This document shows positions 1 to 64,000 of a stretch of 64,000 nt of DNA, in pieces (position 1 is the first letter of the stretch; every line of letters begins with the position of its first letter). Under the pieces are notes generated by a model. That model had not been told where the DNA came from, searched no databases, and saw only the letters and a program-made list of their open reading frames with translations. The DNA comes from Rhodobacteraceae bacterium (ex Bugula neritina AB1) (GTDB lineage: Bacteria; Pseudomonadota; Alphaproteobacteria; Rhodobacterales; Rhodobacteraceae). Both the position numbers and the translations under genes were made by a program. Where the stretch lies: the NCBI GenBank assembly GCA_001730095.1, contig MDLF01000074.1:62001-126000 (forward strand), written 5' to 3'.

Positions 1-2
1 AC

Positions 3-872
3 ATGATCGTGCAGATGATCGGCATTATTACCGCGCAGGGCCTGATCCAGATCGGGGATCCCGGCGGCTATGAAGCCTTTGTCATCGCTTCGATCCTGGT
101 TTCGATTTCCTTTGGGCCGATTCTGCTGTCGATCTCGCCGACCCCGGCTTTTGACACCACCAAGCCGATGACCTTGAAGGAGCTGATGAAGATCTCGCCG
201 CTGGGCTGTGTCGGCATGTTCCTGCTGGGCGGCGTGTTCTCGGCGCAGTTCGGTATGAGTTCGGTATACGGAGCCGCCGCCGGGCTGACCCTGATGGAGC
301 TGTCGATCTTCATCGCCACCTTCTATATCGGCGCAACCATCCTGCAGTATCCGCTGGGCTGGATTTCGGACCGTATGGACCGCCGTATCCTGATTTTCGT
401 TGTCGCGCTGGTCGGCGGTTTCGGCGCTGTGGCGGGCTTCTTCTTGGGGGGTGACTTCAAGATGCTGCTGGTTGCAGCCTTCTTTATCGGCGGGCTGTCC
501 AATCCGCTGTATTCCCTGCTGATCGCCTATACCAACGATTATCTGGATCACGACGACATGGCTGCGGCTTCGGGCGGTCTGGTGTTCATCAACGGGCTTG
601 GCGCCATTGCCGGTCCGATGATCACCGGCTGGCTGATGGCGGATTCAGTCTTCGGCCCGGCGGGGTTCTTTGCCTTTATCGCGGCCCTGATGTTCGTGAT
701 GGCTGCCTATGCCGCCTACAGGGCGACTCAGCGTGCAGCAATCCCGGTTGAAGAAACAGGCAGCTTTACCGTGATGTCGCCGACAGCAACGCCAGTTGCG
801 GTGGAATTTGCCCAGGAATACGCCATCGAGACTGAGCTGGAGGAGCAGGAAACTGCCAATGAAGAGAGCTGA
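3..872 (+). CDS. MFS transporter, 3' part (cut by window start)
   Basis: This is the C-terminal 289 residues of a 12-helix major facilitator permease. The frame is open to the window edge, so the N-terminal half lies upstream. Hydrophobic helices alternate with short loops, and the loop GWISDRMDRRIL (about residues 119-130 of the visible part) is the MFS signature that recurs between helices 8 and 9. The last 40 residues form an acidic, Glu-rich cytoplasmic tail. It resembles YcaD-type small-solute or sugar permeases, but the substrate cannot be read from the sequence. The next gene on this strand starts 139 bp downstream. Confidence 0.85.
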   Translation: MIVQMIGIITAQGLIQIGDPGGYEAFVIASILVSISFGPILLSISPTPAFDTTKPMTLKELMKISPLGCVGMFLLGGVFSAQFGMSSVYGAAAGLTLMELSIFIATFYIGATILQYPLGWISDRMDRRILIFVVALVGGFGAVAGFFLGGDFKMLLVAAFFIGGLSNPLYSLLIAYTNDYLDHDDMAAASGGLVFINGLGAIAGPMITGWLMADSVFGPAGFFAFIAALMFVMAAYAAYRATQRAAIPVEETGSFTVMSPTATPVAVEFAQEYAIETELEEQETANEES

Positions 873-1011
873 TTGCGCTAACCATCCGAAATTGTGAGGA
901 TTATTTCACACAGCCCCCTTGCCTGTTGCAATTTGTGACCCAAGCTTACTTGTAAAGCTACTGTAAAATGGCCTGAAGATAGGGTCAGGAAAACACTTGG
1001 AGTTACGACCG

Positions 1012-1590
1012 ATGGCTGGTCCCGAAGAGATACTTGCATTCTGGCTCGACGAAGTCGGAGAGAAGGGGTGGTATCTGCAGGATGACGCGCTGGATCAACA
1101 GATCCGCGAGAAGTTTCAAAAAACCTGGGAGGCAGCCTGCGAAGGCACGTTTTCCTTCTGGCTCACTTACCCGAGCGGAACCCTGGCCTATATCATCCTG
1201 ATGGACCAGTTCGCGCGGAACATGTTCCGCGGCGAAGCCCGGGCGTTTGCAACGGACCGCGCCGCGCTGTCGTCGGCGAAGGTTGCGGTCAACAAGCGGT
1301 GGGACATGAAGATTGATGAACCGGCCCGCCAGTTCTTCTACCTTCCGCTGATGCATTCTGAAAACCTGTGCGATCAGGAACGCTGCATCCGTCTGATGAT
1401 GGAACGGATGCCGAAGACCGGCGCCAGCAATTTGCTGCATGCCCGCGCGCATCGCGAAGTGATCCGCCAGTTCGGCCGCTTCCCCTACCGCAACGAGGCC
1501 CTGCGCCGCGCCAGCACGACCCCGGAGCGGGATTATGTCATGGCAGGCGGCTACGGCGAAACCATGCGGCAGATCCAGGCAGTCGGCTGA
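1012..1590 (+). CDS. DUF924 family protein
   Basis: A 192-residue soluble protein of unknown biochemical role. The segment MDQFARNMFRG in the first half and FFYLPLMHSENL in the middle are hallmarks of the DUF924 family, which is common in Proteobacteria and probably folds as a helical repeat bundle. I chose the ATG at 1012 because GGAG lies 9 nt upstream. A TTG five codons earlier overlaps that site and is less likely. A strong terminator follows 26 bp after the stop, so the gene looks monocistronic. Confidence 0.85.
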   Translation: MAGPEEILAFWLDEVGEKGWYLQDDALDQQIREKFQKTWEAACEGTFSFWLTYPSGTLAYIILMDQFARNMFRGEARAFATDRAALSSAKVAVNKRWDMKIDEPARQFFYLPLMHSENLCDQERCIRLMMERMPKTGASNLLHARAHREVIRQFGRFPYRNEALRRASTTPERDYVMAGGYGETMRQIQAVG

Positions 1591-1615
1591 CAGCGCTGCG
1601 TGTGAGACATTTATA

Positions 1616-1647
1616 AGCCGCGCCCTGAGGAGGGGCGCGGCTTTTTC
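1616..1647 (+). terminator. Rho-independent terminator after the DUF924 gene
   Basis: A perfect 10-bp stem, AGCCGCGCCC pairing with GGGCGCGGCT, has a 7-nt loop and runs into TTTTT. It sits 25 bp after the DUF924 stop codon and also separates that gene from the convergent gene on the other strand. Confidence 0.9.
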
Positions 1648-1696
1648 ATTGGGTCCGACGGTTACGGGCCTCAGTCTCCGGCCTCAGTTTCCGGCT

Positions 1697-2116
1697 TCAG
1701 TTTCTGGTCGCAGCGCAGCTGCCATCCTGGCGAATCCATGCGGCGGTGCTGATCAACCGACCGGCCAGGTCCGCAGCCCCAGCCTGGGCCGCCTGTGCCG
1801 CCGCTTCCTGCGGCAGGGTCCGCAGTGCATTCAGATGGGTTTGAATATTCTCCAGCCGCGCCTCTATCCGGGATAGGCGATGGGCTGTTCCTGTCTCGGG
1901 TGTGGCCTGCACTGCCCCTCGAACTTCGGCCATCTCCTGCTGCAGCTCTGTCACAGCTGTGGTCAGCGGTGCCACGGCTCCTGCAATCTGAGAGGCCCTG
2001 GCTGTGACCGCGTCGGCCGTGGCTATCAGCTTCCACGCCAGGAACAGACAGAGCGCCAGAAGGATCAGGGTGGCATTCAAAACCGCCCGGACAAGATCAA
2101 TAACAGTTTTTGTCAT
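1697..2116 (-). CDS. Small single-TM coiled-coil protein, unknown function
   Basis: A 139-residue protein with one N-terminal transmembrane helix (about residues 8-32). It continues as an Ala/Gln/Glu-rich helix (about 35-125) with heptad-like spacing, probably an extended coiled coil on one side of the inner membrane. It ends with a short tail containing Trp and one Cys. It is convergent with the DUF924 gene and divergent from lpd. I do not recognise a named family. The hydrophobic-then-amphipathic layout resembles small membrane scaffolds, but no function is supported. Confidence 0.6.
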   Translation of the reverse strand: MTKTVIDLVRAVLNATLILLALCLFLAWKLIATADAVTARASQIAGAVAPLTTAVTELQQEMAEVRGAVQATPETGTAHRLSRIEARLENIQTHLNALRTLPQEAAAQAAQAGAADLAGRLISTAAWIRQDGSCAATRN

Positions 2117-2257
2117 TAGGGCTCTATCCTGGTTGGTGGATTGACGTAATAATCCGGCCTATGCTGGCCCGGAGCTGCGCGCGCTGCCAAGCGAAAACAT
2201 ACCGCAAATACGTGACCGCTATGCCGCAGCAGAGGATGATTGCAGTGCAGAATGATT

Positions 2258-2275
2258 TAGTTTAACGGTAAACTA
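2258..2275. promoter_or_regulatory. Palindromic operator candidate upstream of lpd
   Basis: TAGTTTAACGGTAAACTA has 7-base inverted arms around a central CG and lies 35 bp before the lpd start codon. The central-CG layout is typical of LacI-family operators. Its position fits repression of lpd, but the binding protein is not known from this window. Confidence 0.45.
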
Positions 2276-2310
2276 GTTTTATGGAACCTGTTCAAGGGCG
2301 AGGGAGCACC

Positions 2311-3717
2311 ATGGCCGCACAATCTTATGACGTGATCGTAATCGGCGCCGGGCCGGGGGGATATGTGGCGGCCATCCGTGCTGCTCAGCTGGGGCTGAAG
2401 ACCTGCGTGGTCGAGCGCGAGCATCTGGGTGGCATCTGTCTGAACTGGGGCTGCATTCCGACCAAAGCGCTGCTGCGCTCGTCAGAAGTGTTTCATCTGA
2501 TGGAACGCGCCAAGGATTTTGGTCTGAAGGCGGACAACATCGGCTATGATCTGGATGCGGTGGTGAAACGCTCGCGCGGGGTGGCAAAACAGCTGTCCTC
2601 CGGCATTGGTCATCTGATGAAGAAGAACAAGATCGACGTTGTCATGGGGGCGGCCACCCTTCCGGCCAAGGGCAAGGTTTCGGTCAAAACGGACAAGGGA
2701 ACCCAGGAGCTGACCGCCAAGAACATCGTTCTGGCCACCGGCGCCCGCGCCCGCGAGCTGCCGGGGCTGGAAGCGGACGGCGATCTGGTCTGGACCTACA
2801 AGCACGCGCTGGATCCGGTGCGGATGCCGAAGAAACTTCTGGTGATCGGCTCTGGCGCCATCGGCATCGAATTTGCCAGCTTCTACAATACGCTTGGCGC
2901 CGACACGACTGTTGTCGAAGTGATGGACCGGGTGCTGCCGGTGGAAGACGCTGAGATTTCCGCCTTTGCCAAGAAGGCCTTTGTGAAGCAGGGCATGAAG
3001 ATCATGGAGAAAGCCATGGTCAAGCAGCTGGACCGCGCGCCTTCGAAATCCGGGGGCAAGGTAACGGCCCATATCGAGGTCGGCGGCAAGGTTGAGACAC
3101 AGGAGTTCGACACCGTGATCTCTGCTGTGGGGATCGTCGGCAATGTCGAAGGGCTGGGGCTGGAGGCGCTTGGCGTCAAGATCGACCGTACCCATGTTGT
3201 GACCGACGAATACTGCCGCACCGGCGTCGACGGGCTGTATGCCATCGGCGATATCGCCGGCGCCCCCTGGCTGGCGCATAAGGCGTCACATGAAGGCGTC
3301 ATGGTGGCCGAACTGATCGCGGGCAAACATGCCCACGCCGTAAAGCCCGAGAGCATTGCAGGCTGTACCTACTGCCATCCGCAGGTGGCCAGTGTTGGCT
3401 ATACCGAGGCCAAGGCCAAGGAGCTGGGCTATGACATCAAGGTCGGCCGCTTCCCCTTTATCGGCAACGGCAAGGCAATTGCCCTGGGCGAGGCTGAGGG
3501 CATGATAAAGACCATCTTTGACGCCAAGACCGGCGAGCTGCTGGGCGCCCATATGGTTGGTGCCGAGGTGACAGAGATGATTCAGGGCTATGTGGTGGGC
3601 CGTCAGCTGGAAACCACCGAGGAAGACCTGATGAACACTGTCTTCCCGCACCCGACGCTGAGCGAGATGATGCACGAAAGCGTGCTGGATGCCTATGGGC
3701 GTGTGATCCACATGTAA
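2311..3717 (+). CDS. lpdA: Dihydrolipoamide dehydrogenase (E3)
   Basis: A 468-residue FAD enzyme that reoxidises dihydrolipoyl groups of 2-oxoacid dehydrogenase complexes with NAD+. The FAD dinucleotide fold GAGPGG is at residues 12-17, the redox-active disulfide is C43/C48 in GGICLNWGCIPTK, the NAD fold is GSGAIG mid-protein, and the C-terminal HPHPTLSE carries the catalytic His. The start is the ATG at 2311, preceded by GGGAG; an in-frame ATG at 2281 would add ten residues but has no ribosome site. E1 and E2 genes are not adjacent, so this is a stand-alone copy. A palindrome 35 bp upstream suggests its own regulation. Confidence 0.96.
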   Translation: MAAQSYDVIVIGAGPGGYVAAIRAAQLGLKTCVVEREHLGGICLNWGCIPTKALLRSSEVFHLMERAKDFGLKADNIGYDLDAVVKRSRGVAKQLSSGIGHLMKKNKIDVVMGAATLPAKGKVSVKTDKGTQELTAKNIVLATGARARELPGLEADGDLVWTYKHALDPVRMPKKLLVIGSGAIGIEFASFYNTLGADTTVVEVMDRVLPVEDAEISAFAKKAFVKQGMKIMEKAMVKQLDRAPSKSGGKVTAHIEVGGKVETQEFDTVISAVGIVGNVEGLGLEALGVKIDRTHVVTDEYCRTGVDGLYAIGDIAGAPWLAHKASHEGVMVAELIAGKHAHAVKPESIAGCTYCHPQVASVGYTEAKAKELGYDIKVGRFPFIGNGKAIALGEAEGMIKTIFDAKTGELLGAHMVGAEVTEMIQGYVVGRQLETTEEDLMNTVFPHPTLSEMMHESVLDAYGRVIHM

Positions 3718-3744
3718 GCAGTTGCCTGCAGAGCAATCTTTCAG

Positions 3745-3772
3745 AAGCGGCCTTTGCGGGGCCGCTTTTTTG
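3745..3772 (+). terminator. Rho-independent terminator of lpdA
   Basis: The stem AGCGGCC/GGCCGCT has a 7-nt loop and is followed by TTTTTT, 28 bp past the lpdA stop codon. Confidence 0.88.
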
Positions 3773-3846
3773 TCGCGCGTCTGCACTGGCTTCCTGAACC
3801 GCAGCGGGATAACCATTGGCGGTGCACAAGTAAAAGGGCAGACGCC

Positions 3847-5022
3847 ATGCCGGAGACCGCAACCACCCGCTGGGGCGCAGTATTGGCTGTCTGGGCTGCC
3901 GGACTGGGGGCCGCCGCGCAATACGGCAAGGTGTCGGTTGTTTTTGATCAGCTTGCCACGCTCTATCCCGAGGCCGGTCCGGCGCTGAGCCTCAGCGTGT
4001 CGATGACCGGGGTTCTGGGTATCCTGCTGGGCGTGGTCGCCGGTCTTTTTGTTTCATCATTTGGCTACCGGCGGTCGCTGGTCTGGGCCTTGTGGAGCGG
4101 TGCGGCGATGTCGGCGCTTCAGGTCCTGCATCTGCCTTATGGGCTGTTTCTGGTGACCCGGCTGATCGAGGGGCTGTCGCATCTGGGCATCGTCGTTGCC
4201 GGGCCGACGCTGATGGCTTTGCTGGCCAATGAGCGGCAGCGGGGCACGGCCTTGACAGTGTGGAGCACGTTCTTTGGTGTGTCTTTTGCGCTGCTGAATT
4301 GGCTGGGGCTGCCGCTGGTGGCAGCACAGGGGCTGCTGGCATTGTTCGCGGCCCATGCGGTGCTGATGGCGGCGCTGGCGCTGCTGCTGGCCTGGGCCAT
4401 GCGGAACCTGCCGGTGCCGGAACGCCAGCCTTTGCCGCCGCTGGCGGAACTGCCGGCGCTGCATCTGAGCATCTACCGCTCTCCGTTCAAACTGGCACCG
4501 GCTGCGGGCTGGCTGTTTTACACCTCCTGTTTTGTGGCGCTGCTGACGGTGCTGCCGCCGCATCTGCCCGAGAGCCAGCGGGCCATTGTGATGGGGGCAT
4601 TTCCGCTGATCTCCATCGCCGCGTCGATGACAGTCGGCGTTGCCCTGCTGCGGGTCATGCCGGCTGTCCAGCTGGCGCAGGCGGGTTACGGTCTGTGTAC
4701 TGCGGCCGGTCTGTGGCTTTGGGCGGTGCCGGGCGACTGGCTGGCCTGTTTCGCGCTGGCCGCCGCCTTTGGCCTGGTGCAGAGCGGCAGCTTTGCCTGT
4801 GTTCCGCAGCTGAACAGCACTGCGGCCGATCAGGCAGAGGCCAACGGCGCCATGTCGCAGGCGGGCAATGCAGGCAATGTGATCGGCACGCCGCTGTTGC
4901 TGGCAGCCCTGGGCATTGCCGGATATGGCGGCATGATGCTGGTGGTCTGCGGGCTGTTTGTTGGCGGTATTCTGGTGCACCGGACCTTGGCAGCAAGGCG
5001 GAAGCAGGTCGCGGCGCTGTAG
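3847..5022 (+). CDS. MFS transporter (CynX/NimT-like)
   Basis: A 391-residue, very hydrophobic protein with about 12 predicted membrane helices and short loops. A central cytoplasmic loop (around residues 190-210) contains several Pro residues, dividing the usual 6+6 halves. It resembles cyanate/nitroimidazole-type MFS permeases, but the substrate is unknown. The ATG at 3847 is chosen over an earlier in-frame start because the sequence before it runs through the lpdA terminator. It appears monocistronic, with a 193-bp gap to uvrA. Confidence 0.82.
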   Translation: MPETATTRWGAVLAVWAAGLGAAAQYGKVSVVFDQLATLYPEAGPALSLSVSMTGVLGILLGVVAGLFVSSFGYRRSLVWALWSGAAMSALQVLHLPYGLFLVTRLIEGLSHLGIVVAGPTLMALLANERQRGTALTVWSTFFGVSFALLNWLGLPLVAAQGLLALFAAHAVLMAALALLLAWAMRNLPVPERQPLPPLAELPALHLSIYRSPFKLAPAAGWLFYTSCFVALLTVLPPHLPESQRAIVMGAFPLISIAASMTVGVALLRVMPAVQLAQAGYGLCTAAGLWLWAVPGDWLACFALAAAFGLVQSGSFACVPQLNSTAADQAEANGAMSQAGNAGNVIGTPLLLAALGIAGYGGMMLVVCGLFVGGILVHRTLAARRKQVAAL

Positions 5023-5112
5023 GGCTGCATCCAGCCGGACGGCACCGCTGCAGGAAGCAGGTTAGGGGCAGCTTTTCTGCTGCTGACAGCTGCTGTCAGT
5101 AAAGTTCCACCT

Positions 5113-5127
5113 GTTCGTGCAATGTTC
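5113..5127 (+). promoter_or_regulatory. LexA (SOS) box upstream of uvrA
   Basis: GTTCGTGCAATGTTC matches the alphaproteobacterial LexA consensus GTTC-N7-GTTC exactly and lies 89 bp before the uvrA start. The same arrangement occurs before lexA at 57858. It implies that uvrA is DNA-damage inducible. Confidence 0.85.
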
Positions 5128-5215
5128 TCTTTTGGGGCTTGGCGTTTTCCACAGCATTCCCTATCTGTAGGGCGGGCGTCCGCCAAGGGTTCGGCGACGC
5201 GGGCACGGGGGCATT

Positions 5216-8074
5216 ATGGCTGAGCTGAAATCCATCGAAGTGCGCGGTGCGCGCGAGCACAATCTGAAAAGCATCGACGTGGATATTCCGCGCGATGAGC
5301 TGGTGGTGATCACCGGTCTTTCGGGTTCGGGCAAATCCTCGCTGGCGTTTGACACCATCTATGCCGAGGGCCAGCGGCGATATGTCGAAAGCCTGTCGGC
5401 CTATGCGCGCCAGTTCCTGGACATGATGGAAAAGCCGGATGTGGACCACATCAGCGGCCTGTCACCCGCGATTTCGATTGAGCAGAAGACGACGTCGAAG
5501 AACCCGCGCTCTACTGTTGGCACGGTGACCGAAATCTATGACTATCTGCGTCTGCTGTTTGCCCGCGCCGGCACGCCGTATTCCCCGGCCACCGGCAAGC
5601 CGATTGAGGCACAGCAGGTGCAGGACATGGTCGACCGGATCATGGAGATGGAGGAGGGCACCCGCGGTTATCTGCTGGCGCCGATCGTTCGCGACCGCAA
5701 GGGCGAATATAAAAAGGAATTCCTGGAACTGCGTAAGCAGGGTTTTCAGCGGGTGAAGGTGGACGGGGAGTTTCATGAACTCGACGAGCCGCCCACGCTG
5801 GACAAGAAGTTCCGCCATGACATTGACGTGGTGGTGGACCGGCTGGTGGTGCGCGAAGGGATGGAGACCCGGCTGGCAGACAGCCTGCGCACCGCGCTGG
5901 ATCTGGCGGATGGCATCGCCATTCTGGAAACCGCCCCGCGCGAGGGTGATCCGGAACGGATCACCTTCAGCGAAAATTTTGCCTGCCCGGTCAGCGGTTT
6001 CACCATCCCTGAAATCGAACCGCGGTTGTTTTCCTTCAACGCGCCATTTGGGGCCTGCCCGGAATGTGACGGGCTGGGGGTTGAGCTGTTCTTTGACGAA
6101 CGGCTGGTGGTGCCGGACCAAAGCCTGAAGGTCTATGACGGTGCGCTGGCGCCCTGGCGCAAGGGCAAGTCGCCGTATTTTCTGCAGACCATCGAGGCCA
6201 TCGCCAAACATTACGCGTTTGACAAGAACACCGTCTGGAAGGACCTGCCGGAGAAGGTGCAGAAGGTGTTTCTGTATGGTTCCGGCGAGGAGGAGATCCC
6301 CTTTCGCTATGACGAGGGCGGGCGGGTCTATCAGGTGGAACGCACCTTCGAGGGCGTCATTCCGAATATGGAGCGGCGGTACCGTGAGACCGATTCCAAC
6401 TGGATCCGTGAAGAATTCGAACGCTACCAGAACAACCGTCATTGCCACCATTGCGAGGGCTACCGTCTGCGTGAAGAGGCGCTGGCGGTAAAGATTGCCG
6501 GTGTCCATGCCGGTCAGGTGGTGCAGCTATCGATCCGCGAGGCGCTGGACTGGATCGAAGACGTGCCAAACCATCTGACCCAGCAAAAACAGGAAATCGC
6601 CCGCGCCATCGTCAAGGAGATCCGCGAACGGCTGGGTTTTCTGAACAATGTCGGGCTGGAGTATCTGTCGCTTAGCCGCAATTCCGGCACCCTGTCCGGC
6701 GGCGAGAGCCAGCGGATCCGGCTGGCGTCGCAGATCGGCTCCGGCCTGACCGGGGTTCTTTATGTTCTGGACGAACCCTCTATCGGGTTGCACCAGCGCG
6801 ACAACGACCGGCTGATCGGCACCTTGAAGAACCTGCGCGATCAGGGCAACACGGTGATTGTGGTGGAGCATGACGAGGATATGATCCGGCAGGCGGATTA
6901 TGTGTTCGACATCGGCCCCGGCGCCGGGGTGCATGGCGGCGAAGTTGTCAGCCATGGCACGCCGGGTGCGGTTGCTGCGGATACCGGCTCAATCACTGGC
7001 CAGTATTTGTCTGGCACCCGTGAAATTGCGGTGCCGTCCAAGCGGCGCAAGGGCAACAAGAAGAAGATCAAAGTGGTCAAGGCCACCGGCAACAACCTGA
7101 AAGAGGTGACGGCGGAATTTCCGCTGGGCAAGTTCGTCTGTGTGACTGGCGTTTCGGGCGGTGGCAAATCGACGCTGACCATCGAAACGCTGTTCAAGAC
7201 GGCCTCTATGCGGCTCAATGGGGCGCGCCAGACGCCGGCGCCCTGCGAGAGCATCAAAGGGCTGGAGCATCTGGACAAGGTGATCGACATCGACCAGCGC
7301 CCGATCGGGCGCACGCCGCGGTCTAACCCGGCCACTTATACCGGGGCCTTTACCCCGATCCGCGACTGGTTTGCCGGCCTGCCTGAGGCCAAAACGCGTG
7401 GCTACAAACCGGGGCGGTTTTCTTTCAACGTCAAGGGCGGGCGTTGCGAAGCCTGTCAGGGTGACGGGGTCATCAAGATCGAGATGCATTTCCTGCCCGA
7501 CGTCTATGTGACCTGCGAGACCTGCAAGGGCGCGCGTTACAACCGGGAGACGCTGGAGATCAAGTTCAAGGGCAAGAGCATTGCCGATGTGCTTGATATG
7601 ACGGTGGAAGATGCGCAGGTTTTCTTTCAGGCGGTGCCGTCGATCCGCGACAAGATGGACGCGCTGATGCGGGTGGGGCTGGGCTATATCAAGGTGGGCC
7701 AGCAGGCCACCACGCTGTCAGGCGGCGAAGCGCAGCGGGTGAAACTGTCCAAGGAACTGGCGAAACGCTCGACCGGGCGGACGCTGTATATTCTGGACGA
7801 ACCGACGACCGGCCTGCATTTCGAGGACGTGAAGAAACTGCTGGAAGTGCTGCATGAGCTGGTGAAGCAGGGCAATTCGGTGGTGGTGATCGAACATAAT
7901 CTCGACGTGGTAAAAACGGCGGACTGGATCATCGACATAGGCCCCGAAGGCGGTGATGGCGGCGGCGAGATTGTGGCGGCAGGTACGCCGGAGGCGGTGG
8001 CAGAGGAGCCGCGCAGCCATACGGGTCGCTATCTGAAGGATATTCTGGCGGCGCGGAAGGTGGCGGCGGAATGA
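5216..8074 (+). CDS. uvrA: Excinuclease ABC subunit A
   Basis: A 952-residue UvrA, the damage-recognition ATPase of nucleotide excision repair. Walker A of the first ABC module is GLSGSGKSS (about residue 33). The first zinc-binding Cys pairs surround residue 255-285 (CPVSG and CPECDG). The two ABC signatures are [13 protein letters not shown] and [13 protein letters not shown], the second Walker A is GVSGGGKST, and the second zinc module is CEACQGDG with CETCKG. Length is normal for the family. A LexA box lies upstream. The stop codon overlaps the start of the next gene (ATGA), so the following small protein is translationally coupled. Confidence 0.98.
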
Positions 8075-8454
8075 AATTCATGGCGCTTGCGGCAGGACTG
8101 ATTTGTATGCTGCAAGCTCCATTTGCAAATGCTGAGCGTGCGCCAAAATGCTTTGGCTGGGCGGTAGAATACTGTGAGTGCAGCGCATTATTTTCAGTTT
8201 TGGAAACTGAACTGACGACCCCAGAACAGCGGAAAATGGATGAATGGCGGAAATTGGCGGAAAGGCTGCGGTCTTGGTCCTACTCTATGATGGGAAAGGA
8301 ACTTGGGGATCGGCTGATAGACGCCAGAATTGTTGAGTGGCGGACGTTGCCTTCGACAATTGAGACACATCGAGAGTTTGCCCAGATCCTGTCCAATTGC
8401 GCCAGGTTCTGGGATGGATCTCTTTCGGAGCTCCCCGTTTCCATTGGACCTTAA
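8071..8454 (+). CDS. Small exported Cys-containing protein coupled to uvrA
   Basis: A 127-residue protein whose ATG overlaps the uvrA stop in the sequence ATGA. The N-terminus has a short Lys-containing start, a hydrophobic core and an AxA site near residue 21 (FANAE), so it is probably secreted to the periplasm. The mature part has four Cys (CFGW, CECS and a later Cys near NCARFW) and is helical. Base composition is visibly more AT-rich than in uvrA, suggesting recent acquisition. I do not recognise a family. Coupling to uvrA implies co-expression under LexA control, though an exported protein is an odd partner. Confidence 0.6.
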
Positions 8455-8507
8455 GCCTTTAGTCCAGACACTTCTTCGTCTGTGGCGTGAAAAACTGTTC
8501 AGAGTAA

Positions 8508-8559
8508 GGGGCGCTGCCCCTCTTGGCCTGTGGCCAATTCACCCCGGAGTATTTTGCAA
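8508..8559. repeat. Intergenic repeat family A, copy 1
   Basis: This block of about 52 bp starts GGGGCGCTGCCCCTCTTGGC and continues through GGCCAATTCACCCCGG to GTATTTTGCA. It recurs almost unchanged at 23353-23403. It contains two nested palindromes, GGGGC/GCCCC and TTGGCC/GGCCAA, and sits in non-coding DNA 3' of a gene in both places. Confidence 0.85.
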
Positions 8560-8587
8560 AGGTGAATGGGGGCAGCGGTTTTGCATG

Positions 8588-9022
8588 TCATCCGGTCTGT
8601 GCGGCTGCAGCGCGGGTCTGCAGCAGCGGGATCATGAACAGCGCCAGAAGACCTGTGTTCATTGCCACGTTGAACCACGCACCGGCAGCGAAGGAGCCGA
8701 GGCTGTCCGGAAGATATCAGGCCATGAGGGCCGGGATCAGCAGGCGGCGACCAAGTGCTGGGTCCTTTGCATAGATATGCTGTGTGATCAGATAGATCAG
8801 CACGCAGAAGCCGCACATCAGCCCGCCACTGATGGCAGTCATCAACGCGGCTGCACCGGGAGTGAGAGCCTGGGCGCCATCCACCGGCAGGAAGGCTAGG
8901 TCGATGAACAGGTTGAGAGCGGCCCCCAGCGGGGTGGCCAGGGCCAGCACCATGGCAAGGCCGAAGGCAGCAGAACAAAGCGAGACGAGCTTGAGCATGC
9001 GGATTCTAGAAGAATGGGTCAA
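8588..9022 (-). pseudogene. Membrane protein gene interrupted by an in-frame TGA
   Basis: Reading leftward from 8998 (or a TTG at 9022 with GGAG six bases before it), the frame encodes a membrane protein of about 93 residues ending in LLIPALMA. It then meets TGA at 8717-8719. The same frame continues for 42 clean codons (YLPDSLGSFAAG, a further hydrophobic helix, then LLQTRAA) to a TGA at 8588. The downstream part has normal codon use and membrane character. The intact protein probably had four helices, with Trp (TGG) or similar at the stop. It could be a recent nonsense mutation or a base-call error. It is divergent from the XRE regulator and shares its control region. Family not recognised. 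Confidence 0.7.
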
Positions 9023-9079
9023 GGGTGGCTCCTGTGCGGTTTCTGTCGCAGGATGCGGCGACGGCGGGACGGAAAACAA

Positions 9080-9094
9080 TTACCTCAGAGGTAA
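9080..9094. promoter_or_regulatory. Perfect inverted repeat, probable XRE operator
   Basis: TTACCTCAGAGGTAA has 7-bp perfect arms around one central base. It lies in the divergent region between the interrupted membrane-protein gene and the XRE regulator, 50 bp before the regulator's start. Confidence 0.7.
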
Positions 9095-9143
9095 GTGAAA
9101 CTCTTGCAGCAGTTTCTTAGGCTGCGGAAAACGGAGGCGGCGG

Positions 9144-9914
9144 ATGGCTGAAAGCTTTGGGTTGGTTTTGAAGAAATGGCGCGGGCTGCGGCGGATGAGC
9201 CAGATGGGGCTGGCGCTGCAGGCCGGTGTTTCAGCGCGGCATGTGTCGTTTCTGGAAAGCGGCCGCGCGCGCCCCAGCAGAGGCATGGTGCTGCGCCTGA
9301 GCGAAGAGCTGCAGCTGCCGGGCGGGGCGCAGAACCAGCTGCTGACGGCGGCAGGGCTGGCACCCGCCTATGCGCGCCGGACCCTGGAGGATGCAGAGCT
9401 GGCGCCGTTGCGGCAGGCAGCAGAGAGGATGATGGCGGCACATGCGCCTTTTCCGGCCATGATCATTGACCGGCACTGGCGGCTGCTGGACCTAAATCCG
9501 CCGATGGGTCTGATGCTGAGCAGTGCCGGTATCGCCAAGGGGAGCAGCCTGATCGAAGCGCTTCTGGACAATGCAGCGCTGCGGGCTGCGTTGGACAATC
9601 TGGAGGAGGTGGAGCGGCTGAGCCTGGCGCGGCTCAGGACCGAGCTGGCACATTTCGGTTCGGATCCGGTTCTGGAGCAGGCTGTGGCACGGTTGCAGGA
9701 AAACATTGCTGCCAGTGGCGGGCCGCAGGATGCGGTGCTGCCGGCGGTGATCCCGGCCCGCTACCGCATGGGCGGGCAGGTGCTGGCGTTCTTTTCTACC
9801 ATCACCCAGTTCGGCGGCACCGGGGATCTGGCGATGTCGGAGCTGCGGATCGAAATGCTGTTTCCGGCAGACAGCGGGACGCGTGCAGCGATGGACGCCA
9901 TGGCCTCGGGCTGA
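9144..9914 (+). CDS. XRE-family regulator with MmyB-like C-terminal domain
   Basis: A 256-residue transcription factor. Residues 7-62 form a helix-turn-helix of the lambda-repressor type (SQMGLALQAGVSARHVSFLE). Residues 95-250 match the MmyB-like, PAS-related ligand-binding domain, with the typical segments IIDRHWRLLDLNPP and, near the end, ITQFGGTGDLAMSELRIEML. Members usually control the divergent neighbouring gene and bind a small ligand. GGAGG lies 6 nt before the ATG. A perfect palindrome at 9080 sits in the shared promoter region. Its presumed target, the divergent membrane-protein gene, is interrupted here. Confidence 0.9.
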   Translation: MAESFGLVLKKWRGLRRMSQMGLALQAGVSARHVSFLESGRARPSRGMVLRLSEELQLPGGAQNQLLTAAGLAPAYARRTLEDAELAPLRQAAERMMAAHAPFPAMIIDRHWRLLDLNPPMGLMLSSAGIAKGSSLIEALLDNAALRAALDNLEEVERLSLARLRTELAHFGSDPVLEQAVARLQENIAASGGPQDAVLPAVIPARYRMGGQVLAFFSTITQFGGTGDLAMSELRIEMLFPADSGTRAAMDAMASG

Positions 9915-9932
9915 TCGCAAACGGAGGCGTCG

Positions 9933-10277
9933 TTACCTTGGCAGATCGCCTGCAGTCCCGATCAGGCGCAGAACCTTGTGGGTTTCCCGGTTCACCTGAT
10001 AGATATAGCCGCCGGCCTGAACATAGGTACCGTAAGGATCAGGCGCCCATTGCCCCGGTGCGCCAATCCAGATGTAGTCGTACAGGATGTGATCGCCGCG
10101 GCGATAGAACCTTTTGGCTTCCTGTGCTGGCGTGCAAAAAGAAGCCTTCCTTGCCAGTCCGTGCGGGCATTCCAGAGCGGATTTTCCCGCGCCGCCGCTG
10201 CTGCCTGCCGCCAGTGGAATTGCCAGCGCGGTGACGGTGGCAAGAACAGTGATTGAACCAAAATGACGGCGTAACAT
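9933..10277 (-). CDS. Small exported protein, RcnB-like
   Basis: A 114-residue protein with a Sec-type signal peptide (hydrophobic residues about 8-24, likely cleaved near AAGSSG). The mature part has two Cys (ECPHG, FCTP), then the segment YRRGDHILYDYIWIGAP and a Tyr-rich C-terminus ending in a short beta-like region (YIYQVNRETHKVLRLIG). The Tyr-Gly-Asp pattern resembles periplasmic RcnB-type proteins, but similarity is limited. It is convergent with the XRE gene. AAAGGG precedes the ATG. The function is not known. Confidence 0.6.
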   Translation of the reverse strand: MLRRHFGSITVLATVTALAIPLAAGSSGGAGKSALECPHGLARKASFCTPAQEAKRFYRRGDHILYDYIWIGAPGQWAPDPYGTYVQAGGYIYQVNRETHKVLRLIGTAGDLPR

Positions 10278-10375
10278 TTACAGCGGCCCTTTCTTCGCTG
10301 ACAGCTTCTCTTAAAGAGCTGGGCAGGGAAGCCAAGTGGCCGGGAAACGGGCGGCGATACGCCGCCATTTGCTGC

Positions 10376-11947
10376 TTATGCGGCGGCGAGAACCCGCGCT
10401 TCGTAACTGCGCAAAGACGGGCGGGCGGCATTCCCGTAGCCGCGGCCGGTTTCCGCGCAGAGGTCTGGAAACAATTCGCGGATCTCCGCCTGCGTGCCTG
10501 CGTCAAAACCGCAGGCCGTTTCCGGGCCGGGCTGGTAGCTTTCGCTGAGGGCGCCGTTGGCCCAGAGAATCTGATGGCTGCCGAACAGCAGATGAAAATA
10601 CTCCACCTCCTTGAGGTCCAGCGCCGGGCGTACGGATTTATCGTTGACCAGGTCTTTGGCTTTGACCAGCACTTCCTGTTCACCGAACAAGAGCTGTGCC
10701 AGCGGTGCCGCCACAACCATTCTGTGCTGAGGGGAGACATAGAGGTCGCGGGTGTTGCCGCAGCTGCCCGCGGCAAAGCGGATCGGGGCGGTTTCAGCGG
10801 TGCAAACTGTGCGGCGGCTGCCGGTCCATTGCAGGACCTGGGGGCCGTTGTCCAATGTCATCACCTGCATGCCGGGGCGCAGGTCTTCGATCGGGACATC
10901 GCCATCTGGGGTGCGGATCAGCGTGCCGCGCAGGAAACAGGGCACGGTCTGGTTGATCTCGACCAGGCCGGTGTCGGAGTTGCCCTCGCCGTTGTCCACC
11001 GTGTAGTTGAAATAGACAGTTTCCAGGTCACTGTCGGTATCTACCGAGAGGGTTCCATCAGCGTTCAGGGTGATTTCCTGGCCAGTGGCCAGGGTAACGG
11101 TATCGCCGACGTTGACTGCCTGATCGTTGATATGAGTGATGGACAGGGTGCCGGAAGCGGTGGTGTCATTGTCCAGAACATCGATCACCCGGGTCTTGTT
11201 GATGGCGATGTCTTCCTGATCGTCCTGAGCGACGATTGCGGTCTGAACCGACCCGCCGGCAATCAGCAGGTTTGTGTCATAAGAACTGTCTGCCGTATCA
11301 GCGACACCGATTTTCAGAGTGTTGGCCACACCTGTATTCACTGGCGCGATGAAGGTCAGGGTGATGGTGAACCCGTCCATCTCGGTGTTGTATTGGTCGC
11401 CGGTATTGTCGACATAGACGTTTTCGGTTCCGTCGTTGATATTGCCGATCGAGGCGGTGCCGTCGCCGATTGTCACCTGGGCCTCGACCCCGTTCACCCA
11501 GACACCGATGACGTCGTTGTACTGGGAGTTGGCGAATTCCGGGTATTCCTCTGAGGACAGCACAAAGTCTATGGTCAGCGTGTCGCCGTCCGGGATGAAC
11601 TCGACTTCCAGAATGGACGCATCCAAGGTGCTGGCGCCGGCCAGCGTGTTGAAATCTGAATCGTTGTTGATGCCGCCGGTATTGGTGGAGGTGTTTGTAT
11701 TCTGATTGGTGTTGGTGCTGCCGTCACTGTTGGTGAAGTCCTGCACGTGACCGGTGGACAGGATGACACCGGAATCAGCAGGTGCCACACCAGGTGTGGT
11801 TGTGTCGGCACCGGTGTAGATGCCGGAAGACAGTGTATCGCCGCTGTAAGTGGCGCTTGTGACCGTGACGCCGTCGCCAAAAATCTCATCAGCCATTTGA
11901 ATGGCAGACGCAGAGGAGTCGATGTTCAGTTCAGTTGCTATTGCCAT
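10376..11947 (-). CDS. Secreted choice-of-anchor-L / Hint-domain protein
   Basis: A 523-residue acidic, Thr/Asp/Asn-rich protein without a Sec signal. Residues about 10-235 match the choice-of-anchor L domain (VILSTGHVQDF, VLSSEEYPEF). A short Ig/cadherin-like stretch with ENA-type VLDNDTTASG follows. From C337 a Hint domain begins (PCFLRGTLIRTPDGDVP, then YVSPQHRMVV), as in Hedgehog/intein self-cleaving modules, with the nucleophilic Cys and the distal His present. Roseobacter proteins of this type are thought to leave by type I secretion. The ATG at 11947 with GGGAAGAG upstream is chosen; an in-frame TTG would add 19 residues. The role (adhesion or processing at the surface) is inferred. 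Confidence 0.85.
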   Translation of the reverse strand: MAIATELNIDSSASAIQMADEIFGDGVTVTSATYSGDTLSSGIYTGADTTTPGVAPADSGVILSTGHVQDFTNSDGSTNTNQNTNTSTNTGGINNDSDFNTLAGASTLDASILEVEFIPDGDTLTIDFVLSSEEYPEFANSQYNDVIGVWVNGVEAQVTIGDGTASIGNINDGTENVYVDNTGDQYNTEMDGFTITLTFIAPVNTGVANTLKIGVADTADSSYDTNLLIAGGSVQTAIVAQDDQEDIAINKTRVIDVLDNDTTASGTLSITHINDQAVNVGDTVTLATGQEITLNADGTLSVDTDSDLETVYFNYTVDNGEGNSDTGLVEINQTVPCFLRGTLIRTPDGDVPIEDLRPGMQVMTLDNGPQVLQWTGSRRTVCTAETAPIRFAAGSCGNTRDLYVSPQHRMVVAAPLAQLLFGEQEVLVKAKDLVNDKSVRPALDLKEVEYFHLLFGSHQILWANGALSESYQPGPETACGFDAGTQAEIRELFPDLCAETGRGYGNAARPSLRSYEARVLAAA

Positions 11948-12174
11948 CGGTGCAATCTCTTCCCGGCAAGAAAGGTTAACAATCTGTTTCTGAATGGTCA
12001 ACAAATGTGGCAGAACTGCGGCAGGGTGGCGCCGACAACCGGGAGTTTATTAAAATTTTCAGAGAACCTTCGAAAGGCAGGGCAATTTTACCTATTTCAG
12101 CTCCCAGACCGATCTAAGGGGACGGTCCAAAGTGTTGTCGGTCTGGCAGAAGGCCGCGCAGGCGGCCTGCGGTC

Positions 12175-13050
12175 TTAATCCTGGCGGCCGCGCCTTTCAA
12201 AACGCGGCAGCATGGCCGAGAAATCCAGGCCTTTGCCGTCCTCTTCATCCACAAACGACTTGTAAAGCGCCATAGCCAGTTCACCCATCGGGGTGTCTGC
12301 ATCGGCGCTGACCGCGGCCTGCTGGCTGAGGCCCAGATCCTTGAGCATCAGTTCCGCCGCAAACCCCGGCTGGTAGCCATTGTCGGCGGGCGACTGCGGG
12401 CCAACACCAGGGGCGGGGCAATAGGCGTTCATTGTCCAGCTATAGCCGGAGGATGTGGAGACCACATCGAACATTTTCTGCCGGTCCAGACCCAGTTTGT
12501 CTGCCAGAGCAAAGGCTTCGCAGGTGGCGATCATGGTGACGCCTAGGATCATATTGTTGCAGATTTTGGCGGCCTGACCGGCGCCGTCTTCGCCGCAATG
12601 CACGGCCTTCTGGCCCATGATGTCAAACAGCGGCTCTGCTGCTGCAAAGGCTTCGGATGACCCGCCAGCCATGAAAGTCAACGTACCACTCGCGGCGCCG
12701 CCGATGCCGCCGGAGACGGGGGCGTCAACGGTGAGAAGCCCCGCAGCCTGGGCCTGTTCGGCAACAGCGCGGGTGGATTCCACGTCGACAGTCGAACAAT
12801 CGATGAGAGCAGCGCCAGCAGCCATTGCCGGGATAACCTCTGCTGCAACAAGGCGCAGAATGGCGCCGTTGGGCAGCATGGTGATGACAGCATCTGCGCC
12901 TGCGGCGGCTGCCGGACCAGAGGCCACCATGGTGACGCCTTCGACGCTGACATCGGCCATGTCGAATCCGGTGACCTGGTGGCCGGCCTTGGCCAGGTTC
13001 GCGGCCATCGGCGCGCCCATGTTGCCCAGTCCGATAAATCCGATCTTCAT
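12175..13050 (-). CDS. mmsB: 3-hydroxyisobutyrate dehydrogenase
   Basis: A 291-residue NAD+-dependent enzyme oxidising 3-hydroxyisobutyrate to methylmalonate semialdehyde in valine breakdown. The N-terminal Rossmann motif GLGNMGAPMA is at residues 7-16. The substrate loop DAPVSGGIGGA lies near residue 118 and the catalytic Lys region GAGQAAKICNNM near 165. The start codon overlaps the stop of the upstream hydrolase gene by 4 bases (ATGA), so the two are coupled. A GC-rich hairpin follows the gene around 12150-12170. Confidence 0.95.
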   Translation of the reverse strand: MKIGFIGLGNMGAPMAANLAKAGHQVTGFDMADVSVEGVTMVASGPAAAAGADAVITMLPNGAILRLVAAEVIPAMAAGAALIDCSTVDVESTRAVAEQAQAAGLLTVDAPVSGGIGGAASGTLTFMAGGSSEAFAAAEPLFDIMGQKAVHCGEDGAGQAAKICNNMILGVTMIATCEAFALADKLGLDRQKMFDVVSTSSGYSWTMNAYCPAPGVGPQSPADNGYQPGFAAELMLKDLGLSQQAAVSADADTPMGELAMALYKSFVDEEDGKGLDFSAMLPRFERRGRQD

Positions 13051-14093
13051 CTGAGTACCTCCTCGAATGTCAGCGCATCGGCGCCCAGCGGCGCCAGCAT
13101 GTCCTCAACCGCCTGTGCAGGCACAGCCTGGCCAGCATATTGCCACTGCGGATTGCGGTCCTTGTCTATGATCTGGGCCCGGATGCCTTCCAGGAAATCG
13201 CTTTGTGCCATGGCACGGAAAGTATAGCGGTATTCCAGATCAAGCGCACGGCGGACAGCAGGGCCGTCTGCGCGCAGCCGGCGCAGCATTTCCAGCGTGC
13301 AGGCCATCGACAGCGGAGAATTGCGGTTCAGGGACTTCAGCGTCTTGATGGTGAAATCGCTGTCCTCGGCCTTGAGCCCCGCAACAATATCTTCCAGCCG
13401 GTCCTTGCCAAAATACTTCGCAATGTCCTTGCGCACAGTGCGCAGATTGCCCGCCGGTGCGGCCTGTGCGGCTTCTTCTGCCAGTCTGGCCTGACCGGTT
13501 TCCTCCAGCGCGGCGATCAGGGCGGGCCAGCCGTCCTGCGGGATGAAGTAATCGGCAAAGCCTGCCAGGATCGCATCATCAGCCCCCATCCGCGCGGCTG
13601 TCATGCCGAGATATTCGCCCAGATGGTCCGGCGCCAGCGCCAGCATCAGCGAGCCGCCCACATCGGGCACCAGGCCTATGCCGACCTCCGGCATGGCAAT
13701 CTGACTGCTTTCGCCGACCACCCTATGGGTGCCATGGCAGCCGATGCCTACGCCGCCGCCCATGGTGAAGCCCTGCATGAAGCTGATCACGGGTTTCTTG
13801 TATTCAAAAATCAGCGCATTCAGCCGGTATTCATCGCGCCAGAAGGTGCGGCCATAGGAATAGTCGCCCTTGGTGCCCGTGTCATATAATTCTGCAATGT
13901 CGCCGCCTGCACAGAACGCCTTGTCGCCCTCGGCGTCGATCACCACCAGCTTGACAGTGCCATCCGTTGCCCATGCACGCATGGCCGCGTCGATGGCCAG
14001 GCACATGTCATAGCTCATCGCATTCAACGCCTTGGGGCGAGTGAAGGTGATGCGCCCGGCCTGGCCTGATTTTCGGATGTGGATGTCACTCAT
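13047..14093 (-). CDS. 3-hydroxyisobutyryl-CoA hydrolase
   Basis: A 348-residue crotonase-fold enzyme. FCAGGDIAELY (about residues 60-70) and GFTMGGGVGIGCHGTHRV (about 106-123) form the oxyanion hole, and the segment AMPEVGIGLVPDVGGS carries the acidic catalytic residue. Length and the C-terminal extension fit 3-hydroxyisobutyryl-CoA hydrolase rather than a plain hydratase of about 260 residues. It releases free 3-hydroxyisobutyrate for MmsB, whose gene overlaps it by 4 bases. The acyl-CoA dehydrogenase gene lies 50 bp upstream on the same strand, making a three-gene valine operon. Confidence 0.92.
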   Translation of the reverse strand: MSDIHIRKSGQAGRITFTRPKALNAMSYDMCLAIDAAMRAWATDGTVKLVVIDAEGDKAFCAGGDIAELYDTGTKGDYSYGRTFWRDEYRLNALIFEYKKPVISFMQGFTMGGGVGIGCHGTHRVVGESSQIAMPEVGIGLVPDVGGSLMLALAPDHLGEYLGMTAARMGADDAILAGFADYFIPQDGWPALIAALEETGQARLAEEAAQAAPAGNLRTVRKDIAKYFGKDRLEDIVAGLKAEDSDFTIKTLKSLNRNSPLSMACTLEMLRRLRADGPAVRRALDLEYRYTFRAMAQSDFLEGIRAQIIDKDRNPQWQYAGQAVPAQAVEDMLAPLGADALTFEEVLR

Positions 14094-14143
14094 TTGGCGT
14101 GCTCCATCTAGGGTTTCTGCCGCGCAGTCTGCGGCAGGGCGGA

Positions 14144-15283
14144 TCAGCCTGCAATCAACTGACGCGCGATGATCAGGCGCATGATCTCGTTGGTGCCTTC
14201 CAGGATCTGGTGCACCCGGAGGTCACGCACGATCTTCTCGATGCCGTAGTCGGCCAGGTAGCCGTAGCCGCCATGCAGCTGCAGGCAGCCATTGGCAACG
14301 TCAAAGGCGGTGTCAGTGACCATCAGCTTGGCCATGGCGCAGAATTTGGTGGCGTCATGGGCGCCTGTGTCCAGTTTCCACGCAGCCTGGCGCAGGAAGG
14401 TGCGGGCGGCCTGCAGGCGAGTTTCATATTCCGCCAGTCGGAATTGCAGAGCCTGGAACTGGTTGATCGATTTGCCGAAGGCCTTGCGTTCGGACATGTA
14501 TTGCACGGTTTGATCCAGCGCTGACTGCGCGCCGCCCAATGCTCCGGCCGAGATGTTCAGCCGACCGCCGTCGAGGCCCGCCATCGCATAAGAGAATCCT
14601 TTGCCTTCTTCACCGATCAGGTTGCCTGCCGGTATCGTGCAATCATCGAACTGCACCTGCGAGGTGGGCTGCGCCTTCCAGCCCATCTTGTCCTCCAGCG
14701 CGCCAAACGACAGGCCGGGGGTGCCGTCCTCGATCACCACGGTGGAGATACCTTTGGGGCCGTCCGCGCCGGTGCGGCACATGACAACATAAGCGTCAGA
14801 GTAGGAGCCGCCGGAGATGAACGCCTTGGTGCCGTTCAGCACATAGCCGGCATTGCTGCGCTCGGCACGGGTTTTGAGGGCAGCGGCGTCGGAGCCAGAG
14901 CCGGGTTCGGTCAGGCAGTAGGAGAAGATTTTCTCCATGGTGCACAGGCTGGGCAGCCATTTCTGCTTGGTCTCCTCGGAGCCGAACTTGTCGATCATGC
15001 CGCCGCACATGTTGTGGATCGACAGAAAGGAGCCGACAGCAGGGTCGGCCATCGCCAGAGCTTCAAAAACGAGGGTGGCATCCAGCCGCGACAGGCCGGA
15101 GCCGCCATATTCCTCGGAGACATAAAGGCCCCCGAAACCCAGGTCTGCCAGCTGCGGCCAGAGTGTTTTGGGGATGGTGCCAGCCTTTTCCCAATTGCGG
15201 GACTGTGGTGCGATATTGTCCTGGCCGAATGCATGCGCCATGTCGAAAATGGCCTGCTGTTCCTCTGACAGTGCAAAATCCAT
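14144..15283 (-). CDS. Acyl-CoA dehydrogenase, probably isobutyryl-CoA dehydrogenase
   Basis: A 379-residue FAD enzyme with the three acyl-CoA dehydrogenase domains. Signature 1 is CLTEPGSGSDAAALKT (near residue 130) and signature 2 is QLHGGYGYLADYGIEKI. The C-terminal QILEGTNEIMR contains the region of the catalytic Glu in short-branched-chain types. Context with the hydroxyisobutyryl-CoA hydrolase and mmsB argues that the substrate is isobutyryl-CoA (valine) rather than a straight-chain acyl-CoA. GGGAGG lies upstream of the ATG. It is the first gene of the leftward operon, with its promoter between 15284 and about 15400. Confidence 0.9.
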   Translation of the reverse strand: MDFALSEEQQAIFDMAHAFGQDNIAPQSRNWEKAGTIPKTLWPQLADLGFGGLYVSEEYGGSGLSRLDATLVFEALAMADPAVGSFLSIHNMCGGMIDKFGSEETKQKWLPSLCTMEKIFSYCLTEPGSGSDAAALKTRAERSNAGYVLNGTKAFISGGSYSDAYVVMCRTGADGPKGISTVVIEDGTPGLSFGALEDKMGWKAQPTSQVQFDDCTIPAGNLIGEEGKGFSYAMAGLDGGRLNISAGALGGAQSALDQTVQYMSERKAFGKSINQFQALQFRLAEYETRLQAARTFLRQAAWKLDTGAHDATKFCAMAKLMVTDTAFDVANGCLQLHGGYGYLADYGIEKIVRDLRVHQILEGTNEIMRLIIARQLIAG

Positions 15284-15464
15284 ATGCCGTTCCTCCCGCC
15301 GATCCAGTGAATTGAACAGTTGTTAATTTAATAGCGGTCAGAAGAGGCTGAAGCAACCTGCGCAATTGCAAAGCCACCGTGCAGCAATGCCGCAACCGAT
15401 GCTGTCTGCGGGTCAGGAGAAAATTAACAAACTTCAGCGAAACTCCGGATCAAACACGTCATGC

Positions 15465-15479
15465 GCAGGTTAAACCTGC
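15465..15479. promoter_or_regulatory. Perfect inverted repeat upstream of the TPR glycosyltransferase
   Basis: GCAGGTTAAACCTGC has 7-bp perfect arms and one central base. It ends 29 bp before the preferred GTG start, just ahead of the ribosome site, so it could act as an operator. Confidence 0.5.
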
Positions 15480-15508
15480 CAAAACGCATTCCAAAAGGAG
15501 CAAGCTCA

Positions 15509-17338
15509 GTGTCAAATACCGGGGCTCAGCATTTTCTGGCATCTTCCAACCCTCTAAATCCGGACAAGGCCAAGCAGGAGTTTGCCAGCGCCGTCGGTGC
15601 AAATGCCCGTGCGGATTTTGCCTTGTCGGTAAAGCACGGAATGATCAGGCATAATAAGGGGACGCCGCAGCAGCAGGCCTCTGCCTTGCTGGCCAAGGCT
15701 AGGATAGTCGCCCTGAAGCGTAAATACGCTGATGCGGAATATCTTCTACGCCAGGCCCTGGAACTGGACGACAAAAACAGGCTGATCTACGCGGCGCTTG
15801 GCGAAATCCTGGAGATGATGAACAAGCCCAAGAAGGCCGTTCTTGCGCATATCGACGCGCTGCGCCTGGATCCGTCGAATTCCCAAAGCCTCTCATATAT
15901 TGGCACTTACCTGATGCGCCTAGATCAGGACGAGGAGGCGATCAATTACTTTGATGCCGCGGTCAAGTTCGACCCGAGCAACGCGACTGCGCTTGCCAGG
16001 CTTATCTACTTGCGCCGCCACAACTGTGATTGGACTGACCTTACCACACGTGACAAGAAAGTGCAGCTATTCAAAAAGACTAGGGTTGCGATTGACCCGT
16101 TCGCACTGTTGACGCTGGACGATGATCCTGCTTTGCAAAAAATAGCTTCTCAGAAGACCGCAGGGATGCAAAATACAGGTATCGAGGAGGTGGAATTTGA
16201 GCGGCCACGGGCAGAGGGCCGAAAGATTCGGATAGGATATTTCTCCAACGACTTTTTTGATCATGCCACAATGTTCCTGATGGGGCGTCAGCTGGAGCTG
16301 CATGACCGGAGCAGGTTTGAAATTTACGTGTATGACTACGGCATCGTAAACACTCATGATGGTCGGCAGCGGGCTGAAGATGCGGCGGATGTTTACCGCC
16401 AGGTTGCGGACAAGCAAAACGACGAAATCGCAGCGATCGCCCGCCAGGACGGGCTGGATATCGCGATTGACCTGAAAGGCTATACCAAGGGGAACCGGAT
16501 AAATGCCTTCAACAGCCGGTTGGCGCCCGTGCAGGTTACCTTTCTCGGCTATCCCGGAACAACCGGCGTTGGGCAGATAGATTACATGGTCGCGGACCCG
16601 GTGACGATCCCGGAAAGGTACCGCAAACACTATTCCGAGAAAATTCTCTATATGCCGGATTGTTATCAGCCGAATGATGATAGGCGGGTTGCCAGCCCGG
16701 ACCGCCCGTCCCGCACGGAAGTCGGTCTGCCGGAGGACGCCTTTGTCTTTTGCTCCTTCAACAGTGTCTATAAGATCTCGCCGGATGAATTCGACATTTG
16801 GATGAAGCTTCTGAAGCTGGTTCCTGGCAGTGTGCTTTGGTTCTATGCGACGCGGGAAGAGGCCAAGACGAACATCCTGAAAGAAGCCAAGAAGCGCGGT
16901 GTGTCCAAAGAGCAAATTGTGTTTGCCGGATTTGCAAATCAGGAGGATCACCTGGCGCGTCTGCCGCTCGCTGATGTGTTTCTGGACACATTTGCGGTAA
17001 ACGCCCACACAACCGCCAGCGATGCCCTGTGGGCGGGGGTCCCGGTTGTCACCAAAGTCGGCAAGCAGTTTGCAGCGCGGGTGGCGGCCAGCCTGTTACA
17101 CACGGTCAGCCTGGAAGAACTCGCCGTTTCCACGCCGCAGCAATATCAGGCCTTGGCGCTGAAACTGGCCCGCGACCCGGAGTATTTGGCGGATGTGAAG
17201 GCGCGGGTGAAGCAGGGGATTGAAACTGGCCCCCTGTATGACACCGTAAAATTCACCCGCAATTTTGAAGCGCTGATGGAAAAGACACTGGAACGGTTCA
17301 ATGCCGGGCTGAAGCCGGACCACATCAGTCTGACCTGA
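15509..17338 (+). CDS. TPR protein with O-GlcNAc-transferase-like (GT41) domain
   Basis: A 609-residue cytoplasmic protein. Residues about 50-190 form three to four TPR repeats (ADAEYLLRQALELDDKNRL; DEEAINYFDAAVKFDPSNA). Residues 235-600 match the GT41/SPINDLY-type glycosyltransferase: IRIGYFSNDFFDHAT, then QVTFLGYPGTTGVGQIDYMV and, for nucleotide-sugar binding, DVFLDTFAVNAHTTASDALW. It probably transfers a sugar from UDP-sugar to a protein or other acceptor. The start is GTG at 15509, with AAAGGAG eight bases upstream; an ATG at 15461 lies inside a palindrome and lacks a ribosome site. It is a single gene between two leftward genes. Confidence 0.88.
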   Translation: MSNTGAQHFLASSNPLNPDKAKQEFASAVGANARADFALSVKHGMIRHNKGTPQQQASALLAKARIVALKRKYADAEYLLRQALELDDKNRLIYAALGEILEMMNKPKKAVLAHIDALRLDPSNSQSLSYIGTYLMRLDQDEEAINYFDAAVKFDPSNATALARLIYLRRHNCDWTDLTTRDKKVQLFKKTRVAIDPFALLTLDDDPALQKIASQKTAGMQNTGIEEVEFERPRAEGRKIRIGYFSNDFFDHATMFLMGRQLELHDRSRFEIYVYDYGIVNTHDGRQRAEDAADVYRQVADKQNDEIAAIARQDGLDIAIDLKGYTKGNRINAFNSRLAPVQVTFLGYPGTTGVGQIDYMVADPVTIPERYRKHYSEKILYMPDCYQPNDDRRVASPDRPSRTEVGLPEDAFVFCSFNSVYKISPDEFDIWMKLLKLVPGSVLWFYATREEAKTNILKEAKKRGVSKEQIVFAGFANQEDHLARLPLADVFLDTFAVNAHTTASDALWAGVPVVTKVGKQFAARVAASLLHTVSLEELAVSTPQQYQALALKLARDPEYLADVKARVKQGIETGPLYDTVKFTRNFEALMEKTLERFNAGLKPDHISLT

Positions 17339-17385
17339 CAGTCTTGCCTTTTCTGTATCCAGTCACCTAAGCCGGGATGCGCAGG

Positions 17386-17988
17386 TCAGAGCAGTCTCAC
17401 CTGGGTGCCGATCTGCACCAGCTCATACAGCTCTTCGACGTGCTGGTTGTATAGCCCAATGCAACCAGAAGAGCTTTGTCGTCCGATCTTGCGGGTGTCA
17501 TGAGTGCCATGCACCAGATAGGCGGGCCAGTCCAGGTACATCGCACGGGTGCCCAGCGGGTTGTTCCTGGCGCCACCTTCGACACGCACCGGCAGCGTCG
17601 GGTCCCGTTCCCGCATTGAAGCGGTTGGCGTCCAGCTGGGGTTTTCACGTTTGCGTACAACTTTGGTGTAACCGCGTCTGGTCAGGTCTTCGGTCATAGG
17701 AACCGAAGATGGGAACAGACGGTAGGTTTCGCCGTCCGCGCCCCAATAATGCAACGCGCGAGAGCTGATGTCTGCCAGCAGGCAGCCAGCGCCCAGGGTC
17801 TCAAAATGATCCTGCCAGTTCTGCTGGGAGAAGGCGGATGTATTGCGCTGCACCGGCACTTCATCACGGATAGCCGGTTCGTTCTGCGAAAAGGTGTCGG
17901 TGGATTGCGCGCGCAGCAGCGCCGGGGCTGTCAGTGCGGCACCAAGCCCAACGAGGGTTGCGCGGCGGGTGATGCGGAAATTGGTCAT
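17386..17988 (-). CDS. L,D-transpeptidase (ErfK/YbiS/YnhG family)
   Basis: A 200-residue exported enzyme that forms 3-3 peptidoglycan cross-links or attaches proteins to peptidoglycan. The N-terminus has a twin-Arg-like signal (RRATLVGLGAALT, residues 8-20, AxA near 27). The YkuD core includes NPLGTRAMYLDW, the conserved H160-x-x-H163 (HGTH) and the nucleophile C175 in SSSGCIGLYN; the usual Arg after Cys-Ile is Gly here. A standalone gene located between the GT41 gene (convergent) and the desaturase gene. Confidence 0.92.
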   Translation of the reverse strand: MTNFRITRRATLVGLGAALTAPALLRAQSTDTFSQNEPAIRDEVPVQRNTSAFSQQNWQDHFETLGAGCLLADISSRALHYWGADGETYRLFPSSVPMTEDLTRRGYTKVVRKRENPSWTPTASMRERDPTLPVRVEGGARNNPLGTRAMYLDWPAYLVHGTHDTRKIGRQSSSGCIGLYNQHVEELYELVQIGTQVRLL

Positions 17989-18096
17989 GCTGCTACTGCC
18001 CTGCTGCTTTTGAACTCCGCCGCAAGATAGTCGCTATGTCAGGAATTCATAGGGCCGACACAGCGCAAATGCCACGCCTCACAGGCTTGTGTTGGC

Positions 18097-18122
18097 CTGG
18101 GCGGCGGAACATTGCCGCCCAG
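18097..18122 (-). terminator. Stem-loop after the desaturase gene
   Basis: CTGGGCGGC pairs perfectly with GCCGCCCAG over an 8-nt loop, 16 bp past the desaturase stop. There is no U-run, so it may act as an mRNA-stabilising hairpin or a weak terminator. Confidence 0.5.
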
Positions 18123-18137
18123 AGTGCCCGGAACAGG

Positions 18138-19172
18138 TCAGGCAGGCAGGTTGCGTGCCTGGGCAAAGGACAGCAGGCGCTTGCTGTCCTCATCCCACAG
18201 ATGCAGCCGTGCATTGGCCAGGCTTTCGCGGATCGTCATCCGGTTGCCTTCAGCCAGTTCTGCATGGTCGCGCAGCACTTCGGGCAGGCGGTAAAACGGG
18301 ATACGGCTGTAAAGATGGTGCACATGGTGAATGCCGATATTGGCGCTGAGCCATTGCAGCACTGGCGGCAGAACGTAATGGGAGCTGCCGTGCAGAGCGG
18401 CGTCATGCAGCTGCCAGTCCTCTTCCTGCTCCCATTGGGTGGTTTCGAACTGGTGCTGCACATAAAACAACCACAGGCCGGCAGTGGCGGCAATCAGCGT
18501 GGCAGGCAGGAAAATCAGCAGCAGCGGCATCAGCCCGCCGAAATACCAGATCAGCCCCAATGCGCCCAGGATTGACGCATTGGTGCCCATGGCGCTGATC
18601 CAATAGCGAAACTGGTCTGTCAGGCCGAAGGGAATCCGGTTTTGCAGAAAGAACAAATAGCCGGGGCCAATGGCGAACAAGGTCACAGGATGGCGGTAGA
18701 GGCGATAGACCAGACGGTCCCAGCGGCTGGCAGCGCGGTATTCGGCGACAGTCATGGTATGGATGTCGCCCATGCCGCGCTTGCCCAGGTTGCCATGGGT
18801 GCTGTGGTGAATCGAATGGGTGCGGCGCCAGACGTCGTAGGGCGTGAGTGTCAGCACGCCGATAATGCGGCCCGTCCAGTCGCTGACATGACGATTGGCA
18901 AAAAACGACCCGTGTCCACAATCGTGCTGGATGGTGAACAGGCGCAACAGAAAGGCAGCAATCAACACCGAAAGGGCCAGCGTCAGCCAGTAGCTGATCG
19001 ACAGCGACCACCATGCCAGCGCCCAGAGCAGTAGAAAAGGTACAACCGTTACCGCCAGCTCGAAACTGCTGCGCAGAGGGCTGGGGTCGCGGTATTGGGC
19101 CAGGATCTTGACCCAGTCGCGGGCGGTTTTCGCAGCCGCCAGCGGCTGGTCCGGTTCATCTGTCTTGCTCAT
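18138..19172 (-). CDS. Membrane fatty acid desaturase
   Basis: A 344-residue di-iron membrane desaturase. The three histidine boxes are present: HDCGHGSFF (about residue 90), HSIHHSTHGN (about 126) and HHVHHLYSRIP (about 283), with four or more hydrophobic helices between them. It introduces double bonds into acyl chains, or modifies a related lipid such as a carotenoid or hopanoid. Substrate and regiospecificity cannot be told from the boxes. It is transcribed alone, and a region of about 480 bp without a gene lies upstream. Confidence 0.9.
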   Translation of the reverse strand: MSKTDEPDQPLAAAKTARDWVKILAQYRDPSPLRSSFELAVTVVPFLLLWALAWWSLSISYWLTLALSVLIAAFLLRLFTIQHDCGHGSFFANRHVSDWTGRIIGVLTLTPYDVWRRTHSIHHSTHGNLGKRGMGDIHTMTVAEYRAASRWDRLVYRLYRHPVTLFAIGPGYLFFLQNRIPFGLTDQFRYWISAMGTNASILGALGLIWYFGGLMPLLLIFLPATLIAATAGLWLFYVQHQFETTQWEQEEDWQLHDAALHGSSHYVLPPVLQWLSANIGIHHVHHLYSRIPFYRLPEVLRDHAELAEGNRMTIRESLANARLHLWDEDSKRLLSFAQARNLPA

Positions 19173-19607
19173 ACGCCTGCCGTTTGTCTGTCTGTTAATG
19201 ACCGGATAGACGACTTACGCCGTGGAACAAGTAAAAAATTTACTGCCGACCCCTCATTTCCTCCGATTTTCCTGCGGCATTGCAGGAACGCCATTGTTTT
19301 TGGCGTAATGACGCAGCTGTCCTGCGGAAATTGCTGCAGGACAGGTGTTGCGGTCTGAGCTCCTGCCGTCAGCCGCGAGTCACGGACCGCGGTCTCTTTC
19401 AGCTGCCTGGATTTGGAAGGAGGCTTTGCCTTCAGCGTTGTGTTTTTGGGCGCGGTCGCCGTTACGCCGCACTGTCAGACAGCGATTGTGGCCGCCGTCT
19501 TTGGGCATCGAAACGCAGAATTGCGAGCTGTTGCGGGGGCAGGTCTATGCCCATCTTCTGGGGGGCATGAATGTGGCGGGGCGGCTGTTGGAAGGCCCAC
19601 AAACGCC
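19173..19607. other. Gene-free stretch upstream of the desaturase
   Basis: No convincing coding frame, RNA or repeat is visible. Short open frames on the + strand lack ribosome sites and have odd composition. The right-hand end must contain the desaturase promoter (near 19200), and the left boundary of the mmsA terminator lies at 19608. The middle may be a decayed gene. Confidence 0.5.
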
Positions 19608-19637
19608 AAAAGGCCCCGGAAGATCCGGGGCCTTTTC
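19608..19637 (-). terminator. Rho-independent terminator of mmsA
   Basis: AAAGGCCCCGG pairs with CCGGGGCCTTT over a 5-nt loop. Read leftward, the stem is followed by a U-run. It lies 19 bp after the mmsA stop codon. Confidence 0.88.
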
Positions 19638-19655
19638 CTGTTATATAACCGTTGG

Positions 19656-21155
19656 TTAGTCCATGGCTTTGAAGTTGAACTCGCCGCCTTCCTTGATGCC
19701 TGAGGGCCAGCGGGAGGTCACGGTTTTGGTGCGGGTGTAGAACTTGAAGCTATCAGGGCCGTGCTGGTTCAGGTCACCGAACATGGATTTCTTCCAGCCA
19801 CCAAAAGTGTGATAGGCCAGCGGCACCGGGATCGGCACGTTGATGCCAACCATGCCGATGTTCACGCGGCTTGCGAAATCGCGAGCAGTATCGCCGTCCC
19901 GGGTAAAGATCGCGGTGCCGTTGCCGTACTCATGGTCCATCGCCAGCTTCAAAGCTTCCTCGTAAGTGCCTGCGCGCACTGTCGAAAGAACCGGGCCGAA
20001 GATTTCCTGCTTGTAGATTTCCATGTCGGTGGTGACATGGTCGAACAGGTGAGCACCAACAAAGAAACCGTCCTCGTAGCCCTGCAGTTTGAAGTCGCGG
20101 TTGTCGACCACCAATTTGGCGCCTTGATCAACACCGGACTGGATCAGACCCAGAATGCGCTCTTTGGCGGCTGCGGTGACAACCGGGCCCAGATCAACAT
20201 CATTGCCGGCGGTATAGGGGCCGACCTTCAGTTTCTCGATACGCGGGATCAGCTTTTCGATCAGCTTGTCGGCGGTTTCCTCGCCGACCGGAACGGCAAC
20301 CGAGATCGCCATGCAGCGTTCGCCTGCCGCGCCGAAGCCGGCACCGACCAGCGCGTCGGCAGCCTGGTCCAGGTCGGCATCGGGCATCACGATCATGTGG
20401 TTCTTGGCGCCGCCGAAGCACTGGGCGCGCTTGCCGTTGGCGGTGGCGCGGGAATAGATGTACTGCGCAATCGGGGTGGAGCCCACAAAGGACACGCCCT
20501 GGATGATTTCGCTGTCCAGAATGGTATCCACGGCTTCCTTGTCGCCGTTCACCACCTGGAAAACGCCATCGGGCAGGCCGGCCTCGATGAACAGTTCCGC
20601 CAGCATCAGCGGCACGGAAGGGTCGCGCTCGGAGGGTTTCAGAACCACGGCGTTGCCGCAGGCCAGCGCCGGGCCGACGTGCCACAGCGGCATCATCGCA
20701 GGGAAGTTGAAGGGCATGATCGAACCGACAACGCCCAGCGGCTGGCGCATGGAATGCATGTCGATGCCGGAGCCAGCGCTGTCGGTGAATTCACCCTTCA
20801 GCATCTGCGGCGCACCGATGCAGTATTCGATCACTTCCAGGCCACGCTGCAGGTCGCCCTTGGCGTCCGGGATGGTCTTGCCGTGCTCGCGGCTCAGCGC
20901 CTCTGCCAGCTTGTCCATGTCGCGGTTCATCAGACCGACCATCGCCATCATCACACGGGCGCGTTTCTGCGGGTTGGTGGCGCCCCATGCAGGCTGCGCG
21001 GCGGCGGCTTTTTCGATCGCATCGGTGGTTTCCGCAGCGCTGGCCATCGGGCACTGATACTGCACCTCACCGGTTGCGGGATTGAAAACATCGTCAAAAC
21101 GGCCCGAGGTGCCGGAGACCAGTTTGCCGTTAATAAAATGGCCGAGTTCTTTCAT
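19656..21155 (-). CDS. mmsA: Methylmalonate-semialdehyde dehydrogenase (CoA-acylating)
   Basis: A 499-residue aldehyde dehydrogenase of the MmsA class, converting methylmalonate semialdehyde to propionyl-CoA as the last valine-specific step. The nucleotide-binding region is QGVSFVGSTPIAQYIYS. The nucleophilic Cys lies in AAGERCMAISVAVPVG (about residue 285), and the MmsA-specific FGGAKNHMIVMPDADL precedes it. The C-terminus GGWKKSMFGDLNQHGPDS is typical. It is separate from the mmsB operon and divergent from a LysR gene. A GTTANCGCCA motif lies 104 bp upstream. Confidence 0.96.
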   Translation of the reverse strand: MKELGHFINGKLVSGTSGRFDDVFNPATGEVQYQCPMASAAETTDAIEKAAAAQPAWGATNPQKRARVMMAMVGLMNRDMDKLAEALSREHGKTIPDAKGDLQRGLEVIEYCIGAPQMLKGEFTDSAGSGIDMHSMRQPLGVVGSIMPFNFPAMMPLWHVGPALACGNAVVLKPSERDPSVPLMLAELFIEAGLPDGVFQVVNGDKEAVDTILDSEIIQGVSFVGSTPIAQYIYSRATANGKRAQCFGGAKNHMIVMPDADLDQAADALVGAGFGAAGERCMAISVAVPVGEETADKLIEKLIPRIEKLKVGPYTAGNDVDLGPVVTAAAKERILGLIQSGVDQGAKLVVDNRDFKLQGYEDGFFVGAHLFDHVTTDMEIYKQEIFGPVLSTVRAGTYEEALKLAMDHEYGNGTAIFTRDGDTARDFASRVNIGMVGINVPIPVPLAYHTFGGWKKSMFGDLNQHGPDSFKFYTRTKTVTSRWPSGIKEGGEFNFKAMD

Positions 21156-21251
21156 CGGATCCTCCTGTGTTCATCTTGGGTCTATCGTAGGCTTGCAAAA
21201 AACATCGGAAAAGAGGAAACATTTCAAAGAGGCTTTGCAGGAACGCAAAAG

Positions 21252-21268
21252 GTTAACGTGGCGTTAAC
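21252..21268. promoter_or_regulatory. Inverted repeat between mmsA and lysR (CtrA-like / GTTANCGCCA)
   Basis: GTTAACGTGGCGTTAAC has perfect 7-bp arms around TGG. It satisfies the CtrA full-site consensus TTAA-N7-TTAA. On the mmsA strand it also contains GTTAACGCCA, the motif seen before gap and tkt. It is 25 bp before the lysR start and 97-113 bp before mmsA. Confidence 0.55.
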
Positions 21269-21292
21269 AGAATAAACGGAGGACCCGGGCCG

Positions 21293-22189
21293 ATGGATCC
21301 GCAGTGGGATGATATGAAAGTGTTTTTGGCGGTGGCACGGGAGGCGAGCCTGTCAGGGGCTGGCCGTGTGCTCAAGATGGACCCCGCCACTGTTGGCCGC
21401 CGGATCGCCCGGTTCGAGGCGGCGCTGGAAACGCCGCTGTTCGTGAAATCCCCGCAGGGCTATGCGCTCAGCGCGGCCGGCGACCGGTTGCTGGTCCATG
21501 CCGAAGCTGCAGAACAGGCGATGCGGGCAGGGGCGGAAGCACTGAGCGGGCCAAGCGACACCATGTCCGGCCAGATCCGCATCGGTGCGCCAGACGGTAG
21601 CGCGAATTACATTCTGCCCCAGGTCTGCGCGCAGATTGCAGAAGCCAATCCGGACCTCGATATCCAGATCGTTGCGCTGCCGCGGGTGATCAACCTCAGC
21701 CGCCGTGAAGCGGATATGGCGGTTACGGTCAGTGCGCCAACGGCCGGCAAACTGCTGGTGCAAAAGATTTGTGATTACAGGCTGCATCTGGTTGCCTCGC
21801 GTCATTATCTGAAGGACCGGCCGCCGATCGAAAGGCTGGAGGACCTGAAGGGCCATAAGATGATCGGCTATATCCCCGACATGATCTTTGACAAGGAACT
21901 GGATTATCTGAACGACATCGGTGTCGAACGGGTGGCGCTGGCCTCCAATTCTGTGTCGGTACAGATCAAGATGGCGGCACAGGGCACCGCGATCTGTGTG
22001 GCGCATGATTTCAGCCTGCCGGCCCACCGGATGCTGCGCAAGATCCTGACCGATAAGGTGAGCCTGACCCGCAGTTTCCATCTGGTGCGCCATCAGGGTG
22101 ACCAGCGCAGCGAGCGGCTGAACCGTTTTGCCCAAGCTTTGTCCAAGGGGATCCGCGACGAGGTGGCCCGGCTGGAAGCCTTGACTTAA
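21293..22189 (+). CDS. LysR-family regulator, divergent from mmsA
   Basis: A 298-residue LysR-type transcription factor. Residues 6-64 form the winged helix-turn-helix (MKVFLAVAREASLSGAGRVL, with the recognition helix in MDPATVGRRIARFE). Residues 90-290 form the periplasmic-binding-protein-like effector domain. Its divergence from mmsA makes control of valine or propionate metabolism a reasonable inference. GGAGG precedes the ATG by 10 nt, and a palindrome sits 25 bp upstream, where LysR proteins often autoregulate. Confidence 0.88.
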   Translation: MDPQWDDMKVFLAVAREASLSGAGRVLKMDPATVGRRIARFEAALETPLFVKSPQGYALSAAGDRLLVHAEAAEQAMRAGAEALSGPSDTMSGQIRIGAPDGSANYILPQVCAQIAEANPDLDIQIVALPRVINLSRREADMAVTVSAPTAGKLLVQKICDYRLHLVASRHYLKDRPPIERLEDLKGHKMIGYIPDMIFDKELDYLNDIGVERVALASNSVSVQIKMAAQGTAICVAHDFSLPAHRMLRKILTDKVSLTRSFHLVRHQGDQRSERLNRFAQALSKGIRDEVARLEALT

Positions 22190-22243
22190 AGCTGTGTTGC
22201 GGCACAGTTATTTGTAATGCATTTTTTCCCGGAGGAGCCCAGA

Positions 22244-22681
22244 GTGCTTGTTCAAGAGATTTTAAAGTCAAAGGCCGGAACGGGTGTTGTCACCGTTGCA
22301 CTGCATGCGAGCCTCGCTGAAGCTGCAAAAGTTTTAGCGGACAACCGTTTTGGCACCGTGGTGGTCTCTGCTGATGGCGAATACCCGGACGGTATCTTGT
22401 CGGAGCGTGACATCGTGCGAGAGCTTGCCAAGGCCGGCGCTGCCTGTCTTGAGGAGCCGGTCAGCGGTTACATGACCAAAGAGCTGGTCACCTGCACCAG
22501 CCAGTCCAACGTCGCGGAAGTTCTGAAGCAGATGACCGAAGGCCGGTTCCGGCATATGCCGGTTGTGGAAATCGACGGAAAGCTTGTCGGGATTATTACC
22601 CTGGGCGATGCTGTCAAGGCGCAGCTGGCCCAGGTTGCGATGGAAAAAGACGCGCTGCAGGATATGATCATGGGCCACTGA
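22244..22681 (+). CDS. CBS-domain protein
   Basis: A 145-residue cytoplasmic protein made of two CBS motifs (about residues 8-60 and 72-128: GILSERDIVREL and RHMPVVEIDGKLVGIITLGD). Such pairs bind adenosine nucleotides and regulate partner proteins. The start is GTG at 22244, with GGAGG eight bases upstream; an ATG at 22217 would lie upstream of that site. No effector domain is fused. It is preceded by lysR and followed 114 bp later by coaD. Confidence 0.88.
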   Translation: MLVQEILKSKAGTGVVTVALHASLAEAAKVLADNRFGTVVVSADGEYPDGILSERDIVRELAKAGAACLEEPVSGYMTKELVTCTSQSNVAEVLKQMTEGRFRHMPVVEIDGKLVGIITLGDAVKAQLAQVAMEKDALQDMIMGH

Positions 22682-22795
22682 GCCCACGTGGGTCACACGG
22701 CCGCAGGCGCGATTTACGTAATTCTGCCCTCTTGCATCCGCGGCGGCAAATATGTTTGCGTGTGCAGAAATTACTGACAAGGCAGGAGGCCGCCC

Positions 22796-23296
22796 ATGCG
22801 CGTTGGTCTGTATCCCGGCACTTTTGACCCGATCACCATCGGGCATATCGACATCATCCGCCGCGCCAGCGCGCTGGTGGACAAACTGGTGATCGGCGTC
22901 GCCATCAACCGCGACAAAGGTCCGTTGTTCACACTGGAAGAGCGGGTCGAAATGATCGAGGCGGAATGCGCCAAGCTGAGCCGGGAAACCGGAACAGAGA
23001 TCATCGCGCATCCGTTCGAGAATCTGCTGATCGACTGCGCCCGCGATGTCGGCGCCCAGATCATCGTGCGCGGCCTGCGTGCTGTTGCCGATTTCGAGTA
23101 TGAGTTTCAGATGGTCGGGATGAACCGGGCGCTGGACAGTTCGGTTGAGACAGTCTTTCTGATGGCGGAAGCGCGGCATCAGGCGATTGCCTCGAAACTG
23201 GTCAAGGAAATCGCCCGGCTTGACGGCGACGTGTCGAAATTCGTCACCCCGCTGGTCAAGGACAGGCTGCTGGAGCGTCTGGGCAAGACCAGCTGA
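22796..23296 (+). CDS. coaD: Phosphopantetheine adenylyltransferase
   Basis: A 166-residue nucleotidyltransferase catalysing the penultimate step of coenzyme A synthesis (4'-phosphopantetheine + ATP to dephospho-CoA). The motif GTFDPITIGHIDII (residues 8-21) holds the conserved H-x-x-H-like site, and RGLRAVADFEYEFQM is the second conserved block. The third, ASKLVKEIARLDGDVS, carries the alphaproteobacterial variant of the usual ISST motif. GGCAGGAGG lies before the ATG. A 9-bp stem-loop follows directly. Confidence 0.97.
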   Translation: MRVGLYPGTFDPITIGHIDIIRRASALVDKLVIGVAINRDKGPLFTLEERVEMIEAECAKLSRETGTEIIAHPFENLLIDCARDVGAQIIVRGLRAVADFEYEFQMVGMNRALDSSVETVFLMAEARHQAIASKLVKEIARLDGDVSKFVTPLVKDRLLERLGKTS

Positions 23297-23300
23297 ACTG

Positions 23301-23328
23301 GCGTGGCGCCCCCTGCTGAGCGCCACGC
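23301..23328 (+). terminator. Stem-loop after coaD
   Basis: GCGTGGCGC pairs perfectly with GCGCCACGC over a 10-nt loop, starting 5 bp past the coaD stop. It has no U-run, so it is a weak terminator or an RNA-stabilising hairpin. Confidence 0.55.
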
Positions 23329-23352
23329 GCTCCACAGGCCGACACGGGGGGA

Positions 23353-23403
23353 GGGGCGCTGCCCCTCTTGGCCGCAGGCCAATTCACCCCGGGGTATTTT
23401 GCA
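23353..23403. repeat. Intergenic repeat family A, copy 2
   Basis: Near-identical to 8508-8559: GGGGCGCTGCCCCTCTTGGC, then GGCCAATTCACCCCGG and GTATTTTGCA. The difference lies in the loop between the TTGGCC and GGCCAA arms (GCA instead of TGT) and one base later. Confidence 0.85.
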
Positions 23404-23465
23404 CCAGAAAGAAGCAAAACTGGAATTGATGGCCCCGAAATCGTCGGCGGGTGGCAGATGGGCGA

Positions 23466-23609
23466 TCAGCGCCAGAAGGCGATCCAGTCGATCAGGGCAA
23501 AAAATTTCTTACCGAGAAAGATCATATGCTGGTCGCCGAACAGGGCGATGTCAAAAACAGTGGCCGCGATCAAGAACAGCCCGAGGTAGATGGCAATCCG
23601 GTTGGTCAT
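23466..23609 (-). CDS. 47-residue single-TM protein downstream of gap
   Basis: A short gene with ATG at 23609, GGAG five bases upstream, and stop at 23466. The protein begins MTNRIAIYLGLFLIAATVF, which spans the membrane. It continues with a Gly-Asp-Gln-His turn, a Lys-Lys basic patch and a Trp/Phe-rich amphipathic end (IDWIAFWR). Codon choice is like its neighbours. It lies on the same strand as gap, behind the gap terminator. Its function is unknown; the size and topology fit small inner-membrane proteins that bind larger complexes. Confidence 0.65.
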   Translation of the reverse strand: MTNRIAIYLGLFLIAATVFDIALFGDQHMIFLGKKFFALIDWIAFWR

Positions 23610-23626
23610 GAAAGCTCCGCCGCAAA

Positions 23627-23661
23627 TGAAAACGCCCGCCCAGATAACCTGAGCGGGCGCG
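23627..23661 (-). terminator. Terminator of gap
   Basis: CGCCCGC (23633-23639) pairs with GCGGGCG (23653-23659) over a 13-nt loop. Read leftward, it is followed by GTTTTC, within 60 bp of the gap stop. Read-through would reach the 47-residue gene. Confidence 0.7.
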
Positions 23662-23684
23662 AAGTCTCAAGGGGGAGTGGGCGT

Positions 23685-24686
23685 TTAGCCCAGTTTGCCC
23701 ATGGCGACGGCGACATCGGCCATGCGCACCGAGAAACCCCATTCGTTGTCATACCAGGCCAGCACGCGCACCATACGGTCCTCGACCACGCGGGTCTGGT
23801 CCGGCGCGAAGATCGAGCTTTCCGGGGAGTGGTTGAAGTCGGTGGAGACCAGCGGCGCCGGCTCATAGCCCAGAACACCCTTCATCGGGCCTTCAGCGGC
23901 TTCCTGAACGGCGGCGTTGATCTGCTCGGCGGTCACGTCACGGCCGGCGCGGAAGGTCAGGTCCACGGCGGAGACATTCGGGGTCGGCACGCGGATGGCG
24001 GAACCGTCCAGGCGGCCTTTCAGGTTCGGCAGCACTTCACCCAGCGCCTTGGCAGCGCCGGTCGAGGTCGGGATCATCGACATGGCGGCAGCGCGGGCGC
24101 GGTACAGGTCCTTGTGGCGGCGATCCAGGGTCGGCTGGTCGCCGGTGTAGGCGTGGATGGTGGTCATGATACCATGTTCGATGCCAAAGGCCTCATCCAG
24201 CACTTTGGCCAGCGGCGCCAGGCAGTTGGTGGTGCAGGAGCCGTTGGAGATCATGGTGTCGCCGGCTTCCAGCTGGTCGTCGTTGACGCCGTAAACGATG
24301 GTTTTGTCGACGTTCTTGCCGGGGGCGGACAGCAGCACTTTCCTTGCACCACGCTCCAGATGCGCCTTGGCTTTTTCGCCGTCGTTGAATTTGCCGGTGC
24401 ATTCCAGAACCACGTCGCAGCCCGACCAGTCCAGTTCAGCCATGTCGTAGGTCGAGAACATCTGCATGTCGCCGCGGCCCAGGTTCATGGTGCCGTCGCC
24501 GAGGGTGACCTCGCCGGGGAAACGGCCATGCACGGAGTCGTATTTGATCAGATGCGCGGCTGTGTCCAGCGGGCCGGTGGCGTTCACCTTGATCACTTCG
24601 ATGTCGTCGCGGCCCGAGGCGGCAATGTGCGACAGGGTGCAGCGGCCGATGCGGCCAAAACCGTTGATCCCGACTTTGATGGTCAT
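23685..24686 (-). CDS. gap: Glyceraldehyde-3-phosphate dehydrogenase
   Basis: A 333-residue phosphorylating GAPDH. The Rossmann motif GINGFGRIG is at residues 6-14. The nucleophile is C151 in SNGSCTTNCLAPL, and the catalytic His follows in the EHGIMTTIHAYTGDQ region. At the end of the second beta-strand the protein reads VNATGP, with Ala where NAD-specific enzymes carry Asp; this is seen in NADP-using gluconeogenic forms, so mixed or NADP specificity is plausible. Upstream (24776-24863) is an array of four operator-like sites. Its neighbours are tkt and coaD, not the usual pgk. Confidence 0.96.
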   Translation of the reverse strand: MTIKVGINGFGRIGRCTLSHIAASGRDDIEVIKVNATGPLDTAAHLIKYDSVHGRFPGEVTLGDGTMNLGRGDMQMFSTYDMAELDWSGCDVVLECTGKFNDGEKAKAHLERGARKVLLSAPGKNVDKTIVYGVNDDQLEAGDTMISNGSCTTNCLAPLAKVLDEAFGIEHGIMTTIHAYTGDQPTLDRRHKDLYRARAAAMSMIPTSTGAAKALGEVLPNLKGRLDGSAIRVPTPNVSAVDLTFRAGRDVTAEQINAAVQEAAEGPMKGVLGYEPAPLVSTDFNHSPESSIFAPDQTRVVEDRMVRVLAWYDNEWGFSVRMADVAVAMGKLG

Positions 24687-24775
24687 GAGTACGTCTCCAA
24701 GCGAGCAAAACCTTTGGCGCCATATAGACCGGGGCGGATGTGGTCTAAAGGGGTAAAAGCGGCATTAAATGAAAC

Positions 24776-24863
24776 TGTTAGCGCAAAATGCGCACGGTGG
24801 CGCTAACGGTTTTCGCCGGTGGCGGTAACGGAGTTTTACGACCCGCAGGCGGTGGCGCTAACG
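24776..24863. promoter_or_regulatory. Four-site operator array upstream of gap
   Basis: Four copies of a 14-bp element with a central CG are spaced 19, 22 and 33 bp centre to centre. On the gap strand the three distal copies read GTTAGCGCCA, GTTACCGCCA and GTTAGCGCCA. The one nearest gap has its half-site in the opposite orientation, TGTTAGCG on the + strand. Outer arms GTTAGCGC/GCGCTAAC (24777-24784, 24800-24807) form a perfect inverted pair. The array lies 90-177 bp before the gap start, and the DUF808 gene starts 67 bp to its right. Confidence 0.6.
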
Positions 24864-24930
24864 CTTGTGCTGCGGCGCGGAAGCAGGCAGATTGGCCCGC
24901 AAAACGCGGACAGGATTTGAGGAATTAGGC

Positions 24931-25902
24931 ATGAGCGGTTTACTGGCGCTTCTGGATGATGTGGCAGGAATTGCCAAGGTTGCAGCGGCCTCGGTCGACG
25001 ATGTGGCAGCGGCTGCGGGTAAGGCCGGGGCCAAGACCGCAGGGGTGATCATTGACGATGCGGCGGTGACGCCCAAGTATCTGCAGGGTTTTGCCCCTGC
25101 GCGCGAGCTGCCGATCATCTGGCGTATCACCCGCGGGTCACTATTCAACAAGCTGATCCTGTTGATGCCGGTTGCCATGTTGCTGGCCAATTTTGCGCCT
25201 TGGCTGATTACGCCCTTACTGATGCTGGGCGGATCATACCTGTGTTTTGAAGGCGCCGAGAAAGTCTTTCACGTGCTGTTTCCGCATGCGAGCCACGAGA
25301 TTGAGCAGGACATGAGCGTCAAAGATCCTGGCCATCTGGAGGAACAGAAGATCAAAGGCGCGATCAAGACCGATTTCATCCTGTCGGCTGAGATCATGAC
25401 CATTGCGCTGGCCGCCATTGAGGCGCCGAATGTCTGGATGCAGGCGGCAACACTGGCGGTGGTGGCCATTGGCGTGACGGTTGCGGTCTATGGCTCGGTC
25501 GCGGTGATCGTAAAGATGGACGACGTAGGCCTGTATCTGGCGGGTAACGCACCGACGCCTGTGGGGCGTGGGCTGGGGCGCGGGCTGGTCAAGTTCATGC
25601 CAGTGCTGATGTGGATCCTGTCCGTGGTCGGTACAGCCGCGATGCTGTGGGTCGGCGGCTCCATCGTTATTCACGGGCTGGAGGTGCTGGGCTTTGGCTG
25701 GCTGGGCCACCACATTCACGACTGGGCCTATGCCGTTGGCCATGCGGTGCCTGCCGCCTGGGAAGGCTTTGCCGAGTGGACAGCCAAGGCGACGATGGAC
25801 GGGGTGTTCGGGGTTGCCTGGGGGCTGGTGCTGATCCCGCTGGCGACCAAGGTTGTGGGGCCGGTGATTGCGGCGGTTTCCGGGAAGAAGGCCAGCCATT
25901 GA
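24931..25902 (+). CDS. DUF808 family membrane protein
   Basis: A 323-residue inner-membrane protein of the DUF808 (YedI) family: MSGLLALLDDVAGIAKVAAAS, then VDDVAAAAGKAG and the signature DDAAVTPKYLQGF near residue 45. Six or seven hydrophobic helices follow, with the conserved loops FEGAEKVFHVLFPHASHE and HHIHDWAYAVGH. Biological role is unknown. The ATG at 24931 has GAGG nine bases upstream. It is divergent from gap, so the operator array may serve both genes. Confidence 0.88.
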   Translation: MSGLLALLDDVAGIAKVAAASVDDVAAAAGKAGAKTAGVIIDDAAVTPKYLQGFAPARELPIIWRITRGSLFNKLILLMPVAMLLANFAPWLITPLLMLGGSYLCFEGAEKVFHVLFPHASHEIEQDMSVKDPGHLEEQKIKGAIKTDFILSAEIMTIALAAIEAPNVWMQAATLAVVAIGVTVAVYGSVAVIVKMDDVGLYLAGNAPTPVGRGLGRGLVKFMPVLMWILSVVGTAAMLWVGGSIVIHGLEVLGFGWLGHHIHDWAYAVGHAVPAAWEGFAEWTAKATMDGVFGVAWGLVLIPLATKVVGPVIAAVSGKKASH

Positions 25903-25908
25903 GCGAAA

Positions 25909-25929
25909 TGCCCGTGCAAAGCACGGGCA
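25909..25929 (+). terminator. Hairpin after the DUF808 gene
   Basis: TGCCCGTGC pairs perfectly with GCACGGGCA over a 3-nt AAA loop, beginning 6 bp past the stop codon. It lacks a U-run and is followed by further GC-rich short palindromes to about 25990. Confidence 0.6.
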
Positions 25930-26022
25930 GCGCCCGTACCGCCCCCACGGGGAAGGCGCTTTACGCCCACCCCTCGGCCCGGGCGCCGGTAAATACTCAC
26001 GCACAGTGTTGCCTCTGGCGAG

Positions 26023-26520
26023 TTATCTTTGCCGTAACCCCAGATATGACAACCAATCTATATGCGGTCCAAGCGCTTCAAGTTTTCTTGCGTCGATAAC
26101 TCGACCACGGGCCAACTCTTTTTGACATCGATCAATGTAACTCTGAATGCCTTCCCAGATTTGAGCGTTGGTTGGAGGGGTTCCGAACCATAAGTTTACC
26201 TCAGCAGCCAATTTGTGTGTTTGGTAGGTAAATACTTTGGTTCGACCTGCGGAATTCCGTTTTTTCTCAGCACTGAAGTAATCGCCTCGGACTTGGCTGC
26301 CAAGAAAATGAAGGCGGATGTATCCGATGATTTCGTTAAAATCCCAAGGTCCATACTTCTTGTATAAGTGCTCGTCGGCTTGAAGCCTGACATGTTCTGG
26401 AACTTCCATGCCGAGTTCCTTCCAAGAAGATAAGTGTTCTTCGACTTTTCGGTCTTTCCACTGGTAATATTGCTCCTTGCCAATTCTATAAACTGGAAGA
26501 TCAAAGAAGTACTTTTCCAT
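26023..26520 (-). CDS. AT-rich hypothetical protein
   Basis: A 165-residue soluble protein, rich in Lys, Tyr, Trp and Glu, starting MEKYFFDLPVYRIGKEQYY. Its base composition is clearly lower in GC than everything around it, a sign of transfer. Visible segments include WDFNEIIGYIRLHFLG (a helix), VFTYQTHKLAAEVNLWFG and a charged C-terminal helix. There is no signal peptide or membrane segment, and I do not recognise a family. No mobile-element genes flank it. The start is the ATG at 26520; an in-frame TTG 12 bp upstream is possible. Confidence 0.7.
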   Translation of the reverse strand: MEKYFFDLPVYRIGKEQYYQWKDRKVEEHLSSWKELGMEVPEHVRLQADEHLYKKYGPWDFNEIIGYIRLHFLGSQVRGDYFSAEKKRNSAGRTKVFTYQTHKLAAEVNLWFGTPPTNAQIWEGIQSYIDRCQKELARGRVIDARKLEALGPHIDWLSYLGLRQR

Positions 26521-26543
26521 AGTCGCCAACAAGGTTGAGAAAC

Positions 26544-26571
26544 AAAATAGGGGGCGTACTAGACGCCCCCC
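26544..26571 (-). terminator. Rho-independent terminator of tkt
   Basis: GGGGGCGT pairs with ACGCCCCC over a 5-nt loop. Read leftward it is followed by TATTTTG. It lies about 27 bp after the tkt stop and just upstream of the AT-rich gene's start. Confidence 0.85.
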
Positions 26572-26597
26572 GGTAATTCTTGATCAGCAATGAGACG

Positions 26598-28619
26598 TCA
26601 GCCCAGCAGCTCTTTCACCTTCGCTACTGTGCCCTCAGCCGTAATGCCGAAGCGCTCGAACAGCTCGCCTGCCGGGGCAGAGGCGCCGAAGCGGTCCATG
26701 CCGACGAATGCGGCTTTCTTCTCCTGGCCGCGCTCGCCCAGCAGCCAGCGGTCCCAGCCGCCGTCGCGCACGGCTGCCTCGATGCCCACACGGACCGGAC
26801 CTGCGGGCAGAACCTTGCGGCGGTAGGCTTCGTCCTGCGCGGCAAACAGCTCCATGCAGGGCATGGAGACGACGCGGGTGCCGATGCCCTCGGCTTCCAG
26901 CTTGGCCTTGGCCTCCATCGCGACGGACACTTCGGAGCCGGTGGCGATCAGGATCACCTGGCGCTTACCCTCGGCCTCGGCCAGCACATAGGCGCCTTTT
27001 TCGACCATGTTGGTCAGCTTATGCTCGGTCCGGACGGTCGGCAGGTTCTGGCGGGTCAGGGTCATCACCGAAGGGGTGTCTTTGGTGGTCAGGGCGATTT
27101 CCCAGGCCTCGGCGGTTTCCACGGTGTCGGCCGGGCGGAACACATAGGTGTTCGGGGTCGCGCGGCAGATTGCCAGGTGTTCAACCGGCTGGTGGGTGGG
27201 GCCGTCTTCGCCAACGCCGATGGAATCGTGGGTCATCACAAACACGGTCGGGATTTTCGACAGCGCGGCCAGACGCATCGCCGGGCGGGCATAATCGGTG
27301 AAGCAGAAGAAGGTGCCGCCGTAAGCGCGCACGCCGCCGTGCAGCACCATGCCGTTCATCGCGGCAGCCATGCCGTGCTCGCGGATGCCCCAATAGACAT
27401 AGCGGCCCTTGCGGTTGTCAGTGTCAAAGACGCCCAGATCGCCGGTCTTGGTGTTGTTGGAGCCGGTGAGATCGGCCGAGCCGCCCACGGTTTCCGGCAT
27501 CAAGGGGTTGATGACGGCCAGCGCCATTTCCGAGGATTTGCGAGTGGCGACTTTGGGCTGCTCTTCGCTTACCTGCTTTTTCAGCGCCTTGATGGCGGCC
27601 GACAGTTTCTTGGGCGCATCCAACGCATAGGCGCGGTTGAAACGGTCCTGCTTTTGCGACGACAGCTCGGCAAAGCGGGCCTCCCAGGCGGCGCGTTCCG
27701 TCTGGCCGCGAGCACCGATTTCTTCCCATTGGGATTTGATCTCTGCCGGAACCTCAAAGGCGCCGCCGGTCCAGCCATAGGCGTCTTTGGCTGCCTGCAG
27801 CTGGTCTGCATCGGTCAGCGCGCCGTGGCCCTTGGAGGTGTCCTGTGCGGCGTGGCCCAGGGCGATATGGGTTTTGCAGGCGATCATCGACGGCTTCTTC
27901 GACTTCTTCGCCGCCACGATGGCCTCGTCAATCGCAACCGGGTCGTGGCCGTCGATTTCGATCACCTGCCAGCCGGAGGCCTTGAAGCGCTGCACCTGAT
28001 TGGTGCGGTCGCTGAGTTCAACGGTGCCGTCGATGGTGATGTTGTTGTTGTCCCAGAAGACAATCAGCTTGCCCAGCTGGTGGCGGCCAGCAAGACCGAT
28101 GGCCTCTTGGCTGATGCCTTCCATCAGGCAGCCGTCGCCGGCGATGACATAGGTGTGGTGATCCACGACTTTCTTGCCGTAATGGGCGCGCTGCATTTCC
28201 TCTGCCATGGCAAAGCCGACAGCGTTGGAAATCCCCTGGCCCAGCGGGCCGGTGGTGGTTTCCACTGCATCCAGCAGGAAGTTTTCCGGGTGGCCAGCGG
28301 TCAGCGCGCCGGACTGGCGGAAGTTCTTGATCTGCTCCAGCGTGACCTGTTTGTCGCCGCAAAGGTATAGCAGCGCATAGATCAGCATCGAGCCATGGCC
28401 CGCCGACAGGATGAACCGGTCGCGGTCCGGCCACTGCGGGTTGGCAGCGTCAAACTTCAGGTGCTTTTCAAACAGCACGGTGGCGACATCGGCCATGCCG
28501 ATCGGCATGCCGGTATGGCCGGAATTGGCGGCGGCAACGGCGTCCAGCGCCAGCGCACGGATGGCGGCGGCTTTGTTCCAATGTTCGGGATTGGCGGTGC
28601 GCAGGGCTGTCAGGTCCAC
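26598..28619 (-). CDS. tkt: Transketolase
   Basis: A 673-residue thiamine-diphosphate enzyme moving two-carbon units between sugar phosphates in the pentose phosphate pathway. The ThDP-binding motif runs from [13 protein letters not shown] (about residue 155) to [10 protein letters not shown]. The catalytic His region [15 protein letters not shown] and the C-terminal sugar-phosphate domain are complete. The start is GTG at 28619, with AAGGA eight bases upstream. The motif GTTAACGCCA lies 14 bp before the start, inside the leader. It sits near gap but in a separate transcript. Confidence 0.96.
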
Positions 28620-28632
28620 TTGGATTGTCCTT

Positions 28633-28642
28633 TGGCGTTAAC
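28633..28642 (-). promoter_or_regulatory. GTTANCGCCA motif in the tkt leader
   Basis: GTTAACGCCA on the tkt strand, part of the half-palindrome TGTTAACGCCAAAG. The same 10-mer family occurs before gap and mmsA. The position next to the ribosome site suggests a repressor that would block initiation or elongation. Confidence 0.45.
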
Positions 28643-28862
28643 AGGCATTTGCTGCGCTCAATAGCAGCGATGAGCCAAAGATCAAGCATGCTTGCGCCTA
28701 TGCGGTGCATTCTGCGCGAAGTAAGCGCGGCAAGTGGTTGAAACGCAAAGGGGGGTGTTTTATTCCTGTTGAGGAAGAACTGGCCCATGACAGCTGCACC
28801 CACGCGATTCGGGTGTGTGCGGCAATGAAAATGGAACGGCCGGGTACGGGTGAGGGACGGGC

Positions 28863-29714
28863 ATGAACCAGATTGAAGAACTGCAAGGCCGCATCCAGGC
28901 CGCGCTGGAACGCATCAGCGCGGGGTCCGCCGCGCTGCAAGACGCACGCACAGCGGACAAGGCCAGGGCAGAAGAGGCCATCGCTGAGGCCGCGCAAGCA
29001 TTTGAGGCCGCCGCAGCCGGTGCCGCCAATGCAGAGCTTGAGCAGGCGCTGGACGAGGAAAAGACCGCCAACGCCCAGCTGGAAGAGCGGGTGAAAACAC
29101 TGCGCGCCCGGCTGCAGGAGGCGGAAAGCAACGCAGGCAGCGGCGGATCGGCCAGCAATGAAGACGTGGCGGCAATGGAAGCCGAGCTTCAGCTTCTGCG
29201 CAACGAGGCAGGCGATCCGGCTGAGAAAGAAGCTCTGCGGTCTGAAGTCTCACGCTTGAAGGGCGAATTGGAAGCGACAGCCAATACGGCAGCCAGCGAC
29301 AAGGACGCCCTGGAAGCCGAGCTGAACGAAGCCAAAACGGCCAATGACGCCCTGAGGGCGCAGCTGGAAGACGCCCAGAACGCGAATTCTGCCCCGGCAG
29401 AAGAACAACTGCCTGCCGCGGCGGACATGAGCGCCGAACTGGAACGCCAGAACGAAGCTCTGGTGCGGCTTGACGGCGAGCTGCAGCAGCTGCGCCAGGC
29501 CAATGAGGAGCTGCGCGCTTCCAATGCGTCCTTGCGTGAAGCCAATGCCCAGGGTCTGGGCGACGCCGGGCTGATCAACACCGCCATGGAGGCAGAGATC
29601 GAAGGTCTGCGCGCCGCGCAAGCCAGCGATCAGGCCCAGGTCAACGCAGTGCTGGCCAAACTGGAGCCGCTCTTGGCGAATGCCCACAACCTGCCTGAAG
29701 GAGAGGAAGTCTAA
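28863..29714 (+). CDS. Coiled-coil protein paired with zapA
   Basis: A 283-residue, highly acidic, Ala/Glu/Gln-rich protein predicted to be almost wholly coiled coil (LERISAGSAALQDARTADKA through QQLRQANEELRASNASLREA). It has no signal or membrane segment. Its stop TAA shares the A with the zapA start (TAATG), so the two are translated together. A cell-division filament role, like ZapB alongside ZapA, is inferred from this pairing. Some low-complexity similarity to other coiled coils will be misleading in searches. Confidence 0.8.
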   Translation: MNQIEELQGRIQAALERISAGSAALQDARTADKARAEEAIAEAAQAFEAAAAGAANAELEQALDEEKTANAQLEERVKTLRARLQEAESNAGSGGSASNEDVAAMEAELQLLRNEAGDPAEKEALRSEVSRLKGELEATANTAASDKDALEAELNEAKTANDALRAQLEDAQNANSAPAEEQLPAAADMSAELERQNEALVRLDGELQQLRQANEELRASNASLREANAQGLGDAGLINTAMEAEIEGLRAAQASDQAQVNAVLAKLEPLLANAHNLPEGEEV

Positions 29715-30109
29715 TGCCCGAGGTGACTATTCATATCGGTGGCCGTGGCTTTGAGGTCTCCTGCCAGGAGGGCGAAGAAAGCTATCTGCATTCCGCCGCA
29801 AAAATGCTGGATGACGAGGCGCAGGTGTTGTCGGATCAGATCGGGCGGATGCCGGAAGCGCGGATGCTGCTGATGGCCGGACTGATGCTGGCAGACAAAA
29901 CCGCCGCCGTTGAGGACCGAAACAAGGAAATTGAGGCCGAACTGGCCGAACGCATACAGGAGCTGGAAGCGCTGAAGGCGGCGCCCGCCCCGGAGCCGGA
30001 GCGTATCGAGATCCCGGTTGTTCCGCCGCAGGTGAATGAAAGCCTGGCCGAACTGGCCGCCCGCACCGAGGCGCTGGCTCAGGAAATCGAAGAACAGGCC
30101 GCAGGCTGA
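29714..30109 (+). CDS. zapA: Cell division protein ZapA
   Basis: A 131-residue ZapA, which bundles FtsZ filaments at midcell. The N-terminal domain MPEVTIHIGGRGFEVSCQEG is characteristic. It continues through ESYLHSAAKMLDDEAQVL and a helical second half (ADKTAAVEDRNKEIEAELAER) for tetramerisation. A longer C-terminal tail follows, rich in Pro and Glu. It is immediately downstream of, and coupled to, a coiled-coil gene. Confidence 0.92.
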   Translation: MPEVTIHIGGRGFEVSCQEGEESYLHSAAKMLDDEAQVLSDQIGRMPEARMLLMAGLMLADKTAAVEDRNKEIEAELAERIQELEALKAAPAPEPERIEIPVVPPQVNESLAELAARTEALAQEIEEQAAG

Positions 30110-30296
30110 AGGAGCGCGCACCTCCTGAGCAGAGCAGCAGGGCTTTCCCAAGCAGCTCTGTTCAAGTCGTTTCTGTTTATAAAACACTCTGTTCACGCCA
30201 TGAAGGTGATTACTCCCGGTTGTGTGCTGGACCTAGGCAGAGCGGAGTTATACTGAAGTTTAGAAAGAAAAATTTGTCCAACTATTTGGTGTCTAA

Positions 30297-31196
30297 ATGA
30301 TTGCAGGACTTATACTCGGCACGTTGGCCCTTGGTAGCTTGATACTTGTTATTGATGACGACGACGGCGAAAGCGTGGCCCTGAATACCGATGCAACGGA
30401 AGGTGCGGATGACCTTCAATTTGGGGCCGGCGATGACAGCATCGAGCTCGGAGCGGGCTTTGACACCATACGGGCAGGATCCGGCGACGACAGTATCGAT
30501 GCAGGAGCTGGGCAGGATGTTGTTTATGCCGAAGACGGCAATGACAGCGTTTCCGGCGGCGGCTTTCACGATATTGTCTTTGGCGGCGCCGGAGATGACA
30601 CTCTGGCAGGCGATGCGGGGCTGGACGTATTGTATGGCGGCGCTGGAGACGACCTCCTGCTAGGCGGCGCATGGAACGACACACTGATTGGCGATGATGG
30701 AGCAGACAGCCTGTCTGGTGGAGAAGGCAATGACGCCCTCAGCGGTCTAAGCTTCTCCCGCGACGCGACAGTCGAAGAGATTGTCCAGTTTCGCAATGAT
30801 GAAACGACAGGAACTCAAGAGGACTTTCACCTCACCTTGGAGGCGGACGGGGCGGACACTCTGGATGGCGGGGCCGGAGACGATTTTCTGCAACTGGGCC
30901 GGGGTGACACGGGTATCGGCGGCGAAGGCAAAGATGAGTTTGAGCTGCATCCAAACCAGGATGGCGATGGCGTCATCGTGATTGAGGACTACACGTTCGG
31001 GCAGGATGGTGTGCAGATAATTCTCGAGGACGAGAACGGCGAAGAAATCACTCCAGTCCGCAGTGATTACACTGTCGAACGTGACGATGACACAGGGGAT
31101 GCGTTGATTCTGGAGCGCGGCCAGGTAATTGCCCGCCTGGTCGGGGCCGGGGACACGTTCAGCAACGACTATTTGATGGTCGGCCGCTACGTCTGA
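30297..31196 (+). CDS. RTX-repeat calcium-binding protein 1 (N-terminal TM)
   Basis: A 299-residue, strongly acidic protein. Residues 1-19 are a hydrophobic helix ([19 protein letters not shown]) followed by DDDDGE. Residues about 38-150 contain roughly twelve RTX nonapeptides of the GGxGxDxxx type (for example GGAGDDTLA), with three more around 185-210; these wind into a Ca2+-bound beta-roll. The C-terminal module includes [20 protein letters not shown]. The same layout is found in the protein at 50994. N-terminal membrane anchoring is unusual for RTX proteins, which normally use a C-terminal type I signal. Confidence 0.82.
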
Positions 31197-31205
31197 TCAG
31201 AGTAA

Positions 31206-31245
31206 AAATATGCCGCCAGCGATACTCCGCTGGCGGCATTTTCTT
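31206..31245. terminator. Bidirectional terminator between the RTX gene and grxD
   Basis: TGCCGCCAGCG pairs perfectly with CGCTGGCGGCA (11 bp) over a 6-nt loop. It has A-rich sequence on the left and T-rich sequence on the right, so it can end the rightward RTX transcript and the leftward grxD transcript. Confidence 0.9.
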
Positions 31246-31261
31246 TGGGGGGCGGCAGTCT

Positions 31262-31624
31262 TCAGGCGTTGGCTTCGCGGATCTTGTCGGCGGCTTCCTT
31301 GTTAAAGACGATGCCGTTGTCATCAAACAGGGTATCCAACTCTGACGACAGCGCCATCTCGGTGATGATATCACAACCGCCGACAAATTCGCCCTTCACG
31401 TAAAGCTGGGGAATGGTTGGCCAGTCGGAATAGTCCTTGATGCCCGAGCGGAGCTCTTCATCCGCCAGCACGTTCACATCGGTATAGTCGACGCCGATAT
31501 AATTCAGCACTGCTGCCACGCGTGAGGAGAAGCCGCATTGCGGCATTTCCTTGGTGCCTTTCATATAGAGCACCACGTCGTTGGCTTTAACGGTTTCGTC
31601 GATGCGGGTCTTTGCGTCAGTCAT
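31262..31624 (-). CDS. grxD: Monothiol glutaredoxin (Grx4 type)
   Basis: A 120-residue monothiol glutaredoxin. The active site is CGFS at C30, preceded by KGTKEMPQ. The glutathione site includes [19 protein letters not shown]. Such proteins carry a [2Fe-2S] cluster shared between two monomers and partner with BolA in iron-sulfur delivery and iron sensing. bolA lies upstream on the same strand, with a small membrane-protein gene in between. The ATG at 31624 starts the family's usual N-terminus. Confidence 0.96.
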
Positions 31625-31732
31625 GTCTGCATTTCCTTTCGGCAGCTGCGCCGTTTTCCGTTGGCCGTCATATAGGCAGTATTGCGGGTTTTGCCAATCC
31701 GTCACCCCGGGCATTTCGAAAGCGGATAGAGG

Positions 31733-31966
31733 CTATTTCCGCTGCCCCTTGGGCACAAAGAAACGGGCGTATTCCTGCGGGTCTTTCGGGACTTTCCAGC
31801 TCCGGGCAGCGCCGCCGCCCATGCCGGACTGATAATCCGAGCGCAGGGTGTGGTATTCCGGGTCTTCGTTGTCATCCTCCAGCGGGCGGCGGCGCTGGGA
31901 CACGACCGCCACAACAGCGGTCATGATCACAATGCCAATCACCAGAATGGAGGAAAACAGCGACAT
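31733..31966 (-). CDS. Small single-TM protein between bolA and grxD
   Basis: A 77-residue protein with a hydrophobic N-terminal helix (SLFSSILVIGIVIMTAVVAV). An Arg-rich stop-transfer RRR follows, then a polar cytoplasmic tail (DPEYHTLRSDYQSGMGGGAA; KDPQEYARFFVPKGQRK). The stop of bolA is 6 bp upstream, indicating an operon. It is a conserved-looking small gene of unknown role. The tail resembles an assembly or interaction segment. Confidence 0.72.
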   Translation of the reverse strand: MSLFSSILVIGIVIMTAVVAVVSQRRRPLEDDNEDPEYHTLRSDYQSGMGGGAARSWKVPKDPQEYARFFVPKGQRK

Positions 31967-31972
31967 CCCGGT

Positions 31973-32209
31973 CTATTCCGGCGCCTTGGTGGTCAGCGCC
32001 AGTGCGTGCAGCTCGCCATCGGGGCCGTCCATCTTGCCCTTCAACGCGGCATACACAGCGCGCTGCTGCTGGACGCGGTTCTTGCCGCGGAAACTTTCGT
32101 CGACGACCATCGCCGACATGTGCACGCCGTCAGAGCCGCCGACCTGGATTTCGGCATCCGGGAAGGATTGGCGCAGCAGTTCTTCGATTTCATGGGCTTG
32201 CATGGGCAT
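31973..32209 (-). CDS. bolA: BolA family protein
   Basis: A 78-residue BolA protein with the class II KH-like fold. It starts MPMQAHEIEELLRQSFPDAE, and its conserved loop is GSDGVHMSAMVVDESFRGKN, with His in the cluster-binding region. The RVQQQRAVYAALKGKM segment is the family's closing helix. It forms [2Fe-2S] heterodimers with monothiol glutaredoxin, whose gene is two positions downstream. AAAGGA lies nine bases before the ATG at 32209. Confidence 0.94.
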   Translation of the reverse strand: MPMQAHEIEELLRQSFPDAEIQVGGSDGVHMSAMVVDESFRGKNRVQQQRAVYAALKGKMDGPDGELHALALTTKAPE

Positions 32210-32274
32210 CCGGGGAAGTCCTTTGTCTGATTTGGTAAAAATGTAGGTGTGCGGCTGGACCTGTGCAAGCGGGA

Positions 32275-32793
32275 TTAGCCTTGGGCTTGCGCAAAAGGCG
32301 CAACGCGCCCGACAAATTCCGGAACCTCCGCGAGGGCCTGTTGCACGCTGTCTTCCTGAAAATCCCAGACTGATGAAGGATTGCCGGGGCAAAGCGCCCG
32401 GGTGAGACCTGCACAGCGTTCCTGCAGATCCCGTGGCAGCGGCAGCGCGGCTGCTTCCTGCAGAACCAGAAGCGCCTCATGGATCGGACGCAAAACCCGC
32501 AGGGCATGGGTCATATGGGTGAGAAGATCCGGATCATCACGCCAGGTTTCGCCTTCAAACAGATCTTGCGTCACGCGTTGCCCGGCGCCTGCACAGGAAT
32601 AGGCCACGCAGCCGCCGAAACCGCAGGCGGCAAGATCCTTGTGAATGGAGCATTGGAAATTCGCGGCGAGGTTGGGGCAGGGCGTGTCTGCCTGTTTCAA
32701 CAGGCCGAAATCCTCGCGCGCCTCGAACGGGTAAGCCAGGCAGCACAGGGCTGCACAGCGGCTGCAATCCTCTGTCAGGTCAGGCAGTGTCAT
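32275..32793 (-). CDS. Cys-rich YkgJ-like metal/cluster-binding protein
   Basis: A 172-residue cytoplasmic protein with about ten Cys. The N-terminal DCSRCAALCC (residues 9-18) and the later CPNL, CSIHKDLAACGFGGC, SCAG cluster are arranged as in zinc/iron-chelating YkgJ-type domains. The rest is helical. It lies between purL and bolA on the same strand, suggesting a link with iron-sulfur handling. The ATG at 32793 is chosen because the upstream in-frame ATG sits within the purL terminator. Confidence 0.75.
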   Translation of the reverse strand: MTLPDLTEDCSRCAALCCLAYPFEAREDFGLLKQADTPCPNLAANFQCSIHKDLAACGFGGCVAYSCAGAGQRVTQDLFEGETWRDDPDLLTHMTHALRVLRPIHEALLVLQEAAALPLPRDLQERCAGLTRALCPGNPSSVWDFQEDSVQQALAEVPEFVGRVAPFAQAQG

Positions 32794-32815
32794 GGGCGGC
32801 TCCGCAGGGCAAAGG

Positions 32816-32844
32816 AAAAGGCGGGACGGCAATGCCATCCCGCC
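32816..32844 (-). terminator. Rho-independent terminator of purL
   Basis: GGCGGGA-x-GGC and GCC-x-TCCCGCC form an 11-bp stem with one mismatch and a 3-nt loop. Read leftward it ends in TTTTCC. It lies about 40 bp after the purL stop. Confidence 0.85.
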
Positions 32845-32885
32845 CTGGATCATCTTGCTGGCACCCTTGCGGGGTCCATCCTGCG

Positions 32886-35051
32886 TCAGGCGACGGCAGC
32901 GGCAAAGCTGGAGCGGAAAATCTCCTTCAGCTCAGCCAGCGGCGCCTCAGAGCCACCGATCTTCACGCTGTCACCGCCAAACTTGCCAACCGATGTCAGC
33001 GGCACGCCGGCCTGGCCTGCGGCCATCATCAGCGCCTCGGCCTGATCGAAGTTGCAGGCAATCAGATAGCGCGCCTGATCTTCGCCAAAGACGGTCTGGG
33101 TGTCGCCAGCATCAATCTGAACGCCGACGCCGGCTTCTTCGGCCATCTCAAACGCGGCCAGCGCCAGGCCGCCATCGCCCAGGTCGGTGCAGGCTTTGAT
33201 GAAATCGCGGTTGGCGCGGATAAATTCGCCGTTGCGCTTTTCTGCCTCCAGGTCCACTGCCGGTGCGTCGCCGTCTTCGCGGTTGAAGACTTCGGCCAGC
33301 AGTGCCGACTGGCCCAGGTGGCCGATTGTATCGCCGATCAAGAGGGCGACATGGCCGTCGCGGGCTTCGCCGATGATCGGTTCCTCGCCAGCCGCCACCA
33401 GGCCAACCGCGCCGATGGTTGGGGTCGGCAGGATGCCTTTGCCGTCGGTTTCGTTATACAGCGACACATTGCCAGAGACGATCGGCATGTCCAATGCAGC
33501 CACGGCCTCGCCAATGCCTTTGATGGCGCCGACGAATTGGCCCATGATCTCGGGCTTTTCGGGGTTGCCAAAGTTCAGGTTGTCGGTTGTCGCCAGCGGC
33601 TTGGCGCCCACAGCGGTCAGGTTGCGATAGGCTTCGGCCACCGCCTGCTTGCCGCCTTCAACCGGGTTTGCCTTGACGTAGCGCGGGGTCACGTCCGAGG
33701 TGAAGGCCAGTTTCTTGTCGGTGCCATGCACCCGGATCAGGCCGGAGCCGGCACCCGGGCGACGCTGGGTGTCGCCCATGACGGTGGTGTCATACTGCTC
33801 ATAGACCCACTGTTTGCCGGCATAGTTCGGCGATGCCAGCAGCGCTTTCAGGCCATCAATCGGGTCAATCGTCGGCACGTCAGCGTCGGTCAGCGCCTCG
33901 GGGATCACCGGTTCATTCCACGGACGGTCGTATTCCGGCGCGGTGGAGGACAGTTTCGACAGCACCAGGTCGGCCTTCACTTCGCCGTTGTGCATGATCA
34001 GGAAGCGGTCTTCGGCGATGGTCTCGCCGACGATGGCGAAGTCCAGATCCCATTTCTCGAACACGGCGCGGGCTTCGGCTTCCAGCTCCGGGTTCAGAAC
34101 CATCAGCATGCGTTCCTGAGATTCCGACAGCATCATTTCATAGGCTGTCATGTTCTCTTCGCGCTGGGGGACGTTTTCCAGGTCCAGACGTACGCCCAGT
34201 TTGCCCTTGTCGCCCATTTCCACGGCGGAGCAGGTCAGGCCCGCGGCGCCCATATCCTGGATCGAGATCACCGCGCCGGTCTGCATCAGCTCCAGCGTGG
34301 CTTCCATCAGGCGTTTTTCGGTGAAAGGGTCGCCAACCTGAACGGTGGGGCGCTTTTCCTCAATGGTATCGTCGAATTCTGCCGACGCCATGGTGGCACC
34401 GCCGACGCCGTCGCGCCCTGTTTTGGCGCCCAGGTATACAACCGGCATGCCAACGCCAGAGGCGGCGGAATAGAAGATCGAGTCGGTCTTGGCCAGGCCC
34501 GCCGCAAAAGCGTTTACCAGGCAGTTGCCGTTATAGGCCGGGTGGAACCGAACTTCGCCGCCGGCGCAAGGCACGCCAAAGCAGTTGCCATAGCCGCCGA
34601 TGCCTTCGACCACGCCATTGACCAGCTGGCGGGTCTTGTGGTGGCCCGGTTCACCGAAGGACAGCGAGTTCATCGAGGCGATGGGGCGTGCGCCCATGGT
34701 GAACACGTCGCGCAGAATGCCGCCAACCCCGGTTGCCGCGCCCTGATAGGGTTCGATGTAAGAAGGGTGGTTGTGGCTTTCCATTTTGAAAACCACGGCA
34801 TCGCCGTCGCCGATGTCCACAATGCCCGCGTTTTCGCCGGGGCCGCAGATAACCTGCGGGCCATCGGTCGGCAGGGTGCGCAGCCATTTCTTGGAGGATT
34901 TGTAGGAGCAGTGCTCGTTCCACATGGCCGAGAAGATGCCCAGCTCGGTGAAGGTCGGCTCCCGCCCGATGATTTCGAGAATCAGATCGTATTCGTCGGG
35001 CTTCAGCCCGTGATTTGCGATCAGTTCAGGCGTGATGGCGGGTTCCTGCAT
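32886..35051 (-). CDS. purL: Phosphoribosylformylglycinamidine synthase II
   Basis: A 721-residue PurL small-type synthase, which with PurS and PurQ converts FGAR and glutamine to FGAM in purine synthesis. Conserved blocks include [19 protein letters not shown] (about residue 45), the metal-binding [10 protein letters not shown] (about 88) and the second PurM-like half with [10 protein letters not shown]. Length matches the three-subunit form, so purS and purQ must lie elsewhere. It ends with a strong terminator. Confidence 0.97.
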
Positions 35052-35154
35052 CCGTAAACGTCCCCAATGGCTGCGATTGTCCGCCTTTTAGAGCAAGCTT
35101 TGCCATTGGGAAAGAGGGGTTGCGCAAATGGATGCATGCAGCGCAGCCGCAGGG

Positions 35155-36288
35155 TCAGAAGCGCTGCCCGACATAGACATAGAGCTGTGTCTTCTGTTCA
35201 TTGTTGCGGCTGATATCAATGGAGAAATCCAGCGGAAACTTCCTGGAGACCCGGTAACGCACGCCTGCACCCGCCGCACTGTGGCGACCGCCCTGCGTCA
35301 AATCGCCGAACTCCGGCCCGGTCCAGCCGCTACCGGCAAAAACCACACCGCCCCAGCGCTTGGAAAATCGCCTGCGGTATTCGGCTTGAATGGAGGCAGA
35401 GCGCGGCCCGGTGTATTGGGTGCTGTTGAACCCGCGCATATTGTCGGTGGCGCCAATCGAACACTGGTCGAAGAATGGCGTGTTACCGGAGGCGGCGCAC
35501 AGGGTTCCGCGCAGGGCCAGAACGCCCTGGCGGCCAATGGGACGGTAGCCGTCGAGAATGGTATAGGTCTTGTCATAGCGCCGACTGATCCCGCCCAGCG
35601 TATGGGATCGTGTCGCATAGGCCGTGAGACGGGTGCCTATGGTCGGGTAATCGCTGTTGTCGCGCCGGTCCCAGTCGAGGCTGAGCCCGAAGGAGCCGAT
35701 TGCCAGGTCGGCATCCGGCTGCAGCGAGGGCGGCAGCACAGCGCCGTTTGTCGAAATATCCGTCTCCAGGTAGCGCAGCACAACACCTGCGGACAGATCA
35801 GGGGTCACGCCATAGGCCACGTTTATTCGCGCCAGCGCCCCATCCTGGCTGACGGGCAGAATGCCCGCCCCGGTGTAAAGATCATAAACCGCATCCGCAC
35901 GCGCGGCGAGCGCCTTGACCTGCCAGCGGTTGCCGGGAAGGGCAAAGTTGACCATGACTGCCGCCGCCTGGCTGCCGTTGTCGGACCTGAGACCGCCCAG
36001 CCCGATCACTGATGTATTGGCATCCGGGCCAGTCTTGAACAGATAGCCCGCGCCCAGTCCCAGGCCAGAGCCGATCATCGGGCTGGAAAACGGCACCGGT
36101 GCCACCACGACCGATCCGTTGCGAAAACCATAGCTTTCGGTTTTCTGCACCGTCTCGATGTGGCCAAGGTGCCGTTCCGTCTGTTCTGGGCCCGCTGTTT
36201 TACCGACCGTGGCCAGACTTGCCAGCATTGTCGCCAGGGCAGCACAGCCCGCAGCGCGCCGCACCGAACTACGTCTTTGGCGTGGCAC
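35155..36288 (-). CDS. Outer-membrane surface-antigen (Omp85/D15-like) protein
   Basis: A 377-residue protein with an N-terminal signal (basic start, hydrophobic AAGCAALATMLASLATV). A beta-barrel follows, with alternating aromatic/hydrophobic strands and the bacterial surface antigen motifs GLSLDWDRRDNSDYPTIGTR and NMRGFNSTQY. It ends in a terminal Phe (YVGQRF), as outer-membrane proteins do. It lacks POTRA domains, so it is a barrel-only member. The GTG start at 36288 lies 20 bases inside the end of the upstream MscS gene, implying co-translation. Confidence 0.8.
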   Translation of the reverse strand: MPRQRRSSVRRAAGCAALATMLASLATVGKTAGPEQTERHLGHIETVQKTESYGFRNGSVVVAPVPFSSPMIGSGLGLGAGYLFKTGPDANTSVIGLGGLRSDNGSQAAAVMVNFALPGNRWQVKALAARADAVYDLYTGAGILPVSQDGALARINVAYGVTPDLSAGVVLRYLETDISTNGAVLPPSLQPDADLAIGSFGLSLDWDRRDNSDYPTIGTRLTAYATRSHTLGGISRRYDKTYTILDGYRPIGRQGVLALRGTLCAASGNTPFFDQCSIGATDNMRGFNSTQYTGPRSASIQAEYRRRFSKRWGGVVFAGSGWTGPEFGDLTQGGRHSAAGAGVRYRVSRKFPLDFSIDISRNNEQKTQLYVYVGQRF

Positions 36289-38545
36289 CGTCTTTGCCTT
36301 CTTCAGACGTCTGCTGCTGTGCGGCAGCGCCTGCCGCGGCAGCCACAGCGGCCTTTTCGCCCCTGTTCATCTGGTCTGCATCCTCCAGTCCGGGAATAGC
36401 CACCCGGACCTCGCGGCGGGCAAAATCGATGCAGTTTTCAGCAAAGGCTGCCTTTACACGGTTGTAGATCTCCTTGCGGATGGTGAACTGGGTGCCCGGC
36501 TTGGCCATGAACTTGCCTCGCATGATCATGCCAACGTCATCAAAGTCAAAAACACCCTGGCTTTTGAACGGCTGCAGGAAATCATCCTTGTACAATTCAT
36601 CCTCCAGCATCGAGGCGCCGATTTTCTTGAAGATCTTCTTGACCTTGTTCGGGTCGGTATCAAATGGCACCGTGAAACGCAGTTTCATGATTACCCAGTC
36701 ACGGCTGTAATTGGTCAGCTTGGGGATCTCGCCATAAGGAATGGTGTTGATCGGCCCGCGGTGGTGGCGCAGCTGCATGGAGCGGATCGAGATCTTCTCA
36801 ACCGCGCCACGGGTGCCTTCGACCTCGACATATTCGCCGACGCGGAAGGCATCATCGACCAGGAAGAAAATGCCGGAAACCACATCCGACACCAGCTTTT
36901 GTGCGCCAAAGCCGATGGCAAGCCCCAGAATCCCGGCCCCCGCCAGAAGCGGTGTAATGTCGATGCCCAGCGCGCCGACGGCCAGCAGGCCGAAAATCAC
37001 CGCAATGGCGATCTGGGCGGTTACCAGCAACAGCGGCAGCACGGTTGCCAGCCGCGACCCGCCAGCGCCGCCACCTTCGCTGCCAGCCTCGGCCTCCTCG
37101 CCAGAGGTCTGCTCCCTGGCCAGCCGCCGGTTTATCCAGAGCGACACGCCTTCGTAGATCACATAGCCGACCGCGATGGTCATCAGGCAGCCGATCAGGT
37201 TTCCTGCAATGCCTTCAGCGCCGGAGGCAATGGCCATAAGGTCGACGTCCCAGGCATTTGAGATGATCACCAGCACGATGCCTGCCACCAGAACCCGGCC
37301 GATCCGGATGTAGCTGCGCTTGGTCGAGACATAGGCTGCCTCGGCCAGGTCTCCTTCGCCGGACATCGGCGGCACCAGATGCTTGACCAGCCCGCGGATG
37401 GCCGTATCCAGCGCCGGGGCGGCCAGAAGCCAGAACATGGTAATGTAATGCGCCCCGTAGATCAGCTGTGCCACCTTGCCCAGCCCGACCATTGTTCCAA
37501 CCACCACCCATGTCAGCGCGGCCACAGCCATCGCGAAATAGGGATAGTAATGGGCCGCGAGATTGTCATATCGCGTGCGGTCAGGGTCGGTCCCGCGCAT
37601 CATGTCGGACAGGCCTTCGCGCGCGGTCCAGGCAATCCAGATGATGTAGACATAGACCAGGCTGTCCAGCCAATAGGCCAGCCGGATGGATTCCGGCGCA
37701 ACCCCATTGGCGGCGTTGAAACGGACGGAGAAAATTGCCAGCCCAGCCAGAAAGACCAGACCAATGGTGTGCAAATAGAGAAAGTCGGCCCATCGGTCGC
37801 TGGCATTCACCAGCCGCCTGTCGGGCCGTTCCGGCGCCATGATAAAGCGGGACACCGCAGCTCCCACCCGTGGCAGCCAGATCAGATAGGTGACCATCGG
37901 CGCCGCAAACAGCAGCATTTGTGCGTCCAGCAGCGTCCGGCCTACAGCACGGATCACCACGTAAAACACCACCAGGCCGATCATCTCGCGCAGGAAACGG
38001 CGGCCCAGAAAGCTGAGCGCGCCCGCCAGCGTGTCGGCAGACCCGCTGATCATGTCCAGATTGCGCCAGCGGGCGATCAGTTTGCGCACGGCAATTTCCG
38101 CCGCCAGACCAATCGCAAGGGTCAGGGCAATAAGTCCCAGCATCGTCAGCACGCCGCCCGGGCCGCCGTGTTTGTGAACAAAATTTCCGATCGCGCGGGC
38201 CTGACCTTCCGGCAGCACCGGCAGCTTGCGCACCGCATCGGTCACCGGCAGCGTGAAGGCGGTCCACAACTGCACAACACGCCCGGTCAGAGTGGGCGGT
38301 GGTGCAGCTTCCTCCTGCCGGGCCGCAACTGCGTCCAGCCGTTCCAGCAGCAGGGCTCTGACCTGATCGTCAGACATCCGGGCAACCATCTCATGAATGG
38401 CGTCCTCGGTCAGGGGATCGGGCAGGGCGGGGGCAGAGGCGGGGGCTGTTTGCGCCATCACCGGCGGTGTTCCGGCAATTCCCAGCGCAAGAACTGTGAA
38501 AAACACGGTCAAAACGCGGGCATAGTGCTGAAAAACAAACTTCAA
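36269..38545 (-). CDS. Large MscS-family mechanosensitive channel
   Basis: A 758-residue inner-membrane channel with a signal peptide (residues 1-30, ending VMAQT). A periplasmic N-terminal region comes next, then several membrane helices (about 130-520), and the MscS pore and beta domain from about residue 520 (LLAGAGILGLAIGFGAQKLV, then VGEYVEVEGTRGAVEKI). The start is TTG at 38545, with AGGAGG five bases before it. It is longer than MscS and closer in layout to MscK/YbiO-type channels. The C-terminus is Ala/Glu-rich. It overlaps the outer-membrane barrel gene by 20 bp. Confidence 0.9.
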   Translation of the reverse strand: MKFVFQHYARVLTVFFTVLALGIAGTPPVMAQTAPASAPALPDPLTEDAIHEMVARMSDDQVRALLLERLDAVAARQEEAAPPPTLTGRVVQLWTAFTLPVTDAVRKLPVLPEGQARAIGNFVHKHGGPGGVLTMLGLIALTLAIGLAAEIAVRKLIARWRNLDMISGSADTLAGALSFLGRRFLREMIGLVVFYVVIRAVGRTLLDAQMLLFAAPMVTYLIWLPRVGAAVSRFIMAPERPDRRLVNASDRWADFLYLHTIGLVFLAGLAIFSVRFNAANGVAPESIRLAYWLDSLVYVYIIWIAWTAREGLSDMMRGTDPDRTRYDNLAAHYYPYFAMAVAALTWVVVGTMVGLGKVAQLIYGAHYITMFWLLAAPALDTAIRGLVKHLVPPMSGEGDLAEAAYVSTKRSYIRIGRVLVAGIVLVIISNAWDVDLMAIASGAEGIAGNLIGCLMTIAVGYVIYEGVSLWINRRLAREQTSGEEAEAGSEGGGAGGSRLATVLPLLLVTAQIAIAVIFGLLAVGALGIDITPLLAGAGILGLAIGFGAQKLVSDVVSGIFFLVDDAFRVGEYVEVEGTRGAVEKISIRSMQLRHHRGPINTIPYGEIPKLTNYSRDWVIMKLRFTVPFDTDPNKVKKIFKKIGASMLEDELYKDDFLQPFKSQGVFDFDDVGMIMRGKFMAKPGTQFTIRKEIYNRVKAAFAENCIDFARREVRVAIPGLEDADQMNRGEKAAVAAAAGAAAQQQTSEEGKDGATPKT

Positions 38546-38680
38546 CGAAACCTCCTGTGTCAGGAAACCGGACTGGGTACGGGTATCGATCGGCCCAGTT
38601 GAACCGATGAGTTGTATTCAGGTCAAAGAAAAAAGAGAGTTTCTGACAGTGCGTTACTGGGTCGCCAGCAGCCGTGTAGC

Positions 38681-38817
38681 CAAAAAAAAGGCCGAGCACT
38701 AAGCTCGGCCGAAGTCCAACAGGGAGGTATGAAGGGGGGCGAAGCCGCCGCCTTCATGAGATTTCATTTAGGGCCGCAAGCCCGTTCCTTCAAGGGGAGA
38801 TACGCCATTTCGGCGTC
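38681..38817 (-). ncRNA. Candidate AbcR-like small RNA downstream of a LsrB/VtlR-like gene
   Basis: Non-coding DNA that folds, read leftward, into four hairpins. These are ACGCC/GGCGT (38816-38802), GGGC/GCCC (38783-38771), GAAGG-x-GGCG/CGCC-x-CCTTC (38755-38731), and the terminator GGCCGAGC/GCTCGGCC (38710-38690) followed by eight T. Two unpaired pyrimidine stretches, CTCCCC (38799-38794) and CCTCCC (38727-38722), are complementary to ribosome-binding sites, as in AbcR/alpha-r15 sRNAs. A LysR-type palindrome lies just upstream at 38824. There is no long reading frame; a 25-codon frame starting at the palindrome has no good ribosome site. It could instead be the 3' end of the LysR mRNA. Confidence 0.5.
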
Positions 38818-38823
38818 AATGCT

Positions 38824-38844
38824 GCTATGCAGTTTTTGCATAGC
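38824..38844. promoter_or_regulatory. LysR-type palindrome upstream of the candidate sRNA
   Basis: GCTATGCA and TGCATAGC form perfect 8-bp arms around 5 bases, containing the T-N11-A pattern of LysR binding sites. It lies 7 bp before the first hairpin of the candidate RNA and 90 bp after the LysR gene's stop. Confidence 0.55.
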
Positions 38845-38933
38845 TGGAGCGCAGCCAGACGGATATTTCGTCCGTATTTCCTGAACCCGCGGCAGAGCGG
38901 CTGGGTTTTAAGCACAGCCCTGATACAGCGGGA

Positions 38934-39839
38934 TCAGAGCTTGCCCAGCTCCTTCATGTGTTTGCGGTGCGCCATGATCTCGCTTTGCACGAAATCACGG
39001 AAGGCGCCGACGCGCTGGGAATGCCGCAGCTCCTCCGGGTAGGCTAGGTAGACCGGAACCTCATTCTGATACTCATCCGGCAGCACCTCAACCAGTTCCG
39101 GGAATTCTTCTGTCACATAGTCCGGCAGAATACCCACGCCCAGATCATGCAGAACCCCCTGCATAACACCAAAGTAATTGTTGACCGTCAGCAGCGACCC
39201 GGGATTCTGCGCCATCAGATTTTTACCAAGCACGGCAGCAGATCCCACCTGCGCAGACCGCTGGTTCTGGCAGATCAGCCGGTGGTTGGCGATATCGGCG
39301 AAGGTTTCCAGGTTGCCCTGTGCCTCCAGATAGGCCGGCGTCGCATAAAGCCCCATCCGCACCGTCATCAGCCGCTTGCGCACCAGATCTGCCTGGCTGG
39401 GTTCCTTCATGCGGATTGCCACATCGGCTTCGCGCATCGGCAGGTCCAGCACCCGTTCTTCCAGCATCAGGTCGATCTTGAGGTTCGGGTATTGCTCATA
39501 CAGTTTGGTCAGACGCGGTGCCAGCCACAGGGTCCCGAACCCAACCGTGGTGGTCACCCGCAGCTCGCCGAACACTTCTTCCTCGCTGTCGCGGATGCGG
39601 GCAGAGGCCGCCTCAAGCCGGGCTGACATGGATTGTGTGGCGTCGAACAGCAGCTCACCCTGCTCTGTGAGAATCAGTCCGCGCGCATGGCGGTGGAAAA
39701 GCGTCGCATTCAGGCTTTCCTCCAGTGCCCGAATCTGGCGGCTGACCGCTGATTGCGACAGATTCAGCTTGTCGCCCGCATGGGTCAAGCTGCCCGCATC
39801 GGCCACCGCGTGAAATATTCTAAGCTTATCCCAATCCAT
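38934..39839 (-). CDS. LysR regulator, LsrB/VtlR-like
   Basis: A 301-residue LysR protein. The N-terminus MDWDKLRIFHAVADAGSLTH and the following LNLSQSAVSRQIRALEE and LFHRHARGLILTEQGELLFD closely follow the LsrB/VtlR family of Alphaproteobacteria as I remember it. Members control small RNAs of the AbcR type, small DUF1127 proteins, stress and surface traits. The effector domain (residues 90-295) is complete. It is divergent from ior. The rhizobial neighbour trxB is absent. The candidate sRNA with a LysR-type palindrome lies immediately downstream. Confidence 0.85.
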   Translation of the reverse strand: MDWDKLRIFHAVADAGSLTHAGDKLNLSQSAVSRQIRALEESLNATLFHRHARGLILTEQGELLFDATQSMSARLEAASARIRDSEEEVFGELRVTTTVGFGTLWLAPRLTKLYEQYPNLKIDLMLEERVLDLPMREADVAIRMKEPSQADLVRKRLMTVRMGLYATPAYLEAQGNLETFADIANHRLICQNQRSAQVGSAAVLGKNLMAQNPGSLLTVNNYFGVMQGVLHDLGVGILPDYVTEEFPELVEVLPDEYQNEVPVYLAYPEELRHSQRVGAFRDFVQSEIMAHRKHMKELGKL

Positions 39840-39941
39840 ATGCGTTACTTTCTATCCGTTCGGCGCCGACAGTATGAAATCTTAGTTATGTATCAGTTTT
39901 TACGGCGCAAGCGAGTAAAAAACAAAATTATCCAGCTATTC

Positions 39942-39960
39942 AGGTCAGCAATTATGACCT
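39942..39960. promoter_or_regulatory. Inverted repeat between the LysR gene and ior
   Basis: AGGTCA-N7-TGACCT, a perfect 6-bp inverted repeat in an AT-rich divergent promoter region, 49 bp before the ior start. The binding protein is unknown; it is not a clear LysR T-N11-A site. Confidence 0.45.
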
Positions 39961-40008
39961 ATTGTTAGGGCGAGAAAGTGCAAGCTAATCCCGGTTGAGG
40001 AGGCCATG

Positions 40009-43000
40009 ATGAGCACGCCGAAAATCACGCTGAATGACAAATACGACCTGTCCAAGTCCCCGGTGCTTTTGAACGGGACACAGGCCTTGGTGCGCCTGAT
40101 GCTGATGCAGAAACACCGTGACACGGCGGCGGGGCTGAACACTGCCGGGCTGGTCACTGGCTATCGCGGCTCGCCCTTGGGGGCAGTGGATCTGCAGATG
40201 TCGCGCGCCGAAAAGCAGCTGAAAGAGGCCGACGTCACCTTTCAATACGGTCTGAACGAGGATCTCGCGGTCACCGCGCTGTGGGGGGCGCAGCAGGCCG
40301 AACTGCGCGGCGAAGGCAAATACGACGGTGTCTTTGGCCTGTGGTACGGCAAGGGGCCGGGCGTGGACCGCTCTGGCGATGCGATCCGTCACGCCAATAT
40401 GGCAGGCACGTCCAAACATGGCGGTGTGCTGCTGGCGATGGGTGACGACCACACTGGCGAAAGCTCGACCGTGCTGCACCAGTCGGAATGGTCGCTGCTG
40501 GATTGCTACCTGCCCATCGTCAGCCCGGCCGGCGTGCAGGAAATTCTGGACTACGGCATCTATGGCTATGCGCTCAGCCGGTTCTCGGGGCTCTGGACCG
40601 GGCTCAAGACCATGAAAGACACCATCGAGGTGACGTCGGTTGTCGATGCCCGCCCGGACCGGATGGACATCGTTACGCCGGAAATTGACATGCCGGCGGA
40701 CGGGCTCAACATCCGGCTGGACGACGACCGGTTCCGGCAGGAAAACCGCATCATCGACTACAAACGCTTTGCGGCAGAGGCCTTCAGCCACGCCAACAAG
40801 ATGGACAGGCGCATGTGGGGCAAACCCGGCGCCAAGATCGGCCTTGTGGCTGCGGGCAAGAACTGGCTCGACCTTGTTCATGCGCTGAAGCTGTTGAACA
40901 TCGACGAAAACATGGCTGAACGGCTTGGCATCACCACCTACAAGGTGGGGCAGACCTTCCCGATGGACATGAAAGGCTTCCATGACTGGGCCGAAGGGCT
41001 GGACCTGATCGTCGTGGTCGAGGAAAAACGCAAGCTGATCGAAATCCAGATCAAGGAAGCGATTTTTGACGATCGCCGCGGCCGCCGGGTTTATGGCTGG
41101 TACAAGGGTGGTGCCGGCGGCATGCACCGCGAGGAGCTGTTCCCGACAAAATATGCCCTCGACCCGATCATGATTGCCGAGAAACTGGGCGGCATCCTGA
41201 TTGAGGAAGGGCGCGAGACAGAGGCGATCAAGGCGGGCCTGGAAGGCCTGGCAGAGGCGCGCCGCGCTGACAACGCCGACGAAATCGCCAGCAGGCTGCC
41301 CTACTTCTGCTCTGGCTGCCCGCATAATTCCTCTACTCGCCTGCCGGACGGGTCGCGCGCCTATGCCGGCATCGGCTGCCATTTCATGGTGCAGTGGATG
41401 GACCGCGAGACGGTGGGCTTTACCCATATGGGCGGCGAAGGGGCGAACTGGATCGGCGAGGCGCCGTTCTCCACCCGCAAACATGTGTTCCAGAACCTGG
41501 GCGACGGTACCTATAACCATTCCGGTGTGCAGGCGATCCGGGCAGCCCTCGCTGAAGGCACCAATATCACCTACAAGATCCTTTTCAATGACGCGGTGGC
41601 GATGACCGGCGGCCAGCAGGCCGAGGGCGGGCTGACCGCCCACCGGATCGCCCATGAATTGAAGGCGATGGGGGTGGCGACCATGGCCGTGGTCTATGAC
41701 GAAAAGGAAGACGTGGACGCCGCGCAGTTCCCGGCCGGCATGCGAATGCATGAGCGCGCCGAGCTGATGACGGTCCAGCGCGCGTTCGAACAGGTCGAAG
41801 GCGTCTCTGCCATCATCTACATCCAGACCTGCGCCGCCGAAAAACGCCGTCGCCGCAAACGGGGCCTGTTCCCGGACCCGGATCAACGGGTGTTCATAAA
41901 TACCGACGTCTGCGAAGGCTGCGGCGATTGCGGGGTGCAGTCGAACTGTGTTTCCATCGTGCCCAAGGACACCGAATTGGGCCGCAAGCGCGCCATCGAT
42001 CAATCGTCATGCAACAAGGATTTCTCCTGCCTGAACGGATTTTGCCCGTCTTTCGTGACCGTCCAAGGCGCCAAGATCCGCAAGGAAGCAACCGCCGACA
42101 TCGACCTGCCGCATCTGCCGATGCCGGAGCTGCCGGCCATCGACGGCACACATAATGTGGTGATCACCGGCGTCGGCGGCACCGGTGTGGTGACCATCGG
42201 CGCGGTGCTGGCGCAAGCTGCCCAGATTGACGGCAAGGGTGCCGGGCTGATGGAAATGGCGGGCCTCGCCCAAAAGGGCGGCGCGGTGCATATTCATTGC
42301 CGGATCGCCAATGCCCCCGAGGACATCTCGGCAATCCGCGTCGCCACCGGCGAGGCGCATGCGCTGATCGGCGGCGACCTGGTGGTCAGTGCCGGCGCCA
42401 AGACGCTGGGCCTGACCACCACTGGCAAAACCGGGGCGGTTGTGAACAGCCATGAAATCATCACCGGTGAATTCACCAAAAACACCGAATTCAAGGTGCC
42501 GGTGGACCGTCTGGAGGTGGCCTTGCAGGCGCGGTTGCGCGAGCGTTTGAACCTGTTTGATGCATCAGAACTGGCCCGCGCCGCCATGGGCGACTCGATC
42601 TTCTCAAACATGATGGTATTCGGCGGAGCCTGGCAGATGGGGCTGGTGCCTGTCAGCTTTGAAGCGATCGAACAGGCGATCGAGATGAACGGCGCTGCGG
42701 TGGAACGCAACAAACGTGCCTTCGACATTGGCCGCTGGGCGGTGCTGCATCCGCAGGAAGCTGCCAAGCTGACTGCGCCCGAGGTTTCCAACAGTCCCAA
42801 AACGCTGGAAGAGAAAATTGCCTTCCGCAAGGATCATCTGATTGCCTATCAGGGCAAGGGGCTGGCGAAACGCTATGGCAGGCTTCTGGACAGCATCAGC
42901 GACCCCATACTGAAAGAGGCGGTTGCAAAGGGCTATCACAAGCTTCTGGCCTATAAGGACGAATACGAGGTTGCCCGTTTGCTTCTTGGCAGCCGCGCCA

Positions 43001-43428
43001 AGGCGGAAGCGGAGTTCGAGGGCGATCTGACGCTGTCCTATCATTTGGCGCCGCCGATGCTGGGCGGCACCGATCCGGATGGCCGCCCGAAAAAGCGCAA
43101 ATTCAGCGCCAGAATGGAGCGTGGCTTTCGCCTGCTGGCCAGGCTGAAATTCCTGCGCGCAACGCCGCTTGACGTCTTTGGCTATACAGCAGAGCGCAAG
43201 ATGGAACGCGCCCTGATCAAGCAGTTTGAGCGCGACATGAAAGAATGGCTGCCCAAGGCAGCACCTGAGATCATGGAGCAGCTGGCAGCACTGGCCGAAC
43301 TGCCGCTGCAAATCCGCGGCTTTGGTCCGGTCAAACAGGCAAACGAGCAAAAGGCCGCCAAACGCCGCGAAGAACTGCTGGCTGCCCTGCGTCAGGGGGC
43401 TGTGCCGCTCAAGCAGGCGGCGGAGTAA
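40009..43428 (+). CDS. ior: Fused indolepyruvate:ferredoxin oxidoreductase
   Basis: A protein of 1139 residues fusing the alpha (IorA-like, thiamine-diphosphate) and gamma (IorB-like) parts of an aryl-2-oxoacid oxidoreductase. It converts aryl pyruvates such as phenylpyruvate and indolepyruvate to aryl-acetyl-CoA. Visible are [14 protein letters not shown] near the N-terminus and [18 protein letters not shown] Cys-rich cluster follows with [13 protein letters not shown] and [12 protein letters not shown] for Fe-S centres, and then the gamma domain [26 protein letters not shown] is five bases before the second of two adjacent ATG codons. In Phaeobacter such an enzyme feeds phenylacetyl-CoA metabolism. 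Confidence 0.94.
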
Positions 43429-43439
43429 CCGGGGCAGGC

Positions 43440-43522
43440 GGGGCGCTCCCGCCGGCTCTGATCCTTTCGAAGAAAGGCCCAGAGCCGTTGGGCCCGGCGC
43501 CGCGCTGACGCGCGGCGCCGGA
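43440..43522. repeat. Intergenic repeat family B, copy 1
   Basis: It opens GGGGCGCTCCCGCCGG and closes with GTTGGGCCCGGCGCCGCGC, then a GCGCGGCGCC complement. Between them is a variable hairpin (CGGCTCTG/CAGAGCCG). A second copy with a different central hairpin lies at 46117-46196. Confidence 0.75.
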
Positions 43523-43663
43523 CGTTGCGCCTTGCTTGCCTGTGCAAAGTTCAAAAGCAATGATGGATTTCCCGCAAAAAGCCACGTAAGAGCATTTTCA
43601 GTACTGTTCAGATCCGGCATTCCAGGGTTTGGGCGCGAAGCAGAACACCGCGGGAAAACAGAA

Positions 43664-44473
43664 ATGGCTGTTGGCATCTTTGATTCAGGCCTGGGCGGGC
43701 TGACCGTTCTGGACGCGGCGCAAAGGCGCCTGCCGGATGTGGATTTTCTTTACTACGGCGACAACGCCCGCGCGCCTTATGGTGTGCGCGATGCAGATGA
43801 TGTCTATCAGCTGACAAAATCCGCCGTTCATGACATGTGGGACAAGGGCTGCGATCTGGTGATCCTGGCCTGCAACACCGCCTCTGCCGCTGCGCTGCGG
43901 CGGATGCAGGAAGGCGGGCTGCCCCAGGGCAAGCGGGTGCTGGGTGTGTTTGTACCGCTTATTGAGGCACTGACCGAACGCCAGTGGGGTGACAATTCGC
44001 CCCCCCGCGAGGTTGAGGTGAAGCATGTGGCGCTGTTTGCCACGCCGGCCACCGTCGCCAGCCGTGCCTTTCAGCGCGAGCTTGCCTTTCGCGCCATTGG
44101 TGTGGATGTCGAGGCGCAGGCGTGCGGCGGCGTTGTCGACGCCATTGAAGACGGCGACATGATCCTGGCCGAAGCGCTGGTGCGGTCCCATGTGGATGCT
44201 CTGAAACGCAAGATGCCGCATCCGCAGGCCGCGATTCTGGGCTGCACCCATTATCCGCTAATGGAGCAGACCTTTCAGAAAGCACTTGGCCCGGATGTCC
44301 AGGTGTTCAGCCAGGGCAGCCTGGTGGCGGACAGTCTGGCCGATTACCTGACGCGCCATCCCGGCATGCACGGCGACGGCGAAGGGGGGTTCTTCACCAC
44401 CGGAGATCCCAGCCGTGTCAGTGACCGTGCGGCGCAGTTTCTCCGACGGGAAATCACCTTTCAGGCAGCCTGA
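43664..44473 (+). CDS. murI: Glutamate racemase
   Basis: A 269-residue cofactor-independent racemase making D-glutamate for peptidoglycan. The family start [13 protein letters not shown] is at residues 4-16. The two catalytic Cys are C70 (LACNTASAA) and C194 (ILGCTHYPL), and [11 protein letters not shown] is the conserved Asp/Tyr loop. The ATG at 43664 is the only start consistent with the family's N-terminus. It stands alone between ior and argC. Confidence 0.95.
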
Positions 44474-44587
44474 GCGCAAAGGACCCGGAACCTTGTTCCA
44501 GGTCAAAGCGCTGCGGCGCATGTTCCCATAGTTCTCTCCGCAGATGGCTGCGGAACCGGCATATCACATCGAAAGACGAGGTCTGAC

Positions 44588-45616
44588 ATGACCCACAAAG
44601 TGGCTATCCTTGGTGCTTCCGGCTATACCGGCGCCGAACTGGTGCGGCTGATTGCCCAGCACCCGAATATCGACATTGCGGCCCTGTCCGCCGACCGCAA
44701 GGCCGGCATGACCATGGCCCAGGTGTTCCCGCATCTGCGCCATATGGAGCTGCCGGTGCTGTGCAAAATCGACGAGATCGATTTTGCCGGTATCGACCTG
44801 TGCTTCTGCGCGCTGCCGCATAAGACCAGTCAGGAAGTGATCGCAGCACTTCCCAAGAACCTGAAGGTGGTTGACCTATCCGCCGATTTCCGGCTGCGCG
44901 ACCCGGCGGAATATGAAAAATGGTACGGCAATCCGCACAGCGCTTTGGCGCAGCAGGAAGAGGCGGTCTACGGGCTGACCGAATTCTACCGGGATGAGAT
45001 CACATCCGCACGGCTGGTTGCCGGCACCGGCTGCAATGCCGCCACCGGCCAGTTCGCTTTGCGGCCGCTGATTGCGGCGGGTGTGATTGATCTGGATGAC
45101 ATCATTCTGGACCTGAAATGCGCTGTCTCTGGCGCCGGCCGGTCGCTGAAGGAAAACCTGCTGCATGCAGAGCTGAGCGAAGGCTACAACGCCTATGCCA
45201 TTGGCGGCACCCACCGGCATCTGGGTGAGTTCGACCAGGAATTCAGCAAAGTCGCAGGCCGTCCGGTGAAAGTACAATTCACTCCGCATCTGCTGCCGGT
45301 GAACCGGGGCATTCTGGCAACCGTCTATGTGAAGGGCGACGCACAGGTGATCCACGAGACCTTTGCCAAAGCCTATGAGGATGAGCCCTTCATCGAACTG
45401 CTGCCGTTTGGCGAGGCGCCCAGCACCCACCATGTGCGCGGCTCCAACTTCTGCCATATCGGCGTGGCGCAGGACCGGATCGACGGCCGCGCCATTGTGA
45501 TCGCAACCCTGGATAACCTGACAAAAGGAAGCAGTGGCCAGGCCTTGCAGAACGCAAACCTGATGTTAGGTGAGAAAGAGACCGAAGGCCTGATGATGGC
45601 GCCGCTGTTCCCCTGA
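44588..45616 (+). CDS. argC: N-acetyl-gamma-glutamyl-phosphate reductase
   Basis: A 342-residue NADPH-dependent reductase of arginine synthesis. The nucleotide-binding [13 protein letters not shown] is at residues 9-21. The nucleophilic Cys is in [13 protein letters not shown] (about residue 148), and the catalytic His is in the [12 protein letters not shown] region. Length fits the long (type 1) form. GAGG lies before the ATG. The ccmE gene follows 40 bp downstream and may be co-transcribed. Confidence 0.96.
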
Positions 45617-45656
45617 CCGGGGCGCGGCGCTGGTTTGGGCTTGATATGAGGACACC

Positions 45657-46100
45657 ATGAAAAACCTGAAGAAACAGCGCCGTATCCAGGTCATCGCGAT
45701 TGCCGCGGTGGCCCTGATCGCAGCTACGTCTTTGATCGGCTATGCCCTGCAGGACGGCATCAACTACTTCCGCTCGCCCAGTCAGGTGGCCGAAGAACCG
45801 CCGCAGCCAACGGAAGTGTTCCGCATCGGCGGGCTGGTGGCAGAAGGCTCGCTGCAGCGCGGCCAGGGAGAAACCGTGCGCTTTGCCGTCACCGACGGCG
45901 GCGCCACGGTGCAGGTCGCCTATACCGGCGTGCTGCCGGATCTGTTTGAGGAAAACCAGGGCATGGTCGGCACTGGACGTTACGTGAACGGCGTATTCGA
46001 AGCCTCTGAAATTCTGGCCAAACACGATGAAACCTATATGCCCAAGGAAGTCATGGATGCACTGAAAGAGCAGGGGGTCTATCAGGAGCCCGAGGCCTGA
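45657..46100 (+). CDS. ccmE: Cytochrome c maturation heme chaperone CcmE
   Basis: A 147-residue periplasmic heme chaperone anchored by one N-terminal helix (about 10-30). The covalent heme-binding His is H123 and the axial Tyr Y127, in AKHDETYMPKEV. The beta-barrel core includes FRIGGLVAEGSL. It takes heme from CcmC/CcmD and hands it to CcmF/CcmH. The ccmF and ccmH genes are downstream, but an endolysin and a holin gene come between. Confidence 0.96.
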   Translation: MKNLKKQRRIQVIAIAAVALIAATSLIGYALQDGINYFRSPSQVAEEPPQPTEVFRIGGLVAEGSLQRGQGETVRFAVTDGGATVQVAYTGVLPDLFEENQGMVGTGRYVNGVFEASEILAKHDETYMPKEVMDALKEQGVYQEPEA

Positions 46101-46116
46101 GACGCGGTGTCAGAGC

Positions 46117-46196
46117 GGGGTGCTCCCGCCGCAGATACGCCTCCCTTTGGGGAGGCGTTTTGCGTTGGGCCCGGCGCCGCGCGATGCGCGGCGCGG
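46117..46196. repeat. Intergenic repeat family B, copy 2
   Basis: It has the same outer boxes as 43440-43522 (GGGGTGCTCCCGCCG, then GTTGGGCCCGGCGCCGCGC and GCGCGGCGC). The central hairpin is replaced by ACGCCTCCC/GGGAGGCGT plus TTTT, which works as a terminator. Both copies point the same way. Confidence 0.75.
46137..46161 (+). terminator. Terminator after ccmE
   Basis: ACGCCTCCC pairs perfectly with GGGAGGCGT over a 4-nt loop and is followed by TTTT, 37 bp past the ccmE stop. It separates ccmE transcription from the endolysin/holin pair. Confidence 0.82.
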
Positions 46197-46296
46197 CAGC
46201 GCATTTCGCGGGTGTTGCACAGCCTGCGTACGGTGGTGTCAGGGGATCTTAGGTCCCTTACGGCAGCATGAGCCAAACCAAAAACGGTGAGGTGGC

Positions 46297-46908
46297 ATGC
46301 AGACAGTTACTCAAATCGCTGAAGCAATCGTGGCCCGCGAAGGCGGCTTTGTGAATGATCCGGACGATCCGGGCGGCGCCACCAAATACGGGGTGACCAT
46401 CGCCACCATGCGACGCCTTGGGCTGGATCTGACCGGCGACGGGGCGGTGAATGTGCAAGACGTGCAGGCGCTGAGCAGACCGCAGGCGGTAGAGATTTTC
46501 ATCCGCCACTATTTCGAGGCGCCCCGCATCGCAACCCTGCCGGCCTGCCTGCAGGCATCGGTGTTTGACATGTATGTGAATGCAGGCAGCAATGCGGTGC
46601 GTATCCTGCAGCGGCTGTTGACCGAAATGGGGTTTGATGTGGCAGCCGATGGCGCCATTGGCCCGCTGACTGCCGCTGCGGCTGAGCAGGCGGCATTGGT
46701 TGACGCAAGCGCCCTGCGCGACGCCTACGGCATTGCCCGCCGCAACTACTACTTTCGCCTGGCAGACCGCCGCCCGGCCAGCCGCAAATTTGCCCGCGCC
46801 CGCGACGGAACCAAAGGCGGCTGGATCAAACGGGCTGAGGAGTTCATTTCTGCTCAATACCATCTGAGCCAGCAGGCATTTCAGCGGAGGACAGCGGCAT
46901 GGGGCTGA
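46297..46908 (+). CDS. GH108-type N-acetylmuramidase (endolysin)
   Basis: A 203-residue lysozyme-like enzyme. The catalytic Glu is E15 in AREGGFVNDPDDPGGATKYG, the family signature of GH108 (holin-associated muramidases). The C-terminal half is a small peptidoglycan-binding region (AADGAIGPLTAAAAEQAALV). There is no signal peptide, so it needs the adjacent holin to reach the cell wall. It overlaps the holin gene by 10 bases. In R. capsulatus a comparable pair lyses cells releasing the gene transfer agent. Confidence 0.88.
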   Translation: MQTVTQIAEAIVAREGGFVNDPDDPGGATKYGVTIATMRRLGLDLTGDGAVNVQDVQALSRPQAVEIFIRHYFEAPRIATLPACLQASVFDMYVNAGSNAVRILQRLLTEMGFDVAADGAIGPLTAAAAEQAALVDASALRDAYGIARRNYYFRLADRRPASRKFARARDGTKGGWIKRAEEFISAQYHLSQQAFQRRTAAWG

Positions 46909-47474
46909 TCACGGACATCCTGGGGATGGTTTTTGGCAGTCCGCGCAACGTGTTGCGGGAAACCGTTGAAGTGTTCAGGGAAAACGCCGAGGCCGGAGCA
47001 ATCCGCGCCCATCAATTGCAGGACGCAGCGCTGACCCAGTTGGCAGCCGAATTCCAATATGGCGGCAAAAGCCGGTTCGACCACTTCATGGACGGCGTCA
47101 ACCGGCTGCCGCGGCCCATGCTGGCGCTTGGCACAATGGCGCTGCTGATCTCTGCTCTTAGCGATCCAGTCTGGTTTGCCGCCCGGATGCAGGGGCTGGC
47201 GCTGGTGCCGGAACCCTTGTGGTGGCTCCTTGGGGTCATCGTCTCCTTCTATTTCGGAGCACGTCATCAGATGAAAAGCCTGGCGTTCCAGCAGGGGCTG
47301 GCTGCCAGTATTGCGCAGGTGCCGCAGGTCACCCGGAACATCGCCGCGCTGGAAGCCTTGCGAGCGGACACTCCTGCGACAGCTGCCACCGGCACCGATG
47401 CAGACGCGCAGCTGGATGCCACTGAAACGGAAGCCAACCCGGCATTGCGGGACTGGAAAACCAGTCGGGGCTAA
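46899..47474 (+). CDS. Three-TM holin
   Basis: A 191-residue holin-like membrane protein. After a charged N-terminal segment, hydrophobic stretches at about 70-92 (PRPMLALGTMALLISALSD) and 100-130 (WWLLGVIVSFYFGARHQM) cross the membrane. A long polar cytoplasmic tail, rich in Ala, Thr and Asp, follows. This matches the Holin_3TMs type. Its start lies inside the endolysin gene, and ccmF begins 112 bp downstream. Confidence 0.8.
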   Translation: MGLITDILGMVFGSPRNVLRETVEVFRENAEAGAIRAHQLQDAALTQLAAEFQYGGKSRFDHFMDGVNRLPRPMLALGTMALLISALSDPVWFAARMQGLALVPEPLWWLLGVIVSFYFGARHQMKSLAFQQGLAASIAQVPQVTRNIAALEALRADTPATAATGTDADAQLDATETEANPALRDWKTSRG

Positions 47475-47585
47475 TCACAATTTGCCCACTGCGGCGGCAT
47501 GGCGCGGGGTTTGCCATTGGCCCTGCCGGCAGACAGGCGTATAGGGAAAGCCATCCTGACTGAGCATGCATGGACATATCGGCAC

Positions 47586-49550
47586 ATGATCACAGAACTC
47601 GGACACTTCGCCCTAATTCTCGCCTTCATGATTGCCATCGTGCAGGCTGTTGTTCCCCTGATCGGCGCTCATAAACGCTGGCCCGGCTGGATGGCCGTGG
47701 CAGAGCCTGCGGCACAGGCGCAATTCCTGTTTACCGCCTTTGCCTTTGGCGCGCTGATGTGGGGGTTCATCACCTCTGATTTCTCGCTGAAGCTGGTGAC
47801 GCTGAACAGCCATTCGGCGAAGCCGATGCTGTACAAGATCTCCGGAACTTGGGGCAACCACGAGGGTTCGATGTTGCTGTGGGTGTTGATTGTCAGCCTG
47901 TTTGGCGCCATGGCCTCTGTCTTTGGCGGCGGACTGCCACCAACGCTGAAGGCGCGGGTGCTGTCGGTGCAGGCCGCGATTGGTGTTGCCTTCTTTGCTT
48001 TCATCCTGTTCACCTCCAACCCGTTCCTGCGTCTGACCGTGCCGCCGTTTGACGGCCAAGACCTGAACCCGCTGCTGCAAGATCCCGGCCTCGCCTTCCA
48101 CCCACCGTTCCTCTATCTGGGATATGTGGGGCTTTCGATGGCGTTTTCCTTTGCCGTCGCCGCATTGATTGAGGGCCGGGTCGATGCCGCCTGGGGCCGC
48201 TGGGTGCGTCCCTGGACGCTGGCCGCCTGGGTGTTTCTGACCATCGGCATCGCGCTGGGGTCCTGGTGGGCCTATTACGAGCTGGGATGGGGCGGGTTCT
48301 GGTTCTGGGACCCGGTCGAGAACGCCTCCTTTATGCCTTGGCTGCTGGCGGCGGCGCTGCTGCATTCTGCCATCGTGGTGGAAAAACGCGAAGCGCTGAA
48401 AAGCTGGACCATCCTGCTGGCGATCCTGGCGTTCGGTTTCTCGCTGATCGGCACCTTCATCGTGCGTTCCGGCATCATCACCAGTGTGCACGCCTTTGCC
48501 AATGACCCGGAACGCGGGGTGTTCATCCTGTTCATCCTGGCCTTTTTCACCGGCGGCGCGCTGACGCTGTTTGCCGCACGCGCCCAAGCGATGGAAGCCA
48601 AGGGGCTGTTTGGCATCGTCAGCCGCGAAACCGCGCTGGTTGCCAACAACATCCTGCTGGCTGTGAGCTGTTTTGTGGTCTTTTTTGGCACCGTCTGGCC
48701 GATTGTTGCGGAGATGGTCTTTGACCGCAAGCTGAGCGTCGGTGCGCCGTTCTTTGACGCAGCCTTTACGCCGTTCATGGTGGTGCTGGGGCTTTTGCTG
48801 CCGGTGGGCGCCATGCTGCCGTGGAAGCGCGGGCGCATTGGCCGCGCCGCCTGGCAGCTGCGCTATGTGTTCCTGCTTGCAGTATCGCTGGGCGTATTGG
48901 CCTGGGCCCTGCAGACCGGCAAGTCCGCGCTGGGTCCGGTGGGACTGTTTCTTGGCTCCTGGCTGGTGTTTGGCGCGCTGGCCGATCTGTGGCTGCGCAG
49001 CGGAAGATCAAACCGTCTTCAGCGCATGCTGCGTTTGCCCAGGGCCGACTGGGGCAAGGCCGTGGCCCATGGCGGCCTTGGCATCACCATCTTTGCCATC
49101 GCCGGGCTGACAGCCTGGGAGCAGGAAGACATCCGTGTTGCCCGTATTGGTGAGCCGTTTGACGTTGGCGCCTTTACCCTCGTGCTCAGGGACGTCAGCC
49201 GCGAGCAGGGGCCGAACTATTTCACCACCAGAGGCCGGGTTGAGGTCACCCGCAATGGGCAGCCGGAAGCTGTGTTGTTCCCGGAAAAACGCGACTATCC
49301 CGTCGCTCGGATGCCGACCACCGAGGCGGCCATCGACTATCGCGTGACCCGCGATCTTTATGTGGTGCTTGGGGATCAGCAGGCCGACGGCAGCTGGACC
49401 ATGCGCACCTATATCAAGCCTTTTGCGAACTGGATCTGGGCTGGCTGCATCCTGATGTCCATCGGCGGGCTTCTCAGCCTTAGCGACCGGCGGTTCAGGG
49501 TGGCTGCGGGGGCGCGTAAAACACCATCGGCAGGAGTGCCTGCGGAATGA
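47586..49550 (+). CDS. ccmF: Cytochrome c heme lyase subunit CcmF
   Basis: A 654-residue inner-membrane protein that ligates heme to apocytochrome c. The WWD heme-handling region reads SWWAYYELGWGGFWFWDPVE (about residue 225), and about 15 helices are visible. Conserved His residues are found outside the helices. The ATG at 47586 begins the family's usual MITELGHFALILA. It ends in ATGA, overlapping the ccmH start. Confidence 0.97.
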   Translation: MITELGHFALILAFMIAIVQAVVPLIGAHKRWPGWMAVAEPAAQAQFLFTAFAFGALMWGFITSDFSLKLVTLNSHSAKPMLYKISGTWGNHEGSMLLWVLIVSLFGAMASVFGGGLPPTLKARVLSVQAAIGVAFFAFILFTSNPFLRLTVPPFDGQDLNPLLQDPGLAFHPPFLYLGYVGLSMAFSFAVAALIEGRVDAAWGRWVRPWTLAAWVFLTIGIALGSWWAYYELGWGGFWFWDPVENASFMPWLLAAALLHSAIVVEKREALKSWTILLAILAFGFSLIGTFIVRSGIITSVHAFANDPERGVFILFILAFFTGGALTLFAARAQAMEAKGLFGIVSRETALVANNILLAVSCFVVFFGTVWPIVAEMVFDRKLSVGAPFFDAAFTPFMVVLGLLLPVGAMLPWKRGRIGRAAWQLRYVFLLAVSLGVLAWALQTGKSALGPVGLFLGSWLVFGALADLWLRSGRSNRLQRMLRLPRADWGKAVAHGGLGITIFAIAGLTAWEQEDIRVARIGEPFDVGAFTLVLRDVSREQGPNYFTTRGRVEVTRNGQPEAVLFPEKRDYPVARMPTTEAAIDYRVTRDLYVVLGDQQADGSWTMRTYIKPFANWIWAGCILMSIGGLLSLSDRRFRVAAGARKTPSAGVPAE

Positions 49551-50029
49551 AACACATGCGTCTTCTGTTCCTTGCGCTGGTCGCGATCATGGCCACGGTT
49601 GTTATGGTTCCGGCACCAGTGTTTGCGGTGGAACCCGATGAAGTGCTGCAGGACCCGGCGCTGGAAGCCCGCGCGCGGGAGCTGTCCGAAGAGCTGCGCT
49701 GCCTGGTCTGCCGCAATGAAAGCATCGATGAATCCAATGCGGATCTGGCCCGCGACCTGAGGGTGCTGCTACGTGAGCGGCTGGTGGCTGGCGACAGCAA
49801 CAGCGAGGCCATCGGCTTTATTGTTGACCGCTATGGTGAATACGTGTTGCTGAAACCAACCGTGCGGGGTGCCAATCTGCTGCTGTGGGCAGCAGGCCCC
49901 CTGATGCTGCTGGCCGCGCTAGCTATTGGCGTCTTTTATGTCCGCGGCCGTGCCCGCAAGCCCAAGGCATCCGAGCAGGGTTTGAGCGCAGAAGAGCAGC
50001 AGCGGCTGAGGGAAATCCTGGAGGATTGA
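49547..50029 (+). CDS. ccmH: Cytochrome c maturation protein CcmH (CycL)
   Basis: A 160-residue periplasmic thioredoxin-like protein. It has a signal peptide (residues 1-27), the redox motif LRCLVCRN with C52 and C55, and one C-terminal membrane helix (about 112-132) followed by a charged tail. It reduces the apocytochrome CXXCH disulfide for heme ligation. The motif has Arg in place of the common Gln. Coupled to ccmF by a 4-base overlap. No ccmI follows. Confidence 0.95.
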   Translation: MKHMRLLFLALVAIMATVVMVPAPVFAVEPDEVLQDPALEARARELSEELRCLVCRNESIDESNADLARDLRVLLRERLVAGDSNSEAIGFIVDRYGEYVLLKPTVRGANLLLWAAGPLMLLAALAIGVFYVRGRARKPKASEQGLSAEEQQRLREILED

Positions 50030-50139
50030 CGCGGGGTCTGTCTTTCCGGCTTGCAGCCTTTGCGTCACGATGTCTGCCAACCGGCCTGTGCGGCAGCTCT
50101 GCCGCGCGGCCCAAGGCATTTGTTAGATAGGGCAATCCG

Positions 50140-50919
50140 ATGGAATACAAAGAAATCCTGTTTACGCTGCAGGACGGGCTTGCGGTGATTACGCTGAACC
50201 GGGAAGCACGCAAGAATGCGCTGACCAGCCGGATGCGCTCCGAGATCACCCATGCGATGCGGATGGCCGCAGGCGATGCGCGCGCAGTGGTGCTGACCGG
50301 CGCCGGCGATGCTTTCTGCTCGGGCCAGGACCTGAGCGATGCAGGCAATAACGGCGGCAAGCTGGATCTGGAGCGCACGCTGCGCGATGAATACCTGCCG
50401 ATGCTGCAGGCGATCTATGACTGCCCGGTGCCGGTGCTGGCTGCTGTCAACGGTGCTGCAGCCGGTGCGGGCGCCAATCTGGCGCTGGCGGCGGATGTGG
50501 TGATTGCCTCCGAAAGCGCGTTCTTCATGCAGGCCTTTACCAAGATCGGCCTGATCCCCGATGCTGGCGGCACCTGGTTCCTGCCGCGCCAGATCGGCCT
50601 GGCCAAGGCAACCGGTGCAGCGCTGTTCGCCGATCGCATCAGCGCCCGTCAGGCCAGCGATTGGGGCATGATCTGGGAAGCGGTGTCAGACGCGGAGTTC
50701 GACGCCCATTGGCGCGCGCGTGCCGCCTATCTGGCAGAAGGGCCGACCAAGGCGCTGGCGGCAACCAAGGCTGCCCTGCGCGACAGTTACACCCGCACCC
50801 TGGCAGAGCAGTTGTCGGAAGAGGCGCATCTGCAGGGCCAATGCGGCAAGACCCGCGATTTCCTGGAAGGGGTCACCGCCTTCATGGAAAAGCGCCCCGC
50901 GAAGTTCGAGGGGCGCTGA
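50140..50919 (+). CDS. Enoyl-CoA hydratase/isomerase (PaaG-like)
   Basis: A 259-residue crotonase-family enzyme. FCSGQDLSDA (about residue 66) and AAVNGAAAGAGANLALAAD (about 103-121) form the oxyanion hole, and the ITKIGLIPDAGGTWFLPR-like region carries an acidic residue. The order of residues is like PaaG (phenylacetyl-CoA epoxide isomerase). With ior in the window, phenylacetate breakdown is plausible, but a simple enoyl-CoA hydratase cannot be excluded. It is not part of a visible paa cluster. Confidence 0.85.
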   Translation: MEYKEILFTLQDGLAVITLNREARKNALTSRMRSEITHAMRMAAGDARAVVLTGAGDAFCSGQDLSDAGNNGGKLDLERTLRDEYLPMLQAIYDCPVPVLAAVNGAAAGAGANLALAADVVIASESAFFMQAFTKIGLIPDAGGTWFLPRQIGLAKATGAALFADRISARQASDWGMIWEAVSDAEFDAHWRARAAYLAEGPTKALAATKAALRDSYTRTLAEQLSEEAHLQGQCGKTRDFLEGVTAFMEKRPAKFEGR

Positions 50920-50993
50920 GGCGGAAAGAACCGTAACTGTTTCCGTGTCTTAGCCGAGGTGCGGAAACTTGCCTTTCTAAAAGCGAGGCTTTG

Positions 50994-51857
50994 TCAGATC
51001 ACGTTGTCGGCCCGTTCGACAATGGATACGTCGCCGATGGTAAAATCCCCACCGACGCCGGGCAGGCGAGCAACCAGAACATTGTCTGCAAAGAGCAGCG
51101 CTTCACCCTCGCCACCGGAGAGATGGTTCACCGAAAGGTTTGGCAAAGGGCCCTCGTTGTCGTGCGAATACACCAGGACGTCTTCACTAGGGTTGAAGTC
51201 AGTCACGATCACCGGATCATGGCTTGAGACAACCCAATCGCCTACTCCCAGAATATCATTGCCATCTCCGAGGGTTACTGTGTCACCATCACCGGCAAAG
51301 ACAGTATCATCGCCAGCACCGGCGAAGATTTCGTCGGCCTGCTCGTCTGTGTCGGTGGACGGCGTATAGTACTGGTTTAGCTCGGAAAAATCGGTAATTC
51401 TGCCATCGATGACTCCTCGCGAAAACTCCACGATTCCTTCACCATCCACTGCTGTAGTTGCGAAAATCAAATCGTTTCCGCCGTCGCCATGGATCGTATC
51501 ACTTCCTGCATTGTCAACAAGAGTGTCATCGTCCGCTCCGCCGCGCAGAAAGTCGTTTCCTTCTCCTCCGACTAAAACGTCCTCGCCATCACCGCCAAAC
51601 AACCGGTCGTCGCCGCCGCGGCCTTCCGCCAGATCATTGCCGTCCCTCAGGAAAATTGTTTCGTCCTGATTGCTTGCGGTGAAGTCATCATCCCCATCCG
51701 AGGTTGTGATAGTGCTGCCGCTTGTAACTGGCAGAGTATCAGGTGCATCGGGACTAACGGTTTCCTCTGCCTGAGTAGTCCCGTCGTCATCTTCGTCCAA
51801 TGCCAGTGCCACGCCGCCGATGGTGAGGCCGATACCAAGCAAGATCAATAGTTCCAT
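50994..51857 (-). CDS. RTX-repeat calcium-binding protein 2 (N-terminal TM)
   Basis: A 287-residue acidic protein. Residues 1-20 are a hydrophobic helix (MELLILLGIGLTIGGVALAL) and are followed by DEDDDG. RTX nonapeptides (GGDGEDVLV, GGEGNDFLR and others) fill about 65-140, with a second block near 180-215. The C-terminal module has ALLFADNVLVARLPGVGG, parallel to the RTX protein at 30297. The start is the ATG at 51857, by analogy with that paralogue; a GTG 27 codons upstream is also open. The gene is monocistronic. Confidence 0.8.
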   Translation of the reverse strand: MELLILLGIGLTIGGVALALDEDDDGTTQAEETVSPDAPDTLPVTSGSTITTSDGDDDFTASNQDETIFLRDGNDLAEGRGGDDRLFGGDGEDVLVGGEGNDFLRGGADDDTLVDNAGSDTIHGDGGNDLIFATTAVDGEGIVEFSRGVIDGRITDFSELNQYYTPSTDTDEQADEIFAGAGDDTVFAGDGDTVTLGDGNDILGVGDWVVSSHDPVIVTDFNPSEDVLVYSHDNEGPLPNLSVNHLSGGEGEALLFADNVLVARLPGVGGDFTIGDVSIVERADNVI

Positions 51858-52100
51858 TTCGTCAATCCATTGCTGTCCGGCGGAGGATGTGGTGCCATCA
51901 AAACTCTGGGCGGTCCGCCAAAGGGAAGAAATCTCCACAGCTCAATATTAGGTTGCACGCACTCAGTCAAATACCGATAAATACTGAACTAATTAGAGAA
52001 ACGATCCTTTTGTTTTTGTGGAATTGTTTCAATTATCCATCATGATCACGGCCTCCTGAACTGGCCTTCAAGACTGAGCGGCCAAAAGGGCGAGCGAGTG
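51858..52100. other. Promoter region of RTX gene 2
   Basis: AT-rich non-coding DNA before the leftward RTX gene, with no clear palindrome or second gene. The gltA terminator begins at its right edge. Confidence 0.5.
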
Positions 52101-52135
52101 CAAACAAAAACGCCCCGCAGTGTGCAGGGCGTTTG
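52101..52135 (-). terminator. Rho-independent terminator of gltA
   Basis: AAACGCCC pairs with GGGCGTTT, closing an inner imperfect stem around GCAGTGTGCA. Read leftward it runs into GTTTTTG, 23 bp past the gltA stop. Confidence 0.85.
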
Positions 52136-52157
52136 AACTGATGTGAACTGGCGCCGA

Positions 52158-53453
52158 TTAGCGCTGTTCGATATCCGTGTAGTCGCGCATGGTTTCGCCC
52201 AGATACAGCTGGCGCGGGCGGCCGATCTTGTTCTGAGGATCGGCGATCATTTCCTTCCACTGCGAGATCCAGCCGACGGTGCGCGACAGCGCAAAGATCG
52301 GGGTGAACATCGAAGTCGGGAAGCCCATCGCCTCGAGGATGATGCCGGAGTAGAAATCAACGTTCGGGAACAGCTTCTTCTCGATGAAGTAGGGATCGTT
52401 GAGTGCGGTCTGCTCCAGCTCCTTGGCGACCTGCAGGAGCGGGTTGTTCTCGACGCCCAGCAGCTCCAGAACTTCATCTGCCGACTGTTTCAGCACGGTC
52501 GCGCGCGGGTCGGTGTTTTTGTACACGCGGTGGCCAAAACCCATCAGGCGGAACGGGTCGTTCTTGTCTTTGGCGCGGTCAATGAATTCCGGAATGCGGT
52601 CGACGGTGCCGATTTCCTTGAGCATCTCCAGGCAGGCCTGATTGGCGCCACCATGAGCAGGTCCCCAGAGACAGGCGATGCCGGCTGCAATACAGGCAAA
52701 GGGGTTTGCCCCAGAAGAAGACGCCAGACGCACGGTGGAGGTCGAAGCGTTCTGTTCATGATCCGCATGCAGAGTCAGGATGCGGTCCATCGCCCGGCTG
52801 AGGATCGGGTTCACGTGGTATTCTTCGGCCGGGACCGAGAAGCACATGTGAAGGAAGTTCGCGGCGTAATCCAGATCGTTCTTCGGATACACGAACGGCT
52901 GTCCAACCGAATATTTATAGGCCATTGCAGCAATGGTCGGCAGTTTGGCGATCAGGCGGACGGCTGCAACCTCGCGCTGCCAGGGGTCAGTCACATCCAG
53001 CGAGTCATGATAGAAGGCGGACATTGCGCCAACAACACCCACCAAGGTTGCCATCGGATGCGCATCACGGCGGAACCCGCGGAAGAAGTTGTGCATCTGC
53101 TCATGCACCATGGTGTGACGGGTCACACGGACCTCGAAATCCTCTAGCTGTGAGGCGGTCGGCAGTTCGCCGTAAAGCAGCAGGTAGCAGACTTCGAGGT
53201 AATGCGATTTGCCGGCCAGCTGGTCAATCGGATAGCCGCGGTGCAAAAGCTCACCCTTGTCGCCGTCGATATAGGTGATGGTGCTGTCGCAGCTGGCAGT
53301 CGAGGTAAAGCCCGGATCGTAGGTGAACACGCCCGCCTGGGCATAAAGCTTGCGGATGTCGACAACATCGGGTCCGGCGGTCGGCGAGAAAATGGGCAGC
53401 TCATAGCTTTCACCATCAAGCGTGAGCGTTGCTGACTTCTGTGTGTCGGTCAT
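52158..53453 (-). CDS. gltA: Citrate synthase
   Basis: A 431-residue enzyme condensing acetyl-CoA and oxaloacetate, entry to the TCA cycle. The active-site His segments are [19 protein letters not shown] and [10 protein letters not shown], and the acidic residue is in [14 protein letters not shown]. It has the N-terminal beta-rich domain of the hexameric type II enzymes ([17 protein letters not shown]). It is monocistronic, with its promoter between 53454 and 53580. Confidence 0.97.
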
Positions 53454-53516
53454 TATTGTCCCTTCCTGTTGCGGGCATAAGAGACACCCGGTTCGAGTGC
53501 GCTCATGCAGGCAGCG

Positions 53517-53536
53517 CCTGCGCGGATTCGCGCAGG
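53517..53536 (-). terminator. Perfect hairpin after gltX
   Basis: CCTGCGCG and CGCGCAGG pair over GATT. The hairpin lies about 45 bp after the gltX stop, in the gltA promoter region, and has no U-run. It is a possible weak terminator or mRNA end. Confidence 0.5.
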
Positions 53537-53580
53537 AGTTGTCGTATCAAAACAGGCTTTACCGGGTGTTAATACCGCTA

Positions 53581-54981
53581 TCAGCCTGTTGCGTCCTGGA
53601 GCCGGGCGAGGGTTTCCTCACGGCCCAGAATCAACATCATGTCGAACACCGAAGGCGTTACCGACCGGCCTGCAAGCACGGCCCGCAAAGGGCCGGCCAG
53701 CTTGCCGAACTTGGTATCATGGGCTTCTGCAAATGCATTCAGAAGCGCCTCCAGATCGTCACGGACCCAGCTAGCATTTTGCAGCTGCGGCGTCAATTCT
53801 TCCAGTATACCGTCGGATACAGAAGCCAGTGCTTTTTGTGCCTTCTGATCCTGGTCAAGAGGCCGTGAAGCAAGGACAAAATGCGCTTTTTCAATGAGTT
53901 CAGGGAAGGTGCGCGCCCGATCCTTGAGGCAATACATCGCATGTTCAAGCCCTTGTGACTGCGCGTCAGTCAAAGCGGTTTCCCCTGCAACGGCCAGATA
54001 GGCGCAGATTTCCTGCCGCAGTGCAGCATCATCACTGACGGCTATGTGCTGGCCGCAGAGATTCTCCAGCTTCTTGGTGTCGAACCGGGCAGGGCTTTTG
54101 CCGATGCCGGAAAGGTTAAACCAGTCCTTGGCCTGGGCGTCCGTAAAAAACTCGTCATCGCCATGCGACCAGCCAAGACGCGCCAAATAGTTGCGCATAC
54201 CGGCAGCCGGATACCCCATAGCCTGATATTCCTGCGCCCCCAGCGCGCCGTGGCGTTTGGAGAGCTTTTTGCCGTCGGCGCCGTGGATCAGCGGGATATG
54301 CGCCCAGACCGGAATGTCCCAGCCCATTGCTTCATAGATCATCATCTGCCGGGCGGCGTTGTTCAGGTGATCATCGCCGCGGATCACATGGGTGACCTGC
54401 ATGTCGTGGTCGTCCACCACCACTGCCAGCATATAGACCGGGGTGCCGTCAGAGCGCAGCAGGATCATGTCGTCAAGCTGGTCATTGCGGATGGAGACAT
54501 CGCCCTGCACTTCATCCTTGATCACGGTGGTGCCGTCCTGCGGTGCCTTGATGCGGATCACATAAGGCGCGTCCGGGTGGCTGGCCTCATCCACATCGCG
54601 CCAGGGAGAGCGATAAAGGGTTGATTTGCCCTCAGCCTTGGCCTGGTCCCGGAAGGCGGCGATTTCTTCCTGGGTGGCAAAGCATTTATAGGCTTTGCCT
54701 TCGCCCAGCAGCTGTCTGGCAACTTCGGCGTGGCGGTCCGCGCGTTCGAACTGGCTGATCACCTCGCCGTCGTGATCCAGGCCCAGCCATGCCATCCCCT
54801 GCAGGATCGCGGCGGTGGCTTCTGGGGTGGAGCGTTCGCGGTCAGTATCTTCGATCCGCAGCAGGAACTTGCCGCCGCGGCCGCGGGCGTAGAGCCAGTT
54901 GAACAGCGCGGTGCGGGCGCCGCCGATATGGAGATAGCCGGTGGGAGAAGGCGCGAAGCGGGTGACAACCGGTTGGGTCAT
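53581..54981 (-). CDS. gltX: Glutamyl-tRNA synthetase
   Basis: A 466-residue class I aminoacyl-tRNA synthetase. The HIGH box is HIGG at residues 18-21 in [17 protein letters not shown], and the KMSKS loop is KLSKR at 239-243. The C-terminal anticodon-binding helical domain is complete. Many Alphaproteobacteria have two GluRS-type genes, and which of the two this is cannot be told. The ATG at 54981 fits the family start; an ATG nine codons upstream lacks a ribosome site. Confidence 0.95.
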
Positions 54982-55060
54982 GTGCGGAATTAACCTTTTG
55001 GAAACCATGTGAGGCGTAGTGTTTCCGCCTGTCTACCGGGCCAGAAGGCGGGGGGCAAGC

Positions 55061-57124
55061 ATGCGGCTTTGGACTGCTTTCAGCGAGGTTCTGCATACAC
55101 AGCGCGGCAGTTTCTTCTGTTGGGTGCCGGTGTTCCTTGGCGCCGGGATCGCGGTGTACTTTCATCTGAAATTCGAACCTGGCCCTGCCTTGGTTGCAGG
55201 GCTTGCCGGGGCGGCACTGTTTCTGGCGGCCGGCGCCGTTCAGCGGCTGCCCATGGCGTTTCTGCTTTGGATACCGGCATTGATTGCCGGCGGGTTTTGC
55301 CTGGCCAGCGCCAGGACACATCTGATCGCCGCCCCGGTGCTTGATTTTCGCTATTATGGCCCCGTCGAGGGGCGGGTGGCGGCAGTGGACCGGTCGTCAA
55401 CCGGCGCGCTGCGGCTTACTCTGGATCAGGTGCGGCTGGACAGGGTTTCACCGGAAAAGACGCCTTTTCGTGTCCGGGTGTCCTTGAAAGCCCAAGAGAA
55501 CGCGCCGCTCCCTGGCACCTGGGTGATGACCACAGCCCACCTTCTGCCGCCGCAGGGGCCTGTGGAGCCGGGAGGTTTCGACTTTCGCCGCCATGCCTGG
55601 TTCAAACGGCTGGGCGGTTTGGGCTACACGAGGGTTCCGGTACTGCTGATGGAGACACCCGGCAGTGCGCTTCCGGTCGCGCAGCTGCGCCGCCGCATGG
55701 CAGAATATCTGCAGCAGCAGCTGCCAGGGAAAACCGGCGGGTTTGCCGCCGCTGTAACCGCCGGTGACCGCAGCGGCGTCGGAGCGGAAACGCTGACGGC
55801 ACTGCGCCGCAGCAATCTGGCGCATCTGCTGGCCATCTCTGGCCTTCACATGGGGCTTTTGACCGGCTTTGTCTTTACTGCACTGCGCACACTGATGTGC
55901 CTTTCTCCCTGGATCGCCTTGCGCTGGCCGATCAAGAAGCTGTCTGCGACGGCAGCGCTGGTCGCCGGGGCAGGGTATCTGCTGCTTTCGGGCGGCAACG
56001 TGGCGACCGAGCGTGCCTTTGTCATGGTGGCGGTGATGTTTGGCGCTGTTTTGCTGAACAGGCGGGCTATCACTCTGCGGGCGGTGGCGGTGGCCGCAGT
56101 GATTGTTCTGCTCCGGCGGCCGGAAAGCCTGCTCAGCCCCGGCTTTCAGATGAGCTTTGCGGCCACTGCAGCCTTGGTCGCGGTGTTTGCAGCGCTCCGA
56201 GACAGAGGCGGCGTGCCGGGGCCGCGCTGGCTGAAGCCTGTTTCGGCGCTGGTGATTTCATCTGCTGTGGCCGGTGCGGCGACGGCGCCGTTCGCCGCAG
56301 CCCATTTCAACACCATTCCGCATTACGGGCTTGTCGCGAACCTGCTGTCGGTTCCGGTTATGGGAACGGTGGTGATCCCGGCAGCCGTTGTGACCCTGTG
56401 CCTGTCCCTGTTCGGATTGGAGTGGATCGGTCTGACGGTGATGAATTGGGGGATGGGATGGATTTTGGCGGTGGCCGAAGCGGTGTCGTGTTTTGAGGGA
56501 GCCGTATCCCAGGTGGCAGCGCCGGGGGCGGGGGTGATGCCGCTCTTTGCCGCAGGTATGATTTTTGCCGTGGTGTGGCAGGGACGGCTGCGGCTGGGCG
56601 GGCTGGTACCTGTTGCGGTGGCCATGTGGCTGTGGAGCACGGCAGAGCGCCCGGACATTCTGATTGCCGATTCCGGCGGGCTTGTTGGCGTGATGACATC
56701 AGAGGGCCGTGCATTGTCGCAGGCCAAGGGGCAGGGGTTCACGGCCAGAATCTGGCTGGAGAATGATGGCGACCGGTCGGCTCAGCCCGTTGCCGCCTCT
56801 CGCTGGGTCGGCGGGCTGGGCCCTTTACCGGCCTGGGAGGGGCAAGGGTTTCGGCTGGTGCATGCGCCGGGCAAACGTAAGCTTCAACTGCTAAGCACCT
56901 GCAAAGAAGAAGATGTTGTCGTCTCCACTGTTCCAGGTGACAACCATTGCCTGCTGCTGACGCCTGAAGTTATGCGGCAAACTGGCAGTCTTGCCCTGAC
57001 CCGCGGCGGTAAGCTGGTGACCGCGCGGGACCTGGCTGGTGAAAGACCCTGGACGGACTGGCAGCCGGAGGGCGCCGGGATCCGCCGCCTGAGACAGCTG
57101 TGGCTACAGGCTGCCGATCAGTAG
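55061..57124 (+). CDS. comEC: DNA uptake channel ComEC
   Basis: A 687-residue inner-membrane competence protein carrying single-stranded DNA into the cytoplasm. The N-terminal region has membrane helices and a soluble segment. The Competence domain shows [17 protein letters not shown] (about residue 265) and the conserved [12 protein letters not shown]. The C-terminal region after about residue 555 is short and lacks the HxHxDH motif of the metallo-beta-lactamase domain. It is divergent from gltX and overlaps the end of lexA by 7 bases tail to tail. The ATG at 55061 is preceded by GGGGG. Confidence 0.92.
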
Positions 57125-57825
57125 GTGCGGATCAGGCCGACAAGGCGGCCCTGAACCTTCACCTTATCCTCCGGGTAGCGCCGCGTTTCATAGGCCGGGT
57201 TGGCCGCTTCCAGTGCAATGAGGCTGCCCTCGCGCTGGAACCGCTTCAACGTGGCTTCCTGGCCTTCAACCAAGGCAACAACAATGTCGCCATTGTCCGC
57301 GGCAGCGGTTTCGCGGATGACCACGATGTCGCCGTCATTGATGCCGGCATCGATCATCGAGTCGCCCTTGACCTCCAGCGCGTAATGCTGGCCGGTCGGC
57401 GCAATCATGCCACCCGGAACCGTAACCTGGTGGGAGACCTGACTGATGGCTTCAATCGGCACACCGGCCGCGATGCGGCCCATCACCGGCAGTTCAACCG
57501 CGGCCTGACGGAGCGGATCTGCCGAAGCCTTTGCTGGAGCGGTGGAGCTGCTCTGGCCGCCCTGGATCACCTTGGGCGCAAAGCCTCGCGGTTCTGCGCT
57601 GCCGCCCAGGCTCTCCGGCAGGCGGAGGATTTCAATGGCGCGGGCGCGATGCGGCAGGCGGCGGATAAACCCGCGTTCTTCCAATGCGGTGATCAGGCGG
57701 TGGATGCCGGATTTCGACCTGAGATCCAGCTGAACCTTCATCTCGTCAAAACTGGGCGGCACGCCGTCACGCTGCAGGCGTTTGTGAATGAATTCCAGCA
57801 GTTGAAGTTGCTTCTTTGTGAGCAT
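57118..57825 (-). CDS. lexA: LexA repressor
   Basis: A 235-residue SOS repressor-protease. The winged helix DNA-binding domain occupies residues 1-70 ([20 protein letters not shown]). The self-cleavage site is A120-G121 in GRIAAGVP, and the catalytic dyad is S156 (KGDSMIDAG) and K194 (ATLKRF). The linker is longer than in E. coli LexA, as usual in Alphaproteobacteria. A GTTC-N7-GTTC box lies 33 bp upstream (autorepression). It overlaps comEC's 3' end by 7 bp and is downstream of the trp-moa run. Confidence 0.97.
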
Positions 57826-57857
57826 CGCCGCTCCCTCCGTGCCTCATGTTTTCTTTT

Positions 57858-57872
57858 GTTCTACGCATGTTC
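57858..57872 (-). promoter_or_regulatory. LexA box upstream of lexA
   Basis: GTTCTACGCATGTTC on the + strand, an exact GTTC-N7-GTTC match, 33 bp before the lexA start. Together with the box at 5113 it shows the operator recognised by this LexA. Confidence 0.88.
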
Positions 57873-57914
57873 ACGTTTTGTGTCAATATATCTGTATCTT
57901 ATCAATGCAAAAAG

Positions 57915-57939
57915 CAATGCCGCAGGTCTGCACCTGCGG
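57915..57939 (-). terminator. Terminator of moeA
   Basis: CCGCAGGT pairs perfectly with ACCTGCGG over CTGC. Read leftward it is followed by CATTGCTTTTTG, within 55 bp of the moeA stop. It separates moeA from lexA. Confidence 0.7.
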
Positions 57940-57969
57940 ATCATGTATTTCTGCAAAGAAGAGGTGAAA

Positions 57970-59142
57970 TCAGATCGGCATGTATTGCACGGTTTCGCCT
58001 GCAGAACGGGCGCAATCGCCAGGCGCGCGGATCAGCAGGGCGTTGGCTTCGGCAAGGATGGTGAGCAGAGAGCTGTCCTGATTGTCAAAGGCGGCCAGGT
58101 GGCCGTTTTCGACCTTCGCACGCATGTAATGCTCACGCGGGCCATTGGCGGGCAGCGGAGCAGAAAGGGTCGCGGTTTTAAGTTGATCTGTTTCTGCCGG
58201 AAGGCCAAGCAAGGCGCGGATAACCGGTGCAAGGAAAACATGGCCGCAGACCATGGCTGAAACCGGATTTCCAGGCAGGCCGACCATGGCAGCGCCCCCC
58301 ATACGGCCAGCCATCAGCGGTTTTCCGGGGCGCATGGCGACTTTGTAAAAGCTGCGCTCCATGCCCAGATCCTGCGCGACCTTGCCAACCAGATCGTGGT
58401 CGCCAACAGACGCACCGCCGATGGTCACCACCAGATCCGCGCCCTCCGCCAGCTCAAACGCGGTGCGCAGGCTGCTTTCGGTGTCGCGTGCAATGGGCAG
58501 GATGCGTGCGCGGGCGCCATGTGCTTCGAGCATGGCCTTCAGGCCAAAGGTATTGGAGGCGATGATCTGATCCGGCCCGGGGGTGCCGCCGGGCATCACC
58601 AGTTCGTCACCGGTGGAGATCAGGGCGACTTCGGGGCGGCGGGTGACCGGGACCGTTGGAATGTTCATCGCTGCGAGTAGGGCGATGTCGGACGGGGTCA
58701 GCAACCTGGGCGCCGCTATGGCCTGACCATCCGTGAAATCGCCGCCGCGAGGCCGGATATTGTGATTGCTGCCCGGTTCATCCGTGATGGTGATGAGATC
58801 TCCGCTGCGCGACACATCCTCTTGAATAACCACGAAACTTGCGCCCTGTGGCACCGGCGCCCCGGTGAAGATCCGCACCGCCTGTCCAGCACCGACACGG
58901 CCGTCAAACGCATGTCCGGCAGCAGCCTCGCCGATCACTTTGAACATGGCGTGCATTTCGACCTCGGCGGCGTTCACCGCATAGCCATCCATGGCAGAGG
59001 CAGAGAACGGCGGCTGGTCGCGGCGGGCTTGCAGCGGCCGGGCCAGAACGCGGCCAGCGGCTTTGGCCAGCGGAACCTCTTCGGTTTCTAGCTGCTGCAC
59101 AAGCGACAGAAGATGCGTGCGGGCCTCGCTGACAGGGATCAT
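57970..59142 (-). CDS. moeA: Molybdopterin molybdenumtransferase
   Basis: A 390-residue MoeA, which inserts molybdate into adenylylated molybdopterin. Recognisable blocks are QPPFSASAMDGYAVNAAE (about residue 42), the MoaB/Mog-like domain with ISTGDELVMPGG and VTIGGASVGDHDLV, and GLPGNPVSAMVCGHVF. Its start codon directly abuts the moaC stop, so moaC and moeA are co-transcribed. Confidence 0.96.
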   Translation of the reverse strand: MIPVSEARTHLLSLVQQLETEEVPLAKAAGRVLARPLQARRDQPPFSASAMDGYAVNAAEVEMHAMFKVIGEAAAGHAFDGRVGAGQAVRIFTGAPVPQGASFVVIQEDVSRSGDLITITDEPGSNHNIRPRGGDFTDGQAIAAPRLLTPSDIALLAAMNIPTVPVTRRPEVALISTGDELVMPGGTPGPDQIIASNTFGLKAMLEAHGARARILPIARDTESSLRTAFELAEGADLVVTIGGASVGDHDLVGKVAQDLGMERSFYKVAMRPGKPLMAGRMGGAAMVGLPGNPVSAMVCGHVFLAPVIRALLGLPAETDQLKTATLSAPLPANGPREHYMRAKVENGHLAAFDNQDSSLLTILAEANALLIRAPGDCARSAGETVQYMPI

Positions 59143-59613
59143 CTACGCCTCGTACCTGCCTGATTTTCCGCCATCTTTCAGCGTGACGCGGATGCCGCCG
59201 ATCTGCATTTCCTTGTCCACTGCCTTGGCCATGTCATAGACGGTGAGCGCGGCAGTGGAGACGGCGGTGAGCGCCTCCATCTCAACCCCGGTCTGGCCGG
59301 TGGTCTTGACGGTGGCTTCGATCCGCACGCCGGGCAAGTCCGGGTCCAAGGTCAATTCTACTGCGACCTTGGTGACCGGCAGCGGGTGGCAGAGCGGGAT
59401 CAGGTCGGGCGTTTTCTTGGCCCCCATAATGCCAGCGAGGCGGGCGACGGACAGGACATCGCCCTTCTTGGCGCGGCCTTCTGAAATGATCGCAAAAGTG
59501 TCCGGAGCCATGGTGACATGGCCTTCTGCCGTGGCAATGCGGGAGGTCACGGCCTTGTCCGAGACATCGACCATATGGGCGTCGCCCTTGGTGTCAAAAT
59601 GGGTGAGGCTCAT
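59143..59613 (-). CDS. moaC: Cyclic pyranopterin monophosphate synthase
   Basis: A 156-residue enzyme converting 3',8-cyclo-GTP to cyclic pyranopterin monophosphate in molybdenum cofactor synthesis. The conserved [18 protein letters not shown] (residues 14-31), [13 protein letters not shown] (about 76) and [20 protein letters not shown] (about 112) are all present. MoaA is not in the window. The gene lies 16 bp downstream of trpC and touches moeA. Confidence 0.96.
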
Positions 59614-59629
59614 GACCTAACTCCTTGAA

Positions 59630-60442
59630 TTACATTGCACCCGGCATCAGCGGGTTGGCCAGCAGACTGCGGGTGGCGGCGGCGACATCGTCCTGACGCA
59701 TCAGGCTTTCACCGATCAGGAAAGTGCGGGCGCCGTAGCGGGCCATATCGCTGAGATCCGCAGGCGTGAACAGGCCGCTTTCACAGACGATGGTGCGGTC
59801 TGCCGGCACCATGCGCGACAAGGTCCGGGTGGTGTCCAATGTGGTCTCGAAGGTCTTGAGATTGCGGTTATTGATGCCCATCAGCGGCGATTTCAGATTG
59901 CAAGCGCGTTCCAGCTCTTCCGCGTCATGGACCTCCAGAAGCACGTCCATGCCCCACTCAAAGGCGCTTTGTTCCAGCTCCTGAGCCTGCGCGTCGGACA
60001 CTGAGGCGAGAATGATCAGGATACAATCGGCACCAAGCGCGCGGGCCTCGGCCACCTGATAGGTGTCATACATGAAGTCTTTGCGCAAAGCCGGCAAAGA
60101 GCAGGCGTCACGGGCCTGGACCAGGAATTCCTTGGCGCCCTGGAAGCTGGGTGTATCGGTCAGAACCGACAGGCAAGCTGCGCCGCCGTCTTCATACGCC
60201 TTTGCCAATGCCGCCGGTGCGAAATCCGGGCGGATCAGGCCCTTGGAGGGGCTGGCCTTCTTGATTTCGGCAATCAGCCCGTAGCCATCACGGTTTGCAC
60301 GCATCAAGCTGTCTGCAAAACCGCGCACTGGCGACGCGTCTCGCGCCTCGGCCTCAACCGCCTCCAGCGGCTTGGTGGCCTTGTCTGCGGCCACTTCCTC
60401 GAGCTTATAGGCCTTGATCTTGTCCAGCACATTTTGGGTCAT
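59630..60442 (-). CDS. trpC: Indole-3-glycerol phosphate synthase
   Basis: A 270-residue (beta/alpha)8 enzyme of tryptophan synthesis. The blocks [19 protein letters not shown] (about residue 58), [20 protein letters not shown] (about 118) and [15 protein letters not shown] contain the catalytic Lys and Glu residues. GGAGG lies seven bases before the ATG at 60442. An ATG at 60460 overlaps the ung stop but lies upstream of the ribosome site. Confidence 0.96.
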
Positions 60443-60456
60443 ACCAGTGCCTCCGT

Positions 60457-61110
60457 TCATGCGTTCCAGTCTATGGCAGTTTCACCGCGGGCGGCGAGCC
60501 AATTGTTCACTTTTGAAAAGGGCCGGGACCCGAAGAAACCGCGCCGCGCCGACAGGGGCGAGGGATGGGCGGTTTTCAGGATCAGGTGATCGCCCGGTTT
60601 GATATGGTTTTCAAGCTTCTGCGCCGAATTTCCCCAGAGAATATAGGCCGTCGGTTTTTCCGACGTCAGCGCAAGCACCTGATGCACCAGATGCTTCCAT
60701 CCTAGGTGTTTGTGACCATTTGCCTCTCCGGCCGGGACAGAGAGCGCGGTGTTCAGCAAGAGCACGCCCTGGCACGCCCAGCCGCGCAGGTCTGCTGTTG
60801 GTCGATTGACATCAAGGTCGGCTTGCAATTCCTTGTAAATATTTGACAAAGATCGAGGCAAAGGGCGCACCTGAGGTTCAGCAGAGAAGGCCAACCCATG
60901 AGCGTGGCCAGGCGTTGGATAGGGGTCCTGACCGAGGATCACCACGCGGGTTTCCTGCGGCTGGGTCAATTCCAGCGCTGCGAACCGCTGGTGCGCTGGC
61001 GGCAGGATGTCCCGGTCATCCGTCGCAATCGCGGTGGCGATCCCGGGCCAGTGGCTGCTGAAAAAGGGCAGACTGGACCAGGCGCCCAGCCCGTCAGGCA
61101 GATTGGTCAT
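60457..61110 (-). CDS. ung: Uracil-DNA glycosylase
   Basis: A 217-residue family 1 UDG removing uracil from DNA. The catalytic Asp D62 is in GQDPYP (residues 60-65). The DNA-intercalating loop is [13 protein letters not shown], and [15 protein letters not shown] carries conserved contacts. It lies between trpD and trpC, with a 4-base overlap with trpD. This places a DNA repair gene inside a tryptophan operon. Confidence 0.95.
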
Positions 61111-62126
61111 GCGGCTGAGGTGATCCGCGCCAGAGCCTCTACCTTGGCCTTGGCCGCGCCGCTGTCGATCGATTCCGCCGCGAGCGCGACGCCGGTCTTC
61201 AGATCCGCAGCCTTGCCCGCAACGACCAGCGCAGCAGCCGAGTTCAGCAGCACCGCGTCGCGGTAGGCTGAGGGCGTGCCCTGCAGAAGCACCCGGAACG
61301 CCATGGCGTTTTCTGCCGGGGTGCCGCCAATGATCATTTCGAAATCATGCACCGGCAAGCCTGCGTCTTCGGGATGCAGTTCCACATCGCGGATTTCGCC
61401 GTTCTCCTCCAGTGCGGAAACCCAGCTGACGCCGGTAATGGTCAGTTCATCGGTGCCATCGGACCCATGCACCAGCCAGGCGCGTTCAGAGCCAAGCGCC
61501 TTGAGCGTTTCTGCCATCGGTCGGATCATTGCGCGGCTGAAGGCACCGGTCAGCTGACGTTTGACACCAGCTGGATTGGTGAGCGGGCCCAGGATATTGA
61601 AGATCGTCCGGGTGCCCAATTCCGCACGGGTCGGCATCACATGGGCGGTTGCCGGATGGTGCATCGGGGCCATCATGAAACCGATACCGGCCCCATTTAT
61701 TGCCTTTTCAACGACTTCTGGCCCAACCATGACGTTGATGCCCATCTCCGACTGCATATCTGCCGTGCCTGATTTGGAACTGAGATTGCGGTTGCCGTGT
61801 TTGGCCACCGTCACCCCGGCGCCAGCCACCACAAAAGCGGTGGCGGTGGAAATGTTCAGGGTATTCTTGCCGTCACCGCCGGTGCCGACGATATCCATCG
61901 CACCAGCCGGCGCTGAGACTGCATGGCACTTCGCGCGCATGACCGCAGCTGCGGCGGCGTATTCATCGACGCTTTCGCCGCGGGTGCGCATCGCCATCAG
62001 GAGACCGCCGATCTGGCTGGGGGTGGCTTCGCCCTCGAACAGCAGGGTAAAGGCTGCTTCGGCTTCGCCGCGGGTCAGGGAGCGTTCGGCGGCCGCACCG
62101 ATCAGCGGTTTCAGCTGGTCGCTCAT
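61107..62126 (-). CDS. trpD: Anthranilate phosphoribosyltransferase
   Basis: A 339-residue enzyme joining anthranilate and PRPP. The PRPP motif is [14 protein letters not shown] (about residue 82). The catalytic [15 protein letters not shown] (about 109) and the anthranilate-binding [19 protein letters not shown] are present. It overlaps trpG upstream and ung downstream by 4 bases each, so the cluster is translationally linked. Confidence 0.97.
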
Positions 62127-62704
62127 GCCGGCACCTGCATTACATCGATGAAGTTCTTCAGCAATGCGTGGCCATGTTCAGAGGCAATCGATTCCGGATG
62201 GAACTGAACACCGTGAATTGGCAGCTCCTTATGCTGAAGGCCCATGATGGTGCCATCTTCCAGTTCGGCTGTGATGTCCAGGCAATCAGGCAGGGTTTCG
62301 CGCTCCACCACCAAAGAGTGATAACGAGTAGCCTCAAAAGGTGTCGGCAAACCTTTGAAAACACCTGTATCCTTGTGGTGCATCGCTCCCATCTTACCAT
62401 GTACGATCTCATGGCAGCGTATCACTTTGCCGCCGAACGCCTGGCCAATGGTCTGATGGCCAAGGCAGACGCCCAGCAGCGGTGTGCGTGTTTCTACTGC
62501 GGCTTCTGTCAGCGCCAGGCAAATGCCGGCCTGATCCGGGTCGCAAGGCCCTGGTGACAACAGGATGCCTGCGGGCTTCATCGCCATTGCGTCCTGCACG
62601 TTTATTGCGTCATTGCGGTGGACTTCCATTTCAGCGCCAAGCTCACCCAAGTAGTGGACGAGGTTGTAAGTGAAGGAATCATAGTTATCGATCAGCAGCA
62701 GCAT
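62123..62704 (-). CDS. trpG: Anthranilate synthase component II (glutamine amidotransferase)
   Basis: A 193-residue class I glutaminase. The nucleophile is C80 in GVCLGHQ, with the His/Glu pair in VQFHPESI. It begins [20 protein letters not shown]. It supplies ammonia to TrpE for anthranilate. It is the first gene of the leftward cluster seen here; trpE is not in the window. The ATG at 62704 is the family start. A much longer open frame upstream is not coding. Confidence 0.95.
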
Positions 62705-62891
62705 CTTGCGGGCTCTTTTATGGGTGGCGGGCAGGGGGCGCGCCGCAGTATAGTGTTTGAAACATACTTGTTCAGGGATACGGGGCAGCGTCAAGGGCAG
62801 GAAAGGCAAATGCATTGCGAACCGGCATACGGGTCGCGCAGGCAGGCCGGTACGGCGCAGCACGGCAGAAAGATTGAGAGGCAAAACGGGC

Positions 62892-64000
62892 ATGCAGGGT
62901 TTTCTGGGCGGCGTGAGTGTCGGGGCATTGCTGGCCGCGGGCGGGCTGGCGATGCTATCGTTGTCGGTGCCTTTGACGGACAAGGCTGTCTCGCCGCATG
63001 CCAAGCCGCCGCAAGGGAATGCTGATGCGGCGCCTGCACCTGCGACCAATGACCCGGGCAGTTCGCCAGACATGCCCATTGGAGGCGGAACAGAGCTGAC
63101 TGTTCCCGGCAATAATGCAAGCCGGGATGCGGATTTAGCTGAAGCACAGCCAGATGTCCCAACTGCCAGCGGCGCAGATAATCTGAACGCTCTGGAAGGC
63201 ACGGATTACGCCCCTGCGGAAAAGCCGCAAGTTGGACTGCTGGATGCCAGCCAAGAGACAAGCCAGCTTGACCTGGCACCAGCCCCGGAGGCCGCCGAGG
63301 CGCCGTCGGAAAGCCAGCCGCAGGCAGACCTGCCCCCGGCTCCTGAAACACCGGGCACGGAAAGCGTGGTCATTGCAGCCACCGAACCTGCTGCAGTTCC
63401 CGAAAACAACGCTGCGGCACAACAGAATGTCCAAGCTGAGCCTGCGCCGGAACCGACCGTCCGACCTGCGCCGTCGCTTGTGGTTGGATCCGGGCTGGCT
63501 CCGGATATCGGCAGCGCCCCGCTGGTGACCACGCTGCCCGTCATTGGCACGGCGCCTGACGCATCTGCTGAGGCCAGCACCGACAGCAGCGAAGATGTGG
63601 ATGCGACAGCTACGGATACTGTGGCTGCAGAGTCTGCCTCATTGACACCCAGGGTCGGAACACCAGTGGTGCCGCTGACAGAGCGGGACAATCAGGAGGC
63701 CAGTGCAGATACAGACGCCACCGGCGCGCAGAGCACGCCCTTCACCGCCCATTCAGTGCCATTCCTGAACCCCGAAGACCGGCCTTTGATGTCCATTGTG
63801 CTGATCGATGATGGCGATGCGGCCATCACGGAAGAATTGGCAGAGTTTCCATATCCGTTGACGTTTGCCATCGATCCCGACGCACCGGACGCCTTTGAAA
63901 AAATGGCTGCAAGACGATCGGCGGGTTTCGAGGTTCTGATGCTGGCTGATCTGGCACGGCAGGCAACGCCGCAGGATGCGGAAACTGCTTTGGAAGTTTG
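62892..64000 (+). CDS. Divergent polysaccharide deacetylase (YibQ-like), 5' part
   Basis: A partial gene running off the window end (about 369 residues visible). It has an N-terminal signal/anchor helix ([20 protein letters not shown]). A long disordered, Pro/Ala/Glu/Thr-rich stretch (about 35-290) leads to the start of the deacetylase-like domain ([20 protein letters not shown], then [15 protein letters not shown]). Such proteins may act on cell-envelope glycans. It is divergent from trpG. yibQ neighbours trp genes in other Rhodobacteraceae as well. GAGAGG lies before the ATG. Confidence 0.82.

Follow-up and report, generated by a model that had tools for sequence, protein, structure and literature searches.

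Does the 388-bp gap (38546-38933) between a LysR-type regulator gene (38934-39839, minus strand) and an MscS-like channel gene (36269-38545, minus strand) encode a small RNA, and might that RNA be controlled by the regulator beside it? The question arises from a first-pass annotation of the 64,000-nucleotide stretch of Rhodobacteraceae DNA analysed here (the window), which proposed for the gap a possible sRNA of about 137 nt, starting near 38817, akin to the AbcR RNAs and controlled by an LsrB/VtlR protein. The two parts of the question are taken in turn: the RNA itself, then the regulator, its predicted operator and the other genes that may share it.

A SorY-type sRNA gene in the gap

The gap contains a genuine SorY-type sRNA gene with its own promoter, at 38682-38759 on the minus strand (Table 1). 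In the whole window the sole Rfam match at gathering threshold is to SorX (RF02784), at 38684-38762 on the minus strand, with 53 bits against a gathering score of 46.6. At a relaxed threshold SorY (RF02651) scores 56.8 bits at 38682-38754, which is under its gathering score of 111; that score is reached in only one of 149 family genomes, so the SorY threshold fits little beyond its source. Read on the minus strand, the order of elements is palindrome (38844-38824), CTTGAA (38794-38789), N16, CCTAAAT (38772-38766), start (about 38759) and end of the U-run (38682).

Table 1. Features of the sRNA locus and its regulator gene, in window coordinates.
Feature	Position	Strand	Basis
SorY-type sRNA, about 78 nt	38682-38759	-	Rfam SorX/SorY matches; start by analogy with the published SorY start
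-35 element CTTGAA	38789-38794	-	sequence; kept among orthologues
-10 element CCTAAAT, 16 nt past the -35, RpoH-like form	38766-38772	-	sequence; orthologues; RpoH1 form in PMC8844928
5' hairpin of the sRNA	38729-38757	-	fold; orthologue hairpins; arm-swap test
Exposed ACCUCCCUGUUGGACUU, predicted pairing region (anti-Shine-Dalgarno type)	38712-38728	-	first 16 letters invariant in 24 chosen orthologues
Intrinsic terminator: GC hairpin and eight U	38682-38710	-	sequence and fold
Predicted LsrB operator (GCTATGC-N7-GCATAGC inverted repeat), at about -85 to -65 relative to the sRNA 5' end	38824-38844		exact in window; family loci
Match to the published VtlR-binding motif CAATGCAGCCATGCA in 13 of 15 letters; overlaps the palindrome	38817-38831	+	motif in PMC12595884
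LysR-type regulator gene, LsrB/VtlR orthologue, 301 aa	38934-39839	-	Pfam HTH_1 and LysR_substrate; PDB 9HH1; reciprocal best hit

The 5' end was placed by a rule, the seventh base after the -10 element, which was applied to the orthologues as well. In genome G051 this rule gives record position 1,632,642, and the main SorY 5' end of Rhodobacter sphaeroides is printed as 1,632,642 (PMC6238624). From this agreement, together with a SorY score of 115 bits, we infer that G051 is R. sphaeroides. Because the rule that gives 38759 in the window also gives the published 5' end of SorY in G051, the window RNA is taken to be about 78 nt long. The -35 and -10 elements are one letter off the quoted RpoH1 promoter form, CTTGAA-N16-CCTATAT (PMC8844928); the promoter is RpoH-like and not plainly of sigma70 type.

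These boundaries alter the details of the claimed sRNA. A 137-nt transcript starting near 38817 is rejected, since that start lies upstream of the conserved -35 and -10 elements, which fall inside the longer form. With a start at about 38759 the RNA has two hairpins, not the three first described, and only one of the two reported CTCCC stretches (ACCUCCCUG) belongs to it, the second (38794-38799) running into the border of the -35 element. The strong terminator with eight U was read correctly.

Structure and conservation of the RNA

The 78-nt RNA folds into a 5' hairpin, a mostly unpaired core and the terminator (minimum free energy, MFE, -35.2 kcal/mol). Relative to dinucleotide shuffles its folding has a z of -4.55, and that of the 136-nt form of the first reading a z of -3.71; as the longer form also beats its shuffles, folding alone cannot decide the length. 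Among 24 chosen orthologues ACCTCCCTGTTGGACT is invariant and the 5' hairpin varies, while in a fuller set a few orthologues depart from the invariant core (e.g. L133, L142, L150, L153).

Hairpin and arms were analysed in 135 of 137 orthologue rows, L161 (a duplicate of L024) and L030 (doubtful start) having been dropped. A 5' hairpin of at least 5 bp that closes no more than 8 nt from the core is present in 130 of the 135, several pair types occur at each of its first eight pairs, and on average a fraction of 0.71 of the 17 core positions is unpaired in the MFE structures. As a measure of covariation, arms were exchanged among orthologues: the 5' and 3' arms of the same RNA pair at a mean of -12.08 kcal/mol, versus -7.31 after the exchange (standard deviation of the mean 0.21; the lowest value in 200 shuffles was -7.99). 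Given the relatedness of the sequences, the test counts sequences rather than events, but it supports a maintained 5' hairpin.

A scan with the SorY model found a match in 138 of the 149 family genomes, and a search with the window LysR protein in 144 of them (E 1e-80). The two usually lie together. A LysR orthologue of 65-80% identity is present in 28 of the best 30 SorY loci, and at least 122 of the 144 genomes have a SorY match within 1.2 kb downstream of LysR on the same strand (median gap 118 nt among the matches listed). The window LysR is 72% identical to the SorY-adjacent LysR of R. sphaeroides (G051), and in both the sRNA is directly downstream. When the DNA downstream of all 144 genes was read (up to 700 bp; 1.3 and 1.6 kb in two), the CCTCCCTG core and, after it, a T-run were present in 136. 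The eight misses comprise a contig end (G102), a one-letter variant (G064), one genome in which SorY lies 174 kb away (G034), and five in which no core with T-run follows the LysR gene (G136, G029, G014, G059, G054). As controls, the same test gave no match elsewhere in 250 kb of 40 loci from the class, one match in 11 LysR paralogue loci of the window's genome, and four elsewhere in about 0.7 Mb of 80 named loci (both locus sets are described below).

The regulator is a predicted LsrB/VtlR orthologue

The best PDB match of the window LysR protein is 9HH1 (E 1e-70; next 1.6e-27), the cryo-EM entry of Agrobacterium tumefaciens LsrB (PMC11975290). The nearest other LysR protein in the window's own genome is 30% identical. 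In the reverse direction L203, an LsrB-like protein of another family whose near relatives are from Azospirillum, finds the window LysR as its best match in the window genome (1.2e-81; next 5.7e-36) and the SorY-adjacent LysR as its best match in G051 (4.7e-84; next 2.9e-39).

A scan of the class with the window LysR matched 106 of 190 genomes at E 1e-50, 103 of them outside the family. Forty of these 103 loci were taken for analysis, and a second set consists of 80 named loci chosen by similarity to L203 (Azospirillum, Thalassospira, Kiloniella, Reyranella and others), with three loci common to both. In these other families a trxB-like gene, recognised by motif, lies upstream in 35 of the 40 and 66 of the 80 loci; of the 66, five were examined more closely, and each proved to be a thioredoxin-disulfide reductase. 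The order trxB-lsrB is a known Rhizobiales arrangement (PMC7486931, PMC11975290). Directly upstream of the window LysR there is no trxB, the gene there being an indolepyruvate ferredoxin oxidoreductase; the trxB neighbourhood is context and not a defining feature of an LsrB/VtlR protein. The PDB match, the reciprocal best hit and the trxB neighbours in other families together point to the window LysR being the predicted orthologue of LsrB/VtlR. In a 2025 paper whose species comparison includes R. sphaeroides, LsrB is described as unique to Rhizobiales (PMC11975290), and VtlR has been called conserved in Alphaproteobacteria (PMC7486931). If the predicted orthology is correct, the present data speak against LsrB being unique to Rhizobiales.

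At the positions of the four A. tumefaciens LsrB cysteines the window protein, as judged by eye, has other residues; the redox cysteines C144 and C273 are replaced by V and A, and the only Cys is at residue 190. A disulfide switch of the kind proposed for A. tumefaciens LsrB thus seems unlikely, and because no LsrB cysteine is kept the signal may also differ. A count of cysteines in 28 LysR proteins of the family (the window protein and L006-L035) gave 21 with only one, near residue 190, six with none and one with two.

A palindrome at fixed distance from the promoter

The LysR-type palindrome described in the gap is indeed there, and perfect. Nowhere else in the genome does the pattern GCYATGC-N7-GCATAGC occur without mismatch. 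When up to 3 mismatches are allowed, it occurs 19 times in the 64 kb, against 19.8 expected by chance; since such forms are this common, the meaning of the palindrome rests on its conservation. The count was made in 134 of the 144 family sequences, those in which the core was found with at least 150 nt upstream. Upstream of SorY, 107 of these 134 loci carry the pattern with 2 or fewer mismatches, versus 2 of 670 dinucleotide shuffles, a comparison that is partly circular because the pattern was derived from the same loci. The spacing was obtained separately, the promoter having been found without reference to the box: from the start of the palindrome to the -35 element there are 49 or 50 bp in 126 of the 134 loci. 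Two genomes, G034 and G105, have SorY apart from lysR, and in both the box accompanies SorY.

The published 15-nt VtlR motif is weak across the orthologues, with at most 3 mismatches in 25 of 122, and in the window its 3-mismatch matches number 4 against 5.4 expected by chance. The part GCAT-N3-NG-N3-T lies at about -71 to -59 in the window, and the corresponding part of the LsrB box in PabcR1 at -61 to -49 (PMC8844928), so that in the window it is about one helical turn further upstream.

A predicted second output: DUF1127 genes with CcsR-type repeats

Apart from its one perfect place, the palindrome occurs in the window's own genome at three places with one mismatch, two of which precede DUF1127 genes. 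The third (L164, about 1501-1521; G000:C1:13625-13645) lies between ccmI-like and sarcosine-oxidase-like frames, as judged by eye. A longer box pattern has four perfect places in this genome, one at SorY, one at a DUF1127 gene and two that precede neither. A search with the protein of that DUF1127 gene matched at least 20 of 120 family genomes at E 1e-12, a threshold at which further matches are missed since the protein is short. In the closest 20 DUF1127 loci the palindrome is present with at most 2 mismatches in 19 and with 3 in one, versus 5 of 400 shuffles with at most 2; at one of the 19 (L334) the best palindrome is oddly placed and a perfect longer pattern lies nearer the gene. Of the 20 loci, 18 carry the longer pattern without mismatch, and CTCCTCCC repeats of CcsR type lie downstream in all 20. 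Six other genomes (five chosen from the 20 with these DUF1127 loci, and G051) have 16 perfect places of the longer pattern, four before SorY, five before DUF1127 genes and seven before neither; in G038 and G003 this perfect-place search misses SorY.

The DUF1127 locus of G051 holds CcsR1 (106 bits), and CcsR1-4 are transcribed together with ccaF1 (PMC8307010). In Brucella, the VtlR regulon consists of AbcR2 and three DUF1127 genes (PMC12595884), and in A. tumefaciens the abcR1 promoter is bound by VtlR, as is that of atu1667, which is orthologous to two of the Brucella DUF1127 genes (PMC7486931). A predicted regulon of like composition is seen here, with the box before an sRNA (SorY) and before DUF1127 genes (the 19 loci above). 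This agreement of two different outputs with the VtlR regulon is the strongest argument for the predicted control by LsrB.

Related RNAs in other families

The LsrB orthologue is followed by the CCTCCCTG core and a T-run in 29 of the 40 class loci and in 55 of the 80 named loci; at several of the misses among the latter, less than 500 bp of DNA was left. The typical form in the class is ACGTCTCCCAGACGTGAAGCCTCCCTGTTCAACT and a terminator. An upstream palindrome with at most 3 mismatches accompanies 24 of the 29 and 46 of the 55 (shuffles 4 of 145 and 10 of 275). In the 40 class loci there is no Rfam match at gathering threshold; in the 12 of them scanned at a relaxed threshold, SorX, SorY and suhB come closest. 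The LsrB-linked RNA is absent at some class loci, e.g. L182, L183, L187 and L188. As an observation in its own right, a candidate RNA in which 16 nt separate two CTCCC stretches, with a terminator, recurs downstream of the LsrB orthologue among L168-L287, in many alphaproteobacterial families.

It seems to us more probable than not that LsrB heads an old circuit found throughout the class, composed of an adjacent CUCCC-type sRNA and DUF1127 genes. SorY would be its form in Rhodobacteraceae, ACGUCUCCCAGACGUGAAGCCUCCCUGUU with a terminator (and no Rfam gathering match) that in other families, and AbcR1/2 that in Rhizobiaceae, although Rhizobiaceae with AbcR are not identifiably among the loci of the class samples; in R. 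sphaeroides one LysR protein would govern both SorY and ccaF1-CcsR1-4, stress systems that have been studied separately.

Comparison with known sRNAs and candidate targets

The window sRNA resembles SorY of R. sphaeroides in its place downstream of the same LysR gene, the form of its promoter, the box, the core and the terminator, and differs from it in the sequence and length of the 5' hairpin. In R. sphaeroides SorY is reported to act on takP mRNA (PMC6238624) and is called Hfq-dependent. With SorX the window sRNA shares the CCUCCCUGUUGGAC core and a terminator, whereas SorX is cut from an mRNA 3' end (PMC9438474). The SorX counterpart of the window's genome is found elsewhere (L001 1501-1573; G000:C101:36295-36367, minus strand; 93.8 bits), where it follows a gene for an OmpR-type response regulator and has an Exo_endo_phos gene as neighbour; SorX identity of the window sRNA is rejected on this ground. 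The window sRNA is not at the 3' end of an OmpR-type regulator gene, its neighbour being the LysR gene.

Two of the five matches of the SorX model in this genome (L004 and L005) seem to be just terminators, the CCTCCCTG core being absent from the stretch that was read. L003 1480-1569 (G000:C74:225960-226018, plus strand) is a third candidate sRNA of the CCTCCCTG type, with CCTCCCTGTCAGACTGG and a terminator, situated between an ATPase-type gene and another reading frame; it scores 40.8 bits with SorX and 38.6 bits with suhB, both just under the gathering score.

AbcR1 and AbcR2 (alpha-r15) are also encoded downstream of lsrB/vtlR, and AbcR1 is activated by LsrB via an upstream box (PMC8844928, PMC7486931). 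Like them, the window RNA is predicted to pair in anti-Shine-Dalgarno fashion; unlike them, it has 78 nt rather than 114-121 nt, and combines an RpoH-like promoter with an LsrB-type box. The AbcR loop CUCCUCCC and the stretch UUCCCCUC, as given in PMC8844928, are both missing from the 78-nt RNA, and on these motifs the AbcR membership first suggested is rejected. None of eight Rfam matches at E up to 10 is named AbcR or ar15, and Rfam may hold no such model. The ccaF1-CcsR1-4 operon of R. sphaeroides (CcsR1, RF02791) has in common with the window locus the predicted box before its DUF1127 gene, and differs in its sRNAs (CCUCCUCCC hairpin repeats) and in its location. The SmelC671 family of Rhizobiales, in which a single-stranded CUCCCUGU lies between variable hairpins of which the 3' one is the terminator (PMC3927594), is alike by description, with a single-stranded stretch between hairpins and a 3' terminator.

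A target pattern, ACAGGGAGG-N2-10-ATG, occurs at seven places in the window's genome. Two of these are antisense to sRNA loci, three look weak (frames of 5, 26 and 118 aa) and two are plausible, the genes being those of an SBP_bac_1 ABC substrate-binding protein and of a DUF2147 protein. In G051, CACAGGGAGG-N2-10-ATG occurs at two places, before genes that by eye appear alanine dehydrogenase-like and ABC-type substrate-binding-protein-like. Below the sRNA, the window contains on the minus strand the MscS-like channel gene (36269-38545) and, at 35155-36288, one whose similarity to Omp85/BamA-type proteins is weak.

Proposed mechanism and alternatives

On the computed conservation and structure of the RNA, the LsrB orthology, the box and promoter, and the box before DUF1127 genes, the explanation that we regard as clearly the most probable is a SorY-type sRNA with its own promoter, whose adjacent LsrB/VtlR orthologue binds the palindrome and activates the RpoH-like promoter, and also acts on a DUF1127 gene. 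The regulator would bind the palindrome, whose centre is some 75 bp before the RNA start, and when bound would activate the promoter, for which the predicted sigma factor is of RpoH type. The exposed CCUCCCUGUU would then most likely pair, with the predicted help of Hfq, to ribosome-binding sites of transporter or metabolic mRNAs, as reported for SorY, SorX and AbcR1, and pairing would lower expression of these targets as part of an oxidative-stress response. The same regulator probably controls the DUF1127 gene with CcsR-type repeats downstream. The first-pass proposal of an LsrB/VtlR-controlled sRNA beside its regulator thus has strong comparative support from orthology, synteny, box spacing and the DUF1127 boxes, and needs correction in the length, the 5' end and the assignment to AbcR.

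The promoter sequence itself might suggest that the sRNA is real and driven by an RpoH-type sigma factor alone, the palindrome serving another LysR-type protein or being only a modest modulator. In print SorY has been placed under RpoHI/RpoHII, not under a LysR protein (PMC8307010). This reading appears unlikely to us, as it leaves unexplained why the box is kept at fixed spacing, remains with SorY where lysR is elsewhere, is common to DUF1127 promoters as in the VtlR regulon, and recurs beside LsrB orthologues in other families.

The position of the sRNA downstream of lysR on the same strand would also suit an RNA cut from the 3' end of lysR mRNA, and SorX provides a precedent for release from a host mRNA (PMC9438474). 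However, conserved -35 and -10 elements immediately precede the 5' end, R. sphaeroides SorY is transcribed from a promoter of its own with its 5' end at a mapped start site (PMC6238624), and the 174 kb between SorY and lysR in G034 are hard to reconcile with a shared transcript; processing is very improbable. That the stretch is nothing but the lysR terminator, with a chance hairpin and palindrome, would account for the strong terminator downstream of lysR, yet sixteen invariant letters in the unpaired core of 24 orthologues, the covariation of the arms and the presence of a known sRNA at the corresponding R. sphaeroides position make this hardly credible.

Implications

SorY-type RNAs are already known; what appears to be new is the link to LsrB and a predicted regulon in common with the DUF1127-CcsR operon. 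No published link between SorY and LsrB was apparent in the accessible text of the literature on SorY/LysR and on LsrB/Rhodobacterales or under the letters CUCCCUGUU, the original SorX/SorY papers lying outside this scope. By this evidence R. sphaeroides and the class at large probably have an LsrB orthologue, beside a known stress sRNA and with the same predicted operator before the ccaF1-CcsR operon. If this is true, two photooxidative-stress RNA systems, SorY and ccaF1-CcsR, would gain a common regulator, and AbcR in rhizobia and SorY in rhodobacters would be outputs of one old circuit.
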